NCBI RefSeq assembly: GCF_000421465.1 | Contig: NZ_ATXB01000001.1 | Span: 1,798,001-1,862,000 of the forward strand | Length of the DNA: 64,000 nt | From: Methylohalobius crimeensis 10Ki | Lineage (GTDB): Bacteria > Pseudomonadota > Gammaproteobacteria > Methylococcales > Methylothermaceae | Direction: 5' to 3' | In this document: piece after piece, positions 1-64,000 of the stretch | How the letters are laid out: every line of letters starts with the position of its first letter | Numbering within the stretch: the stretch's first letter is position 1 | Position numbers and translations under genes: made by a program | The notes under the pieces: model-generated | Database searches by the model: none | Told to the model about the DNA's origin: nothing | The model's input: only the letters and a program-made list of their open reading frames with translations

Positions 1-1311
1 GATGATGAATTTCTAACCGTTGGCGCCACCATTTTTGTTCAGTGGGAAAGCCAGGGAGTGGAATCCTGTCGCGTTGAGTTTCCGGGCGGGGTCGAGGAAA
101 ACTTACCTTCGTCCGGGGTATTTATTTCTCCAGAACTAAGTGAATCCGGCCCGGGAACGGTAACTGTAAGTTGTGAAAATCCCGCCGGCCAAACCGTCTC
201 GGATTCGGCATCCTTTACAGTTCAGCCGGCCCCACCGGGGCCTAATCCTCTCGTTGATACTTATCTGTCCCCAGACATCGGAATGCTTGGGGAATACAAT
301 CCGATGGAGACGGTTCAAGTATCCTGGGAAGTCGATACCACCCGTACTTCCGTTGATTCATGCGTTGGTGTGATTGACAATCCTCCATTTTCCACGATTT
401 CCCCAATCACGGAAGGTGGAATGGGTCAAGAAGACGAAGAATTCAAAATCGATAGTGTAACTGGGAGTATTGACATAATCACTGACACTAGCAAAGAAAT
501 TGAAATAATTTGTACTAACAACGCGATTAATTTTCGCGTTCCAACGGGTTTTTTTATTAAAATAAAACAATCCGACTTCTCCGCCAACAAACCTTTCTAC
601 GTTCCCGGCGAAACGATCCGGATCGAATGGGTATTACCCGAAGATGAGGTCGTTCTAGAATCTTGTCAAGGCAATTTCGGCACCAAGAAATTCGAGGTTG
701 ATTTCGACCGTTTTATTGAATTCGATTCCTCCGAATCGGTCACCGGTATCGAGCGCTCCGCCTTCGGCCGCCGGGACTTCGTGGCCGAGAAGCCGGTCGT
801 CGCCAGGATTGAATGTGATCGCTTTGATGGCGGAACGGAAACCAAAATTGTTAAAGTCTTCGTGGACGACCCGACGACGCCAGCCGACAATACCGGCGCC
901 TTCACGGATGATAAGGGGACCGATTTTGCTGAACTGGAATCGCCGAATGGCTTTCCCTGGCACGCACCGTTCCCGGAGGACATGGAATTCGATGTCCCGG
1001 TCACTCGCCTGGAAACCGGAAACACGATCGCCATCAGTTCAATCAATGTCGGCGGGACATCTTACTGGGCCCGGTTGGTTCCAGTACCGCATCCGGACGG
1101 GCGCATGGCGTGGAAACTGGGGCAAGCTGGGCTCTCGAAAGGCCTTCCGTTGCCGGGGAATGTGTATGATCCCGCAACGGAAAAGGTCACATTTGACCGG
1201 GTCGATGCCGAGGAAATCGATGGGGTCTATCGGGCGGTGTTGGAACCTTGGAACAATCTGGAGGATCCGGCTATGCACTGGGTATTGAAGGAAGTGCATC
1301 GAGTCGAGTGA
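1..1311 (+). CDS. Partial Ig-like repeat protein of the mobile element
   Basis: The reading frame is open from base 1 and runs to TGA at 1309-1311, so the 5' end lies outside the window; the GTG at 58 is internal. The translation has repeated beta-rich stretches spaced like Ig-like modules, with recurring patterns such as VQWESQGVESC, VQVSWEVDT and IRIEWVLPE, each followed by a cysteine. No membrane segment is visible in this part. I do not recognise a named family. It lies inside the integrated element, so a surface or conjugation-related role is possible but unproven. A hairpin terminator follows directly. Confidence 0.6.
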   Translation, partial: DDEFLTVGATIFVQWESQGVESCRVEFPGGVEENLPSSGVFISPELSESGPGTVTVSCENPAGQTVSDSASFTVQPAPPGPNPLVDTYLSPDIGMLGEYNPMETVQVSWEVDTTRTSVDSCVGVIDNPPFSTISPITEGGMGQEDEEFKIDSVTGSIDIITDTSKEIEIICTNNAINFRVPTGFFIKIKQSDFSANKPFYVPGETIRIEWVLPEDEVVLESCQGNFGTKKFEVDFDRFIEFDSSESVTGIERSAFGRRDFVAEKPVVARIECDRFDGGTETKIVKVFVDDPTTPADNTGAFTDDKGTDFAELESPNGFPWHAPFPEDMEFDVPVTRLETGNTIAISSINVGGTSYWARLVPVPHPDGRMAWKLGQAGLSKGLPLPGNVYDPATEKVTFDRVDAEEIDGVYRAVLEPWNNLEDPAMHWVLKEVHRVE

Positions 1312-1329
1312 TTACCTCGTCCACTTGGA

Positions 1330-1354
1330 GCCGCCTTCGGGCGGCCATTTTTTA
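1330..1354 (+). terminator. Intrinsic terminator after the Ig-like gene
   Basis: GCCGCC-TTCG-GGCGGC forms a 6-bp GC stem closed by a UUCG tetraloop and is followed by a T run. It starts 19 bases after the stop codon and separates this gene from the FlhD-like gene. Confidence 0.85.
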
Positions 1355-1381
1355 AACAAAAAATTGGAGTAATCGCATTCA

Positions 1382-2101
1382 ATGAGCGCTTTTGGAGGCA
1401 TCACAAACATCTACCTGTCAAAGATACCCATCAAGGAGCATCTCTTGAGAAAAATAAATCGGATGAACCTTGAGATCCTGTTTTTGGCCCGCGACCTCGC
1501 GAAAACCAACCCCGACCTCGCATCCAAATTATTTGGATTTCCCGACTTCGTCATGGAAATCGTCACCCAGTTAAATCGAGCCGATATTCGCAAGATGGCG
1601 AAAAGCACCACCCCCATTTTCGCGTTGAAAATTCCTCCCAGGACGTGGAGCCATAATCTCGAGCGACAATCGCTCCGAGGGCTTGCTCAGTCGGAAACGC
1701 CTCCATCATTTCGACAAGACGTCCCGCTTATGGAAGAGACGCCCGAATCTCCCGAACCAAGACTCATGAGGCAATTCAGAAGAATCTGCCTGGAGGTTCT
1801 CCTAATGATACGGGACGAAGTCGACATCGATCCCGAGGGCGTTTCCACCCTGTTCGGTATTTCCAAATCCGAAATGCAGGTCATCGCCAAAATGCGGCGT
1901 GACGACATTCATGAGATGGCGGAGGAAGCCCAACCGGTTTTCGCGCTGATACTTCCTCCCAGGGTTTGGAAGCGAATCATCGAACGTAACACGCTGCTGG
2001 ATCTTGGCATGACCAAGCAGATTTCGGTATTGAGAATTGAGGAAACGGATTTGAAATATTTGAAACAAGCTGTAGAATCGGTCGATGATAATGAACCCTG
2101 A
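1382..2101 (+). CDS. Tandem FlhD-like transcriptional regulator
   Basis: The 239-residue protein contains two copies of an FlhD-like domain, at about residues 22-95 and 128-205. Both carry the same order of features: a helix with NLEILFLARDLA or CLEVLLMIRDEV, an LFG(I/F) turn, then DI(R/H)(K/E)MA followed by P(I/V)FAL-x2-PPR-x-W. FlhD is normally about 115 residues and acts as a dimer with FlhC; SetD/AcaD-type relatives activate transfer genes on integrative elements and IncC plasmids. Here two protomers appear to be fused in one chain. No FlhC/SetC-like gene is visible in the window. A probable role is master activation of element transfer genes, which is inference. GGAG lies about 12 bases before the ATG. 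Confidence 0.7.
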   Translation: MSAFGGITNIYLSKIPIKEHLLRKINRMNLEILFLARDLAKTNPDLASKLFGFPDFVMEIVTQLNRADIRKMAKSTTPIFALKIPPRTWSHNLERQSLRGLAQSETPPSFRQDVPLMEETPESPEPRLMRQFRRICLEVLLMIRDEVDIDPEGVSTLFGISKSEMQVIAKMRRDDIHEMAEEAQPVFALILPPRVWKRIIERNTLLDLGMTKQISVLRIEETDLKYLKQAVESVDDNEP

Positions 2102-2171
2102 TTTCAAAAAAATAATGGAAGAAGAAATGAAAAAATGGAAAGAAGTTTTGAAAGAACTCGCCAAGAAATAG
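2091..2171 (+). CDS. Possible 26-residue lysine-rich peptide
   Basis: An ATG at 2091 overlaps the last 11 bases of the FlhD-like gene and opens a 26-codon frame (starts MNPDFKKIMEEEMKKWKE) ending 10 bases before the next gene. It is a charged amphipathic helix. Position and overlap suggest translational coupling, but a frame this short could be chance. Confidence 0.35.
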   Translation: MNPDFKKIMEEEMKKWKEVLKELAKK

Positions 2172-2181
2172 AGGTGAAAAA

Positions 2182-2607
2182 ATGAAGGCTTTTGGTGGAT
2201 TTGGATTGGGATTAGCTCTTGGTGCTGCTGATGCGATTGCAGATTCGATTGCAGAGAGAGAAGAAGAGAAACTGATCGCTCTTGAAGAGCGACAACGCCG
2301 GCGTCAAATAGAGAAAGAACGGCAGCAACGCCAAGCTGAACGCCAATCTCAGCGCGAGTTAGCAATCGAGCAAAACGATTTAAAAATCAAAAACACTGAA
2401 TTATGGTTTGAAAATTATTTGCTGAAAAACAAGGTTAAAGAACTAGAAGAAAAAGAAAGGCAGCTAAAAGCTGCCACCACAATCCTGGACAATATTATTG
2501 AAGAAATTGGCGAGGAAAAAGTTCTTCAAATAGTAGAAAATGCTAAGCGGAAAATATTATCCCAAACTAGCATTAGCACCACCAGTAGCACCGGGCCGAA
2601 GAACTGA
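2182..2607 (+). CDS. Coiled-coil protein with glycine/alanine N-terminus
   Basis: This 141-residue protein starts at an ATG preceded by GAGGTG. Residues 1-25 are small and hydrophobic (GGFGLGLALGAADAIADSI); residues 26-85 are almost wholly Glu, Arg, Gln and Lys, typical of a long coiled coil; the C-terminus is helical. I do not recognise a family. It follows the FlhD-like gene closely and is probably cotranscribed. Its last 51 bases overlap the 3' end of the convergent gene on the other strand. Base composition is noticeably AT-richer than the chromosomal part of the window. Confidence 0.55.
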   Translation: MKAFGGFGLGLALGAADAIADSIAEREEEKLIALEERQRRRQIEKERQQRQAERQSQRELAIEQNDLKIKNTELWFENYLLKNKVKELEEKERQLKAATTILDNIIEEIGEEKVLQIVENAKRKILSQTSISTTSSTGPKN

Positions 2608-3254
2608 AAACAGCTTAGCCAAGGATTGAGAAATGGCTTCAGCTATTTTTGCTAGACGGCCAGCCGATTCTGAATTCAATTTATTCATTCTTTCTCTGAT
2701 TTGACTTAGCTTCTGTAATGCTTTCTCAGCCTCTTTCTCTGATTTTATTGACAGAATTGAAGATGCTGCATTCATTCCAATCCGAGCCATTTTCTTGTTA
2801 TCTATTTCTTTACCATTTTCAATCTCGGTTGCCACTTTTTCAAGCCCTGAAATCGCTTTCTTTTTTCTTGGGAAAGTTTGAAATCCAGGTATTTTAATGC
2901 TCGGTAAATTTATGTTAATACCAGGAAAACCTCCCAGTTCTTCTTGTTGGTGGTTATCTGTATTTTTGGCGACTTGATCTTGATTACTCGACTGATTATT
3001 ATCTGCTTTGCGCATGGCATGACGCACAATCGTTAAGTGGTCAAGTCCAATTCCGTATTCAGCTGCCTCTTTTGCTAAGTCCTTCAATTTTCGTGGCCAT
3101 TGTTCAGGTGTAGTGTTTATCACATCAACAGTAAACCCGCCAATATCAACATCCAAGGTTTTGAAATTATTTTTTACACCGGCTTGCCAAACTTTAACAT
3201 GCTCTAAAAATCTTTCTTCGCTCACCGGAGTGCGCTTTATTTCTCGATCATTAG

Positions 3255-4709
3255 CTCGACTTTCCCCATTATGCGGCATAGCACATTATCTCGATACAGC
3301 GGGTCAGTAATGGGTTGGGATTTTTTTCCACGTCGGTGGCTGGCGGCGACCTGGAAAAAAGGTGTGCACTCCACAGGTGACGGCGTACCAAGGCCAACGC
3401 ATCGATAAAGGTCGGGTGAGTTTTGCGATACCAGGCAGCGGTACGCACCGGCATCGCCTGGTTGGCGACCAGCCGATCGGCCATGAGGGTGACCAGGGAG
3501 AACAAGCCGAGCAGGATGGGCGTGGTCCGGGCGATCGCCCGCCTTGACCATTGGCGCTGCGTTTCCAGTCCCAAGTGGGCACGGGTTTCTTCGAAGGTGA
3601 CCTCGACCTGCCAACGGCGGATAAACCACTGGACGATCTCTGTCGGCGCGGCCTTCGGATCCGTGCACAACAGCGCTTGGGCCTGGAAGCGCTGGAGCGG
3701 ATCGCGGATCAGCACCCAACGGAGCGGTACGGGCGGTTTGCCCGCGTGGTACCACACCGCCGTGCCCGAGGCGATTTCCACCGGGCGGTCGGATTCGCCA
3801 TACCACCGCGCAACGGTCAAGCGTTGCCAACGGGTCGCCGGGTCGGCGGCCACTTGCGCCAGCGTGGAGAGCCGTTTCCCCTTTTTGCGCGGTCGTCCAG
3901 AGCGGCCCGGTCGCGGCGGCGGGGCCGGTTCGTACAACGCCGCATCCAACCGCAGCCGGGTCACGACACTGAACCGGTCCCCAGTGACGGCCGCCAAAAG
4001 ATCCAAGGCCGCAAAGCTCTGATCGGCGACCACCACGATCGAGCGGGTGGGCAACCAGCGCCGGACCATCCGCAAGAGCTGCCGGGCCCGCTCGGTCAAG
4101 GATCGATGCGCACGCCGATAGCGCCGATAGTAGCGCTCCGAGGGGCATAGCGAGGTCAGAAAAGGAAGCGCCCAAACCCGATGGGCCCAAGGGATCGGCA
4201 CCAACAGCATCAGGCTCAACCAGCGCAGGCCGCTGGCTTTCACAAAATGCCCCCGGCTGGAGCGGACCGGGTCCCGGTAGATCCCCCGAGCACCAATCTT
4301 GCGCCCCCACCGTCGCTCAATCGTGTCATCCAATCCCATCACCAAGGGTCCCTGCCAGGCAAACGCCTGGATTAACAGCCCCAACAACAGGCGACTGCTG
4401 GCCAGCCCAGACCACCGCGCCCGGCTGAGCACCCGATGGTAGTTCTTGAACCGTCGCTCCTCGCCGAGCCCCATCACCCGAAGCACTGCCGCCACCGTGC
4501 GTCGACCAGGCGTGAGGATCGCACCTATCAGTAACACTTGCGCCCGTTGCCATACCCTTTTGCTGAACAGCGGTGCAAACACCTTTATAATCGACAAGAC
4601 GTCGGGAGGTAATCCGCCCATCTGAAGAACCTCTTTTTGGTCGAAGATGATTCTTCATAGGTGGTTATCTCCCGGCCCTTATACAACCCCTCAAATGGGG
4701 AAAGTCGAG
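3255..4709. mobile_element. IS701-like insertion sequence, complete
   Basis: Terminal inverted repeats CTCGACTTTCCCCATT (3255-3270) and its complement (4694-4709) enclose one transposase gene. The element is flanked by ATTAG on both sides (3250-3254 and 4710-4714). TTAG fits the YTAR 4-bp duplication known for the IS701 family, the extra A being possibly chance. Perfect ends and duplication indicate a fairly recent insertion. Confidence 0.9.
3269..4621 (-). CDS. IS701-like DDE transposase
   Basis: The 450-residue protein starts at ATG 4621, with GAGG just upstream, and stops inside the IS end. It has the DDE_5-type layout: VMGLDDTIERRWGRKI near residue 95 (first acidic residues), SIVVVADQSFAALDLL near residue 195 (second Asp), and FIRRWQVEVTFEETRAHLG near residue 335 (the final Glu). 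It catalyses cut-and-paste movement of its own IS. The frame is intact, so the element may be active. Confidence 0.9.
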   Translation of the reverse strand: MGGLPPDVLSIIKVFAPLFSKRVWQRAQVLLIGAILTPGRRTVAAVLRVMGLGEERRFKNYHRVLSRARWSGLASSRLLLGLLIQAFAWQGPLVMGLDDTIERRWGRKIGARGIYRDPVRSSRGHFVKASGLRWLSLMLLVPIPWAHRVWALPFLTSLCPSERYYRRYRRAHRSLTERARQLLRMVRRWLPTRSIVVVADQSFAALDLLAAVTGDRFSVVTRLRLDAALYEPAPPPRPGRSGRPRKKGKRLSTLAQVAADPATRWQRLTVARWYGESDRPVEIASGTAVWYHAGKPPVPLRWVLIRDPLQRFQAQALLCTDPKAAPTEIVQWFIRRWQVEVTFEETRAHLGLETQRQWSRRAIARTTPILLGLFSLVTLMADRLVANQAMPVRTAAWYRKTHPTFIDALALVRRHLWSAHLFSRSPPATDVEKNPNPLLTRCIEIMCYAA

Positions 4710-4780
4710 ATTAGATGCTGTTAGTTTTTCAAAGTTTTTGACCATTCCCACTGAACTTGCATTTGTCATCTCGATCACCT

Positions 4781-4794
4781 CACTTAATTAAGTG
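4781..4794. promoter_or_regulatory. 14-bp perfect palindrome before the accessory gene
   Basis: CACTTAATTAAGTG is a perfect palindrome lying between the relaxase stop codon and the ribosome binding site of the split accessory gene. TATAATATAAT just upstream (on the minus strand, over the relaxase stop) could give a -10 box. It could be an operator or part of a small hairpin; no protein is assigned. Confidence 0.4.
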
Positions 4795-4808
4795 CCTTGA
4801 CTATTATA

Positions 4809-7652
4809 TTATAACCCAATCCTGTTATCAGATTTGATTTTTTTGATTGCCTTCGGAATAGTTTCCGATTCAAGAATTTGCTTTTCTATCTTTTTGTAAA
4901 TCGAATTAACCAACTTTTTGAACTCAAATTTTTCTTTTAAATTCGAATCGCCACTAGATGATTGCAAAGCGGTTTGGCGTTCCGCCCATGTTTTCCATCT
5001 TTGCGATAATTTATCGGAATCATCCGTGTAAATAGTAAGCGAATGCCTCTCTCTGGAAGTCGCAACATAAGCGCTTTGAGCCGTTGCAACCCTATTCCCT
5101 TCGCCAGCAACGATCACATTATCAAAGGTTTGGCCTTGGCTTGAATGAATCGTGGTTGCCCAGCCGTAATCAATCGCGATATGTGAGCCAGCATCTATTT
5201 TTATTTCCTTTTCCTCTCCCGAGATTTTGACAATTGCGGAACCGTCTTCGATTCTATCAACTTTCCCGCCCATTCCATTTTTTATTCCTTTCTCCTTGTC
5301 GTTTTCGCGAAAAACAATCCGATCCCCAGCCGCCAGATTTATCTCGCGCCGACTATAAACCCGGGCTTCCCCCACCTTGGAAACCGGAATCTTTTTCGAT
5401 TTTCCGTCCCCACCGGTCGCTTCGATCTCAAGTAGCCCGGCCGCTGAATCGACCTCCTTGACCTTATATAATATGTCCTCCCGACCTTCCCGGATTTTGA
5501 GTAACATTTCTGGTCGCCATGAATTTAGATTCAACCGCCTGGCCCGCGTCATGTCGAATCGGTCCAATGCGTTGACACTAATCCCGCCTCCATCAATCTC
5601 ACCAGATTCTTTGAGAGCTTCCCGGATCCGGTTGTTGATTTCCTGCCTTACCCGGTTTGTCCCGCTCACAATCAGCGTCCGCTCCCGATCTTCAGGAGCC
5701 CTTGCAAGCCAGTCATCAGCCGCGGCCCGGGCAATTGCGGCCTGCCTTTCCGTGACGGTCACCTTTTCGCCGGGCGCCGGCGAATTGATTTTGACCTCCT
5801 TCATATATGGCCGGGCCCGTTTGACCGCGCCGGCGGCGTCGCCTTTGGCAAATCGTTGAGCGATTTCTCGGAGTCGGGGATCATGCTGGCGCTGAATCTC
5901 GTCTATTTTTGCGTGTTTGATGCTGTTACTTTTTAATAATTGGTCAAATGGCGAACCCGCTTCGACGCTCGAAAGCTGCCGAGGATCACCAATCAGGATC
6001 ACCCGGTCACCACTTTGGTCTACAGCCCGCATCAGCCGTCGCATGTCGCGTGCGCTGACCATGCCGGCTTCATCTAACAAGACAAGCCGCGGCCGCTTTT
6101 GTTTTTGATGTTGGCCCGCTTGCTTGGATCGTGTCAGATATGAAGCAAGCGTCCGGGTGTCATTCGTCCCCACGCCTTTAAGCTCGCTGGTGGCTGAGGA
6201 CGATGGCGCCAAACCAACAACTTCATAACCATCCTGTTGGAACGCTTGCGTCACGCCGGCCAGGGCGGTGCTTTTGCCGGCGCCGGCGGCGCCGACGATG
6301 CCAATGTACCGGTCCGGAATCGTCAGGGCAGCCTGGACCGCCTGACGCTGACCCGCGCTGTATTCATATCCCTGTTCATTTTCACGCTGAGCGATAAATT
6401 CTTCCGCCCCCAATGAATCCGTTAGCGCTAACGCTTTTTCTCTCCCCGTCAGGGCCCGGGCAAGGATTTCGGTTTCGATTTCGATTGCTTGCCAGGTCGT
6501 GTATTGATCGTCGCCGGCATGAATCAGGTCATCATTTCCATCGATCGCCCGCAAAAGATTCTCATAATCCACGCCACCAGGTCCGGCGAATTCGAAGGCT
6601 TCCTTTATCAAATCATCGTGGCTGAAAACGCTGCTGCGCTCGCTCAAATGTTCGACCGCTTGCCTAATCGCCTCCGCCGCCGCCTTTTTGCTGGATATTG
6701 GTTTAGTGGATGATGAAGACCGCCTGACAACAACGCCGGCATCCAAGATACGCTGTTTCCATTCCTGGACCTGGACGCCGCCCGCAAGCTGGCCCTTGCC
6801 GCCCCGGCTTGCCAGGTTTGCCGCCGCGCGCTGATTGGCGGTCGATTCATCTCGGTTAACACCAAATTCTTCCTTCATGCCCTCATCAATCTGCCGGCGC
6901 CGACCACTAAATTGCTCGATTTGTTGGTCTGTGATTGACGCAATTTCAAAACCATTTTCGGTTTGCCGGAGGTCGTAACCTAGCGATCTAAGTCCGCTGG
7001 CAAGCGTTGATTTATAGATGTGATCAGCCAGGTGCATCCTTGCCGCATGCCGACCAAAATCAAGCTCGACCGCGCCCCACTTGCCGTCTGCCCTCTGGGT
7101 CGCATTGATTAGAATAGAATGCGAATGGATTTGTGGATCGACGACACCATCGACCGATCTTGCGTCTTCGTGTCGATAGACCCCGGCGAGCAAGTTGCCG
7201 GTTTTTTCTTGTATGCGACTTCCTTTCCCGCGTCGGGCGACGACAACTTCTTGTTGGATGTAATCCAACCCAGCCCGCACCGCATCATCATGTAGGTTGA
7301 AAATCTCTTGTTTTGCTTCAGGTGATGTATCGGGATGGAAAGCAAGGATCGAAACGGATTTCGGGGCGGAAAAAGTTAAGTCTACCCCCAGCTTCCTGTT
7401 GCGGGTTTTGTCGAGTCCAAAAGGCTTGCCCTCAAGAACCCGCACCAAATCAGACCGATTGACCGAGCCAGAAAGACCCATGCTCTTCGCCGCCGCACCG
7501 CGCCAAAAACTCGGGGCGCCGCCGCCATCGGAGTAGTAGCCGACCTTGTTACCCGCTTTGTTCTTCTTGTGTTCCGCATACTGAGCTACCCGCTGGGCGC
7601 CGCCCTCGGATTTCAGATGCTTAATTGAGATCATTAGTCGAAAACAAATCAT
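4809..7652 (-). CDS. MOBF conjugative relaxase with RecD-like helicase
   Basis: This 947-residue protein matches TrwC/TraI-type relaxases. Candidate nicking tyrosines are Y25 and the GYY at 38-40. The metal-binding histidines are H161 and H176/H178 in DPQIHSHS, with the family signature DLTFSAPKSVS at 91-101. A RecD-like helicase follows, with Walker A GAAGAGKST at 454-462, Walker B LVLLDEAGM and a late motif TTIHSSQGQTFD. It should nick oriT, stay covalently bound to the strand and unwind the DNA. GAAGG lies well placed before ATG 7652; the family usually begins near MISI, so ATG 7634 is an alternative. The gene reads toward the split accessory gene. Confidence 0.92.
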   Translation of the reverse strand: MICFRLMISIKHLKSEGGAQRVAQYAEHKKNKAGNKVGYYSDGGGAPSFWRGAAAKSMGLSGSVNRSDLVRVLEGKPFGLDKTRNRKLGVDLTFSAPKSVSILAFHPDTSPEAKQEIFNLHDDAVRAGLDYIQQEVVVARRGKGSRIQEKTGNLLAGVYRHEDARSVDGVVDPQIHSHSILINATQRADGKWGAVELDFGRHAARMHLADHIYKSTLASGLRSLGYDLRQTENGFEIASITDQQIEQFSGRRRQIDEGMKEEFGVNRDESTANQRAAANLASRGGKGQLAGGVQVQEWKQRILDAGVVVRRSSSSTKPISSKKAAAEAIRQAVEHLSERSSVFSHDDLIKEAFEFAGPGGVDYENLLRAIDGNDDLIHAGDDQYTTWQAIEIETEILARALTGREKALALTDSLGAEEFIAQRENEQGYEYSAGQRQAVQAALTIPDRYIGIVGAAGAGKSTALAGVTQAFQQDGYEVVGLAPSSSATSELKGVGTNDTRTLASYLTRSKQAGQHQKQKRPRLVLLDEAGMVSARDMRRLMRAVDQSGDRVILIGDPRQLSSVEAGSPFDQLLKSNSIKHAKIDEIQRQHDPRLREIAQRFAKGDAAGAVKRARPYMKEVKINSPAPGEKVTVTERQAAIARAAADDWLARAPEDRERTLIVSGTNRVRQEINNRIREALKESGEIDGGGISVNALDRFDMTRARRLNLNSWRPEMLLKIREGREDILYKVKEVDSAAGLLEIEATGGDGKSKKIPVSKVGEARVYSRREINLAAGDRIVFRENDKEKGIKNGMGGKVDRIEDGSAIVKISGEEKEIKIDAGSHIAIDYGWATTIHSSQGQTFDNVIVAGEGNRVATAQSAYVATSRERHSLTIYTDDSDKLSQRWKTWAERQTALQSSSGDSNLKEKFEFKKLVNSIYKKIEKQILESETIPKAIKKIKSDNRIGL

Positions 7653-7745
7653 TGATTTGCCTTCGATTTTGATGAAGTTTGCGTGAAGGTGGGGGCGTAG
7701 TAAACGCGGTCAATTGCGGTTTATTCGTATCCGCCGTCAGTTAAG

Positions 7746-7785
7746 TTGACACCTATCTGGTTATTGGAAATAATGTGACTGTCAC
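7746..7785 (+). promoter_or_regulatory. Sigma-70 promoter with abutting operator palindrome
   Basis: TTGACA (7746-7751), a 17-bp spacer and AATAAT (7769-7774) form a near-consensus promoter for the small gene at 7815. GTGACTGTCAC (7775-7785) begins at the next base, so a protein bound there would cover the start site. The same palindrome recurs at 8027 and 8743. Confidence 0.65.
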
Positions 7786-7814
7786 TTTATTTTAGAGATG
7801 GTGAAGGGGAAAGG

Positions 7815-8030
7815 ATGGGAAGAAAAGCATTGAAGCGAACAGGGCCAATGAGCGCGGCAGAAAGACAAAGTGAACGCCGGATCCGATTAGATGCGACGGT
7901 CATCGAGGTTGAGAGTGAGGAATGGACCGAATCCGTATGCCTCCACGTCCTGACCAGCAAGCGATGGAGGGGTGGCCCGCTAGACAAAGCTGCTTGGAAA
8001 CAACTCGGGAAACTCAGGGGGTTTATGTGA
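7815..8030 (+). CDS. Small conserved-looking basic protein of the element
   Basis: This 71-residue protein starts at ATG 7815 behind AAGGGGAAAGG. The N-terminal PMSAAERQSERRIR segment resembles the start of many small plasmid and phage DNA-binding proteins; the rest (WRGGPLDKAAWKQLGKL) is not recognised. It is transcribed divergently from the relaxase by the promoter at 7746. Its stop codon lies inside the second copy of the operator palindrome. Because the palindrome occurs at its own promoter and near the TA promoter, it may be the autoregulator, which is inference. Confidence 0.5.
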   Translation: MGRKALKRTGPMSAAERQSERRIRLDATVIEVESEEWTESVCLHVLTSKRWRGGPLDKAAWKQLGKLRGFM

Positions 8031-8037
8031 CTGTCAC
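8027..8037. promoter_or_regulatory. GTGACTGTCAC palindrome, copy 2
   Basis: This is identical in sequence to the copies at 7775-7785 and 8743-8753. It spans the stop codon of the small gene and lies just past the 3' end of the convergent antitoxin gene, so it may mark the edge of the TA insertion or act as an auxiliary operator. Confidence 0.45.
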
Positions 8038-8041
8038 TAAA

Positions 8042-8386
8042 TCAAGCAACCCGGGTCACCGTGAAATCAACATGCACGGCATCGTAGGGAAAAATCACTC
8101 GACCGGATTCGGTACGCTCCAGCACACCGGCATTGAGCAAGGCATGCACGTCGCCATGCACGGACTTCACGTCCCGGCCGACCCGTCGTGCAATCTCCCG
8201 AATCGTCATTTCCCCACGTCCGGCCATGGCTTGAATGATTTCCCACCGCTTTACGGTGAGCACCTTCCATAGCAGTTCAACCGACTCGAAGGAAATGAAC
8301 TCACCCTGGCGCTCGCCTCGAAAGGCCGCGGCCGTCTGACGCCTGGTCTCCTCCAACGAGGAAACACCGAATGTTACCGTCCTCAT
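8042..8386 (-). CDS. TumA-type winged-helix antitoxin (HVO_A0114 family)
   Basis: The 114-residue protein contains a winged helix: WKVLTVKRWEIIQAM, then the HTH TIREIARRVGRDVKSVHGDV, then a wing with LERTESGRVIFPYD. This matches the HVO_A0114-type regulators that pair with TumE toxins. It neutralises the toxin and probably represses the operon. I chose ATG 8386 because it overlaps the toxin stop by 4 bp (ATGA) and has GGAGGG at good spacing; a GTG five codons upstream is possible. Confidence 0.8.
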   Translation of the reverse strand: MRTVTFGVSSLEETRRQTAAAFRGERQGEFISFESVELLWKVLTVKRWEIIQAMAGRGEMTIREIARRVGRDVKSVHGDVHALLNAGVLERTESGRVIFPYDAVHVDFTVTRVA

Positions 8387-8670
8387 TTTGATGCCCTCCA
8401 CGCTTCAACATCCGTCCAAAAATCCACCTGCAACGCTTCCAGATCAATGAAGCAATACGGAACCTCTCGATCCTCAATATGTTTATGGTCACCTTTGCCT
8501 GCTTCGTTGTCGTAACGAATCCGGCAAAGTCCTTCCGATACAAGCGCTAAGCGATATTTGAAGTGATGGCAGCTGCCACGTACCGGCTCGGGTACACGCC
8601 AAATCACGATTTCAACAAAGGTCGTCTCCGACAGTAATTGGCGCTTGCGGAATAGTAGTTCGGCCTGCAT
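8383..8670 (-). CDS. TumE-type toxin (DUF6516)
   Basis: The 95-residue protein (starts MQAELLFRKRQLL) has the family layout: EIVIWRVPEPV, then HHFKYRLALVSEGLCRIRYDNE, GDHKH and FIDLEALQVDFWTDVE. TumE proteins are toxins of a type II system found on plasmids and elements, where the pair contributes to maintenance. The start at ATG 8670 is fixed by the promoter, whose -35 box overlaps the more upstream in-frame TTG. The message would begin only one or two bases before the ATG, so translation may be leaderless. Confidence 0.8.
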   Translation of the reverse strand: MQAELLFRKRQLLSETTFVEIVIWRVPEPVRGSCHHFKYRLALVSEGLCRIRYDNEAGKGDHKHIEDREVPYCFIDLEALQVDFWTDVEAWRASK

Positions 8671-8677
8671 GTTGGAG

Positions 8678-8706
8678 TTTATACCAACGGATTGGGTTCC
8701 CGTCAA
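8678..8706 (-). promoter_or_regulatory. Promoter of the TumE/TumA operon
   Basis: On the minus strand TTGACG (8706-8701), a 17-bp spacer and TATAAA (8683-8678) form a strong sigma-70 promoter. The expected start near 8671 falls next to the toxin ATG. Confidence 0.65.
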
Positions 8707-8742
8707 TTTATGGGGTCAATGAGTTACCCCTACCCGGAAAAA

Positions 8743-8753
8743 GTGACTGTCAC
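8743..8753. promoter_or_regulatory. GTGACTGTCAC palindrome, copy 3
   Basis: This third identical copy lies about 37 bp upstream of the -35 box of the TA operon, on the side facing the traKLM-like operon. Confidence 0.5.
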
Positions 8754-8756
8754 ACT

Positions 8757-9119
8757 ATCAAGAAACCGAAATTGGGCCCCCGGGAAACCGCACATCAGGA
8801 TCGGGAAACACAACAGGCTCCCTGGGAGCGGTTGTGTGGGAATAGACCAGACCCGCCAGGGAAGGCGGGGATGGGCGTCTATCTACGCTTTTTTGGCTCC
8901 GAAATGTATGCGTTCTGCATCCTATCTATATACATAAAGTATCCAAACCTCATTCAACCTGCTCCCTATCGACTCAAATGGAAGCAAGCTGAATCTAATT
9001 AGCATCCATTTCGACGCGAATAATTACGAATAAACACGATTCCGACCCTTTTTTTCGCCGTCTATTGCCTGCATGCATCAGGTAGCCTGATGCCGTGATC
9101 AATCTAAATGGAGTAACCA
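8757..9119. other. Gene-free region, oriT candidate
   Basis: No gene is seen in about 360 bp between the TA promoter and the traK-like gene. It contains CCCGCC-N6-GGCGGG (8852-8869), an AT-rich tract near 9010-9045 and a hairpin GCATCAGG-TAG-CCTGATGC (9075-9093). In RP4-type layouts oriT lies beside the traKLM operon, so this hairpin is a candidate oriT or operator. No nic sequence is recognised. Confidence 0.3.
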
Positions 9120-9467
9120 ATGAAGAAGCAATTCCCGAATGAATTGCTTGAGACGAGCAGGACGGCCACGGCATTCGTTCGGGCTCATCGATCCGAGATT
9201 GAGCAAGCAAAGGAAAACGGTTGGACATGGGGACAAATCGCTGATGCGGTGGGGATCGGCCGTCATGCACTAAAGACTGCCTACCACCGCCACCGCCACC
9301 GCCTCAAGAAATCGGATCGCCCCGGCCTCCGAAAATCTGATTTAAGCCGTCGACCTGGAGGAATTCAGGAATCATCGGCATCAACGCAAGCACCTAAATC
9401 GCCACCGTCCCCAGCAAAAGAGAATCCGATCCAGGGTGATAGTGATAAAGAGTACTTCAGTTTTTAA
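9120..9467 (+). CDS. Small HTH DNA-binding protein (TraK/StbA-like position)
   Basis: This 115-residue basic protein has one helix-turn-helix, ENGWTWGQIADAVGIGRHAL (about residues 37-56), then a histidine- and arginine-rich stretch and a disordered Pro/Ser tail. ATG 9120 follows GGAG. It heads an operon with a ParA-like ATPase and a membrane protein. This order is like RP4 traK-traL-traM and R388 stbA-stbB-stbC, where the first product binds near oriT. The assignment rests on position and HTH, not on clear sequence similarity. Confidence 0.6.
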   Translation: MKKQFPNELLETSRTATAFVRAHRSEIEQAKENGWTWGQIADAVGIGRHALKTAYHRHRHRLKKSDRPGLRKSDLSRRPGGIQESSASTQAPKSPPSPAKENPIQGDSDKEYFSF

Positions 9468-9495
9468 TTCAACCTTAACCAAAAGGAGAAACCAA

Positions 9496-10230
9496 ATGAC
9501 TCAAAAAACCAAAATCATTTTCAGTCACGGGGAAAAGGGTGGAGTCGGCAAATCGCTGATTGCCTCGGTACTAATCGACTCCGCAATCAATAAATTTGGT
9601 GCCGACCAAGTACTTGTTGTTGAAGGTGACCCCGGAATCCGTGATGTTGCAGACCGGTATCGTGGTCACGTGAGGGGAGAAGCGATTCCACTGAACCGCC
9701 CTGACCCGATGGCGGCCCAGGACGCGGTGAGTCACTTGTTCGATCGTGTAACCGCACACGCTGCCCAAGTGGTGGTGGTCAACTTGCCTTCCGCCGCGGG
9801 CGAGACATTGGATCCCCTAGCGCCCGATTTGATCGCCCCGGCCGCCGAGGCCATGGGCATTGAAATCGGCGTGACTTTTGCAGTCGGTCCAGGTGTTGAA
9901 AGCGCCCGTGCCGCGCAGCGCTCCCAGGAATCCGGCCTGGTGTCGATTACCTATCCAACAAGCCACCGGCTGGCGGTACTCAATGCGCATTTGGGGACCC
10001 CGAGTCGGTTTGCCTGGCGGCGCGAAGACAATGCATGGGAAGGCCATGAATCAACCCTGCCGCCCCTGCTGGAGCGTGTTGCAAGCAAGATGAGGAGCAT
10101 CCCTGGACCGTTGTCGGTGATTGCGGAATCGGATGATTTGCAGATCGTCGAACGAATTATCCTATGGAAATGGCTCAAGGAGGCGAATGAAATTGGAAGG
10201 TTTTTCTTTGATGGTGAGGTTCTGGAATGA
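9496..10230 (+). CDS. ParA/MinD-type ATPase (TraL/StbB-like)
   Basis: The 244-residue protein has the deviant Walker A GEKGGVGKS at residues 13-21 and later acidic motifs VLVVEGDPG and VVVVNLPSAAGE. ParA-like ATPases of this kind position plasmid or transfer DNA in the cell. AAAAGGAG precedes ATG 9496, which fixes the start against an upstream in-frame ATG. The stop overlaps the next start by 4 bp, so the two are translationally coupled. Confidence 0.8.
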   Translation: MTQKTKIIFSHGEKGGVGKSLIASVLIDSAINKFGADQVLVVEGDPGIRDVADRYRGHVRGEAIPLNRPDPMAAQDAVSHLFDRVTAHAAQVVVVNLPSAAGETLDPLAPDLIAPAAEAMGIEIGVTFAVGPGVESARAAQRSQESGLVSITYPTSHRLAVLNAHLGTPSRFAWRREDNAWEGHESTLPPLLERVASKMRSIPGPLSVIAESDDLQIVERIILWKWLKEANEIGRFFFDGEVLE

Positions 10231-10730
10231 GTAACAAAAGGGATCAAGCCCTCTCCGGCCTCGATCCAAAAATCAGGGAGCTGTTATCGGAATGGGGTGC
10301 CCGGGAACGGGTGGCCCCAGAAGATCCCAGCTGGGATGTCATGTCCGCAATCGCCAGGGGAATTCAGTCGGCGGATGAATCCAATCGAGCGGCTGGGCTA
10401 ATCAAAGCCGAGGTGGTTTTGATTCCGTCACACATTAAATCCGCTGCCCGGGAAGCCGGCAGGGAAATGACTCGATCGATGATCAGATCCCACAAGATGA
10501 TTTCTTTTGCCAGTGCGGGGGGCATCGTCCTGTTAGCGATCCTTGCTGGCGCCGTATTTTGCTTGTTGGGCCTCGCAACAACCGGGCTTCTAAACCCAAC
10601 CCAATTTGCAATCAAGCCCGCCCCAGCCGGCGGCGTGGAAATCCGGGCCCCGGGGCCGGTCGATGCGGCTTGGTGTCAAAGCCGCCGTCGGGATTGTTTG
10701 TTGTTGAAATCAAAGGAGAAATCGAAATGA
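10227..10730 (+). CDS. Membrane protein coupled to the ParA-like ATPase (TraM/StbC-like)
   Basis: The 167-residue protein has a soluble helical N-terminal half and one strong membrane segment, GGIVLLAILAGAVFCLLGL, near residues 94-112, then a short periplasmic tail with two cysteines. Position, size and single membrane segment resemble the third gene of traKLM/stbABC modules. The family is not recognised from sequence alone. It is likely the membrane partner of the upstream ATPase. Confidence 0.55.
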   Translation: MSNKRDQALSGLDPKIRELLSEWGARERVAPEDPSWDVMSAIARGIQSADESNRAAGLIKAEVVLIPSHIKSAAREAGREMTRSMIRSHKMISFASAGGIVLLAILAGAVFCLLGLATTGLLNPTQFAIKPAPAGGVEIRAPGPVDAAWCQSRRRDCLLLKSKEKSK

Positions 10731-10869
10731 CCCACAAAAGACCGACACTGACTCTGAAACACCGTGCAGAGAAAAAGCCCTCCAACAAACCAAAACCGGC
10801 ATCAGATGCTCAAGCATCTGTCCGAATCGTTTCCAAGCATTCAAAAATTCATCATCCAATTCGCCTAGA
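10727..10869 (+). pseudogene. 5' remnant of a ProQ/FinO-like gene
   Basis: ATG 10727 lies behind AAAGGAG and overlaps the previous stop by 4 bp. The start, MTHKRPTLTLKHRAEKKPS, followed by Lys/Pro-rich sequence, resembles the N-terminus of FinO/ProQ-domain proteins on plasmids. Around base 10,870 the sequence switches to a phosphoesterase fragment in another frame, so the RNA-chaperone domain is gone. The family call is tentative because only about 47 residues remain. Confidence 0.4.
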
Positions 10870-11298
10870 GGCAAGATCTGGATGCCGGACAAGCCCCCTC
10901 GATGGCGGTCAAGGCAGGAATTTTTCCAAGATATGGGCAAGGGCAATCGTTGGCGGGGTGGGTTGCCACTTAAGCATCGGGCTTCCATTTTTCCAAACGA
11001 TTTCGAGCGTCTACACCGGCTGCGGGCAGATGTGCTGGTCACGCACGAAGCTCCGACAAGCCACCGGCATGGTTTCCTTGCCATTGACGAGTTGGCCCGG
11101 GAAATGGGCGTTAAAAAAATTTTTCACAGGCATCATCACCAAGATTACAATGCAAAAATTGACGGCGGAATTGAAGTCCGCGGCGTCGGCCTGGCAAACG
11201 TAGTCGATCTCGATGGGCGGCAGATGGTGGAAACGATTCAAGACAAAAGGCAATCCAGCAAAAACCGAATGACCTTTTCGGCTTTCAAGGTATCGTAA
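10870..11298 (+). pseudogene. 3' fragment of a metallophosphoesterase gene
   Basis: Starting at GGCAAGATCTGG the frame reads GKIWMPDKPPRWRSRQEFF, MGKGNRWRGGLPLKHR and ADVLVTHEAPTSHRHGF, closely matching the paralogue at 16,783-17,363. The N-terminal half with the first metal-binding motifs is missing, and the usual GHxH near the end reads HRHHHQDY. It therefore cannot be an active calcineurin-like enzyme. Its 3' end overlaps the convergent exonuclease-like gene. The abrupt start suggests it arrived by recombination. Confidence 0.7.
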
Positions 11299-11678
11299 AA
11301 ATCGATCATGACCGCGTTGAATTCCTGCTTTCGAGACGCCGGGATACTGATCGGTGGATAGCCATTCGACATCAGGACCCCATTCATCATGAGGCCCGAC
11401 ACCCGCCGATTTGCGCAATAAAAAAATTGGTTCATCCTTTCGGCAACCCACCGCGGTTCACGCCCGAATTCGTGGAGCATTAATTGCGGGATCTGATGAA
11501 CTTGCTGGGCATTCCAGTCCCAGTCGTCCCAGTGACGGATCTGTTTTGGGTTAATCAGCCAGCTTTCGATTTCGCCATCTTGGGAGGACCAGGCGACCTG
11601 GATGGGATATGACTGTGGCCCCAAGCTCGATGCCTCGACATCTATAAAGCGCGGTAACTCGTCGGTTATAAGGGGCAT
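11238..11678 (-). CDS. DEDD exonuclease-like protein, possibly decayed C-terminus
   Basis: The 146-residue protein begins with RFIDVEASSLGPQSYPIQVA, the D-x-E motif of DnaQ/RNase T-type 3'-5' exonucleases, and continues WLINPKQIRHWDDWDWNAQQ as in that family. The expected later aspartate motifs (YSDG- and D-type) are not seen. After about residue 90 the sequence departs from the family pattern, so a frameshift or truncation is possible. It is the last gene of the operon that begins with the integrase. Confidence 0.5.
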   Translation of the reverse strand: MPLITDELPRFIDVEASSLGPQSYPIQVAWSSQDGEIESWLINPKQIRHWDDWDWNAQQVHQIPQLMLHEFGREPRWVAERMNQFFYCANRRVSGLMMNGVLMSNGYPPISIPASRKQEFNAVMIDFYDTLKAEKVIRFLLDCLLS

Positions 11679-11705
11679 TGATGAAAATTCCTTATAACCC
11701 CGTAT

Positions 11706-12110
11706 TCAGCGACCATCATATTCATACAAGAGCACGGAATTCTTGAATCCAATTCTCCGTGTAATTCGTCTCCTTCCAACGTCCAAAATAAGCCTGACGG
11801 GGACTTGGGTTGACTCGCCGCTGTTATAACGTCTCCACGCCCGACCTAGGCGGAATTCGACCCCCAATTTTTCGAGCGCTCGGGGTGCAAAATCCTCGAT
11901 AAAAAACTTAGGATAGGCGCCTCGTTCACCCATCTCTGCCGGCACGTAGAGACCGTACCCGACCCGGACCAGCTCGCCTTCGTCTATCATTTTCCGCAAC
12001 GTGGCATTCACTCCTGACCGGCTTCCAAATCGATCGAACTCGCGTCGCAAAAAAACCTTGTCGCCGCTTTCATCGATTGCCTGACGGATACGGTCTCTGA
12101 TCTTTTTCAT
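11706..12110 (-). CDS. DUF6088/AbiEi-like winged-helix protein
   Basis: The 134-residue protein has an N-terminal winged helix: KVFLRREFDRFGSRSGVNAT then LVRVGYGLYVPAE, as in DUF6088 and AbiEi antitoxin N-terminal domains. A C-terminal part with RRITRRIGFKN follows. GGAGGT lies only a few bases before ATG 12110. Proteins of this class are type IV antitoxin-like regulators; no nucleotidyltransferase toxin partner is adjacent, so its function here is open. Confidence 0.6.
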   Translation of the reverse strand: MKKIRDRIRQAIDESGDKVFLRREFDRFGSRSGVNATLRKMIDEGELVRVGYGLYVPAEMGERGAYPKFFIEDFAPRALEKLGVEFRLGRAWRRYNSGESTQVPVRLILDVGRRRITRRIGFKNSVLLYEYDGR

Positions 12111-12136
12111 ACCTCCAGTTCACTTCTCTCGTCGCT

Positions 12137-12685
12137 TCAGGCCGGCACAAATCCATCATCATCAATTCCAGGAAATGGACCATTGCCATCCGACTGACCG
12201 GACCGGGCCAGGGACTGGAACGCAAGATCTTTGATCGATTCGATATGATCGATATGTGACCTCGCCTGGGGCCAATGCCCGATCATTTGGTCGATGATCT
12301 TTAGAGCCTTGAGTTTGTGAGCCAGAAAATCGTCCAAAGCCAGGGCTTCACATAGCAAACCACTGATCTTGCAATGGCACTCACGAATCCCTCTCAAAGC
12401 CGACAGGCCCCTCGATGCCAAAAATGCGGTGCTTCGATCATCCTTGATTTCTTCCATGAGACACATGTAATCATCGACAGCTTCTTCAACCTTCTCAATC
12501 ATGTCTTCAGCCAGCCCAATTGCGGCGTGGATATCACTTTTGAATCGTTCCTCCCGTTTTTTGTCGGCGCCAGATTCAATCAATGCTCTTTGGGCCCGGA
12601 ACAAAAAATCAAGGTGACTGGCCGGTCGGGTCAGATTATTATGGCAATCAAGCCATTGCTCTTTGATTTCTTTCGTGTTCATCAT
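12137..12685 (-). CDS. Unknown helical protein in the integrase operon
   Basis: The 182-residue acidic protein is predicted mostly helical (IHAAIGLAEDMIEKVEEAVD, CKISGLLCEALALDDFLAHK) with a glycine-rich tail. No family is recognised. Two adjacent ATG codons (12685, 12682) follow AGGGAG; the second has the better spacing. It lies between the AAA+ ATPase and the AbiEi-like gene with 15- and 26-bp gaps, so it is probably made with them. Confidence 0.55.
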   Translation of the reverse strand: MMNTKEIKEQWLDCHNNLTRPASHLDFLFRAQRALIESGADKKREERFKSDIHAAIGLAEDMIEKVEEAVDDYMCLMEEIKDDRSTAFLASRGLSALRGIRECHCKISGLLCEALALDDFLAHKLKALKIIDQMIGHWPQARSHIDHIESIKDLAFQSLARSGQSDGNGPFPGIDDDGFVPA

Positions 12686-12700
12686 TTTCTCCCTTGGTGG

Positions 12701-13996
12701 TTAGTGGAGTTTGCCGGCCGGCTTCGCAATCATGGTGGAAAGCATCGTCTCAGTCGCCCGGGCTAGAAGCCTTGGTGATTTCGCATAACGAAAAAGCAAG
12801 TCGAAGTCAGGTTCAGAAAGCTGGGGCATGCTTTCTGCGGTAATACCACGCCGTTTTGCAAATTTTTCCGCCGCTAACCTGATGATTGCTCGATAATCGC
12901 TTTCCTTCTTGGGTCCCTGGAGATGAAATACACGAAGACGGGAAAGCAGCGGAGTCGGAATCAATTTGTATTCGTTGCAGGTAAACACCCACGAGACATA
13001 ACTGAAATCGCATGACGCTTTCAGGTAATCGTCGTAGTACCTGCAAGCAGTCGACGGCTCAAGAAGCTGAAGCAAAGATCTATGCATGCCACCGTTGTGG
13101 TCACTGCCCCCAGCTTTGTCGAGCTCATCGACAATGAGAACAGGGTTCGCGACTTTATAGGTATTAATGGTTTCGAGCACGAGCCCCGGAGTCGCGCTAC
13201 CCCAGCCGCGAGCGCTGCCTATCAACCCGCGGTCATCGCATTTGCCGGCAGCGGGGAAAAGGACTGAAGGCACCCCAAACGCATCTGCGAGTTCGGTGGC
13301 ATACAGCGATTTCCCAATTCCTGGCGGCCCAAACAACAAGATCGGGGGCAATTTGACGATACCGTTTCCCCAAGCTCTGGAAGCGAGGTCGTTCAAGATT
13401 GAATCTGTTGTCGATCTGAACCAGGGAAACGTTTCATCTAAATGACTGGCGACTTTATAAAGGTCCGGGACAACTGATAGAGGGGTCGGGTACTTCCACA
13501 GGTCTGCGAACCGCCTAATGTCATAATCGTCATCGTCGTCCGGAACGGCGGCGACGGTGATTCTTGGGGTCGGATCCTCTTCGTTGGCCGGCATCGGCGG
13601 GATCTCAATGTCTCTGATCAGGCATTTGAAATTTCCTGTCATAAATGCATCCACTTCCCCAATGTTCAGGAATTCGACCCCGCCTTTTCGAGCGATCTTG
13701 GTAACTTCTCGCAGGCATGAGATGTCGCCAGCGTCGAGCGCAAATTTTGCCCACATCAGGGCGAGATCCGGGTGATCATTCGCGAGTGTTTCGGCAACCA
13801 GGCCGGCGGCCCGGCCGGCCTCGACTACGCTCCCAAGTTCGAGCACGTTGAATTTCTCGACAGCTTCAACAGCCGCCTCGGAAATTGGGCATGGGTAAAA
13901 GCACCGCCCGAATTTCCGCAGCGTGTACACCCTCAGCACATACGCATTTTCGTATGTTCTCCGGTCGATTTCATTATAGGGATCCCAATCACTCAT
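12701..13996 (-). CDS. AAA+ ATPase coupled to the integrase
   Basis: The 431-residue protein has about 175 residues of unrecognised N-terminal sequence, then an AAA+ module: Walker A LLFGPPGIGKS, Walker B NPVLIVDELDKAGG, a sensor-like VFTCNEYKLIP and RLRVF. The VDELDK form resembles Lon/MoxR-type unfoldases, but there is no protease domain. I chose ATG 13996, which overlaps the integrase stop by 8 bp; the longer frame upstream is integrase sequence. Coupling suggests it works with integration or excision, or heads a cargo defence operon. Neither is proven. Confidence 0.75.
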   Translation of the reverse strand: MSDWDPYNEIDRRTYENAYVLRVYTLRKFGRCFYPCPISEAAVEAVEKFNVLELGSVVEAGRAAGLVAETLANDHPDLALMWAKFALDAGDISCLREVTKIARKGGVEFLNIGEVDAFMTGNFKCLIRDIEIPPMPANEEDPTPRITVAAVPDDDDDYDIRRFADLWKYPTPLSVVPDLYKVASHLDETFPWFRSTTDSILNDLASRAWGNGIVKLPPILLFGPPGIGKSLYATELADAFGVPSVLFPAAGKCDDRGLIGSARGWGSATPGLVLETINTYKVANPVLIVDELDKAGGSDHNGGMHRSLLQLLEPSTACRYYDDYLKASCDFSYVSWVFTCNEYKLIPTPLLSRLRVFHLQGPKKESDYRAIIRLAAEKFAKRRGITAESMPQLSEPDFDLLFRYAKSPRLLARATETMLSTMIAKPAGKLH

Positions 13997-15263
13997 GACC
14001 GCCACCGCTTCCTTGAAGTCGCTTTGCCCATGCTTCCAAGACTCGGCGTTTGTCATGGAGATACAAGTTGCGGTCGTAATGCCTGTCCTGAATGCCATTG
14101 AGTCCATGGCTCTGTATCTGGGCCCGCAAATCCTTGCTGGCGGCAAGGTCCCTCATGATTTGAGTGTCACCCAGAAAGGTTTCGCAGGTTCGACGGATGT
14201 CCCCCATTGAATAACGGCCACCGCTTATCTGAGAAACCAATTTGGTCCCGCTATCTGGATGAACCGGTTTTTTTCCATGTGAGGAGAAAATCCATTCATC
14301 ATTCAATTGAAGCCGCCGCTCCAGGATGGCGCGGACCGGATCAGTGACCGGAAGCACATGGGGGCGGGCTTGATGACGCCGACCCTTCGGGTCATAAAGA
14401 GTAAGCACGCTACTACCAAGATCGATATTTTCGGGGCGCAATCGGAATAGCTGTGAAATCCGTTGGCCACCCAAGTACAAGGCAACAAGCAGGCCTTCAT
14501 GCAGGGCGCTTCCTCGATTTTCAAGTAGGACCCCATGATAGAAAACCAGCTCCTTCCAAGTGAGTGTCCGGTCCCGCGCTCGATTAAACTGGCTAAGTGC
14601 CGGTGTGGCGGCAACCGGGTTGGATTCGATCAGGAATCCGGTGCTTTGAATTGACGTGGTCGGATCGAATTTAGACCGAATCGCTTGATTGAAAGCGGCC
14701 AGGAGAAACGATCTCAGCTTCGAGGCGGTTCTCCCCTTCCCTTGTTCGATTAGTCGGGCCAGGATCTCACGGATATCGCCCGGGGTGATCTGGGATGCCG
14801 GGCGTTTACATAAATCAGGAAACGCTTCTCTAACGTGGTTTCTAATGATATTGCTTACGTCAGATTTGGATACCCTGCCCTCCAGATTTTCTTCATAAGC
14901 GTCCAACAGCGATTCGAAAGTGCCGGTGTGTTTGCGTTCCTCTTCTTCCTGTCGACGGCGTTCTTCTTGCTCAATGTGCTTTTTTAGGTCTTTTATTCCC
15001 TGTTGGTATAAAAGCTTGAGGGTGGCGGCCTGCTCCCCGGCTGCCTTCAGAGTCAATCCTTTTTTGCCTTCTCGATCGTAGTGACCGAGGCGAATCAGTT
15101 CCCGCTTTCCGCTAGAATTCGTGTAGCGCAAATAAAATATTTTGGCACCACCAGAAGTGATTCTCAGAGTAAGCCGGGCTTCGCCCCGTCGAGATTTTTC
15201 GGTCAGCCAAATATCACGTTCGCCCGACTTGGTGTTTCGAATCGCAGAATCCGTGAGAGCCAT
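13989..15263 (-). CDS. P4-like tyrosine integrase
   Basis: The protein of about 424 residues starts MALTDSAIRNTKSGERDIWL, the usual DUF4102 N-terminal arm-binding domain. The catalytic core includes LGGQRISQLFRL (first Arg), GDIRRTCETFL (the HxxR box, with Gly in place of His) and RHYDRNLYLHDKRRVLEAW (nucleophile Tyr). This variant is common among integrases with the QSHGLxGxQxRHYDR ending, so it is likely active. Start ATG 15263 fits the family; an in-frame TTG at 15305 is an alternative. It lies about 155 bp from a tRNA-Thr 3' half, its expected attachment site. Confidence 0.88.
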   Translation of the reverse strand: MALTDSAIRNTKSGERDIWLTEKSRRGEARLTLRITSGGAKIFYLRYTNSSGKRELIRLGHYDREGKKGLTLKAAGEQAATLKLLYQQGIKDLKKHIEQEERRRQEEEERKHTGTFESLLDAYEENLEGRVSKSDVSNIIRNHVREAFPDLCKRPASQITPGDIREILARLIEQGKGRTASKLRSFLLAAFNQAIRSKFDPTTSIQSTGFLIESNPVAATPALSQFNRARDRTLTWKELVFYHGVLLENRGSALHEGLLVALYLGGQRISQLFRLRPENIDLGSSVLTLYDPKGRRHQARPHVLPVTDPVRAILERRLQLNDEWIFSSHGKKPVHPDSGTKLVSQISGGRYSMGDIRRTCETFLGDTQIMRDLAASKDLRAQIQSHGLNGIQDRHYDRNLYLHDKRRVLEAWAKRLQGSGGGHE

Positions 15264-15418
15264 TTCTTTGTTGCCGCTCGGTTGCCGTTTTTCCCGTAGC
15301 TGCAAGTATATATTGGCAAACCCAAATGAACAACAATGGACAACAAGTATTTGAATTTAAAACGATTTGTGGACATCTATGCATCAGGATAAACTAATTA
15401 GGACTAAATGCCAGGTAA

Positions 15419-15463
15419 TTTGTAATCCGTCGGTCGGGGGTTCGAATCCCTTCGCCAGCTCCA
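15419..15463 (+). other. tRNA-Thr(TGT) 3' half: attachment site of the element
   Basis: The sequence contains an anticodon loop with TGT (15421-15423), an anticodon-stem half TCCGT, a T arm GGGGG-TTCGAAT-CCCTT, the acceptor strand CGCCAGC, a discriminator T and an encoded CCA (15461-15463). The 5' half is absent: upstream is element DNA. This is the copy of the tRNA 3' end left at the far boundary when a tyrosine integrase inserts into a tRNA gene. The complete tRNA should lie at the left end of the element, outside the window. Confidence 0.8.
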
Positions 15464-15568
15464 GTTAAGTCAATGCATTGAGAGAATAAGTTAAGGGGTG
15501 TCGAACCCGAAATTCCCGCTTTGGTACGCCCTTGGTACGCTCATTCGCATTTTTCCCGGAAACGGATT

Positions 15569-15772
15569 ATGAAAATGCACCACCAGTACATCACCGACGA
15601 AACCGGCAACCGCGTCTCCGTGGTCCTTCCTCTGGATGAATACCGGGAGTTGATGGAACGGCTGGAAGATTTGGAGGATGCGGTCGAAGCAAAAGCCGTC
15701 TTGAAGCGGATCGAACAAGGAGAAGAAGAAACCGTCTCCTGGGAATCGATCAAGGCTGAGCATGGCCTATGA
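15569..15772 (+). CDS. Phd/YefM-type antitoxin
   Basis: This 67-residue protein reads VSVVLPLDEYRELMERLEDLEDAVEAK, the usual DNA-binding and linker pattern of Phd/RelB-like antitoxins, ending EETVSWESIKAEHGL, the toxin-binding tail. Its stop overlaps the start of the RelE-type gene by 11 bp. The toxin is frameshifted, so the antitoxin is probably an orphan now. A 38-base piece of its 5' end recurs at 17,406. Confidence 0.7.
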   Translation: MKMHHQYITDETGNRVSVVLPLDEYRELMERLEDLEDAVEAKAVLKRIEQGEEETVSWESIKAEHGL

Positions 15773-16015
15773 GATCGAGCTTGCAGCTTCGGCAAAAAAG
15801 CAATTCGACAAACTCCCGGCGAATATCCGGCAACGACTCGCCAAAACCATCAATCGACTGAGTACAAAAGGCCGCCAGGGGTAACGAAACTGAAAGGCGA
15901 GGATCAGCTTTACCGGGTGCGCGTTGGAGATTACCGGATCATCTACCGCATTGAAGATAACAGGCTGTTGGTACTCATTCTGAAAGTCGGCCACCGAAGG
16001 GAAGTTTATCGTTGA
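15762..16015 (+). pseudogene. Frameshifted RelE/ParE-type toxin
   Basis: ATG 15762 reads MAYEIELAASAKKQFDKLP then RQRLAKTINRLSTKGRQG and stops. The missing part, VTKLKGEDQLYRVRVGDYR then IIYRIEDNRLLVLILKVGHR, continues in the +1 frame to TGA at 16015. A one-base loss in the G run near 15,878-15,881 explains this. YRVRVGDYRIIY is the core of RelE/ParE mRNA-cleaving or gyrase-targeting toxins. The toxin is inactive as sequenced unless the G run slips. Confidence 0.8.
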
Positions 16016-16206
16016 AAATATTCTACGAGTCAACAAGGCAGTGATAACAGATAAATGTTACTCTGACCCCGAATATTCACGAAGCTTGCGCGTATCATCG
16101 GGAGTTCTCTGGGAATCCTGCCTTTAATCGACAAAATCCTGAAATAGCTCGATTCAAAAGGGATATTCGGCTTGCAAAAGGTGTCACTATTGATACCATT
16201 ATTGCC

Positions 16207-16464
16207 ATGGCTTCCGTCAAGAAAATTCTCGACCGAATGCAACGCGAACCGGCCAATGTCAGGTTCGCGGACCTCATGAAGGTATGCGAGCACTATTTTG
16301 GGAAGCCACGGCAACACGGCACCAGTCACGCATTCTTCAAAACGCCCTGGCCCGGTGATCCCAGGATTAACATTCAGAATGACAAGGGCCGTGCCAAACC
16401 CTATCAAGTACGCCAAGTGCTTTTGGCAATCCAAAAATTGGAGGGCCTGCGCAATGCAGACTGA
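16207..16464 (+). CDS. HicA-type toxin, pair 1
   Basis: The 85-residue protein has the small double-stranded-RNA-binding-like fold pattern of HicA: VRFADLMKVCEHYFGKPRQH, then GTSHAFFKTPWPG with the catalytic-type histidine, and KPYQVRQVLLAIQKLEGL. HicA cleaves mRNA. Its end overlaps the antitoxin gene by 11 bp. The ribosome binding site is weak. Confidence 0.75.
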   Translation: MASVKKILDRMQREPANVRFADLMKVCEHYFGKPRQHGTSHAFFKTPWPGDPRINIQNDKGRAKPYQVRQVLLAIQKLEGLRNAD

Positions 16465-16786
16465 CCACTATACATACCGCGTCACCTGGTCCACCGAGGA
16501 TGGTGAATACGTGGGCTTGTGCGCGGAATTCCCTTCGCTGTCGTGGCTGGCGAAAACCCCGGAGAAAGCCCTTCGGGGGATTCGCAAGTTGGTCTCCGAG
16601 GTGCTTTCCGACATGGAAGACGCCGGCGAAACCCTGCCCGTTCCATTGGCGGACAAGCGCTACAGCGGCGAATTTCGCGTTCGTATCCCGCCGGAAGTCC
16701 ATCGAGCCTTGGCGATCCAAGCCGCCGAACAAGGTGTGAGCCTCAACCGATTGGTCAGCGCTAAACTCGCCGCAAACTCGACATGA
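16454..16786 (+). CDS. HicB-type antitoxin, pair 1
   Basis: The 110-residue protein has a degraded-RNase-H-like N-terminal half (TYRVTWSTEDGEYVGLCAEF, then PEKALRGIRKLV) that masks HicA, and a ribbon-helix-helix C-terminus (RVRIPPEVHRALAIQAAEQG then VSLNRLVSAKL) for operator binding. ATG 16454 overlaps the toxin stop. Its stop overlaps the phosphoesterase ATG at 16783 by 4 bp. Confidence 0.8.
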   Translation: MQTDHYTYRVTWSTEDGEYVGLCAEFPSLSWLAKTPEKALRGIRKLVSEVLSDMEDAGETLPVPLADKRYSGEFRVRIPPEVHRALAIQAAEQGVSLNRLVSAKLAANST

Positions 16787-17363
16787 TTTTCTTCGTCGGC
16801 GATCCTCATGGCCGGTTCCAGCCAATTATCGATTGCGTCCAAACCCATCGGCCCGATGCCGTGATCCTTTTGGGCGACATGACCCCGGACCGGCCGCTGG
16901 ATGAGGTTTTGGCGCCAATTCTGGATGTGACCGAAGTCTACTGGATCCCAGTCAACCATGATGGCGACCGGGATGAATGGTACGACCGTGTTTTCGGATC
17001 CGGTTTAGCCGAGCGCAATATTCACGGCCGCGTAGTCCAAATCGGCAACATCCGGATTGCCGGACTTGGCGGCGTGTTCCGCGGCAAGATCTGGTTTCCA
17101 AAGGACAACTCCGACACCCATGGCTGGCCGACAAAAAAAAAGAATGGTTCCGGTCGATGGGAAAAGGCAATCGCTGGCGTGGTGGGATGCCACGGAAGCA
17201 CCGGGTCACGATTTTCCCTTGCGAATTCGATAGGCTCAAGCTTAACCGGGCCCATGTCCTGGTGACCCACGAAGCCCCGTCTTGTCACCGGCACGGTTTT
17301 GTTGCCCTCGATGAACTGGCATCGAACCTGGGGGCCAGGAAAGTCTTCCACGGCCATCAGTAA
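16783..17363 (+). pseudogene. Frameshifted, truncated metallophosphoesterase
   Basis: The first frame starts MIFFVGDPHGRFQPII and VILLGDMTPD, the first motifs of calcineurin-like phosphoesterases (D-x-H, GD). After IWFPKDNSDTHGWP the family sequence moves to another frame: KKKEWFRSMGKGNRWRGGMP, HVLVTHEAPSCHRHGF, VFHGHQ, then stop. A run of nine A residues near 17,133-17,141 is the likely slip site. The end lacks the residues after GHxH. A fragment of a paralogue lies at 10,870-11,298. Confidence 0.8.
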
Positions 17364-17405
17364 ACCACACCGACGGCCTATTAGGGAATCATCCGGGACA
17401 CGACA

Positions 17406-17443
17406 ATGAAAATGTCCCACCAGTACATAACCGACGAAACCGG
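17406..17443 (+). pseudogene. 5' scrap of a second Phd-type antitoxin gene
   Basis: These 38 bases match 15,569-15,606 at 35 positions, covering the first 12-13 codons (MKMSHQYITDETG) of the antitoxin. Continuity is lost afterward and a HicB gene begins at 17,458. It indicates a second copy of the antitoxin locus that was largely deleted. Confidence 0.6.
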
Positions 17444-17457
17444 ACCGATCCATTACC

Positions 17458-17646
17458 ATGCTCACCGTTGAAGTAGAACGCGAAGAAGATGGACGCTATA
17501 TCGCAGAAGTTCTCGAACTCCCCGGCGTCCTGACCTATGGATCGGATCGGGCCGAAGCGATCGCCAAAGCCGAAGCCTTGGCCTTGCGGGTACTAGCGGA
17601 GCGTTTGGAGCATGGCGAAGACATACCCGACTTGATTGCCGCGTGA
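17458..17646 (+). CDS. HicB-type antitoxin, pair 2
   Basis: This 62-residue protein (VEVEREEDGRYIAEVLELPG, then AIAKAEALALRVLAERLEHG) is a short HicB-like domain without a DNA-binding tail. It overlaps the downstream HicA start by 4 bp. In this pair the antitoxin gene comes first, the reverse of pair 1. Confidence 0.7.
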   Translation: MLTVEVEREEDGRYIAEVLELPGVLTYGSDRAEAIAKAEALALRVLAERLEHGEDIPDLIAA

Positions 17647-17843
17647 GTCATTGGTCAGCGTGTAAGGCAGCGGCTTTGATGCGTACTGGTTGGAAGGTAA
17701 AGCGGCAATCAGGTTCACATCGAACATTGGAACGACCAGGTTGGCAAGACGTCGTTTTCGCCTTCCACGATAGCGAAGAGATCGGGCCACGGATGATGGC
17801 GCGCATAGCAAAACAGGCCGGCCTTAAGCCTGAAGACCTGTAA
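17643..17843 (+). CDS. HicA-type toxin, pair 2
   Basis: The 66-residue protein starts at GTG 17643. It has the HicA core GWKVKRQSGSHRTLERPGW with the catalytic-type histidine, then VFAFHDSEEIGPRMMARIAK. Length and motifs fit a full mRNA interferase, and no frameshift is seen. Confidence 0.75.
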   Translation: MSHWSACKAAALMRTGWKVKRQSGSHRTLERPGWQDVVFAFHDSEEIGPRMMARIAKQAGLKPEDL

Positions 17844-18179
17844 TCACCACAAGCCAAAACCGGAAGGCCGGGACGTCCACCACGGCTGCGGCTGATATTT
17901 TCACGTTAGGCTGTTCAAATTCGGTGCATGCCATGAACATGAAACGCTTAGTGGTTGATGCACTTGTAATATTGGAACGGATAGTCCACATGGTACTGCT
18001 CAAGGAGGCAATTTGGCGCTTGAGCAGTCGTCAGAAAAAATCGTATTGCCAGATTGATGTGCATCGTGATTCACGACGACAAAAATACGCTCGAAGAGAA
18101 ACCTCTTGCTCGATCGGCTTGTCTATATAAGTGAACCATTATAAAAAACGCGAATACCATGATCGAGAAGAGGTGTGCC
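17844..18179. other. Gene-free stretch before the exported repeat protein
   Basis: No convincing gene is seen in about 335 bp. The last 60 bases are AT-rich (TATATAAG, ATTATAAAAAACG) and probably hold the promoter of the gene at 18,180, but I cannot place -35/-10 boxes with confidence. Confidence 0.4.
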
Positions 18180-18599
18180 ATGTTTACAATAAAATCGATG
18201 TTCAAGCAACGCTGGTTAGCTCCCATAGTGATAGGGGCGTTGGTTGGCGGAACGGCCGTAGCTGAAGTGCCCTCCCCCAGCGATCCGTCGGTTTTGGTGG
18301 GGCAGAATGCAATGATCTACGTGAATCAAGCTTCCAACAATGCAATCCACAGTTATAGCAACCCCGAAAACATGGAAGTGCCGGCGGTGTCTCCGAAGAT
18401 CGTCTACGTGAACCAGGGCTACGGCCAAGCGATTTTCAGCTACCCGAGGCAAGGACCCGATGCCACCGTGGCGTTCAACGTGGAATATGTCAATCCCGCC
18501 TATGGTCAAGCCATCTACAGCTATCCCCGCAATCATGGTCCGCGGGGCTGGTTGAAACTGATGCCTGCGGTGTCATGGCTGGAAGATAGCGGCAACTAA
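18180..18599 (+). CDS. Small exported protein with YVNxxxxxAIxSY repeats
   Basis: The 139-residue protein has a Sec signal peptide (MFTIKSMFKQRWLAPIVIGA and onward, cleavage likely after AVA) and three repeats: YVNQASNNAIHSY, YVNQGYGQAIFSYPR and YVNPAYGQAIYSYPR. No catalytic motif is seen and no family is recognised. GAAGAGGTG before ATG 18180 decides the start over an in-frame ATG at 18159. It is convergent with the urease operon. Confidence 0.65.
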   Translation: MFTIKSMFKQRWLAPIVIGALVGGTAVAEVPSPSDPSVLVGQNAMIYVNQASNNAIHSYSNPENMEVPAVSPKIVYVNQGYGQAIFSYPRQGPDATVAFNVEYVNPAYGQAIYSYPRNHGPRGWLKLMPAVSWLEDSGN

Positions 18600-18607
18600 C
18601 AGATGTA

Positions 18608-18637
18608 GGAATCCGGGGCCCGGTACCCTCGGATTCC
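18608..18637. terminator. Hairpin between convergent genes
   Basis: GGAATCCG-N14-CGGATTCC forms an 8-bp stem between the exported protein and ureG stop codons. No clear T tract follows, so it may act bidirectionally or weakly. Confidence 0.45.
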
Positions 18638-18654
18638 ATCACGAGACTTCCCGT

Positions 18655-19269
18655 TCAGCGTCCCAACATTCCCTGCTGGGCGATAAATGCCACCACCTCC
18701 GACAGCCCTTCGCAATTCTTCAGGTTGGTGAAAACGAACGGCCGATCTCCCCGCATCTTGCCGGCGTCGCGCTCCATCACCTCGAGCGATGCCCCGACGT
18801 GAGGAGCGAGATCGGTCTTGTTGATCACCAGCAGATCGGAACGGGTAATGCCGGGACCGCCTTTGCGCGGAATCTTGTCCCCGGCGGCCACGTCGATCAC
18901 ATAAATCGTAAGATCGGCCAATTCCGGGCTGAAGGTGGCGCTCAGGTTATCGCCGCCGCTTTCCACCAGGACACAGTCCAGATCCGGAAATCGCCGGCAC
19001 AAATCCTCCACTGCCGCGAGGTTCATGGAAGCATCTTCCCGAATCGCGGTGTGGGGGCATCCCCCCGTTTCCACTCCCACGATCCGTTCCTCCGGAAGCG
19101 CTTGGCTGCGAATCAAAAATTCCTGATCCTCGCGGGTGTAAATATCGTTGGTCACGACGGCGATCCGGTAACGGTCGCGCATGACCTTGCACAGAGCATC
19201 CACCAGCGCGGTCTTGCCCGAGCCCACCGGTCCCCCGATGCCCACTCTCAAAATCTCTCGTTCTGTCAT
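18655..19269 (-). CDS. ureG: Urease accessory GTPase UreG
   Basis: The 204-residue SIMIBI GTPase has the P-loop [15 protein letters not shown] (residues 11-25), the metal site CPH within [18 protein letters not shown], and [15 protein letters not shown] and [11 protein letters not shown] for guanine binding. UreG hydrolyses GTP to drive nickel delivery into apo-urease with UreF, UreD and UreE. It is the last gene of ureJDABCEFG; length and motifs are typical. Confidence 0.97.
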
Positions 19270-19294
19270 CGTTCACCTGCATAGCATTCAATTT

Positions 19295-19969
19295 TCAAGA
19301 CCGAAAGAGACGCGAATACTGAACCTCGTGCCGACTGCTGGAGAGAGCCAAACCGAAGGCGTTCCCGCCGATTTCCTCGTCGTCCAGTTCGAGGGCGCGT
19401 TTCGCCAGTTCGGGAATCCCTTCCCCCAATTCGGTGAGCAGCCGCTGGCCGTCCGCCTGCCCCAGCGGTACCAGCTTGACGGCGCACAGCACCTGATTTT
19501 CCAGCCAGCTCCATAAATAGCCGATGGCCGTTTCAAGCTCGGGAATGTCCCAATTCGCCGCCGCCAGGCTGAAGGAGGTGGCGAGGGTCGCATCGGGTCG
19601 AACGATCCACGGCTGCGCCCGGCTCACTTCTAGCCCGGTCAAGAGCCTGGCCAAAGCCTGGCCGCCCTGGCGGTCCTCCGCCCTGAGTTCCGCCGTTTCC
19701 CGGAATGATTGAAGTTGCTTGCTCCATCGCGCCAATGCCGCGTCATCGCCGTCCACCCATGCCCGGTGGAGACGAATCAGCAGCGGTGCATCGATCCGCG
19801 CCTGGCTTTGCGCCAGCAGCCCGCCGATCCACTCGCCGGCCTGTCCCCGGTTGCGGATCCAACCGTCCTCCACCGCCCGTTCCATGCCCTGGGAATAACT
19901 GTAGAGGCCGATGGGCAGGGCGGGACTGGCCAGCTGTAACAGCCTCACCAAAGCCAGATCAGTGAGCAT
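19295..19969 (-). CDS. ureF: Urease accessory protein UreF
   Basis: The 224-residue helical protein starts LALVRLLQLASPALPIGLYS, the usual UreF opening, and carries the conserved YSQGMERAVEDGWI region. UreF bridges UreD-bound urease and UreG and gates nickel insertion. Its start overlaps the ureE stop by 11 bp, and ureG follows after 25 bp. Confidence 0.95.
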   Translation of the reverse strand: MLTDLALVRLLQLASPALPIGLYSYSQGMERAVEDGWIRNRGQAGEWIGGLLAQSQARIDAPLLIRLHRAWVDGDDAALARWSKQLQSFRETAELRAEDRQGGQALARLLTGLEVSRAQPWIVRPDATLATSFSLAAANWDIPELETAIGYLWSWLENQVLCAVKLVPLGQADGQRLLTELGEGIPELAKRALELDDEEIGGNAFGLALSSSRHEVQYSRLFRS

Positions 19970-20417
19970 GGGAATGGGTAGGATACGCCCCGCCCTCGGG
20001 CTCGAAAGTTAGCCGCATCAATTCCACCGGCAAACCCAATCCGCGGACCAAATCGTCCAGGACATGATCGGCGAGATAGCGTAATTCCCCCGCTCCGATT
20101 TGAAGCGCCACATGCCGGTTGCCCAAGTGATAACACGCTCTTGCGAACAACCACGGGTCTTCGGTCCGGGCCACCGAAACCGGTTCGAGCGCGGCCCGGA
20201 TGCGGATGGTCCGGCCGTCTTCCGCGGCGAGCAGATCCCCATCCCGGAGCACCGTCCCGCGGGGAAGGAAGATTCCCGCCTCGAACCCGCCCTCGGTCCT
20301 CACCAAGAGGCGACTTTTCTGGCGCATTTGATAGCTCAAGGTGATCGTATCGCCGGGCACCGACCCCGGCGAGGCAAATCCCGATACTTTCAACATGATT
20401 TTGGTATTTTTTTCCAA
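19959..20417 (-). CDS. ureE: Urease nickel chaperone UreE
   Basis: The 152-residue protein shows the UreE pattern: DTITLSYQMRQKSRLLVRTE, then FLPRGTVLRDGDLLAAEDGR, HLGNRHVALQIGAGELRYLA with the conserved nickel-binding His, and a short C-terminal YPTHSHAH histidine tail. It hands Ni(II) to UreG. The TTG at 20417 has GGGGTGA at good spacing; ATG 20396 is an in-frame alternative without one. Confidence 0.93.
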   Translation of the reverse strand: MEKNTKIMLKVSGFASPGSVPGDTITLSYQMRQKSRLLVRTEGGFEAGIFLPRGTVLRDGDLLAAEDGRTIRIRAALEPVSVARTEDPWLFARACYHLGNRHVALQIGAGELRYLADHVLDDLVRGLGLPVELMRLTFEPEGGAYPTHSHAH

Positions 20418-20432
20418 TTGATGTCACCCCGA

Positions 20433-22132
<1,700 letters not shown>

Positions 22133-22136
<4 letters not shown>

Positions 22137-22438
22137 AGATCCCCCATGATCTGCTGCTGAAAGCCGTAAACCCGCCGGTGGCCGCCGAAGGGCACCAGGC
22201 GCACCTCGCGCGACTGCCCGGGCTCGAAGCGCACCGCGGTGCCCGCCGGCAGGTCCAGGCGAAACCCGCGGGCGCGGGCGCGGTCGAAGCGGAGCCCCGA
22301 ATTGGCTTCGTAAAAGTGGTAATGGGAACCCACCTGAACCGGGCGATCCCCGGTATTTTCGACCGTCAGGACAAGGACTTCCCGACCTTCGTTAAGCTCG
22401 ATATCCCCATCGGCCACCAAAATTTCCCCCGGTATCAT
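22133..22438 (-). CDS. ureB: Urease beta subunit
   Basis: The 101-residue subunit has the family core [40 protein letters not shown] and [12 protein letters not shown]. It is a structural part of the (ABC)3 urease and helps recruit the nickel chaperones. The gene is separate from ureA, as usual in proteobacteria. Confidence 0.97.
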
Positions 22439-22451
22439 GCCATTTCCTCCC

Positions 22452-22754
22452 TCAAACGATCGGATTGTGCACCGTGACCAGCTTGGTGCCGTCCGGAAAC
22501 GTGGCTTCCACCTGAACCTCCGGGATCATTTCCGCCACGCCGTCCATAACGTCGTTTCGATCCAGCAGGGTCCGCCCGTAGTCCATCAGTTCCGCCACGC
22601 GGCGACCCTCCCGGGCGCCTTCCAGCAGCGCGGCGCTGATATAGGCCACCGCTTCCGGCTGATTGAGCTTCAACCCCTTGGCCTTGCGCCGTTCGGCCAA
22701 CAAGGCGGCGGTGAAAAGCAATAGCTTATCTTTTTCTCTGGGTGTCAGTTGCAT
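22452..22754 (-). CDS. ureA: Urease gamma subunit
   Basis: The 100-residue protein begins [20 protein letters not shown], the standard gamma-subunit opening, and ends [19 protein letters not shown]. It lies 13 bp before ureB. About 190 bp separate it from ureD and hold a nested palindrome instead of the usual short gap. Confidence 0.97.
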
Positions 22755-22806
22755 ACCAATCTCCTTGCTTCACATCAGGGACGAAATCAGGAGGCGGGGA
22801 GTACGG

Positions 22807-22902
22807 GTCGGGGGGAACGCTCCGGGACACGCGGTAAATACCTCCCTGTACGCTCGATCGCAGCATCCTTGCTGCGATCGGTCCCGGAGCGTTCCCCCCG
22901 AC
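22807..22902. repeat. Nested palindromic repeat, copy 1 (ureD-ureA gap)
   Basis: Perfect 22-bp arms (22807-22828 and 22881-22902) enclose a core, GCGGTAAATACCTCCCTG then TACGCTC, and an inner hairpin GATCGCAGCA-TCCT-TGCTGCGATC (22856-22879). The core pattern is shared with copies at 28,302 and 40,790, while the long arms differ completely in sequence. It may fold in the ure mRNA between ureD and ureA. Confidence 0.85.
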
Positions 22903-22941
22903 TCTCCTTTTCAACTTCTGCAGCTTCGACATCAAACCGGC

Positions 22942-23769
22942 TCACGTAGCCCAAATCCGAGGTGGACACGCGGGTCGTCCGACGATATCGGGCCGGATCT
23001 CGCTCCAAATCTCCATGAACAGGTGTCGCAAGGGGGCCATTCGCCGCCCCCAACCGCGGCAAACCAGGACGCCGTCCACCAGGGTCGCGCCGAATCCGTC
23101 CTTGTCGCCGACGAGGCCCCGAACCCTCTCCACTAAATCCTGCGTGGCGGGATAGGCGTAAAGGGCCGCCCCACACGGATTCCCCCTTAGGCCCCAAATC
23201 GCCGCCAGTGCTTCACGATTCAATTCGAACCGCTCGACGAGCAGCGGCTCGCCTTCCAATCGGAGCGCACACCCCAAACCCACTCGCCCCCGCTCGAACC
23301 CTTCACCGGCCGCCGGACGGCCCAGGCAAAAGCCTTCCCAGCCGATGAATCCGGCCCCGGCGGAAAGATTCACCCAGGTCTCCGTCGCCACACAGGAGCC
23401 CTCATAGAAAATATTTTCCTGGGGCAGCCATTCCAATACGGCCCCGGAATTCACCGACAGACTCACCGTTTGATGCGCCGTCGCTCCCTCGCTGCGGTAG
23501 AACTTTCCCGCGGCGGGCGTGGTGGCCAACACTTGCGCGTCCGCTCCCACTTCGATTTCGATCGCCAAGCGGTCGCCCGCCACCACCCCACCCGGCGGGT
23601 GGAGCAGATAGGCATGGCAAACGCCGCCCTCGGGATAAAACGGCCGCTGTACCAGAAGCGGGCCATGTCTTCGCCGAGCGGCCAGGACGGTGCGCTCCGG
23701 GCGCTTCTCGAAACCCAGCCGGAGGCCGGCCGACCAACCTTCCCCTACCGAGTTCGCCAGCGCTATCAC
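22942..23769 (-). CDS. ureD: Urease accessory protein UreD
   Basis: The protein of about 275 residues has the UreD hallmarks GPLLVQRPFYPEGGVCHAYL, HPPGGVVAGDRLAIEIEV, TTPAAGKFYRSEG and LEWLPQENIFYEG. It scaffolds the UreD-UreF-UreG complex on apo-urease. The start is taken at GTG 23769, 5 bp after the ureJ stop with GGAG upstream; a longer frame would run 84 bases into ureJ. Confidence 0.93.
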   Translation of the reverse strand: MIALANSVGEGWSAGLRLGFEKRPERTVLAARRRHGPLLVQRPFYPEGGVCHAYLLHPPGGVVAGDRLAIEIEVGADAQVLATTPAAGKFYRSEGATAHQTVSLSVNSGAVLEWLPQENIFYEGSCVATETWVNLSAGAGFIGWEGFCLGRPAAGEGFERGRVGLGCALRLEGEPLLVERFELNREALAAIWGLRGNPCGAALYAYPATQDLVERVRGLVGDKDGFGATLVDGVLVCRGWGRRMAPLRHLFMEIWSEIRPDIVGRPACPPRIWAT

Positions 23770-23774
23770 CGGAA

Positions 23775-24362
23775 TTAAACTCCGGTCAAAAGATACGTCC
23801 CGACGCCGGCGCACAACATTCCGAAGGTCAAACGCGGCCAGCGGTAGCGGCAAGTCCAGCGTCCCAATCCGAACCCCGCCGTCTGCAGCATCGCGGTGGC
23901 GGTCAAAAATCCGCTGGCGTAGGCAATCGCACCCGTTTCATGCCCCATCTCCGCGGCATGCACATAGCCGTGAAACAGGGCGAATGCCGTTACCCCCATC
24001 ATCGCGGGCACCATCGCCGCACGCCAATTGCGCAACAGCACTCCCCCCATCATCACCACCGACAGGGAAACCAGCACCTCGGCCTCGGACCAAACCATCC
24101 CCCATTGCTGAACGGCGGCTCCCAGCGCCATGGCCGAGACGAAGTTCAATGGCAATAACCATCGCGCGTATCCGCCCATCATCGCGGCCCACCAGCCGAC
24201 CGCCAATAAAACCAAAAGATGGTCTATGCCGGCGAACGGGTGCACCAGACCGGCGGTGAATCCGCCCGTCGGCCCGATCCCGGTATGCGCCAAGGCCGCG
24301 CCGGGGGCCAGGGTGCATGCCATGAGCAATACGCCTATCATCTCCCAAACTCGAAAGTTCAT
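23775..24362 (-). CDS. ureJ: HupE/UreJ-family membrane protein
   Basis: The 195-residue protein has a signal sequence ending at ALA, then HTGIGPTGGFTAGLVHPFAG and IDHLLVLLAVG, the HupE/UreJ signature with histidines likely to bind nickel, and six hydrophobic segments. HupE/UreJ proteins are nickel permeases linked to urease or hydrogenase. GGAGGG precedes ATG 24362. It is the first gene of the ure operon; an IS110-family element lies directly upstream and may have separated the operon from its promoter. Confidence 0.88.
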   Translation of the reverse strand: MNFRVWEMIGVLLMACTLAPGAALAHTGIGPTGGFTAGLVHPFAGIDHLLVLLAVGWWAAMMGGYARWLLPLNFVSAMALGAAVQQWGMVWSEAEVLVSLSVVMMGGVLLRNWRAAMVPAMMGVTAFALFHGYVHAAEMGHETGAIAYASGFLTATAMLQTAGFGLGRWTCRYRWPRLTFGMLCAGVGTYLLTGV

Positions 24363-24409
24363 CGCAAACCCTCCTATTCCAAGTTCAAAGCAATCGACCA
24401 ATACCTCCC

Positions 24410-25545
<1,136 letters not shown>

Positions 25546-25560
25546 CTTTAAACACGGTTG

Positions 25561-25661
25561 CTCTCCCGCTGGCGGGTCGGGGTGAGGGTGGAATCAATCA
25601 GGAATATTCCTTGAATTTGAACCACCCTCATCCTTGCCTTCTCCCGCCAGCGGGAGAAGGG
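25561..25661. repeat. CTCTCCCGCTGGCGGG repeat, copy 1, abutting the IS
   Basis: CTCTCCCGCTGGCGGG with a downstream GGGTGAGGGTGG is matched in inverse by CCACCCTCATCC and CTTCTCCCGCCAGCGGGAGA. The whole unit is about 100 bp with complementary ends. Related copies are at 40,919 and 50,435. The IS110 right end joins directly to it. Confidence 0.75.
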
Positions 25662-25681
25662 ACTCTGCTTGAGTTTTATAC

Positions 25682-26377
25682 TCACACCGTCAAGTACTCC
25701 CGTACCAACTCCTCCGACAATTCCTCCATAGCCCCCGCGGCGGTGATCCGTCCCTTGTTCATCACATGGAATCGGTCGGCCACCCGCCGCACGAAATGCA
25801 GTTTCTGCTCCACCAACAGAACCGTCAACCGTTCCTCTCGGTTGAGCCTAAGAATAATGTCGCCGATCTCGTGCACGATGTTGGGCTGAATCCCCTCGGT
25901 GGGCTCGTCCAGAATGAGCAGTTTGGGGCCGACGGCCAGGGCACGGCCGATCGCCAATTGCTGCTGCTGCCCGCCGGAAAGGTCGCCGCCGCACCGGCGC
26001 CGCATCTGCTTGAGCACCGGAAAGAGCTCGAAGATCCGCTCCGGCAACTTGCGCACGCCGTCCCGGCGGGCAAGCAGACCCAAGCGCAGGTTTTCCTCCA
26101 CCGTGAGGCGGGGAAAAATCTCGCGCCCCTGGGGGACATAACCGATTCCGAGGCGGGCGCGCCATTCGGCGGGTGCGCCGGCGATTTCTTCCCCCGCAAA
26201 ATCGATCCGCCCCGAAGCCGAAGGCAACAGGCCCATGATGCACTTGAGCAAAGTGGTCTTGCCCACGCCGTTGCGGCCCAGCAGGCAGACACACTTTCCA
26301 TCGGGCACCTCGAGGCCGATATTCCACAGAGTATGGCTTTGGCCGTAGTATTGCTCCAATCCTTCTACGCGCAGCAT
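25682..26377 (-). CDS. urtE: Urea ABC transporter ATPase UrtE
   Basis: The 231-residue ATPase has Walker A GRNGVGKTT, signature LSGGQQQQLAIGRAL, Walker B LLILDEPTEGIQPNIV and the H-loop region. It closely follows LivF/UrtE. With UrtD it powers urea import through UrtBC. Its start lies one base after the urtD stop. It is the last gene before the IS110 element and urease. Confidence 0.95.
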   Translation of the reverse strand: MLRVEGLEQYYGQSHTLWNIGLEVPDGKCVCLLGRNGVGKTTLLKCIMGLLPSASGRIDFAGEEIAGAPAEWRARLGIGYVPQGREIFPRLTVEENLRLGLLARRDGVRKLPERIFELFPVLKQMRRRCGGDLSGGQQQQLAIGRALAVGPKLLILDEPTEGIQPNIVHEIGDIILRLNREERLTVLLVEQKLHFVRRVADRFHVMNKGRITAAGAMEELSEELVREYLTV

Positions 26378-26378
26378 G

Positions 26379-27215
26379 TCATTCTCCCAAGTAAACCTCG
26401 ATCACTCTCGGATCGGCCTGCACCTGATCCATTCGGCCCTCGGCGAGTACCCTGCCCTCGTGCAGGACGGTCACCCGCCGGGCGATGGCGCGCACGAATT
26501 CCATGTCGTGCTCCACCACGATCACCGAATGCGCGCCCGCCAGCGAGTTCAGCAGATCCGCCGTCCGCTCGATTTCCTGCTGGGTCATCCCCGCCACCGG
26601 TTCGTCGAGCAAAAGTACCCGCGGATTCTGCGCCAGCAGCATGCCGATCTCCAACCACTGTTTCTGGCCGTGGGAAAGCGCGCCCGCGAAGCGATCCCTC
26701 GCGTCCTCCAATCCCACCGTCTCGAGCACTTCATGGATGCGGTCCCGCTGGGCAGCGGTCAGGCGTGCCAGCAGAGTGGGCCACACCCGCTTGTCGGTCT
26801 TGAGAGAAAGGTGCAGGTTTTCCCAGACCGTATGCTCGGGAAAGACGGAAGGCTTTTGAAACTTGCGCCCGATGCCCGCCGCGGCGATTTCCGGTTCGCT
26901 CATCCGGCTCAGATCCAGGGTTTGGCCGAAATAGGCCGAACCGGACACCGGCCGGGTCTTGCCCGTCATCACGTCCATCATGGTGGTCTTGCCCGCCCCG
27001 TTGGGGCCGATGATGCAGCGCAGCTCGCCGTCGTCCACGTACAGGCTCAATCCATCCAGCGCCTTGAAACCGTCGAAGCTCACGGTCACGTCATCCAGAT
27101 ACAATATCGGGCCGTGACTGGTATCGATCTCCCCCGGAATGACCGGATGACTGCGTACAGCGACGAAGTCGAAGACGCGATCGCGCCGAAAAAAATCCTG
27201 CATCGCACTGTTCAT
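26379..27215 (-). CDS. urtD: Urea ABC transporter ATPase UrtD
   Basis: The 278-residue LivG-type ATPase has Walker A GPNGAGKTTMMDVMTG, signature LSHGQKQWLEIGMLLAQ and Walker B VLLLDEPVAGMTQQE. An N-terminal extension of about 38 residues precedes the ABC core. ATG 27215 overlaps the urtC stop by 4 bp. Confidence 0.95.
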   Translation of the reverse strand: MNSAMQDFFRRDRVFDFVAVRSHPVIPGEIDTSHGPILYLDDVTVSFDGFKALDGLSLYVDDGELRCIIGPNGAGKTTMMDVMTGKTRPVSGSAYFGQTLDLSRMSEPEIAAAGIGRKFQKPSVFPEHTVWENLHLSLKTDKRVWPTLLARLTAAQRDRIHEVLETVGLEDARDRFAGALSHGQKQWLEIGMLLAQNPRVLLLDEPVAGMTQQEIERTADLLNSLAGAHSVIVVEHDMEFVRAIARRVTVLHEGRVLAEGRMDQVQADPRVIEVYLGE

Positions 27216-28501
27216 GAGGTTTCCCTCGCCGCTCGATTCCGTTCGATCAATCCCACCAGGCCGCGTGGAAGATACAAGGTGACGACCACGAACAGCGCCC
27301 CCAGGGCGAACAGCCATATTTCGGGCAACGCCGCGGTCAGGTAGGTCTTGGCGTAGTTGACCAGAAACGCGCCGAAGGCGGCGCCGTAGAGAGTCCCCCG
27401 ACCGCCCACGGCAACCCAGATCACCAGTTCGATGGAGTTGAGGGGCGAGAACTCGTTGGGGTTGATGATCCCCACCTGGGGAACGTACAGCGCGCCGGCG
27501 ATTCCGGCCAACATCGCCGAGAGGACGAACATCCACAGTTTGTAATGCTCGACCCGGTAACCCAAAAACCGCGCCCGGTCCTCGCTGTCCCGAATCGCCA
27601 CCACCACCCGGCCGAGCTTGGTGGTGACCACCCAGCGCGTCAGCACATATCCCCCCGCCAGGGCGACGGCGCTCGCCAGAAACAGACCGACGCGGGTCGC
27701 ATCTTCCTGAAGACTGAATCCCAGAATATCCTTAAAGTCGGTGAGGCCGTTGTTTCCTCCGAAGCCCATTTCATTCCGGTAGAAAGCCAGCATCAAGGCG
27801 TAGGTCATGGCCTGGGTAATAATCGAGAGATAGACCCCGGTGACCCGCGAACGAAAGGCGAACCAGCCGAAGCAAAAGGCGAGCAATCCCGGAACCAGCA
27901 TCACCATCACGATGGCAAACCAGAAATGGTCGAAGCCGTACCAATACCACGGCAATTCCTTCCAATTCAGGAACACCATGAAATCGGGCAGTATCGGATT
28001 TCCGTAGACACCGCGCGAACCGATCTGGCGCATCAGGTACATGCCCATGGCGTAGCCGCCCAGGGCGAAGAAGGCGCCGTGCCCCAGACTCAAGATGCCC
28101 ACCGCACCCCAGACCAGATCCAGCGCCAGGGCGAGCAAGGCGTAGCACAGATACTTGCCCAACAAGGTCACCGTGTAGGTGGACAGATGCAGGCCCGACC
28201 CCTCGGGCACGATCAGATTCAATACCGGCACCGCCACCGTCATCAGGGCGAGCACCGCCAGCATAATCAAGCCACCGCGATCGGCGGCGAAACGGTGAAT
28301 AAGAGGCTGTTTCCAAACACCCCTTGACGCCCTAGTAGGAGAAGCCGGGGGATTGCCTTCAGGGACGCCTTGAACCCTTCCCTGGGGGCTCGAATCGCGA
28401 CCATCCCGGTCGCGAACGCCCTTCAGGCAATCCCCCGGCTTCTCCTCCAATATGGGAAAGCGAGTTTGTAAACAGTCTCTAAGCACGTCGAATCCCTGCA
28501 T
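27212..28501 (-). CDS. urtC: Urea permease UrtC with repeat-derived N-terminal extension
   Basis: The 429-residue protein has normal LivM/UrtC sequence from about residue 63 (WKQPLIHRF) with 9-10 membrane segments, including LDLVWGAVGILSLGHGAFFA and AVGGRGTLYGAAFGAFLVN. Residues from about 9 to 62 are encoded by a nested palindromic element inserted after the first codons. ATG 28501 has GGAGG 8 bases upstream and lies 3 bp after the urtB stop, so it is the natural start; the next in-frame ATG would remove the first membrane segment. Whether the extension is tolerated or processed is unknown. Confidence 0.9.
   Translation of the reverse strand: MQGFDVLRDCLQTRFPILEEKPGDCLKGVRDRDGRDSSPQGRVQGVPEGNPPASPTRASRGVWKQPLIHRFAADRGGLIMLAVLALMTVAVPVLNLIVPEGSGLHLSTYTVTLLGKYLCYALLALALDLVWGAVGILSLGHGAFFALGGYAMGMYLMRQIGSRGVYGNPILPDFMVFLNWKELPWYWYGFDHFWFAIVMVMLVPGLLAFCFGWFAFRSRVTGVYLSIITQAMTYALMLAFYRNEMGFGGNNGLTDFKDILGFSLQEDATRVGLFLASAVALAGGYVLTRWVVTTKLGRVVVAIRDSEDRARFLGYRVEHYKLWMFVLSAMLAGIAGALYVPQVGIINPNEFSPLNSIELVIWVAVGGRGTLYGAAFGAFLVNYAKTYLTAALPEIWLFALGALFVVVTLYLPRGLVGLIERNRAARETS
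28302..28480. repeat. Nested palindromic repeat, copy 2, inside urtC
   Basis: Three nested inverted repeats share one centre: outer 17-bp arms (28302-28318 and 28464-28480, 15 of 17 paired), perfect 21-bp arms (28338-28358 and 28425-28445), and the inner hairpin TCGCGACC-ATCCC-GGTCGCGA. The core GACGCCTTGAACCCTTCCCT then GGGGGCTCGA matches copies 1 and 3. No stop codon occurs in the urtC frame. Confidence 0.88.
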
Positions 28502-28504
28502 GAC

Positions 28505-30172
28505 TCAATCCTCCGCCGAACGTCCACGTTGAGGAAATAAACCGCGCGGATGCTTTTGCATGAACAGAATGATGAACACGAGCACCAGGATCTTGGCCAT
28601 CACCGCCCCCGCCCAAGGCTCCAGCAGCTTGTTGACCAGCCCCAGTCCCAACGCGCCGACCAGGGTTCCCCAGAGGTTTCCCACCCCGCCGAACACCACC
28701 ACCATGAAGGAATCGATGATGTAGGACTGGCCCAGATTGGGACCCACATTGGTCAATTGACTCAAGGCCACGCCCGCCACCCCGGCGATCCCCGATCCGA
28801 GACCGAAGGTGGCGGCGTCCACCCAGTTGCTGCGAATGCCGATGGCGCGGGCCATGGCGCGGTTTTGTGACACGGCGCGTATTTGGAGGCCGAAATCGGT
28901 TTGCCTGAGAATCAAGAACAGCGCCGCGAAGACCAACAGAGAAAAGGCGAGGATGTAGAGCCGGTTGTAGGTCAGGAAAAGCGCCGCGTTGACTTCCCAC
29001 GCCCCGCTCATCCAGGCGGGGTTTTCGACCGCCACGTTTTGCGCCGAAATCAAGGTGCGCACCAGCTGCTGCAGCAGCAGGCTGATGCCGAAGGTAGCGA
29101 GCAGCGTCTCCAGGGGCCGTCCGTAGAGGTAGCGGATGACGCCCCGTTCGACGGCGATTCCCATCAATCCGGATACCACGAAAGCGGCCGGAATGGCGAC
29201 GATCACCGAAGCGTCGATCCAGCCGGGCATCAACTGCTGGACCAGATAAGTCGTATACGCGCCCAGCATCATCATTTCACCGTGGGCCATGTTGATCACC
29301 CCCATGACCCCGAAGGTGATGGCCAGGCCGATGGCCGACAACAGCAGCACCGATCCCAGGCTCAAACCGAAAAAACCGGTCTGCACCATGGCGTACATTT
29401 CCAGGCGCTGATTGATGGCCGCCAGGGCTTTCCGGGCGGCGGCACGTACTTTCGCGCTGGCCTCGCGGGGAGACCCGTCGAGGTTCGACTCGAGCAACTG
29501 CTTCAAGCGGTTGCGCACGGTTCGATTGACGCTGCGGGATAAGGTATCCACCGCCGCCAGGCGCCGATTCTCGTCGCCGCTGTCCAAAGCCTCCAGGGCC
29601 AGGCCGGTGTCGATCGCCTCGAGCACTTCGGGATGCCTTTCGGTTTCCCGCATGTCCCTGAGCAGCTTGGCATCCCCGGGGGAAAGGCGATCGAACATTT
29701 CCTCCACCGCCGCCAGGCGGACGCCGGCGTTTTCGCTGGCGAGACTCAGCCGGGCGATCGCATCGCGAAGAATCACACGCATCTGGTTGTTGATGATGAT
29801 CTTGGACAGACCTTTTTTGTCCCCGCTGCCGAGGGATTCGCCGGTGACGGCGTCATAAATCGCGTATTCCGCGTCCCGGGACCGCAAAATCAATACCTGC
29901 CGGCCGATCTTGCGGTAATACAGGTCCCCTTCGAGCAGGGCCTTCATGACCGGAAGCACGCGGGGATGGTCGACCGCGGCGAGGTTCTTGACCGCCGCCT
30001 TCTTCTGGCTGAAGCTTCTCACGGTGAGCCCTTCGAGCACCTTTCCCAGGGTTGCCTGTCCGGACGTCGGGTCCGCCGCTTGCGCGGTCAGAATCGCCAG
30101 CATGAGCACCCATCCCAAGCCGATTGGGAACGAACGATGCCAAGGATGATGATGGAAATTGACTGTCTGCAT
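28505..30172 (-). CDS. urtB: Urea permease UrtB
   Basis: The 555-residue protein has a signal-like N-terminus, about 240 residues of periplasmic HEAT-like sequence typical of UrtB, and a LivH-type membrane domain (LAITFGVMGVINMAHGEMMM, FGISLLLQQLVRTLISAQNV, VFGGVGNLWGTLVGALGLG). With UrtC it forms the urea channel of the ABC importer. urtC follows after 3 bp. Confidence 0.95.
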   Translation of the reverse strand: MQTVNFHHHPWHRSFPIGLGWVLMLAILTAQAADPTSGQATLGKVLEGLTVRSFSQKKAAVKNLAAVDHPRVLPVMKALLEGDLYYRKIGRQVLILRSRDAEYAIYDAVTGESLGSGDKKGLSKIIINNQMRVILRDAIARLSLASENAGVRLAAVEEMFDRLSPGDAKLLRDMRETERHPEVLEAIDTGLALEALDSGDENRRLAAVDTLSRSVNRTVRNRLKQLLESNLDGSPREASAKVRAAARKALAAINQRLEMYAMVQTGFFGLSLGSVLLLSAIGLAITFGVMGVINMAHGEMMMLGAYTTYLVQQLMPGWIDASVIVAIPAAFVVSGLMGIAVERGVIRYLYGRPLETLLATFGISLLLQQLVRTLISAQNVAVENPAWMSGAWEVNAALFLTYNRLYILAFSLLVFAALFLILRQTDFGLQIRAVSQNRAMARAIGIRSNWVDAATFGLGSGIAGVAGVALSQLTNVGPNLGQSYIIDSFMVVVFGGVGNLWGTLVGALGLGLVNKLLEPWAGAVMAKILVLVFIILFMQKHPRGLFPQRGRSAED

Positions 30173-30404
30173 GGATTTTCCCGGTTAATCTGTCGGTGTA
30201 ACCCCTTCGCTTTTCCTGAACGGGGCAGGCACAAGGGAAGGGCCCGCCCCTATATGCGTGATGGGGGGCAAACCATCCCTCGCCCGTAGGGGCAACCGAT
30301 CCGCTGTCCGACGAGGATGCGCCGTTTGCGGTAAACCATCCCGTCCGTAGGGGCAACCCTCCGTGGTTGCCCTGAACGTGGGCAGGCACAGGGGCCTGCC
30401 CCTA
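30173..30404. repeat. Gap between urtA and urtB filled with short GC-rich repeats
   Basis: No gene is seen. The motif CGTAGGGGCAACC appears at about 30,284 and 30,341. GGGCAGGCACAGGGGCCTGC at 30,380 and a partial copy near 30,223 can pair within themselves. Such repeats often lie after binding-protein genes and may uncouple urtA expression from urtBCDE. Confidence 0.6.
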
Positions 30405-31706
30405 CTAATAGTTCTGGCCCGAGCACTGGCCCGATTTCACGTTGTAATTACCGCACCCCAGCGGAGCGCGCCAATCGGAGATCAAATCCTTGCTGTCGGA
30501 GAGATAATCGGACCAGGCGTCCCCGGGCACTTCGGCGGGGGTTTGCCAAACCACCGCGAACTGGCCGTTGTCTTGAATCTCTCCGATCAACACGGGCTTA
30601 GTGATGTGGTGGTTGGGCATCATCGCCGCGTAACCGCCGGACAGATTGGGCGCGACCACGCCGACCATCGAATCGACCACCGCCTCGGGATCGGCGGTAC
30701 CGGCCTTTTCCACCGCTTTCACCCACATGTTGAAGCCGATGTAATGGGCCTCCATGGGATCGTTGGTCACCCGTTTTTCATTCTTGACGAAGCGATGCCA
30801 TTGGGAAATGAATTCCTCGTTGGCCGGCGTGTCCACGCTCATGAAGTAATTCCAGGCCGCCATATGGCCCAGCAGGGGCTTGGTATCGATGCCCGACAGT
30901 TCTTCCTCGCCCACGGAAAACGCCACCACCGGAATATCCTCGGCGGACATGCCCTGGTTGGCGAGTTCCTTGTAGAACGGCACATTGGCGTCGCCGTTGA
31001 TGGTGGAAACCACCGCGGTTTTCTTGCCCGCAGCGCCGAATTGCTTGATCCGGGCCACTTCGGACTGCCAATCGGAGAACCCGAACGGCGTGTAATTGAC
31101 GATGATGTCATCCGCCTTGACGCCTTTGGATTTGAGATAGGCCGCCAGGATTTTATTGGTGGTGCGAGGATAGACGTAATCGGTGCCTTCCAGGACCCAG
31201 CGTTTCACCCCGAGTTCGTTCATCAGATAGTCCACCGCGGGAATCGCCTGCTGATTGGGGGCGGCGCCGGTATAGAAGACGTACCGGGAGGACTCCTCGC
31301 CCTCGTACTGGACCGGATAGAACAGCGGCACCTCGAGTTCTTCCACCACCGGCAGCACCGACTTGCGCGAGACCGAGGTCCAGCAGCCGAAGATCGCCGC
31401 CACTTTTTCCTTTTCGATCAACTCGCGCGCCTTCTCGGCGAACAGGGGCCAGTTGGAGGCGGGGTCCACCACCACCGGTTCGATCTTCTTGCCCAGAACC
31501 CCGCCTTTTTTGTTCTGTTCCTCGATCAGCATCAACATCGCATCTTTGAGGGTGGTCTCGGAAATCGCCATGGTTCCCGACAGGGAGTGAAGGATCCCCA
31601 CTTTAATCGTTTCTCCGGCGACCGCTGCGGGTCCGGAAGCCATCAATGCCCAGGACAGGCCAAAAACCAACCAACTCGGCAACAAATATTTACTTAAGGT
31701 CTTCAT
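30405..31706 (-). CDS. urtA: Urea-binding protein UrtA
   Basis: The 433-residue periplasmic protein has a signal peptide (cleavage likely after AVA) and the UrtA core: IKVGILHSLSGTMAISE, IFGCWTSVSRKSVLPV, EGTDYVYPRTTNKI and DPMEAHYIGFNMWVKA. It binds urea and delivers it to UrtBC. GAGGAAA precedes ATG 31706. Only 35 bp separate it from the porin gene, so the two are probably cotranscribed. Confidence 0.96.
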   Translation of the reverse strand: MKTLSKYLLPSWLVFGLSWALMASGPAAVAGETIKVGILHSLSGTMAISETTLKDAMLMLIEEQNKKGGVLGKKIEPVVVDPASNWPLFAEKARELIEKEKVAAIFGCWTSVSRKSVLPVVEELEVPLFYPVQYEGEESSRYVFYTGAAPNQQAIPAVDYLMNELGVKRWVLEGTDYVYPRTTNKILAAYLKSKGVKADDIIVNYTPFGFSDWQSEVARIKQFGAAGKKTAVVSTINGDANVPFYKELANQGMSAEDIPVVAFSVGEEELSGIDTKPLLGHMAAWNYFMSVDTPANEEFISQWHRFVKNEKRVTNDPMEAHYIGFNMWVKAVEKAGTADPEAVVDSMVGVVAPNLSGGYAAMMPNHHITKPVLIGEIQDNGQFAVVWQTPAEVPGDAWSDYLSDSKDLISDWRAPLGCGNYNVKSGQCSGQNY

Positions 31707-31741
31707 AGGATTTCCTCTTTCGCTTGCAGGTTGAATCGAAA

Positions 31742-32980
31742 TCAAATTTGCAATTGCAGGCCCAATTTCACGGCGTGGATGGACTGCCCGCTGGCCGTCG
31801 GGGTGTAATCCAGGCCCTTGGTGAGCAGATCCCCGTATTCCCAAAGCAAGGTCACCCGGGCGTTGTGGCCGTCGATCACGTAATTGACGCCGGCCTCCCA
31901 CATATCCCGGTTAGGGCTGTTGTCGGGCGACACCCAGACATGCCGCCCATAGGGCTGGAATTGACCGATCCAGGCCTGGTCCGGGAACAGATACATGAGG
32001 CTCGCGTCGTAGGCGTTGCCCTCGAACATGGCAAAACCGTCGACGTCGCCGCGCTTGACCGCCATGCGCGATTCGACGCCGAAGCCGTCGATGTTGTAGT
32101 TTTTGTACTCGCCGTTGAAAGTCAGCACCCCTTCGTTGGGGAGCACCTTCTCCATCAGCACGTCCACCGAGGTGCCGCGGAAGTCCCCCGGGTCGCTGGA
32201 AATGCCGGCGCCGTCGTTCTGATATTGGTTGGAAACCGCGAGGGTCAGGATGTCGCCCCCATGGCCGTAGTAGGTGCCGGAGGTGTAGTAGCCCGGATTC
32301 TTCTCCACGTCCCAGAAGTTGTAGGCGACCCGCTGGGCGAACAAAATGTTGTCGTCGCCGTTGGCACCTCCCCGAAGGCCTCGGAAGAAGCCCGCCGCGT
32401 ATTGAAGACGACCGTCGAAGAACGCCCCCCAGATGGTCCCCCCGTCGTCGCGGCCGAAAGAACCGGCGGAGGTGCCGTCGGATTTGATGGTGAGATTGAA
32501 GTCGGCGGGCTCGAACGGCGTTCCCGCACCGAAAATGTTGTACACGGCGCTGAAGAAGGGACCGTTCATTTCCCGCCGTTCGGCGGGTACCAGCATGCGG
32601 CCCATCCAGATATTGAACATGGGATGGAATTCGAATTTGCCGATCGCATCGAGCAAGCGCACCTCCCCGCCGTCGTTGCACGTCTGGCAGTCGGTGTTGA
32701 ATTCGAACTTGAAGTACTTATGGATTTGACCGTTGACGTAAAGCCGGATGTTGTCGATGTTGAAGTCGTTGGACCATTCGCTGCGATTGGGCGAAGCGTC
32801 TTCCGTGGCGGTGAAGCTGGTGCGCAGCCCGGCGCCTACGCTGATCCATTTGGTATCGTCGATCTTGAAGGTCGCCCCCCCTTGAGAAGTGGACGTATAA
32901 CCCAATGTCGCCACCGCCACAGCGGCAACCGCAGTGGTACATCGGCGGCGATCGACCCTTGTTTTGAAATGTCGGCTCAT
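31742..32980 (-). CDS. OprP-like outer-membrane porin
   Basis: The 412-residue protein has a signal peptide and a beta-rich porin sequence: IRLYVNGQIHKYFKFEFNTD, IWMGRMLVPAERREMNGPFF and a terminal aromatic/hydrophobic strand ending KLGLQLQI. This is the OprO/OprP phosphate-selective type of 16-strand porin, but the cargo cannot be read from sequence. Lying directly before urtA, it is likely the outer-membrane entry for urea or short amides. Confidence 0.82.
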   Translation of the reverse strand: MSRHFKTRVDRRRCTTAVAAVAVATLGYTSTSQGGATFKIDDTKWISVGAGLRTSFTATEDASPNRSEWSNDFNIDNIRLYVNGQIHKYFKFEFNTDCQTCNDGGEVRLLDAIGKFEFHPMFNIWMGRMLVPAERREMNGPFFSAVYNIFGAGTPFEPADFNLTIKSDGTSAGSFGRDDGGTIWGAFFDGRLQYAAGFFRGLRGGANGDDNILFAQRVAYNFWDVEKNPGYYTSGTYYGHGGDILTLAVSNQYQNDGAGISSDPGDFRGTSVDVLMEKVLPNEGVLTFNGEYKNYNIDGFGVESRMAVKRGDVDGFAMFEGNAYDASLMYLFPDQAWIGQFQPYGRHVWVSPDNSPNRDMWEAGVNYVIDGHNARVTLLWEYGDLLTKGLDYTPTASGQSIHAVKLGLQLQI

Positions 32981-33265
32981 GCTGAAAGACCTCGGTGAAG
33001 ATGAAAATCGGCTGTGCTTTCTCAGACCGAGCCGGCATTCGCGACCGCCAACCCGGCGTGAGCTTGGCGATCATTAAACTTGCCGGGAGAGCCGGGTCAC
33101 AATAAGTCAAATGACGTATGGAGCCGCACCGCGTGGGGCATTACAGTGCTTTCCGGAAGACGAAGCGAAACCGGTGGCTTGTGTAGATAGTTGCCGGGAG
33201 AGCGTCGGGAACATCCCATAAGTCAGCAGAACCTAATCACACAACACTTGTCAGGACAGGAGCGG
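32981..33265. other. Divergent control region: porin-urt and lipoprotein
   Basis: There is no gene in about 285 bp between divergent starts. I looked for a -24/-12 sigma-54 element facing the porin and found only near misses with wrong spacing. GCCGGGAGAGC occurs twice (33,083-33,093 and 33,192-33,202). No promoter is placed. Confidence 0.35.
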
Positions 33266-34102
33266 ATGCGAAAATTCTTTTGGCTGATATTCGTGCTGAC
33301 GACGGCCGGCTGCGCTACGGGACCCCAACACCGAGGGACACTGCCCCGCGCCGACGCGATCCAAGGCATCGTCTTCCGGCTCGCCCCGAACAGCCCCACT
33401 CGGCTCGAGGCGCCGGATCGGCAAATACTGGAAAAGGCGGTCAGCCGCAAACTCGCCGCATCGGGATTTGCGGTCGAAGTGGACGATCCCACCGAAGGGG
33501 AAAAAGCAGCCAGTCACGTTTTGGAGGCACGCATCGGCCGCATGGAAAAAAAGGCCACGCCGGCCGGTTTTTCCCTCAGCTTCGGCGATTCGAACCCACG
33601 GGCGCTGGCATTTCAAAAAGCGAATGTTCTCCCGGTCACCTGCAGCTTGCGCGCCACCGATCGGCCGGACGAAAGCGCTTCTCTGTTCATGGATTTCGTG
33701 GCTCATACCGACCCCGGCCAAGCCGACAGCGGCTCAAGGGAGCAATTGGCGATCTATGCCGACCACATCGCCACGGTCTGTTTCAATCTGCTCGAACATC
33801 TGAATGCCCGCAAGGAGCGATTGCCCCGAGCCGGAGGCGAGGAGCCACAATGGGTGCCCGAAATTCGGATCGAATCCGTGCCGGAATCGAAACCGTCTAA
33901 ATCGGAACCGTCCAAACCGGCACCTGCGGCGTCCGTCTCGAACACGCCTCCGGCGAAGGATTCCTCCCCGGCAAGGGCGCCGGCAACCGATGCTTCTCGC
34001 CATCGATCGCCCCCCACCACCGAATCAACGGAACGCAAGCGGATCATCATCCACAATCAAGGCAGCCCGGTGATCCTTGATTTCGGCTACGAACGCAAAT
34101 AA
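33266..34102 (+). CDS. Predicted lipoprotein of unknown function
   Basis: The 278-residue protein has a lipobox LTTAGC, so it should be lipidated at Cys16. A globular part (residues 30-190) contains VFRLAPNSPTRLEAPDRQIL and ATVCFNLLEHLNARKER, then a long Pro/Ser/Lys linker typical of envelope-spanning proteins. ACAGGAGCGG fixes ATG 33266. It lies between the porin-urt operon and the sensor kinase; no family recognised. Confidence 0.65.
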   Translation: MRKFFWLIFVLTTAGCATGPQHRGTLPRADAIQGIVFRLAPNSPTRLEAPDRQILEKAVSRKLAASGFAVEVDDPTEGEKAASHVLEARIGRMEKKATPAGFSLSFGDSNPRALAFQKANVLPVTCSLRATDRPDESASLFMDFVAHTDPGQADSGSREQLAIYADHIATVCFNLLEHLNARKERLPRAGGEEPQWVPEIRIESVPESKPSKSEPSKPAPAASVSNTPPAKDSSPARAPATDASRHRSPPTTESTERKRIIIHNQGSPVILDFGYERK

Positions 34103-34153
34103 GAATCAGGGCGGCAGCGCTTCCATTTTAGAAAGCTCCGTTTAGGGGCACTT

Positions 34154-34236
34154 TGCACCAAATAAGGGAGACCCTGCCCGAACGCACTCTGTCGCCTTTC
34201 CCCGGCGAAGGGAAAATGGTTGGTGCACTTATTGCT
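34154..34236 (+). promoter_or_regulatory. Sigma-54-like promoter with NtrC-like half site
   Basis: TGGTGCACTTATTGCT (34221-34236) has GG and GC exactly 10 bases apart, as in the -24/-12 element. TGCACC at 34154-34159 matches an NtrC half site about 60 bp upstream and is complementary to the GGTGCA in the promoter. The kinase gene starts 36 bases downstream. Confidence 0.5.
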
Positions 34237-34271
34237 TATATCTTCCAAAACAACAACACAAACGATCGAGA

Positions 34272-37200
34272 TTGGAAGAGCTAGGCCGTCAAACCATTCT
34301 GAAGGAGCGCCGCGACTACAACGCCTGGGTCACCAATGAAACGCTGGAGGACTACGCGCTTCGCTACGCGCCGAAATCCTTTCGCAAGTGGTCCGAATTT
34401 CGGGTCGCCAACACCGCTTTCGGCTCCATCGCTTTCCTCATGCTGGAAGCCATCGGCGGCTTCCTGACCCTCAACTACGGATTCACCAATGCCTGCTGGG
34501 CCATTCTGGCCGCCGGGGCGATCATTTTTCTCACCGCCTTTCCGGTGAGCTACTACGCGGCCCGCTACAATATCGACATGGATCTCCTGACCCGCGGGGC
34601 CGGATTCGGCTACATCGGGTCGACTTTCACTTCCCTCATTTACGCCTCCTTCACCTTTACCTTGTTCGCGCTCGAAGCCTCGATCATGTCGCTGGCCCTG
34701 GAGCTCTATTTCGGCATTCCCCTGGCGGCGGCGCACGTGATCAGCGCGATCATCGTCATTCCCCTGGTCACCTACGGCATCACCAACATCAATCGACTTC
34801 AACTATGGACCCAGCCCGTTTGGCTCCTCCTGTTGGCGACCCCTTACGTGGCCATCCTATTTCGCGAGCCGCAGGCATGGACGGGATTGACCAGTTTTTC
34901 GGGAACGAACGGCAGGGAGAGCGGATTCGATTGGATTCAATTCGGAACGGGCACCACCGTGGCGCTGGCGATGGTGGCCCAAATCGGCGAGCAGGTGGAT
35001 TTCTTGAGATTCCTGCCGGAAAAAAACCGCCGCAACCGGAAGCGCTGGTGGACGGCAGTCATCATGGCGGGACCGGGTTGGATCTTCCTGGGAATGGCCC
35101 GCCAGTTCGGCGGAGCGCTGCTGGCCTATATCGCCATCGGGCATGGCATCGCTCCCGAGCATGCCCACGAACCGACCCAAATGTATTTGACCGCCTACCG
35201 GTACGTTTTCCACGATCCCGATTGGATGCTCGCCGCGACCATCCTGCTGGTGATGGTCTCCCAGATTAAAATCAACGTGACCAACGCTTATGCCGGCTCC
35301 CTGGCCTGGTCCAATTTGTTTTCGCGCCTGACCCATTGCCATCCCGGGCGCGTGGTCTGGCTGGTGTTCAACGTGGCGATCGCTCTCCTCCTCATGGAAC
35401 TCGGCGTATTCAACGCCCTGGAGCGGGTTCTGGGTTTGTTCTCCAACGTCGCCATCGCCTGGATCGGTGTGCTGGCGGCCGATCTGACGATCAACAAACC
35501 CCTCGGGCTGAGCCCGCCCCACGCGGAATTCAAGCGGGCGCATCTGCCCGATTTGAACCCGGTGGGCGTGATTTCCACCCTGGTGGCATCGGTTTTGTCC
35601 ATCGCCGCCTATTTGGGCGTGTTCGGTAATTTGGCGCAGGCGTTTTCCGCCTTGATCGCGCTCGCCGCCGCTTTCGTCCTGCCGCCCTTCATCGCCTATG
35701 GGACGCGCCCCCAGGCATTCACGGCAAGCCGCCCGCCGGTCGACGCCGCCGACTTGGATGCCCGCTGCTCGATCTGCGGCAATGCCTTCGAACCGGAAGA
35801 CAAGGCCTACTGTCCCGCCTATCGGGGCACCATTTGTTCCCTCTGCTGCACCCTGGAGGCGCGCTGTCTCGACGCCTGCAAGCCGGGCGCGCGGCTCGCC
35901 GATCAACTCATGGGGATCGCCGGCCGCTGGTTGCCCGGACGCTTATCCCGCCACTTCAAGCTGCGCCTGGTTCAATTCGCCCTGGTCTACGTCATTCTCG
36001 CCGTCCTCACCGGGATCTTCATCGGCGTCATCTATTACCAGGACCTGCTTGCGGCGGCGCCATTCCCTCGAGTCGCCGGCACACTTTACGGCAATTTTCT
36101 CAAGGTCTATTCGGCGCTGCTGGTGTTCCTGGGGCTTGCCGCGTGGTGGCTCGTGCTCAACAACGAGAGTCGCCGCACGGCTCAGGAGGAATCCGGCAAA
36201 CAGACCCGGCTTCTGCTGAAGGAAATCGAAGAACACCGCGTCACCGACCGAAAGCTGCAGCAGGCCATGCAAGCCGCCGACCGGGCGAATCAAGCCAAGA
36301 GCCGGTTTCTGAGCGATATGAGCCACGAGATACGCACTCCCTTGAACAGCATTCTCGGCTACGCCCAAATCCTTCGCAAGGATCCCTCGATTCCGTCCCA
36401 TCGCCGGGATGCCGTCAACATCATGCTGCGAAGCGGTGAGCACCTCGCCACCCTGATCGAAGACATCCTGGATATCGCTCGCATCGAAGCGCGCAAGTTC
36501 GAGCTCAAACCCACACCCATGGATTTTCCCGCATTCGTCGAGCAACTGGTCCGCATGTTCCGGCCCCAGGCGGAAGCCAAGGGACTCGCCTTCCGCTGCC
36601 AGATCGTCGATCCCCTGCCCGCCCGAGTCCGCGGCGACGAAAAGCGCGTGCAGCAGATCTTGATCAACCTCTTGGGCAACGCGGTGAAATTCACCCATCG
36701 AGGAGAAATCCTGCTGCGGATCGGCTACAGCGGAGAAATCGCCCGCTTCCAAGTGATCGATACCGGACCGGGGATTCCCGGGGATCAATTGGAAACCATC
36801 TTTCTTCCTTTTCAACGGCTGAGCAACGGCCGCAGCAACGCCGCCCCCGGCAGCGGTCTCGGTCTCACTCTGAGCAAGATTCTCACCCATATCATGGGCG
36901 GCGAGCTGAGCGTGGAAAGCACGCAAGGCCGGGGTTCCACATTTTCGATTCGGCTCTTTTTGCCCAAACTCCGAATCGCCGACGTCGCGATCCCCGAGGA
37001 CGAAATCGTCGGCTACCACGGAGCCCGACGAAAAATCCTGGTGGTGGACGATCAAGCGGAGCATCGCGAACTGCTGAAGTCGGTGTTGGAACCGTTGGGA
37101 TTCGTGCTGCGGGAAGCCGGCAGCGGAGAAGCATGCCTCGTCCGAGTCCAGAAAGAAGCATTCGATCTGATTCTGCTCGACATCGCGATGCCGGGCATAA

Positions 37201-37673
37201 ATGGTTTCCATACCGTCCATCAATTGCGGGCTGACGGCTGCAAAACCCCCATCGTCATAGTCAGCGCCAACGCTTACCACGGAGATCGGCATCAGGCCGG
37301 AGTCGCCGGAGCCGACGATTTTTTGGCCAAACCTATTAGAATGACCGAACTTCTGCATAAACTCAAACTGCACCAGGGGCTCGACTGGGTCCTTGATGCG
37401 CCGCCATCCCCGGCTTCGCATCCTTCTGGCGCATTTCACCCGCCCGAACAATCGCCCCCGCCCGCCGAGGCGCCCTGGCTTCGACCGGATTCGAAAAACC
37501 TGGATGCTTTGATCGCCTGCGCCCGGATCGGCGATCTCAAGGGATTGTCGGGGCAACTGGACAGATTGGTGGAAGCGGACGAGCGCCATCTTCCTTTCGC
37601 CCGCCACCTGCGGTCCCTAATCAAAGAATTCCGCTTGGGCGATATCAAGCAGCTACTCGAGGAAACCCCATGA
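34272..37673 (+). CDS. NCS1 permease fused to a hybrid histidine kinase
   Basis: The 1133-residue protein joins four parts. Residues 1-480 are an NCS1 purine/cytosine/allantoin-type permease (TRGAGFGYIGSTFTSLIYAS, AQIGEQVDFLRFLP), about 12 segments. Residues 499-536 hold a cysteine cluster (CSICGN, YCP, CSLCC, C, C). Two more membrane segments follow. Then comes HisKA with H685 in SHEIRTPLNS, an HATPase with DTGPGIP and GSGLGLTLS, and a receiver with D970 in LLDIAMPG. A permease used as the sensor could report extracellular urea or a related nitrogen compound, which is inference. The TTG start is the only one before the permease core. Confidence 0.88.
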   Translation: MEELGRQTILKERRDYNAWVTNETLEDYALRYAPKSFRKWSEFRVANTAFGSIAFLMLEAIGGFLTLNYGFTNACWAILAAGAIIFLTAFPVSYYAARYNIDMDLLTRGAGFGYIGSTFTSLIYASFTFTLFALEASIMSLALELYFGIPLAAAHVISAIIVIPLVTYGITNINRLQLWTQPVWLLLLATPYVAILFREPQAWTGLTSFSGTNGRESGFDWIQFGTGTTVALAMVAQIGEQVDFLRFLPEKNRRNRKRWWTAVIMAGPGWIFLGMARQFGGALLAYIAIGHGIAPEHAHEPTQMYLTAYRYVFHDPDWMLAATILLVMVSQIKINVTNAYAGSLAWSNLFSRLTHCHPGRVVWLVFNVAIALLLMELGVFNALERVLGLFSNVAIAWIGVLAADLTINKPLGLSPPHAEFKRAHLPDLNPVGVISTLVASVLSIAAYLGVFGNLAQAFSALIALAAAFVLPPFIAYGTRPQAFTASRPPVDAADLDARCSICGNAFEPEDKAYCPAYRGTICSLCCTLEARCLDACKPGARLADQLMGIAGRWLPGRLSRHFKLRLVQFALVYVILAVLTGIFIGVIYYQDLLAAAPFPRVAGTLYGNFLKVYSALLVFLGLAAWWLVLNNESRRTAQEESGKQTRLLLKEIEEHRVTDRKLQQAMQAADRANQAKSRFLSDMSHEIRTPLNSILGYAQILRKDPSIPSHRRDAVNIMLRSGEHLATLIEDILDIARIEARKFELKPTPMDFPAFVEQLVRMFRPQAEAKGLAFRCQIVDPLPARVRGDEKRVQQILINLLGNAVKFTHRGEILLRIGYSGEIARFQVIDTGPGIPGDQLETIFLPFQRLSNGRSNAAPGSGLGLTLSKILTHIMGGELSVESTQGRGSTFSIRLFLPKLRIADVAIPEDEIVGYHGARRKILVVDDQAEHRELLKSVLEPLGFVLREAGSGEACLVRVQKEAFDLILLDIAMPGINGFHTVHQLRADGCKTPIVIVSANAYHGDRHQAGVAGADDFLAKPIRMTELLHKLKLHQGLDWVLDAPPSPASHPSGAFHPPEQSPPPAEAPWLRPDSKNLDALIACARIGDLKGLSGQLDRLVEADERHLPFARHLRSLIKEFRLGDIKQLLEETP

Positions 37674-38626
37674 ATCCATATGATCGGGAAAGCGCGGAAA
37701 CCGTCATGATTGTGGACGACGCCCCCGCCAATCTGGCCTATTTATCCGACGCCCTGGAAGACGCGGGTTACCGGGTACTGGTCGCCACCGATGGGAGCCA
37801 GGCGCTGGAGCAACTGCGCCTCGTCTCCCCCGACCTGCTCCTTCTGGACGTGGTCATGCCCGGGATGGACGGTTTCGAAACCTGCCGGCGGCTCAAATCC
37901 AATCCTGCGACCAAAACCCTTCCCATCCTTTTCATGACCGCCTTGAGCGAACTGGACGATCTGCTGCGAGGATTCGGCGAAGGGGCGGTGGACTATCTGG
38001 TCAAACCCGTCCGCCACCAGGAAGTGTTGGCCCGGGTAGCCGCTCAATTGGCCCAAGCCAAGCTTATTCGCAAAGCGGAAGCGGCGCTTTCACAAGGCGG
38101 ATTCGCCGCCGTTGCGGTCGATGCCGACTGCCGGATCACCTGGATTACTCCGGCGGCCGTGGATTGGTTGGAAAAACTCTCCGAGACATCAAATACGGAG
38201 TGGCATCCGGCCGCCGCGCAACTCCCCGAACCGCTTGCCGAATGGATGCTTCGACAGCTTGAAAAGGCCAAAGAGGCGGATCGAGAATCTTTTAATTTCC
38301 AGCGGGGCGATCATCGCTGGATCGCAAATGGCGATTTTCGTCCGAACCAGCAGGAATATTTACTCTTGCTGCAACAACGCAGCATGGATTGGCAACTCGG
38401 CTCCCTGCAAAAAGGATACGGACTGACCGTTCGCGAAGCCGAGATTTTGATGTGGGTCGCACGCAGCAAAACCAATCGCGAAGTCGGTCAGATCCTGGGC
38501 ATCAGTCACCGCACCGTGAACAAACACTTGGAACACATTTTCGAAAAATTGGGGGTCGCCACTCGCGCCGCGGCCGTGGCCGCCGTTATGGAGCAAATTC
38601 ATCCCTCGATCGAAAGCTTGGGTTAG
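37670..38626 (+). CDS. LuxR-type response regulator partner
   Basis: The 318-residue protein has a receiver (IVDDAPANLAYLSDAL, LLLLDVVMPGMDGFE, YLVKPV), a PAS-like middle (CRITWITPAAVDWLEKL) and a C-terminal LuxR HTH (GLTVREAEILMWVARSKTNR, GISHRTVNKHLEHIFEKLGV). ATG overlaps the kinase stop by 4 bp, so the pair is coupled. Likely targets are urt, ure or the porin, from position only. Confidence 0.92.
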   Translation: MNPYDRESAETVMIVDDAPANLAYLSDALEDAGYRVLVATDGSQALEQLRLVSPDLLLLDVVMPGMDGFETCRRLKSNPATKTLPILFMTALSELDDLLRGFGEGAVDYLVKPVRHQEVLARVAAQLAQAKLIRKAEAALSQGGFAAVAVDADCRITWITPAAVDWLEKLSETSNTEWHPAAAQLPEPLAEWMLRQLEKAKEADRESFNFQRGDHRWIANGDFRPNQQEYLLLLQQRSMDWQLGSLQKGYGLTVREAEILMWVARSKTNREVGQILGISHRTVNKHLEHIFEKLGVATRAAAVAAVMEQIHPSIESLG

Positions 38627-38656
38627 GTATTCCGGCCCAACCGCGCAATCCGCCAT

Positions 38657-39805
38657 TCAAACCCCACCCGGATAGGGAAACCCCGCCGGGGGCGGCAGGG
38701 TCTTATCCACAAAAGTTCTTAAGGCGGCATCGGTGACGGCGTACCCCCAATTGATCAGACGCGCTTGAAGTCCCTCCGGCATGGCCTTGAGGCGGGTGGG
38801 AATATTGGCCAGTTCCTCGGTTCGATCAAGCGGGCACACCAAGGCATGGGGGGCCGGATAGTCGCCGATGTCGGCGCGGATACTCCAATAGGCGCCTTTG
38901 CGGGACTTGTTCTTGTAGGATTCGATCAAGCTGCGTTTACGAAGGGACCGAACCTGATTGTTGATAACGCTGCTGACCCGGATGCTTTGTTGCACCCAGT
39001 CGATCGCCGGGCGGGGTTCGGGAGCCATCTTCTTGCCGGCATTGCTGACCAGGATCGTATCGTAGCGTTTGTAGGCGGTCTCCAAGCCCAGATTGTCGTA
39101 CACCCCGCCGTCGCTCAGAATGGCCCGACGGGTGTAGGGTTCGCGCTGTAGATCGGCGCCGGAACCGGCCTCGAAGGACGGGGGATCGAGCTTCAGCCGA
39201 TAAGGGGACAACACCGGCGGGAAGGCCGAGGAAGCGGCCACCGCATCGGCCAAAGGCAGGGTTGGATGCCGGATCATCCCCACCCGCCAGTCGGCCATGT
39301 AGGGTTTGGAAAACCGCCACAGGGCGCCGGACTGGAGATTGGTGGCGTTGATCACGAAGCGCGGGGTGTCGGGCAAATCCTGCAGGGTGGCTTCGCCGTA
39401 GAGATTTTTGTGGTAGGCCTTGGCCACGCGCTCGCCGATGGTGTCGAACCAGACCAGTCCGGTCAACACGGACTTCACATCCAAGGTCTGGCGGGCCAAG
39501 GCTCGAACGGGGGTGACGATTTCCGCCTCGAAGGCCTGACCGACGCCGTTGGCATCGAATCCCAAATTCGACCATTTGAGTCCCAGGCGAGCGGCGGTGA
39601 TGGAGCCGCCGGAGACACTGGAAATGCGGTCCAATTTAGGCAGATACCCCAGTTCGTTCAAACGCCACAACACGCCCACGTGAAACAGCATCGCCCGGTA
39701 ACCGCCGCCCGACAGACAGAGGGCCGTACCGGCTTCGGGTTCTCGACCCCGGTCCTCGGGGATGAATTCCACCGGGGCTGGTTGCATCAACAATGACTCG
39801 GGCAT
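38657..39805 (-). CDS. Patatin-like phospholipase
   Basis: The 382-residue protein has the patatin elements GGGYRAM (oxyanion hole), SVSGGSITA (nucleophile Ser) and LSDGGVYDNLG (catalytic Asp), giving a Ser-Asp dyad lipid acyl hydrolase. No signal peptide is seen, so it is probably cytoplasmic. GAAGGAGG precedes ATG 39805, and it follows the nuclease gene by 11 bp. Confidence 0.88.
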   Translation of the reverse strand: MPESLLMQPAPVEFIPEDRGREPEAGTALCLSGGGYRAMLFHVGVLWRLNELGYLPKLDRISSVSGGSITAARLGLKWSNLGFDANGVGQAFEAEIVTPVRALARQTLDVKSVLTGLVWFDTIGERVAKAYHKNLYGEATLQDLPDTPRFVINATNLQSGALWRFSKPYMADWRVGMIRHPTLPLADAVAASSAFPPVLSPYRLKLDPPSFEAGSGADLQREPYTRRAILSDGGVYDNLGLETAYKRYDTILVSNAGKKMAPEPRPAIDWVQQSIRVSSVINNQVRSLRKRSLIESYKNKSRKGAYWSIRADIGDYPAPHALVCPLDRTEELANIPTRLKAMPEGLQARLINWGYAVTDAALRTFVDKTLPPPAGFPYPGGV

Positions 39806-39816
39806 CACGACCTCCT

Positions 39817-40707
39817 TCAATCCGGTCCGGGAAGCAGATTTAATCGTCCCACCGCCTCCTTGACATCGAACGGCCAAAGGAATAGGCGGTGATACGGTGG
39901 AATACGGTGATAGCGTTGGGGTTCGAAGACTTCGCGAGTCGTCAGATCGGCGCAGTAACGGTCGATCCAGGCGTTGCGCTCGCTGGAGCCGAGGCGCCGG
40001 CCGCGCTCCAAATCGCGGGTGACTTTCCAAAGCTTGTAGGCCATGCGGAATTCATAGCCGGCCAGTGTGTTCGGATCGAGCCAGATGCCGCGCTGTTCTT
40101 CGTAAGCGGTTTGGGCCTGTTGACAGAACAGCACCAGATCGCGGTATTGAGGCAGGCTGGGATAGATGAGAAACGGCGCCGCCCATCCTTCGGCCACCAA
40201 CAGCAGGTTGAAGGTGGCTCGCTCCAGCAAGGTCATTTGCAAACGTTCCTCGGTGCTGTAGGACGGCGCGATATAGGCCAAAAGCCGACCGTAGCGGTCA
40301 AAGGGTTCGTCCGCCGCGCGCAGGAACAGGGAACGCTTGCGGCCGTTGGGTTTTGCCAACTTTTGCTCGAGCAATGCCTGAAAAGCCCGGGTGGCGGCTT
40401 CTCCTTGCTGGCGTTGAAGCGTACCCGCCTCGCCCGTTTTCAGTTTGGGGTGGAGATAGGCAGCCAAATCGTCTTCGACGGGTGCCTTGCCCGCCTGGAG
40501 CCAGTCGGCCAATTGCCGAAGATTTTCATCGTGGCGTGCCGGGTTGGCATTGCCCGGATAATGCACTTCCGGGGTGTCGATACTGAGCATCCGGATCGAC
40601 AGCTCGACGAAGGGCGTGTCCCCGTCGGTGATGCGAGTCAATTTATTCCGCCCCAGGCTATCCAGTTCGAACCCGCCCGGGTCCCAGAAGATCTGCACCC
40701 CGCCCAT
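39817..40707 (-). CDS. SNase-like nuclease domain protein
   Basis: The 296-residue protein resembles staphylococcal nuclease: IRMLSIDTPEVHYPGN, LFLRAADEPFDRYGRLLAYI and LLVAEGWAAPF. It is longer than the usual domain, with a C-terminal region after residue 215 of unknown role. No signal peptide is visible. GGAGGTG sets ATG 40707. It is cotranscribed with the patatin gene. Confidence 0.75.
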   Translation of the reverse strand: MGGVQIFWDPGGFELDSLGRNKLTRITDGDTPFVELSIRMLSIDTPEVHYPGNANPARHDENLRQLADWLQAGKAPVEDDLAAYLHPKLKTGEAGTLQRQQGEAATRAFQALLEQKLAKPNGRKRSLFLRAADEPFDRYGRLLAYIAPSYSTEERLQMTLLERATFNLLLVAEGWAAPFLIYPSLPQYRDLVLFCQQAQTAYEEQRGIWLDPNTLAGYEFRMAYKLWKVTRDLERGRRLGSSERNAWIDRYCADLTTREVFEPQRYHRIPPYHRLFLWPFDVKEAVGRLNLLPGPD

Positions 40708-40789
40708 CGGCACACCTCCCGCGGATTGCTTTATGCCACTTTACACTGAAAACGGGAACATTAAAACGATTCTTATAGGCATGGGTATT

Positions 40790-40890
40790 GGCGTGGTGCA
40801 AGGCTTGCGGGGAACGCCGTGGACCCTTCCTTGGGGGCTTGATGGCGACCATCCGGGTCGCCAACATCCCCGCAAGCCTTACCCCACACC
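40790..40890. repeat. Nested palindromic repeat, copy 3
   Basis: Arms AAGGCTTGCGGGGA (40800-40813) and its complement (40867-40880), extended by partly paired flanks, enclose the core GCCGTGGACCCTTCCTTGGG then GGCTTGA and the hairpin GGCGACC-ATCCG-GGTCGCC. It is the same core as copies 1 and 2. It lies between the nuclease promoter and the carboxypeptidase 3' end. Confidence 0.85.
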
Positions 40891-40918
40891 TTTGAACTCG
40901 GAATGACTCAAGAAGCGT

Positions 40919-40959
40919 CCCTTCTCCCGCTGGCGGGAGAAGGTTAGGATGAGGGTGGA
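40919..40959. repeat. CTTCTCCCGCTGGCGGG repeat, half unit
   Basis: CTTCTCCCGCTGGCGGGAGA followed by AGG and GATGAGGGTGG is one end of the unit seen complete at 25,561 and 50,435. The second half is absent here. The 18-base palindrome could act as a terminator for the carboxypeptidase gene. Confidence 0.7.
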
Positions 40960-40973
40960 TCTAATTGAGAAGA

Positions 40974-42653
40974 TTAAGGCGATTGATCCGAGTCCCTGTA
41001 AAATCGCTGGGCGTCCTGATACATTTTTTCCCGCGAATCGCGGCGGAAATAGAGCATGTGGCCCCCTTGGTAGACATCGATCCGGACGTTTTCCCGAACC
41101 GCCGGGTCCAAGCCCATCTGATTGACGGCGATGACGGAGCCGAAATAAGGGGTCACCAGGTCGTAGACACCATGCACGATCCATAGGCGCAATGCGGGAT
41201 TCAGGCTCATCACGGTTCTCAATTGCTCGATCACGCCGGCGTATCCCTGTTGGCCGTGAAATCCCGAGCGCCAATTCCAGGATTCGAACACTTCCTCGTT
41301 GAGCAAGCGGTAGCGCAGATCCGTTTTGAACCCCAATCCGTCTTGGATGTAGCTATTGAAGGTGGGGGTGAGCAGCGCGTTGATTCGGGTCAAATAGGGG
41401 TCCCTTGCCCTCAAGACGGAAGCTGCCGGATCCGGATCGATCAGGGTGATCGATCCGTCGTAGAGACTGACCAAGCGTCGGCGATCGGCCAACAGGGTCT
41501 TGGCCAGGCGTTCCGGAGGGATGCGTCCCCGAAAGCGCCGCACGGTTTCTCGATCCAGCCCGGTATAACCGGCCAGACGCTTCCACAGATCCGATTCCGC
41601 GGCATTCTCGCGCACAAGCCCCGTCAACAGCCCGGACAGAGCAAAATCCTCCACTGTTGCCAGCCGGGTTCGAAGATCCTTGCCCGTCCCGGGAAGATCG
41701 TCGCCGCGTTCGTGAAACGCCGCCACCGCGGCATAGGTGGGCAACAAGGCGGCCCAGGAGAGCAAACCGTGCTCTCCGCCCCACAACAATCCGAACTCCA
41801 AGGCGGGGGAAATCATCACCAAGCCCCCGGGCTCGATTCCGAATTCGCTTTGCAGCAACTTCGCCAAGCGCGCCACCCGGAAACCGCCGTAGCTCTCGCC
41901 GGCCAGATAGACGGGAGACAACCAGCGCTCCTCCCGGGTCAGATACAGACGGATGAATTGCGCCAGGAAACGCGCGTCTTCCGCCACACCCCAGGGCGAC
42001 TCGCCATGGGCCTTGTCCTTGGCCGATTTGTCTTTCCGGGCTCTTGCCTTCTTTGCTTCGGCGGGAATCATCCGGCTGTAGCCCGTCCCGATGGGATCGA
42101 CGAACACCAAATCGGTGAACGCCAACCAACTCAGGGGATTGTCTTCTAGCCGCGGCGTCCGGGGCGGCACCGTTCCATCGTCATTGAAGACGACTCGCTG
42201 CGGCCCCAAGGCGCCCAGGTGGAGATAGGCCGACGCCGCTCCCGGCCCTCCGTTGAATACGAAAGTCAGCGGTCGGCGAGCCGATTCGGAATCGTCGGCG
42301 GTATACGCGATATAAAAAATCCGGCCGCTCGCCTCGCCTTTTTCGTCATGAATGGTGAGCGATGCCGCGGTGGCTTGATATTCGATGGCGCGGGTGGGCG
42401 TGGTCAGGGTGTGGCGGGAAACCGCTCGCTTCGAGGAAAGCAAAACCCCGATTTCCGGGGCTGAATCTTGATCGCCCGGTGCGGTTTCTTTCGCCGCGGC
42501 AGAAGCCAAATAACACGATAATAAAACCGCCCCTACAAATACCGGGAAAGACGATTTACTCGCCGTACCCCAACCCCCGGCCGCGGCAATTGCGCGCGAA
42601 ATAATTCGGGCTTCCCTTGGGCACCACCACCACCCCGCCCGGGGTGACCTCAT
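40974..42653 (-). CDS. S10 serine carboxypeptidase-like exported enzyme
   Basis: The protein of about 559 residues has the S10 features FNGGPGAASAYLHLGALGP, FVDPIGTGYSRM, the nucleophile motif LAGESYGGFRVARLA, a late Asp in HGVYDLVTPYF and a His in YQGGHMLYF. A signal-like segment (FPVFVGAVLLSCYLASAAA) lies about 35 residues in. No usual start codon occurs between the glgC stop and that segment, so I take ATG 42653, which overlaps glgC by about 98 bases; the true start is uncertain. Confidence 0.82.
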   Translation of the reverse strand: MRSPRAGWWWCPREARIISRAIAAAGGWGTASKSSFPVFVGAVLLSCYLASAAAKETAPGDQDSAPEIGVLLSSKRAVSRHTLTTPTRAIEYQATAASLTIHDEKGEASGRIFYIAYTADDSESARRPLTFVFNGGPGAASAYLHLGALGPQRVVFNDDGTVPPRTPRLEDNPLSWLAFTDLVFVDPIGTGYSRMIPAEAKKARARKDKSAKDKAHGESPWGVAEDARFLAQFIRLYLTREERWLSPVYLAGESYGGFRVARLAKLLQSEFGIEPGGLVMISPALEFGLLWGGEHGLLSWAALLPTYAAVAAFHERGDDLPGTGKDLRTRLATVEDFALSGLLTGLVRENAAESDLWKRLAGYTGLDRETVRRFRGRIPPERLAKTLLADRRRLVSLYDGSITLIDPDPAASVLRARDPYLTRINALLTPTFNSYIQDGLGFKTDLRYRLLNEEVFESWNWRSGFHGQQGYAGVIEQLRTVMSLNPALRLWIVHGVYDLVTPYFGSVIAVNQMGLDPAVRENVRIDVYQGGHMLYFRRDSREKMYQDAQRFYRDSDQSP

Positions 42654-43821
42654 AAAGTTTTCTATCCGCTGCGTGATCATAACCGATCTCCGAACCCGCC
42701 TGAATGGTATTGTGCCGGTCGACGATGACCCGGCGCAAGCGGGCGCCTCGGCAGATACGCACGTAATCCATGATAATGCAATCCTCCAATACCACATCGG
42801 GTTCGATCACCGCCTCGCGCCGGACGATGCTGTTGCGTATGGTGGCATTGTCCACCAAGGCGGCGGCGCCGATCTGACTGTTGTCGATGCTGCTGTTGAA
42901 CACCTGGGCGACGGGTCCTTGGTAATGACTGGAAAAAATCGGCCATTGGGGGTTGAAGGGTTGGAAACGCGGCTCCCGACCCAGCAAGTCTTCATGCGCC
43001 TCGAAATAGGCATCCAGGGTGCCCACATCCCGCCAATATCCCACTTCTTCATAAGCTCGAATGCCGGGGATGTAATTGTCGGCGAAATCATAGGCATACA
43101 GACGATGAGTCTGCAGCAAGCGTGGCAGCACATGATGGCCGAAATCCGTCTCCCCGCGTTGGTGCGCTTCCTCCAGCGCATTTATCAATACCTCGGTATT
43201 GAACAGGTAATTTCCCATGGAGGCATACGCGCTGGTGGCATCCGAGGGCATCGGTTTACCCCGATCCGGCTTTTCCTCGAAACCGCGCACTCGAGCCTCG
43301 TCGTCCACTTCCAGGATACCGAAACTGGCCGTCTCTTCTATGGGGACGGGACATGCCGCCACTGTGACGTCCGCTTGGCATTGGCGGTGAAATCGCACCA
43401 TCTGGCGCACATCCATTCGATAAATATGGTCGGCCCCGAACACCGCAACCAGGTCGGGGCGATGAATGCGCATCAAATTGATGCTTTGGTAGACAGCATC
43501 GGCGGTTCCTTTAAACCAAATTTTCCCATCCTCCATCTGGGGCGGCACCACCGTAACGAACTGGTCCGGCAACAAGGGCGAGATGGTCCAGGCCTTGCGC
43601 ACGTGTTCTATCAAACCTTGCGGCTTGTATTGCACCAAAAGGTAGATGGAGTGAATGCCGGAGTTGACCAGATTGCTGAGAACGAAATCCACCATGCGGT
43701 AGCGTCCTCCGAAAGGTACCGCCGGCTTGCAGCGTTCGTTCGTCAATGGTCGGAGCCGTTTGCCCGCGCCGCCGGCCATCACAAAGGCCACGATTTTTTC
43801 CGATTTGCGCTGTTCTTTCAT
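42556..43821 (-). CDS. glgC: Glucose-1-phosphate adenylyltransferase
   Basis: The 421-residue enzyme makes ADP-glucose for glycogen. AFVMAGGAGKRLRPLTNERC and KPAVPFGGRYRMVDF form the nucleotide site, FGADHIYRMD the catalytic Asp region, GFEEKPDRGKP the sugar-phosphate site, and a left-handed beta-helix domain follows (VDNATIRNSIVRREAVIEPD). Length is normal. GGAG precedes ATG 43821. No other glycogen gene is adjacent. Confidence 0.96.
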   Translation of the reverse strand: MKEQRKSEKIVAFVMAGGAGKRLRPLTNERCKPAVPFGGRYRMVDFVLSNLVNSGIHSIYLLVQYKPQGLIEHVRKAWTISPLLPDQFVTVVPPQMEDGKIWFKGTADAVYQSINLMRIHRPDLVAVFGADHIYRMDVRQMVRFHRQCQADVTVAACPVPIEETASFGILEVDDEARVRGFEEKPDRGKPMPSDATSAYASMGNYLFNTEVLINALEEAHQRGETDFGHHVLPRLLQTHRLYAYDFADNYIPGIRAYEEVGYWRDVGTLDAYFEAHEDLLGREPRFQPFNPQWPIFSSHYQGPVAQVFNSSIDNSQIGAAALVDNATIRNSIVRREAVIEPDVVLEDCIIMDYVRICRGARLRRVIVDRHNTIQAGSEIGYDHAADRKLYEVTPGGVVVVPKGSPNYFARNCRGRGLGYGE

Positions 43822-46005
<2,184 letters not shown>

Positions 46006-46013
<8 letters not shown>

Positions 46014-46062
46014 AAGTCCTTATGTTTCCGTACGGGGCAAAAAGACAGTGGCGCTGGCGTGA
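46006..46062 (+). CDS. 18-residue frame at the position of atpQ
   Basis: ATG 46006 overlaps the atpC stop by 8 bp and reads MNKSPYVSVRGKKTVALA, then stops inside the GTG start of the antiporter. N-ATPase operons normally have atpQ here, whose product starts with a similar basic stretch. It could be the scrap left when atpQ-atpR were replaced, or a coupling leader. Confidence 0.4.
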
Positions 46063-47288
46063 CGGAGGAAATCAGCACGCACACGATTTGGACCTTGCTG
46101 CTCGGGCTGACGGTGATCGCCTCGGGGCTGATCGAGGCGGGTTTCACCCGCCTTAGAATTCCCGCATTGGTAGGCTATTTATTGCTGGGCCTGTTGTTAA
46201 GATTCATTGATAGCCGGTGGGGAATACTGGACCCACCCACCCGTAACGCCGTCCAATTCCTTGCCGATATCGGCGTCGTCGCTCTCTTGTTCCGAGTGGG
46301 GTTACAGAGCCATCCAGGAGCATTAGCGCGCAAATTACCCCAAGCCATGAAGATCTGGCTCGGTGACGTGAGCGGTTCCGCTCTGCTCGGATTTGTGACC
46401 AGCTATTATCTGCTCGAGTTTGCGCTCATTCCGTCCTTGATCATAGCGACCGCACTTACCGCTACCAGCGTCGGCGTTTCGGTGGCCGCCTGGCAGAGCC
46501 GTTACGCGATCGACTCCGACAACGGTCGGCTGTTGGTGGATGTGGCCGAGCTCGATGATATTTCGGCGGTGGCATTGATGGCCTTGTTGTTTGTCTTGAT
46601 TCCGACGCTACACGATGCCAAAACCGGGGTCGTATCGACGTTGGCAGCGACCGGTGCCAGCTTCGCCGCCAAATTCGTCCTGTTCATCGCCGGCTGCTAC
46701 TTGTTCTCGCGCTATGTGGAACCCTGGTTGACCCACTTCACTGCACACCGGGAGCCGAAGCCGCAACGCATGCTCACCGTGATCGGCGTAGGTTTCGTGA
46801 TCGCCGCCTTGGCCAATTGGCTGGGATTTTCCCTGGCCATCGGCGCTCTGTTTGCGGGACTGGTCTTTAGCCGCGACCCGAAGGCCATCCAAACAGAAAA
46901 ATCATTCATCGATATTTATGCTTTCGTCACCCCATTTTTTTTCATCAATATCGGCTTGGGGGTCAACCCCGGGCAAATTGTCGCAGGAACGGGACTGGGC
47001 TTAATATTGCTACTTGCGGCGGCGGCCGGGAAATTCATCGGGGCGGGAACACCCGCCTTGATCACCAGCGGCGCGACCGGTGCCGTCCTAATCGGCATCA
47101 GCATGATCCCGCGCGCGGAAATCACCATGATCGTCATCCATCAAGCCCAGCGGCTGGGAAATTGGGCCCTGCCGCAAGAAATCTACGCCGGCATAGTGTT
47201 CGTCAGCCTATCGACCTGTATTATTGCCCCCTTGATCCTGTATCGTCTTCTGCAACGCTGGCCTCAAACCGATCAGGAAAAGATCTGA
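46059..47288 (+). CDS. CPA2-type cation:proton antiporter inside the N-ATPase operon
   Basis: The 409-residue protein has about 12 membrane segments and the KefB/CPA2 pattern: ALVGYLLLGLLLRFIDSRWG, FLADIGVVALLFRVGLQSHP, ALTATSVGVSVAAWQS and VDVAELDDISAVALMALL with the ion-binding Asp pair region. It exchanges Na+ or K+ for protons. It occupies the place of atpQ/atpR and is translationally tied to the preceding short frame (GTGA). An ion-exchange partner for an ion-pumping ATPase makes functional sense but is inference. Confidence 0.85.
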   Translation: MTEEISTHTIWTLLLGLTVIASGLIEAGFTRLRIPALVGYLLLGLLLRFIDSRWGILDPPTRNAVQFLADIGVVALLFRVGLQSHPGALARKLPQAMKIWLGDVSGSALLGFVTSYYLLEFALIPSLIIATALTATSVGVSVAAWQSRYAIDSDNGRLLVDVAELDDISAVALMALLFVLIPTLHDAKTGVVSTLAATGASFAAKFVLFIAGCYLFSRYVEPWLTHFTAHREPKPQRMLTVIGVGFVIAALANWLGFSLAIGALFAGLVFSRDPKAIQTEKSFIDIYAFVTPFFFINIGLGVNPGQIVAGTGLGLILLLAAAAGKFIGAGTPALITSGATGAVLIGISMIPRAEITMIVIHQAQRLGNWALPQEIYAGIVFVSLSTCIIAPLILYRLLQRWPQTDQEKI

Positions 47289-47322
47289 ACGATTTGCCCA
47301 ACAACGTTGAAGAGAACCTCCC

Positions 47323-48036
47323 ATGACCATCAGTCCCGACAATATCGTCTTCTGGCAATGGGGCTTGTTTTCCCTCAATGCCACCATCGCATACACCTGG
47401 GGGGTCATGGCCCTGCTGACCCTCATTTCATGGTTGGTGACGCGCCGCTTGTCCACGGGAACTCGGCTGTCGCGCTGGCAAAATCTGCTGGAGGTTCTGG
47501 TGACCGGTATCCGCGATCATGTTCGCGATATCAGTCAGCAGGATCCGGGCAAATACCTGCCATTCGTGGGGACCCTGTTTCTCTACATCGCCATGGCCAA
47601 TTTGCTCAACGTCGTTCCCGGCTACATGGCGCCCACCGGCTCCCTGTCCACGACGACCGCCCTGGCCATTTGCGTATTCGTCGCCGTGCCCATTTACGGC
47701 ATCTTCTCCGAAGGACTGGGGACTTACTTGAAACAATACGTCAAACCCACCTGGATCATGCTGCCTTTCAATATCATCGGCGAATTTTCGCGCACCCTGG
47801 CCCTGGCGGTGCGTCTCTACGGCAACATCATGAGTGGAACGGTGATCGCCGCCATCCTGCTCAGCATCGCCCCCTACTTTTTCCCCATCGTCATGCAGCT
47901 ACTGGGGTTGCTGACCGGGATGATTCAAGCCTATATTTTCGCCGTTCTGGCCATGGTCTATATCGCATCCGCCACCTCGGCCCATCGGCAAGCCGAACAA
48001 AACGATCGGCAACCGGAAACGGACGGTTCAAGCTAA
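47323..48036 (+). CDS. atpB: N-ATPase F0 subunit a
   Basis: The 237-residue membrane protein has the conserved arginine helix, GEFSRTLALAVRLYGNIMSG, and LTGMIQAYIFAVLAMVYIAS. Subunit a forms the ion half-channels against the c ring. The next gene should be atpE (subunit c), but only 48 bp follow before atpF. Confidence 0.93.
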   Translation: MTISPDNIVFWQWGLFSLNATIAYTWGVMALLTLISWLVTRRLSTGTRLSRWQNLLEVLVTGIRDHVRDISQQDPGKYLPFVGTLFLYIAMANLLNVVPGYMAPTGSLSTTTALAICVFVAVPIYGIFSEGLGTYLKQYVKPTWIMLPFNIIGEFSRTLALAVRLYGNIMSGTVIAAILLSIAPYFFPIVMQLLGLLTGMIQAYIFAVLAMVYIASATSAHRQAEQNDRQPETDGSS

Positions 48037-48084
48037 AACCACCGCCAATCCCATCAACCCATTTCAATCAGGGGAGACTCATCC

Positions 48085-48852
48085 ATGGACATCGACTGGA
48101 TCACGGTTTCGGCGCAAATCGTCAACTTCCTGATCCTGGTCTGGCTGTTGAAACACTTTTTGTACCAACCGATCATCCGCGCCATGGACCGCCGCGAACA
48201 GCGCATCACCGACCAATTGATCGAAGCCCGGGAACGGGAACGTCAAGCCGACGCATCGGCGAAGCGATTCGAGGAAAAAATCCGGGAATTGGAAGATGAA
48301 CGGGAACAAACCTTAGCCAAGGCCAAGGAGGAAGCCGAACAACAAAAAAAACAGATGCTCGATCGAATCCGGCAAGAAGTGGCCGAAACCCGTGCCGATT
48401 GGCAGCGTCAGGTCCTGCATGAGAAAAAGGCGTTTTTGGACAAGCTGCGCCATGAAGGAACTAAAGCGATTCAAGCCATCGCACGCAAGGCATTGGGCGA
48501 TCTCGCCAATGCCGAACTGGAAAAGCAAATCGTACTCGCCTTCCTGGAACGCCTCAATTCACTGGATGAAGCCGCGCGCAAGGCACTGACCGAAACTTCC
48601 GAGCCGGCGCAAATCGTCAGCTCCTTCGAGCTCGATCCCGACTTGCGCCAGCGGTTGACGAATGCGCTGAATGCCACCTTCGACGACGATATCGAGGTAC
48701 GATTCGCACGGTCCGGCGATCTGATGTGCGGCATTAAACTCAGCCGCGGAGGCCAGCAGCTAGGCTGGAATCTCGACCAGTACTTGGATGATCTGGAAGG
48801 CCGTATCGAAGCACTGGTTAAGTCCCACGAACCCCCAAACAAGGGAGAGTGA
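48085..48852 (+). CDS. atpF: N-ATPase b subunit with delta-like C-terminus
   Basis: The 255-residue protein has one membrane helix ([20 protein letters not shown]), a long charged coiled coil to about residue 130, and a C-terminal globular part, longer than the usual b subunit. N-ATPases lack a separate delta gene and have this longer form. AGGGGAG precedes ATG 48085. Confidence 0.9.
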
Positions 48853-48856
48853 TCCG

Positions 48857-50380
48857 TTGCTGAACGAACTGCTCGACGACACCCTGACCGCCTTGTACTC
48901 GGCGACCGAAAGCGCCCCGCCATCCTTGCGCCTCCGCGAGACCGGGGTTTTGCTCCAGGTGGGCGGCGGCATCGCCCGGGTGAACGGGCTCCCGGGAATC
49001 ACCTCGGAAGAATTGGTACGGTTTCAAGGCGGCCTGCTCGGCATCGCCATCAACCTGGAACCGGATGAAGTCGGCGTCATGCTACTGGGCGACAATGAAA
49101 ACCTGACCGCCGGCATCGAGGCCTATCCCACCGGCCGCGAAGCGGACGCGCCCGTCGGCGAAGGATTGCTCGGTCGCGTGATCGATGCCACCGGACGTGT
49201 CCTCGATCGCGGCCGGCCACTCCCCATCGAAGAAAGATGGCCGATCGAGCGCCCCGCCCCCGGCATCATCGAGCGCGCGCCGGTCACCGTGCCCCTGGAA
49301 ACCGGGATCAAAACCATCGACGCCTTGATTCCCATCGGCCGCGGTCAGCGCGAACTGATCGTGGGGGACCGCCAGACCGGAAAAACCTCGGTGGCCATGG
49401 ATACCATCATCAATCAGCGCGACAAGGACGTGGTGTGTATCTACTGCGCCGTGGGGCAGCGCGGGACCGCCGTGGCCCGAGTGGTGGACACCCTGCGCAA
49501 GGAGAACGCCATCCAAAACACCATCGTAGTGGTGGCGTCGGACGCAGACCCGCCGGGGCTTCGCTTCATCACTCCCTATGCCGCCACCACCATGGCCGAA
49601 TATTTCATGGAACAAGGTCGCGATGCGCTCATCGTCTACGACGATCTCACCCGCCATGCGCGGGCCTACCGCGAACTGTCGCTGCTTTTGCAACGCCCGC
49701 CGGGCCGGGAAGCCTATCCGGGAGATATCTTCTATATCCATTCCCGCCTACTCGAGCGCGCCACCCATCTGCGCCGGGAGCACGGCGGCGGTTCGCTGAC
49801 CGCGCTGCCCATCATCGAAACCCAGGCCCAGGACATCTCGGCGTATATCCCCACCAACCTGATTTCCATCACCGACGGGCAGATATACCTCTCGCCGACC
49901 CTGTTTCACAAGGGCTTGCTGCCCGCCATCGACGTGGGCAAGTCGGTGTCCCGGGTGGGAGGGAAAACCCAATACCCGGCTTTCCGGAGCGTGGCCGGAG
50001 ATCTCAGGCTGTCCTACTCCCAATTCGAGGAACTGGAAACCTTCGCCCGCTTCGCCACTCGCTTGGACGAGGATACCCGGGCCACCATCGAGCACGGCCG
50101 CCGGGTTCGCGAGATTCTAAAGCAAAACGAGCACCATCCCTTGCGCGCCAGCGAACAGATGGCCGCGCTCAAAGCGGTCAACGCCGGCCTGTTCGACGAC
50201 CTGCCGCTGGCGCAAGCGAGCGATGTCGAGGCGGCGATCCAGAAACGCGTGCTCGACCGATTGCCCCAGCTCTGCGAGCGCATGGAATCGGGCCAAAAAC
50301 TGGATGATTCGCAGTGGCAAGAAGTCCTGAATATCGCCAGCGAAGTCATCGACGAAATCCGTAGCCAGCCCCATGGCTAA
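48857..50380 (+). CDS. atpA: N-ATPase F1 alpha subunit
   Basis: The 507-residue subunit has the P-loop [40 protein letters not shown] and the [20 protein letters not shown] region near the end. TTG 48857 with GGGAG at 9-bp spacing is chosen; it lies 4 bp after the atpF stop. The operon is interrupted after this gene by a repeat unit and an IS110 element. Confidence 0.95.
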
Positions 50381-50434
50381 GAGTCCGTTTCAAACTCGTG
50401 CGAGGGTCAGGGAAGGCGAAGGTGTCGCGAAGCC

Positions 50435-50548
50435 CCCTCTCCCGCTGGCGGGAGAGGGATGGGGTGAGTGTGGTTTAAATAAAAATGTCTTTCATTTCAA
50501 TCAGATCCACCCTCTTCCCAACCTTCTCCCTCCAGGAGGGAGAAGGGA
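50435..50548. repeat. CTCTCCCGCTGGCGGG repeat, copy 3 (complete unit)
   Basis: CCCTCTCCCGCTGGCGGGAG and GGTGAGTGTGG at the left pair with CCACCCTCTTCCC and CCTTCTCCCTCC...GGGAGAAGGG at the right. It follows atpA by about 55 bp, and the IS110 copy 2 begins about 28 bp later. Confidence 0.75.
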
Positions 50549-50598
50549 CTCATGCTGTTGCAGCATCCTCGCCAACGGGAGAGCAACCGTGTTTAAAG

Positions 50599-51735
<1,137 letters not shown>

Positions 51736-51844
51736 GGGAGGTTACTTGAGCCGTTTCCGAACGAAAAGGGGATTAAGGGGATATCGTGCTTCGTAGGCTT
51801 GCACGGTATGTCGAGTTTTGAAACAGACTGTAAGTAGCAATCTG

Positions 51845-52741
51845 ATGGAATCTCTGGAACAACTTCACAAGCAATTGGACAGCCTCGACGAGCTGCGCAC
51901 CATCGTCAAGACCATGAAGGCCTTATCGGCGGCAAGCATCCGTCAGTACGAGCAAGCGGTGGGCGCCCTTGCCGGCTACTACCGAACCGTGGAGCGGGGA
52001 TTGTTCGTGGTGTTGAAAGATAGGCCATATCCTCCCGCCTTTTCTTCCCGCCGCGCCGGCGAACCCCACCGTCTCGCCGCCATCGTGTTCGGCTCCGATC
52101 ATGGTTTGTGCGGGCGCTTCAATGAGGAAATCGCAAGCTACGCCGTGCAGCGAATGGCCTCTGCCCCCGCAAAAGCGAGGAACCGCCTGGTACTGGCCGC
52201 GGGCGGACGGGTCGCGGCCAGCTTGGAAGCCGAGGGGGAAACCATCGAAGAAGATTTCTTGGTTCCCGGTTCGGCTTCCCAGATCACCGCAACGGTGCAA
52301 CAAATTCTCCTCAAGATCGATGAATGGCGCGAACAAGCCGGGGTGGATTACGTCTACCTGTTCTACAACCGCCACGCCGGCGGCGGCGGTTATCATCCCA
52401 CCGGGGTCGCTTTGCTGCCTCTGAATCTCCGCCGCTTCCACCATCTTCGGGAAGAAACCTGGCCCGCACGCAGTCTGCCTATTTTCACCATGGACCGCGA
52501 CCGGCTGCTCAGCCGCCTGCTCCATCAGTATCTGTTCGTTTCCGTCTTCCGCGCCTGCGCCGAATCTCAAGCCAGCGAACACGCCAGCCGGCTGGCGGCC
52601 ATGCAATCGGCACAACGCAACCTGGACGATCGGTTGGAGGAAGTCACCATACGCTTCCGCCGCGCCCGTCAAAACACGATCACCGCCGAACTGCTCGACG
52701 TGGTCTCGGGCTTCAAGGCGATCACGGCAGAGCGGAAATAA
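51845..52741 (+). CDS. atpG: N-ATPase F1 gamma subunit
   Basis: The 298-residue protein has the gamma N- and C-terminal helices (LRTIVKTMKALSAASIRQYE; RQNTITAELLDVVSGFKAI) and the Rossmann-like middle (AIVFGSDHGLCGRFNEEIAS). ATG 51845 fits the family start; an in-frame TTG lies 27 bases earlier. The IS110 element ends about 100 bp upstream, so transcription from atpA may be broken or reset. Confidence 0.92.
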   Translation: MESLEQLHKQLDSLDELRTIVKTMKALSAASIRQYEQAVGALAGYYRTVERGLFVVLKDRPYPPAFSSRRAGEPHRLAAIVFGSDHGLCGRFNEEIASYAVQRMASAPAKARNRLVLAAGGRVAASLEAEGETIEEDFLVPGSASQITATVQQILLKIDEWREQAGVDYVYLFYNRHAGGGGYHPTGVALLPLNLRRFHHLREETWPARSLPIFTMDRDRLLSRLLHQYLFVSVFRACAESQASEHASRLAAMQSAQRNLDDRLEEVTIRFRRARQNTITAELLDVVSGFKAITAERK

Positions 52742-54811
<2,070 letters not shown>

Positions 54812-54817
54812 TCAGAT

Positions 54818-55015
54818 TCATAATTTACTGAAAAAGCTATCTACTTGCTTTTCCGCTTCATCCTTTGCTATTCCATAACGTTCTTGGAGCACTCCGATAA
54901 ACTTGTCCCGCTCACCCTCAATTCTATCCAAGTCATCATCAGTCAAATCAGCCCAGTTTTTTTTGGCTTCACCTTTAAACTGATTCCAGTTGCCTTTAAT
55001 TTGTTCCCAGTTCAT
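54818..55015 (-). CDS. CsbD-family stress protein
   Basis: The 65-residue protein MNWEQIKGNWNQFKGEAKKN then W...LTDDDLDRIEGERDKFIG matches the CsbD family, small hydrophilic proteins induced by osmotic or general stress. It is complete, and AT-richer than ligA. It is convergent with ligA, 6 bp apart. Confidence 0.9.
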   Translation of the reverse strand: MNWEQIKGNWNQFKGEAKKNWADLTDDDLDRIEGERDKFIGVLQERYGIAKDEAEKQVDSFFSKL

Positions 55016-55100
55016 ATCTATCTCCTATGTTTTGTTCTAAACATGCATTTGTTGGTGCTTTTTCATCCATGATTTCGACCATAATAGGCAAATGTTTTGA

Positions 55101-55280
55101 TTATCCTTTCGGTCCCAGAAAGAACCAAAGCACTAAACCAATCACGGGCAGCACCAGGATAACAACCACCCATAAAACTTTGATGCCTATATCTGCCGAG
55201 CTTTGAATAACTTTGATGATAGCCCAAACATCTAGAATCAATAGAACAAGGCCGAGCAGGCCACCAACTTCAATATCCAT
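55101..55280 (-). CDS. PLDc_N-like small membrane protein
   Basis: The 59-residue protein MDIEVGGLLGLVLLILDVWA, IIKVIQSSADIGIKVLWVVV, ILVLPVIGLVLWFFLGPKG has two membrane segments. It fits the PLDc_N family (WAIIKVI...KVLWVVVILVLPVIGL). Such proteins are often near CsbD genes; function unknown. It lies 85 bp upstream of CsbD on the same strand. Confidence 0.8.
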   Translation of the reverse strand: MDIEVGGLLGLVLLILDVWAIIKVIQSSADIGIKVLWVVVILVLPVIGLVLWFFLGPKG

Positions 55281-55649
55281 AATTGTTCCCCACTTCGGTT
55301 ATTGTTTCGATTTTACGATTGCTTTATAAAATTACTATGGGGCGGATTTTTTATTTAAACATTGACATTTGTCAATAAATAAAAAATTCTTGTGACCGGT
55401 GTTGCGAGTGCGAGAAAGTTGGGAGCAAAATTCACCCGCCGACGGCATCTCAGTTCAAGAAACCGTGCAAGGTTTGCGCAAGATGACGGAACGCCAATGC
55501 CTTGATGATGGTTTATTGAAATTTGTCAATGACCTACTCCATTTACTATTCAATGATATAGATTCAAATACCGCCAAAAGGGGTATTTTTATATTCCGAA
55601 ATGGCGATCAGAAAACTGAGATTGCACAATTTTATAGAGGAGAAAAGCC
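55281..55649. other. AT-rich gap before dodecin
   Basis: There is no recognised gene in about 370 bp. TTGACATTTGTCAA (55362-55375) is a perfect 14-bp palindrome with an internal -35-like TTGACA. A frame from GTG 55399 to 55662 codes 87 residues without family resemblance and overlaps the dodecin start; I do not accept it as a gene. Confidence 0.45.
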
Positions 55650-55850
55650 ATGGCCACTTTAAAAGTTATCGAAGTCCTCGCCCAATCCGAGAAAAGCTGG
55701 GAAGACGCGGCTCAAGTTGCTCTGGCTAAAGCCGCTGAGACGCTGCATAACGTCAAATCCATCTATATCAAGGAAATGGAAGCTAAAGTGGAAAATAACC
55801 GAATCACTCAATATCGGATCAACGCAAAGATCTCGTTCGAGCTCGATTAG
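55650..55850 (+). CDS. Dodecin
   Basis: The 66-residue protein (MATLKVIEVLAQSEKSWEDA then AQVALAKAAETLHNVKSIYI) is a dodecin: a 12-mer that stores flavin, with the stacking tryptophan in KSWEDA. GGAGAAAAG precedes the ATG. It lies about 100 bp before a flavin enzyme, with which it may share FMN/FAD economy. Confidence 0.92.
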   Translation: MATLKVIEVLAQSEKSWEDAAQVALAKAAETLHNVKSIYIKEMEAKVENNRITQYRINAKISFELD

Positions 55851-55955
55851 ACGGTGGGCGAATTTCGCCGGCAATAGGAAATCCGGTTGCGTTAACCCTG
55901 CTGCTTCGACTACCGTTGCCGATAATTCAAGCTGTATTAGGTAAAAACCTCCCCC

Positions 55956-57377
55956 ATGACACATGTACAAAAAGTTGACGTCGCCATCTTAGGCGCCGGA
56001 ACCGCCGGTCTTACCGCCCGGCGCGAAGTGGCCCGGCACACCGATCGTTATGTGGTCATCGATCCCGGTCCCCTGGGAACCACTTGCGCCCGGGTGGGAT
56101 GCATGCCTTCCAAGAGCTTTATCCACGCGGCGAACGTCTATCACCAGGTGAGCCGGGCGCCTCGAGGGCTGAACGTCGGTCCTGTCGCCCCGATCGATCT
56201 GCCCGAGGTGATGAGCCATGTCCGCGAACTGCGGGATTTTTACACCGCCAGCGTCATTCAGGGCATGGAGGACTGGCGGGATAGCCACCTCATCACCAAA
56301 CGCGCGCGCTTTCTCGACCCGCATACCCTGGATTTGGAAGGCGATCGCTTGACGGCCGATCGGATCGTCATCGCCACCGGATCGAAACCGTTCATTCCCG
56401 AGTCCTGGCGGCGGTTCGACGCCTACCTCTTGGACACCGACCGTTTCTTCGACCTTCCGGACCTGCCGCCCAGGCTTGCCGTCATCGGTTTGGGCCCGGT
56501 CGGTATCGAGCTGGCCCAGGCCATGCAACGACTGGGCGTGGAAATCACCGCCGTCGATGCGCACCGAAATCTCGGTGGCCTCACCGATCCGGAAATACAA
56601 GATTATGCGATCGAGTATTTTTCCAACGCCATGAATCTCTGGATCGGAACCGCAAACCTCAAAGAGGCGGAAGGGGATAGAATAGTCGTTCAAGCCGGCG
56701 ACCGAGAGGTGAAGGTCAATCGGGTATTGGCGGCCATGGGCAGACAACCGACCGTCTCCGATCTCGGCCTGGAAAATCTGGAGATTCCTCTCGACGATCG
56801 CGGCCTTCCCCAATTCAATCCTGAAACGCTGCAAATCTCCAATTTACCCATTTTCCTGGCGGGCGATGTCAACGGCAGGCGGCCCGTGCTGCACGAGGCT
56901 TCGGACGAAGGCCGCATCGCCGGCTATAACGCGCTCCAGGACAGCCCCGACTGTTTCCACCGACGTGCCCCGATGGCGATCACTTTCACCTCGCCGACCA
57001 TCGCCCTGGTCGGCGCTACTTTCCGCGAGCTGAAGGAACAAGGGACCGATTTTGTGACCGGGAAAGTCAGTTTCGAGCATCAGGGGCGCGCACGCCTCAT
57101 GAATGCCGCCCACGGTCTGCTCAAGGTTTATGCCGCCCATCACGACGGCCGGGTCCTGGGTGCCGAAATGTTCTCCCCCGGTGGCGAGCATTTCGCCCAT
57201 CTCCTCGCCTGGGCGATCGCCATGAAGATGACGGTGACCGATCTATTGAATATGCCTTACTACCATCCGGTGCTGGAGGAAGGACTGCGCACCGCCGTCC
57301 GCGATGCCGCAAGCCAGCTGGAAGTACCCGCCTCCTATACCCAGACCATGCGCTGCGAGGACAATCCGGTGCTATGA
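55956..57377 (+). CDS. Class I flavin disulfide oxidoreductase (Lpd/Gor-like)
   Basis: The 473-residue enzyme has the FAD site VDVAILGAGTAGLTARRE, the redox pair in GTTCARVGCMPSK, a second GxGxxG (AVIGLGPVGIELAQAM), the FAD/NADH motif IFLAGDVNGRRPVLHEASDE and the C-terminal YYHPVLEEGLR His-Glu pair. Dihydrolipoamide dehydrogenase or a related reductase is the best family fit; no 2-oxoacid dehydrogenase genes are nearby, so the substrate is open. Confidence 0.85.
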   Translation: MTHVQKVDVAILGAGTAGLTARREVARHTDRYVVIDPGPLGTTCARVGCMPSKSFIHAANVYHQVSRAPRGLNVGPVAPIDLPEVMSHVRELRDFYTASVIQGMEDWRDSHLITKRARFLDPHTLDLEGDRLTADRIVIATGSKPFIPESWRRFDAYLLDTDRFFDLPDLPPRLAVIGLGPVGIELAQAMQRLGVEITAVDAHRNLGGLTDPEIQDYAIEYFSNAMNLWIGTANLKEAEGDRIVVQAGDREVKVNRVLAAMGRQPTVSDLGLENLEIPLDDRGLPQFNPETLQISNLPIFLAGDVNGRRPVLHEASDEGRIAGYNALQDSPDCFHRRAPMAITFTSPTIALVGATFRELKEQGTDFVTGKVSFEHQGRARLMNAAHGLLKVYAAHHDGRVLGAEMFSPGGEHFAHLLAWAIAMKMTVTDLLNMPYYHPVLEEGLRTAVRDAASQLEVPASYTQTMRCEDNPVL

Positions 57378-57393
57378 AGCGCTCGGTTTCCCC

Positions 57394-59115
57394 ATGCCCA
57401 TCCCTAATGCCGAAATCGCCGATACCTTCGACCGGCTCGCCGACCTCCTGGAGGTAGAAGGCGCGAACCCTTTCCGGGTACGGGCGTACCGCAACGCCGC
57501 CCGCGTCGTGCGCGGATACGGCAAATCCATGGCCGACCTGATCGAGCGGGGCGAAGACCTGACCCAACTCCCCGAAATCGGCGAAGACCTGGCCAAGAAG
57601 ATCAAGACCCTGGTGGATACCGGCAAGCTGCCCTTGCTGGAAACGGTCGAAGCGCGCACCCCTGCCACCCTCAGCGACCTGATGAAAATCCAAGGATTGG
57701 GGCCGAAGCGGGTCAAGACTTTGTACGAGGAACTCCGGATCAGCGACCTCGAGGATCTCAAGCGCGCCGCCCAAAACGGCAAGATTCGGGAAATCAAGGG
57801 ATTCGGCCAAAAGACCGAGGAGATGATTCGGGAGCGGGTAAAACGATATACCGGCGCGCAGCACCGGACCCTGTTGAAAGACGCCGAGCAAATCGTCGAA
57901 CCGTTGGTGAAATACCTAAAGCAAAGCAAAGGAATCGAGGCTGTCGTCGTGGCGGGCAGTTACCGCAGACGCAAGGAAACCGTCGGCGACCTGGATATCT
58001 TGGTCACCGCCAAGCGGGGAACGAAAGTCATGGACGATTTCGCCGCTTACGACCAAGTCGATGAAGTGCTCTCCAAGGGGGAGACCCGCTCCACGGTCCG
58101 CCTGCACTCCGGCATTTCCGTGGATCTTCGGGTCGTGCCCAAGGTGAGTTACGGCGCGGCTCTGCACTATTTCACCGGTTCCAAGGCGCACAACATCGCG
58201 GTACGCAAGCGGGGCGTGGAAAGAGGCTACAAAATCAATGAATACGGTGTCTTCGAGGACGACAAGCGCATCGCCGGCAAAACCGAAGAAGCCGTCTATG
58301 AAAAGGTCGGACTGCCCTATATCCCGCCGGAACTCAGGGAAGACCGGGGGGAAGTGGCGGCCGCGGAAAAAGACGAACTGCCCGATTTGATCGCGCTGGA
58401 TGATATCCGCGGAGACCTGCATTGCCACACCCAGGCCACCGACGGCCACAATACCCTGGAACAGATGGTCCAGGCCGCCGTAGAACTCGGTTACGATTAC
58501 CTTTCCATCACCGATCACTCCCAACGCGTCACCATGGCCCACGGCCTGAACGAAAAACGCCTGCGGGAACAGATCGAAGCCATCGATCGATTGAACGAAA
58601 AGTTCGATGGTTTGATCGTGCTCAAGTCGATCGAGTGCGACATACTCGAGGACGGCTCCTTGGATCTGCCCGACGCCGTCCTCAAGGAATTGGATTTCAC
58701 CGTCTGTTCCGTCCATTACCAATTCAATCTGTCGCGCCAAAAGCAGACCGAGCGCATTCTGCGCGCCATGGACAATCCCTACTTCAATATTTTCGCCCAT
58801 CCCACAGGACGCCTCATCAACGAGCGTGAACCCTATCCCATCGACCTGGAGAAAATCATGGAGGGAGCCCGGGAGCGCGGCTGCTTTCTCGAGGTCAACG
58901 CCCAACCTCAGCGTTTGGATTTGACCGACGACGCCTGCAAGATGGCCAAGGAAATGCATCTCCGGGTGGTGATCTCCTCGGATGCGCACAGCACGGCCAA
59001 TCTGGAATTCATGCGGTTCGGCGTGGATCAGGCCCGACGGGGATGGCTGGAGGCGAAGGATGTCATCAACACCCTCCCCCTCAAACAGCTGACAAAGCTG
59101 TTGTCCAGAACCTGA
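57394..59115 (+). CDS. polX: DNA polymerase X with PHP domain
   Basis: The 573-residue protein has an N-terminal 8-kDa HhH domain (VEGANPFRVRAYRNAARVVR; LPEIGEDLAKKI), the nucleotidyltransferase core (VVVAGSYRRRKETVGDLDIL) and a C-terminal PHP exonuclease (RGDLHCHTQATDGHNTLEQM; LSITDHSQR; FAHPTGRL). It fills short gaps in base excision repair. The start is ATG 57394, 17 bp after the reductase stop; the longer frame is not family-like. fpg begins one base after the stop codon. Confidence 0.93.
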   Translation: MPIPNAEIADTFDRLADLLEVEGANPFRVRAYRNAARVVRGYGKSMADLIERGEDLTQLPEIGEDLAKKIKTLVDTGKLPLLETVEARTPATLSDLMKIQGLGPKRVKTLYEELRISDLEDLKRAAQNGKIREIKGFGQKTEEMIRERVKRYTGAQHRTLLKDAEQIVEPLVKYLKQSKGIEAVVVAGSYRRRKETVGDLDILVTAKRGTKVMDDFAAYDQVDEVLSKGETRSTVRLHSGISVDLRVVPKVSYGAALHYFTGSKAHNIAVRKRGVERGYKINEYGVFEDDKRIAGKTEEAVYEKVGLPYIPPELREDRGEVAAAEKDELPDLIALDDIRGDLHCHTQATDGHNTLEQMVQAAVELGYDYLSITDHSQRVTMAHGLNEKRLREQIEAIDRLNEKFDGLIVLKSIECDILEDGSLDLPDAVLKELDFTVCSVHYQFNLSRQKQTERILRAMDNPYFNIFAHPTGRLINEREPYPIDLEKIMEGARERGCFLEVNAQPQRLDLTDDACKMAKEMHLRVVISSDAHSTANLEFMRFGVDQARRGWLEAKDVINTLPLKQLTKLLSRT

Positions 59116-59837
59116 AATGCCCGAGCTGCCCGACGTCGAGGTTTATAAGCGCTATCTCGATGCCACCGCGCTGCACCAACGCATCGACCATATCCACGTG
59201 GACAGCCCCGAGCTGCTGCGGGACACTTCCCCTCAAGGTCTGGGGCGGGCCCTCAAGGGCAAAACCTTCGAATCCACCCGACGCCATGGCAAATATTTGT
59301 TCGTCGACCTGGACCCAGGCGGCTGGCTGGTCCTGCACTTCGGCATGACCGGAAAGCTCAAGTATTTCCAACCCCCGGAAGACACGCCCGAGTACACTCG
59401 GTTCTTGATCGTCTTTGACAATGGCTTTCGCCTGGCTTATATCGCCCCGCGCAAGCTGGGTATGATCGGATACGTGGATTCTCCCCAAACGCTGATTGAA
59501 AATCAGTCCCTGGGACCGGATGCGCTAACCGTCACCGAAAACACATTTCTCGAACGGGCGGCGAAACGTCGGGGTGGCGTCAAATCCTGGCTCATGGATC
59601 AACAGAGTATCGCGGGAATCGGCAACATCTACTCCGATGAGATTCTTTTTCAGGCGGGCATCCATCCGAAAACCGCCGTCCGGGATCTGGATGAGGACAA
59701 GCTGCAACAACTTTACCAAAGGCTGCGGCGGGTGCTGAATTCCGCCATCGAGGCGGGCGCCGACCCGAATCAGATGCCCTCCGATTTTCTTCTGCCCCAA
59801 CGCCGACCCGACGGCCGCTGCCCCCATTGCAATACCC

Positions 59838-60984
59838 CTCAGTACGGGACAAAAAACTTCAATAGCCATAGAAAATCCGTCCATCGATCGAAGAGGTTGA
59901 AGAGGAGATTGCGGATGAAATCGAGGCCATGTCGGAAGACGGACTTGACCGGTCGCTGGAGCGTTTTTTTACCTCAATGGGCTTTTGTTCAGTCAGTACC
60001 TCACCGGTACGCCAACTCCAAGCAAAGGCGAGCGCCAAAAGCGCCAGCAGTTTGCTGAGGCGGTCGGGATGAGTCAGATGGGTGTCCTCCAAATTGAAGC
60101 CGCGGGACTTCAAGGCGCCGAACAGGGTTTCGATTTCCCAACGCTGCCCATAGGCGGTGAACGCCTCGCTCTGGGGCGCACCGTGAGTTGCCACGATCAA
60201 AAGTTCGTTATCGGCCAGCCGCAAAGCCGATATATGAATAAAGCAGTCCCAGACCGGTCGACGCCCTTCCAAGTGACGCATCTGTCCGGGCCTAAGCGAT
60301 CTAAAGAACAGCCAGGCTGGGGTGGCGCGATTCCAGGTGTTGGGAATTCGGGTGTTTTCCTTGATCCGAATATGAAAGGGAATGCCCTGGGTCTGAAGCC
60401 AGGTAAACCATTTTTGACCGACAAACTCTCGATCGGCCAACAGCGCCCGGATGCGGGTTTTACCAAAGTTCGCCAGAAAGCGTTGCATCAATTCGATGCG
60501 CTGGTCGGTATGAGAATTGCCCGCTTTGCCCAACACCGTCCACAGCACCGGCAAGGCCATCCCCTTCTGGGCAATGCCCAACACCAGAAAATTGATTTCG
60601 ATCTTACCCAATTTCCAATTGGTACGATCCAAGGTCAGATACCACGGCCCTTCACCCACCGCAAACAAATGCACCAGCAGCCGCGCCAGCACGTCATAGT
60701 TGATCGTAAAGCCCCGAAAGAACCGCTGCAAACGCTTATAGTGCGAAGCCACTTGCGCCTTGCCACGGAAAGCCGTGGCCAATTCGGCCAGATTGACGCT
60801 GCGTACCTGGAACAAGGCCAACAGAAACTGAGCCAGAAAGTTCAAGCGGGCACCATGCCAGGGGAGATGCTCAGCCAATACGGCCCGAAGCGCAGAAACG
60901 GAATCATTCATATCAAGGATAGGGTGAAAATCATCAAATGATCCCCATACTATCAGTAGGTTACAGATTTTGTCCTGTACTAAG
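59838..60984. mobile_element. IS4-family element in fpg
   Basis: Inverted ends CTCAGTACGGGACAAAA and CTTAGTACAGGACAAAA (15 of 17 identical) enclose a transposase gene. GCAATACCC is duplicated on both sides (59829-59837 and 60985-60993), a perfect 9-bp target duplication. Confidence 0.92.
59859..60911 (-). CDS. IS4-family transposase
   Basis: The 350-residue protein has the DDE layout: YLTLDRTNWKLGKIEINFLV (first Asp), RIRALLADREFVGQKW (second Asp) and the IS4 YREK box YGQRWEIETLFGALKSRGF. ATG 60911 (MNDSVSALRAVL) lies inside the IS; the longer frame extends into flanking fpg sequence. The gene is intact. Confidence 0.9.
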   Translation of the reverse strand: MNDSVSALRAVLAEHLPWHGARLNFLAQFLLALFQVRSVNLAELATAFRGKAQVASHYKRLQRFFRGFTINYDVLARLLVHLFAVGEGPWYLTLDRTNWKLGKIEINFLVLGIAQKGMALPVLWTVLGKAGNSHTDQRIELMQRFLANFGKTRIRALLADREFVGQKWFTWLQTQGIPFHIRIKENTRIPNTWNRATPAWLFFRSLRPGQMRHLEGRRPVWDCFIHISALRLADNELLIVATHGAPQSEAFTAYGQRWEIETLFGALKSRGFNLEDTHLTHPDRLSKLLALLALAFAWSWRTGEVLTEQKPIEVKKRSSDRSSPSSDMASISSAISSSTSSIDGRIFYGY

Positions 60985-61154
60985 GCAATACCCTTGTCCG
61001 CAAAATGAAGGCCGCGGGACGGACCGCTTGGTTTTGTCCCCGTTGTCAAAACCGCTGATCCGAGGGTGTTATTGAAATATCTCAATGCTCTGCCCTCGAC
61101 GCACCACTACAGTATCGAACTATGCCCGTCGACCAAGCTTCTGAGAGGGAGATC

Positions 61155-63587
61155 ATGACGCAATCCAACCCGCCCCTGTCTGCGGACAAACTGTACCGGC
61201 GCTGCGTTATCAAAGCATTCGCCTTTGAAACGACCGCCGAACTGGAAGATCTGAACCGTATGCTCGGACAGGCCCGCGCGGTCGAAGCCATCGAGCTCGG
61301 CACCGACTTGGAGCTGCAAGGATTCAACTTGTTCGTTCTCGGCCCGCCGGGCACCGGCCGCCACAGTTTCATCCGCCAATGCCTCCAGGAAAAAGCCGGC
61401 AGACGACCGATACCCTCGGATTGGTGCTATGTCAACAACTTCGACGAACCCCGCAAACCCAAGGCGATCGAATTGCCAGCGGGCATGGGACGCCAGCTTC
61501 AGGAAGACATGCGGCAACTCATCGAGGAAGCCCGGTCAACGATCCCCACTGCCTTCGAAAGGGAGGACTACCAAAACCGACGGCAGGCGATAGAACATCA
61601 AGCGACCAAGGAACAAGAAAACGCGTTCCAGGAAGTCCAGAAACACGCGCATGAAGTCGGCCTCGAAATCATACAAACCGCCACCGGCTTTCAATTCGTC
61701 CCCAAACGAGAAGGCAAACCCATCACCCCGGAAGAATATAGAAAGCTTTCCGAAGAAGAACAGGCGAAGCTGCAGCAGGACACCGACAAGCTCAGCCAAG
61801 AGCTGCGCAAGATGCTCCAGTCCATCCCCCGCCGGGTACGCAAGGTCCGGGAAAAGATTCGCAGGCTCGATCGCGAAGTGGCGCGGTTCGCCGTGGGCGG
61901 ATTGATTGAGGAGCTGCTGGAGAAATATGCCGAATTTCTCAAGGTGGTCGAATTTCTCAAAGCACTCCAGCACGATATCGCCGAGCATGTGGAACTATTC
62001 ACCCCCGCTGCTTCCGAAAAGAAAAAATCTCTGGCGGCGTTGTCCGCCATGGGACAGAGGGGAGATCGGGAATCCGCCATCACTCAACGCTATGCGGTCA
62101 ATCTTCTGGTCGACCGCGATAACGCCGAAGGCGCACCGGTCATCTTCGAAGACCATCCCACCTACCCTTATCTGATCGGACAAATCGAGCACATCGCCCA
62201 GATGGGAACCTTGACCACGGATTTCACCCTGATCCGCGCCGGCGCCCTGCATCGCGCCAACGGCGGTTATCTGGTCATCGATGCGCGCAAAATCCTGCTC
62301 CAGCCGTTCGCCTGGGACGCCCTGAAACGGGCTCTCAAGTCACGAGAAATCGATGTCAAATCCCTGGCCCAGGAATACAGCCTGGTAAGCACGGTGTCCC
62401 TCGAGCCCGAGCCGATTCCCTTGAACGTCAAAGTCGTCATTATCGGAGACCGTCTGCTCTATTACCTGTTGCAGCAACTCGACCCCGAATTTCCGGAGCT
62501 TTTCAAGGTGGCGGCGGATTTCGAGGACGATATGGAACGCAGCGAGGACAATGTTCAGGATCTTGCCCGGCTAATCGCCACCATCGCGCGCCGGGAAAAA
62601 CTCAAGCCCTTGGATAGGGATGCCGTGGCCCGTATCATCGAGGAAAGTTCGCGTCACGCAGGCGATGCCGAAAGACTCTCCGCCCAAGTGCGACGGATGG
62701 CCGACATCGTCCGCGAAGCCCACTATTGGGCGGGCCGCAACGGGCATGAGATCATCGACGCCGAAGCGGTGCATAGCGCCATCGAGGGCCAACAACGCCG
62801 GATGAATCGGATTAACGATCAAATTCTGCGGGAAACCCTGAGGGGCACCCTCTTGATCGACACCGAAAGCGGGGTGATCGGTCAAATCAACGGTCTGGCG
62901 GCGATTCAATTGGGCGACCATCTCTTCGGCCGCCCCACCCGCATTACCGCTCGCCTGTCCATCGGATCGGGCAAAGTCATCGATATCGAACGTGAAGTAG
63001 AATTGGGCGGGCCCATCCACTCCAAGGGCGTGCTCATTCTGTCGAATTTTCTGGCCTCCCATTACGTCACGGATCGCCCACTGTCGCTGTCGGCCAGTCT
63101 GGTGTTCGAGCAATCCTACGGTCCCATCGAAGGGGACAGCGCATCGGCCGCCGAACTCTGCGTGCTTCTCTCGGGCCTCGCCCGGCTACCGATCAAGCAG
63201 TCGATGGCGATTACCGGTTCGGTGAACCAACATGGACGCATTCAGGCCATCGGCGGCGTCAATCAGAAAATCGAGGGCTTTTTCGAACTCTGCCGGGCAC
63301 GCGGATTGACCGGCGGCGAGGGGGTAATCATTCCTTCCGCCAACGTCAAACATCTCATGCTGCGCCAACCGGTCATCGACGCCGTCGCCGACGGCCAGTT
63401 CCAAATTTATTCCGTGAACCATATCGACGACTGTATGGAAATACTCACCGGACTCGAAGCGGGCATACGCGACGAGGCGGGAAACTTCCCCGAAAATTCG
63501 CTCAATCAAAAAATTACGCACCGATTGATCGAATGGGCCGAAAAGCGTCGTCAGTTTGCCGGCAAGCATCAGGAGGAATCGTCCTGA
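61155..63587 (+). CDS. Lon-like (LonB-type) ATP-dependent protease
   Basis: The 810-residue protein has an AAA part with FVLGPPGTGRHSFIRQ, where the usual P-loop GKS/T is GRHS, a long coiled-coil insert (residues 130-270), a second AAA part (VKVVIIGDRLLYYLL), and a C-terminal S16 domain with catalytic Ser in GPIEGDSASAAELCVLLSGL and Lys in GRIQAIGGVNQKIEGFFE. GAGAGGGAG before ATG 61155 decides the start over ATG 61122. It likely removes damaged proteins; ATP use by the altered P-loop is uncertain. Confidence 0.88.
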   Translation: MTQSNPPLSADKLYRRCVIKAFAFETTAELEDLNRMLGQARAVEAIELGTDLELQGFNLFVLGPPGTGRHSFIRQCLQEKAGRRPIPSDWCYVNNFDEPRKPKAIELPAGMGRQLQEDMRQLIEEARSTIPTAFEREDYQNRRQAIEHQATKEQENAFQEVQKHAHEVGLEIIQTATGFQFVPKREGKPITPEEYRKLSEEEQAKLQQDTDKLSQELRKMLQSIPRRVRKVREKIRRLDREVARFAVGGLIEELLEKYAEFLKVVEFLKALQHDIAEHVELFTPAASEKKKSLAALSAMGQRGDRESAITQRYAVNLLVDRDNAEGAPVIFEDHPTYPYLIGQIEHIAQMGTLTTDFTLIRAGALHRANGGYLVIDARKILLQPFAWDALKRALKSREIDVKSLAQEYSLVSTVSLEPEPIPLNVKVVIIGDRLLYYLLQQLDPEFPELFKVAADFEDDMERSEDNVQDLARLIATIARREKLKPLDRDAVARIIEESSRHAGDAERLSAQVRRMADIVREAHYWAGRNGHEIIDAEAVHSAIEGQQRRMNRINDQILRETLRGTLLIDTESGVIGQINGLAAIQLGDHLFGRPTRITARLSIGSGKVIDIEREVELGGPIHSKGVLILSNFLASHYVTDRPLSLSASLVFEQSYGPIEGDSASAAELCVLLSGLARLPIKQSMAITGSVNQHGRIQAIGGVNQKIEGFFELCRARGLTGGEGVIIPSANVKHLMLRQPVIDAVADGQFQIYSVNHIDDCMEILTGLEAGIRDEAGNFPENSLNQKITHRLIEWAEKRRQFAGKHQEESS

Positions 63588-63612
63588 TGCTTCCTGCCGC
63601 TGAACGCAATCG

Positions 63613-64000
63613 CTAATAGGACATCGTTTCTTCGACGACCTTGAGATGGTTTTCCACCTCCACCACACCCTTGGTATTCAGGGCGATTTGACGGGCCATT
63701 TCGGCTTCTATTTCAGCACCCACTTGTCCTTCAAGGATGACGACGCCATTTTTAGTGGTCACATTGATGGCCAGACCCTGGGTGTGCTTATTCATGAGCA
63801 GCCTGGATTTTACCTTGGCGGTAATGGTCGCGTCCTCCACATAGCGTTTGAATGATCCCTCTTCCTCCGCGGGTTGGAATTCTCGATCGATTTTCAATTG
63901 ATTATTCACTTCTTTGACCCCTTCAACCCCCTCGGCGATCAATTCCGCCAGCTCCCGCTCGACATCGTTCTCCACCGTACCGGTTAAAGTAACGGTCCGA
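63613..64000 (-). CDS. BON-domain protein, partial
   Basis: The frame stays open through the right edge of the window. It holds at least two BON modules: RTVTLTGTVENDVERELAEL then EGVEGVKEVNNQLKI, and DATITAKVKSRLLMNKHTQG then NGVVILEGQVGAEIEAEMAR. BON proteins are periplasmic or cell-surface and are often osmotically induced (OsmY-like). The start and any signal peptide lie outside the window. Confidence 0.85.
   Translation of the reverse strand, partial: RTVTLTGTVENDVERELAELIAEGVEGVKEVNNQLKIDREFQPAEEEGSFKRYVEDATITAKVKSRLLMNKHTQGLAINVTTKNGVVILEGQVGAEIEAEMARQIALNTKGVVEVENHLKVVEETMSY

Follow-up and report, generated by a model that had tools for sequence, protein, structure and literature searches.

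In Rickettsia, palindromic elements (RPE) are ~150-bp palindromes with many copies in one genus, several of which are described as lying in frame in unrelated genes (PMC10969869, PMC2229807). RPE are also described as losing their repeat identity over time (PMC6649704). Translated MITEs are already known as well (PMC10969869, PMC2229807, PMC5896051). In-frame fusions are reported for ERIC/RU-1, YPAL/RU-2, and Correia (PMC2229807), and for the MITEs QMITE1/2 of Coxiella (PMC5896051). REP/RAYT palindromes are likewise abundant in bacteria, with some copies in genes, and the REPs measure 20-40 bp (PMC3733652). In yeast, template switching between inverted repeats homogenised the arms and inverted the spacer in coding DNA (PMC8604942). 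In Nematomorpha mitochondria, long inverted repeats are kept in translated genes, for which template switching was proposed (PMC6649704).

Here, we analyzed a stretch of DNA of 64,000 nucleotides (the window), in which a palindromic element lies in frame inside urtC. The preliminary description compared this repeat with the Rickettsia elements, and the analogy proved apt, since several copies lie in frame in unrelated conserved genes here too (urtC, glycosyltransferase, comF, lhr, hydrogenase protease, and CusA), and the urtC family likewise consists of multi-copy palindromes in frame in unrelated genes of one genus. In this sense, the urtC family works like the Rickettsia palindromic elements. 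However, it belongs to another bacterial class and has a TTA-type duplication and a conserved two-hairpin core; going by the descriptions, it is also set apart by continued covariation between its arms and by inversion of its loop. The family resembles ERIC/RU-1, YPAL/RU-2, Correia, and QMITE1/2 in being short, non-autonomous, and stop-free in some frames, with gene fusions, some of theirs being reported as conserved. The repeats differ by description, and here several copies sit within conserved enzymes for which congeners lacking the insert provide a control. It is not a REP, since the element measures 177 bp instead of 20-40 bp and contains a two-hairpin core. In the yeast case, no more than five adjacent residues of a gene are involved, whereas the urtC family involves the 66-nt loop of a mobile element in a bacterium. 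In Nematomorpha, both arms encode conserved native protein, whereas the palindrome here is an added segment. A search of open-access literature, by topic and by sequence words, found no description of the urtC element family.

We give a probability of about 0.86 to the reading that a MITE-like selfish element inserted in urtC, is translated as a tolerated segment, and has been reshaped by template switching.

The element in urtC and its family

The urtC gene for the urea ABC transporter permease is located at 27212..28501 on the minus strand (stop included) and encodes 429 aa including the insert, as assigned by TIGR03408 and the open reading frame (ORF). As read from the DNA itself, the inserted palindromic element occupies 28303..28479 on the minus strand and is stop-free in the urtC frame. 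It is flanked by a TTA target-site duplication, with one copy on the start-codon side (28480..28482) and the other on the far side (28300..28302), both on the minus strand. The insertion point follows codon 7 of urtC, between MQGFDVL and IHRFAADRGG. The element plus one TTA makes 180 bp, that is, 60 codons with no stop in the urtC frame. Of the six frames across the element's full length, one is stop-free. Thus, the urtC frame stays open because the element plus its duplication is a multiple of three and this one frame has no stop.

A pattern search identified the terminal inverted repeats GAGACTGTTTACAAAC at 28464..28479 (minus strand) and GAGGCTGTTTCCAAAC at 28303..28318 (plus strand), and both element ends gave an exact match to GAGRCTGTTTNCAAAC. 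With up to two mismatches, this pattern had no match in the window beyond the element ends, and 3 of 100 shuffles also reached two matches. Further inside, palindrome arm 1 (28 nt, 28419..28446, minus strand) is 93% complementary to arm 2 (28337..28364, minus strand). The structured core at 28340..28443 (minus strand) is composed of 19-bp arms (28425-28443 and 28340-28358) flanking a 66-nt loop (28359-28424) that contains two small hairpins. It was the best match of the genome to covariance model R1 (118 bits) and is itself one of the 26 cores from which this model was built. The RNA of 28300-28504 folded at -113.1 kcal/mol compared with a mean of -74.8 (sd 4.8) for shuffles, giving a z of -8.0, and 0 of 200 shuffles folded as low.

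The preliminary description had placed a palindromic repeat at 28302-28501, ahead of the native start of urtC and without a stop in its frame. The repeat, its open frame, and its place at the UrtC N-terminus were all recovered, whereas its bounds were narrower, and it follows the first seven native codons instead of preceding them. The added N-terminal residues also stood, although they amount to 60 codons and not about 55. In contrast, the permease does not otherwise start at WKQPLIHR; since WKQPL is encoded by the element, the native start of UrtC is not at this site.

DNA similarity returned 24 rows in the window's own genome, including the query's place and partial rows, and the family elements end in the sequence form GAGRCTGTTTNCAAA. 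We then aligned the 26 cores, taken from this genome and its congeners, to construct the covariance model. In this alignment, all 19 pairs of the outer stem changed on both sides, and 94.8% of the cells pair. The covariation score was 0.614, while shuffles scored 0.170 and slid versions 0.105-0.135. The core was more conserved (mean pairwise identity 0.82) than the arms (0.44). Among the best 150 or fewer candidates scored per genome, the model identified at least 49 copies in the own genome, at least 77 in G002, 36 in G003, 80 in G005, and 46 in G009, and at least 2 to 7 in four other congeners, that is, nine of the ten genomes of the genus; G001 showed no match to the model. The element is, as in a MITE, short (177 bp), dispersed, and devoid of a transposase gene. 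In the class, with the best 21 or fewer candidates scored per genome, the model matched at E 1e-5 in at least 27 of 185 genomes including the own one (at least 26 of 184 others). A plain DNA search at E 1e-8, restricted to the best two or fewer candidates per genome, matched at least 5 of 301 genomes of the order, all within the genus, and at E 1e-6 it matched 6 of the 10 genomes of the genus. No DNA similar to the element was found in the plasmid and phage collections. Membership in an Rfam family was rejected, as the four matches in window 28000-28800 all scored far below the gathering scores.

Two more family copies were observed in the window by model match, both on the minus strand. One is at 22804-22905 (C1:1820804-1820905), and the other is at 40789-40891 (C1:1838789-1838891), followed by a different small palindrome, CTTCTCCCGCTGGCGGGAGAAG.

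Of 19 own copies delimited by eye, 8 had identical 3-bp flanks, and six of these flanks were TTA or TAA. Within IS5, the IS1031 group typically makes 3-bp duplications with the form TNA. At the 27 PF01609 places of the genome, no pair of element ends bounding a transposase, as expected of an autonomous partner, was detected. On the favoured reading, a non-autonomous, MITE-like palindrome inserted at TTA after urtC codon 7 and duplicated its target, and a transposase acting in trans, perhaps since lost, would move such elements. Separately, two copies of one IS (461-aa ORF, ends AGCTCGACTTTCCCC) adjoin the ends of two family elements, at L358 and L363 (regions C1:201713 and C1:2674183). An element-like start follows the IS at L363, and the IS copies are placed as if the element end were a preferred target.

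Alternatively, the core palindrome might have grown by template switching in a pre-existing small inverted repeat, the terminal repeats being those of an older carrier MITE. Many congener copies and some own copies lack recognisable terminal repeats, as read by eye, since the palindrome-extension script was too permissive to define element ends and its results were used in this way only. The arms also differ among copies and yet pair, and some cores harbour further palindromes; the loops of L071, L012, L018, L020, and L285 contain a second palindrome of a different kind (CCCTCCCTTGCCCTCCCCCC and similar). However, the whole urtC unit, terminal repeats included, is bounded by TTA and absent from the congener. 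We therefore consider growth of the core in place unlikely, though the most credible of the alternatives to insertion of a complete MITE-like element.

Copies inside other genes

The gene context was surveyed for 127 copies, comprising all 49 in the own genome, 26 of 36 in G003, 34 of 46 in G009, and 18 of 77 in G002; from G004 to G008, only lhr was inspected. A codon-usage test on both flanks placed four of the 127 copies inside coding frames: a glycosyltransferase of the own genome, lhr of G003, and, in G009, both lhr and an RND transporter. Inspection together with family matches added urtC, comF, a hydrogenase maturation protease, and a ketosynthase, of which the latter three failed the codon-usage test on the left flank. 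Thus, 8 of the 127 copies are in genes, five of them in the window's genome, and the other 119 have no demonstrated gene context; the family apparently lies mostly outside genes. L020, with 28 matched bases and no Pfam domain, is a possible further in-gene copy.

In the glycosyltransferase (TIGR03087), the insert of 64 residues was absent from seven aligned congener proteins, one of which (G005) is broken by Ns, and two congeners gave no match. The comF insert of about 55 residues was absent from eight aligned congener proteins, with no true comF match in G005. In the ComF protein, DZR_2 covers 22-68 and the GntX model 124-295. In CusA/CzcA of G009, the PF00873 match runs end to end (2-1033) across the insert. 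TIGR00072 matched the hydrogenase protease in two passing stretches, one of which covers 123-231. The lhr helicase gene has the in-frame insert in 7 of 10 species, only a remnant being left in G004 and G007, and no insert is present in G001, G002, and G006. In lhr of the own genome, a second palindrome is nested in the insert. A 53-bp remnant of the element was also found in TreZ.

The ketosynthase ORF (NF006618 end to end) reads across the element and reaches a second ketosynthase domain. This fusion, at L284 569-2887 on the minus strand, forms one frame of 773 codons, and a further family copy (C2:355134) is located near its far end. Of 762 frames over the family copies, 528 were open, whereas 200 shuffles averaged 420 (sd 12); given the kinship among the copies, this excess is not taken as proof.

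Loop orientation and arm changes at orthologous sites

Next, the copies of G003 and G009, which share 91% identity over the lhr query, were compared site by site. Both flanks matched at 22 sites, two of which were dropped as cross-matches between tandem neighbours. The loop had opposite orientations at 7 of the 20 remaining orthologous sites, including one inside lhr. Therefore, the loop occurs in both orientations at the same site between species, as in an inverton. At five of the seven sites, at least 13 of the 19 arm positions on each side are identical, and since the arms still match, inversion in place is the simplest reading there. The remaining two share 9-12 of 19 arm positions, and replacement instead of inversion is possible. 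An assembly artefact may also be behind some of the flips.

The 20 sites provide 380 arm pairs, of which 288 were unchanged, 43 had changed on one side, 45 showed paired double changes, and 4 showed unpaired double changes. Four sites whose arms match at 12 or fewer of 19 positions supply 28 of the 45 paired double changes, and the arms may have been replaced wholesale there. At the other 16 sites (304 pairs), 17 double changes kept the pairing, 3 lost it, and 35 pairs had changed on one side. We infer, by analogy with the described cases, that template switching between the arms causes both arm homogenisation and loop inversion; polymerase switching of this kind would keep the arms complementary and occasionally invert the loop. 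When the loop was flipped by script, the host frame remained open to its usual end in all eight in-gene copies, and an inverted loop would accordingly leave the frame open in the copies tested.

A dedicated recombinase might instead invert the loop, making it an intragenic inverton. For two closely related species, 7 inverted sites out of 20 is a high proportion, and the better conservation of the core than of the arms (0.82 against 0.44 mean identity) would suit such an enzyme. Nevertheless, the arms are not conserved in sequence, and homogenised arms are what template switching predicts, so we regard a recombinase as improbable and favour template switching between the arms. A more far-reaching proposal is that the family is coding-neutral either way, that is, its loop is stop-free when flipped and keeps flipping within conserved genes without breaking them; we hold this to be doubtful.

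The added segment of UrtC and what it means

Directly upstream of urtC, urtB is located at 28505..30172 on the minus strand (TIGR03409, 426.3 bits; ORF), and 3 nt separate its stop codon from the urtC ATG at 28501. Further upstream of urtB, another repeat-like stretch (GGGCAGGCCCCTGTGCCTGCCC, GGTTGCCCCTACGG) was observed at window 30210-30420. A GGAGG ribosome-binding site is present at 28510..28514 (minus strand), 8 nt ahead of ATG 28501, and the start-codon table lists it as the only well-placed ribosome site of urtC, ahead of the palindromic element. The ribosome site, frame, and operon spacing are hence as the preliminary description claimed for a start at 28501, before the repeat. Translation from this original start would add a 60-residue segment before the first transmembrane helix. 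The hairpin and the added tail may both influence expression, as the preliminary description expected.

We then measured the distance from candidate start codons to a conserved anchor (LALDLVWG...) in 107 UrtC genes, with the window's own included. The sample combined 27 order relatives (27 of the 28 matches above the cut-off) and 80 loci kept out of 574, and it counts at least one genome twice (L028 and L151 are one contig). An ATG or GTG was present 50-86 residues ahead of the anchor in all 106 other genes. The UrtC start of the window is 124 residues ahead of the anchor, a distance that falls to 64 when the 60 codons of the insert are discounted. The open frame of 89 of the other genes spans fewer than 110 residues and could not accommodate such an extension; for the remaining 17, frame length alone excludes no extension because the open frame is longer. 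In an alignment of 31 UrtC proteins with starts chosen by the analyst, the insert was a gap in all 30 others. The comparison of N-termini among relatives that had been proposed for this gene thus supports an insertion, and an unrelated extension throughout UrtC, which would have spoken against it, was not borne out, as all 106 other genes have a start in the usual place. G002 is the only congener with UrtC, and its protein counts 17 residues through DRGG, the same number as the window's UrtC minus the insert. Among the UrtC genes examined, no other genome showed the urtC insertion.

In the AlphaFold2 model, pLDDT was below 50 at UrtC residues 1-12, 14-37, and 39-42. The ten-residue mean was 43-71 over residues 1-70, rising to 83-96 across residues 71-150, and some loops further on scored low again. 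The inserted 60-residue segment ahead of the first transmembrane helix is predicted to be probably disordered, where the low pLDDT counts as weak evidence because a low score is expected for any unaligned segment.

Translation could alternatively start after the repeat, at TTG 28270 or ATG 28264, which are in frame and just ahead of the first transmembrane helix. In that case, the repeat would be an untranslated leader hairpin and UrtC would have lost its first residues; the -113 kcal/mol hairpin does separate the ribosome site from these codons. However, the start-codon scan showed no ribosome site at either the TTG or the ATG (28262..28264, minus strand), in contrast to the GGAGG at 8 nt from ATG 28501. 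Moreover, the copies in glycosyltransferase, comF, lhr, and CusA lie deep in their genes and are not bypassable in this way. A start after the repeat, which the preliminary description had named as counter-evidence, is consequently very unlikely. Least likely of all is that urtC is out of use and the insertion marks early gene decay: a UrtC match in only G000, the own genome, and G002 of the ten genus genomes makes urtC dispensable in the genus, but the rest of UrtC is undamaged (TIGR03408 over residues 104-418 at 452.5 bits, where the cut-off is 296.2), as is the urtB ORF, and the insert preserves the frame without introducing a stop.

The reading of a tolerated, translated MITE-like insertion has consequences beyond urtC. 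Protein-coding palindromes are best known from Rickettsia, and the same outcome is reached here in another group (the order is probably Methylococcales) with a different element. Gene by gene, the insert-free congeners serve as built-in controls. For annotation, start codons and seemingly additional stretches of such genes can derive from the element. The inversions at orthologous sites and the paired arm changes constitute a natural experiment on bacterial template switching, and one of these inversions lies in a conserved helicase gene. If the loop is indeed coding-neutral in both orientations, flips would swap a peptide of ~20 residues in enzymes such as Lhr, and if flips occur within populations, they would be intragenic invertons made from a selfish element.
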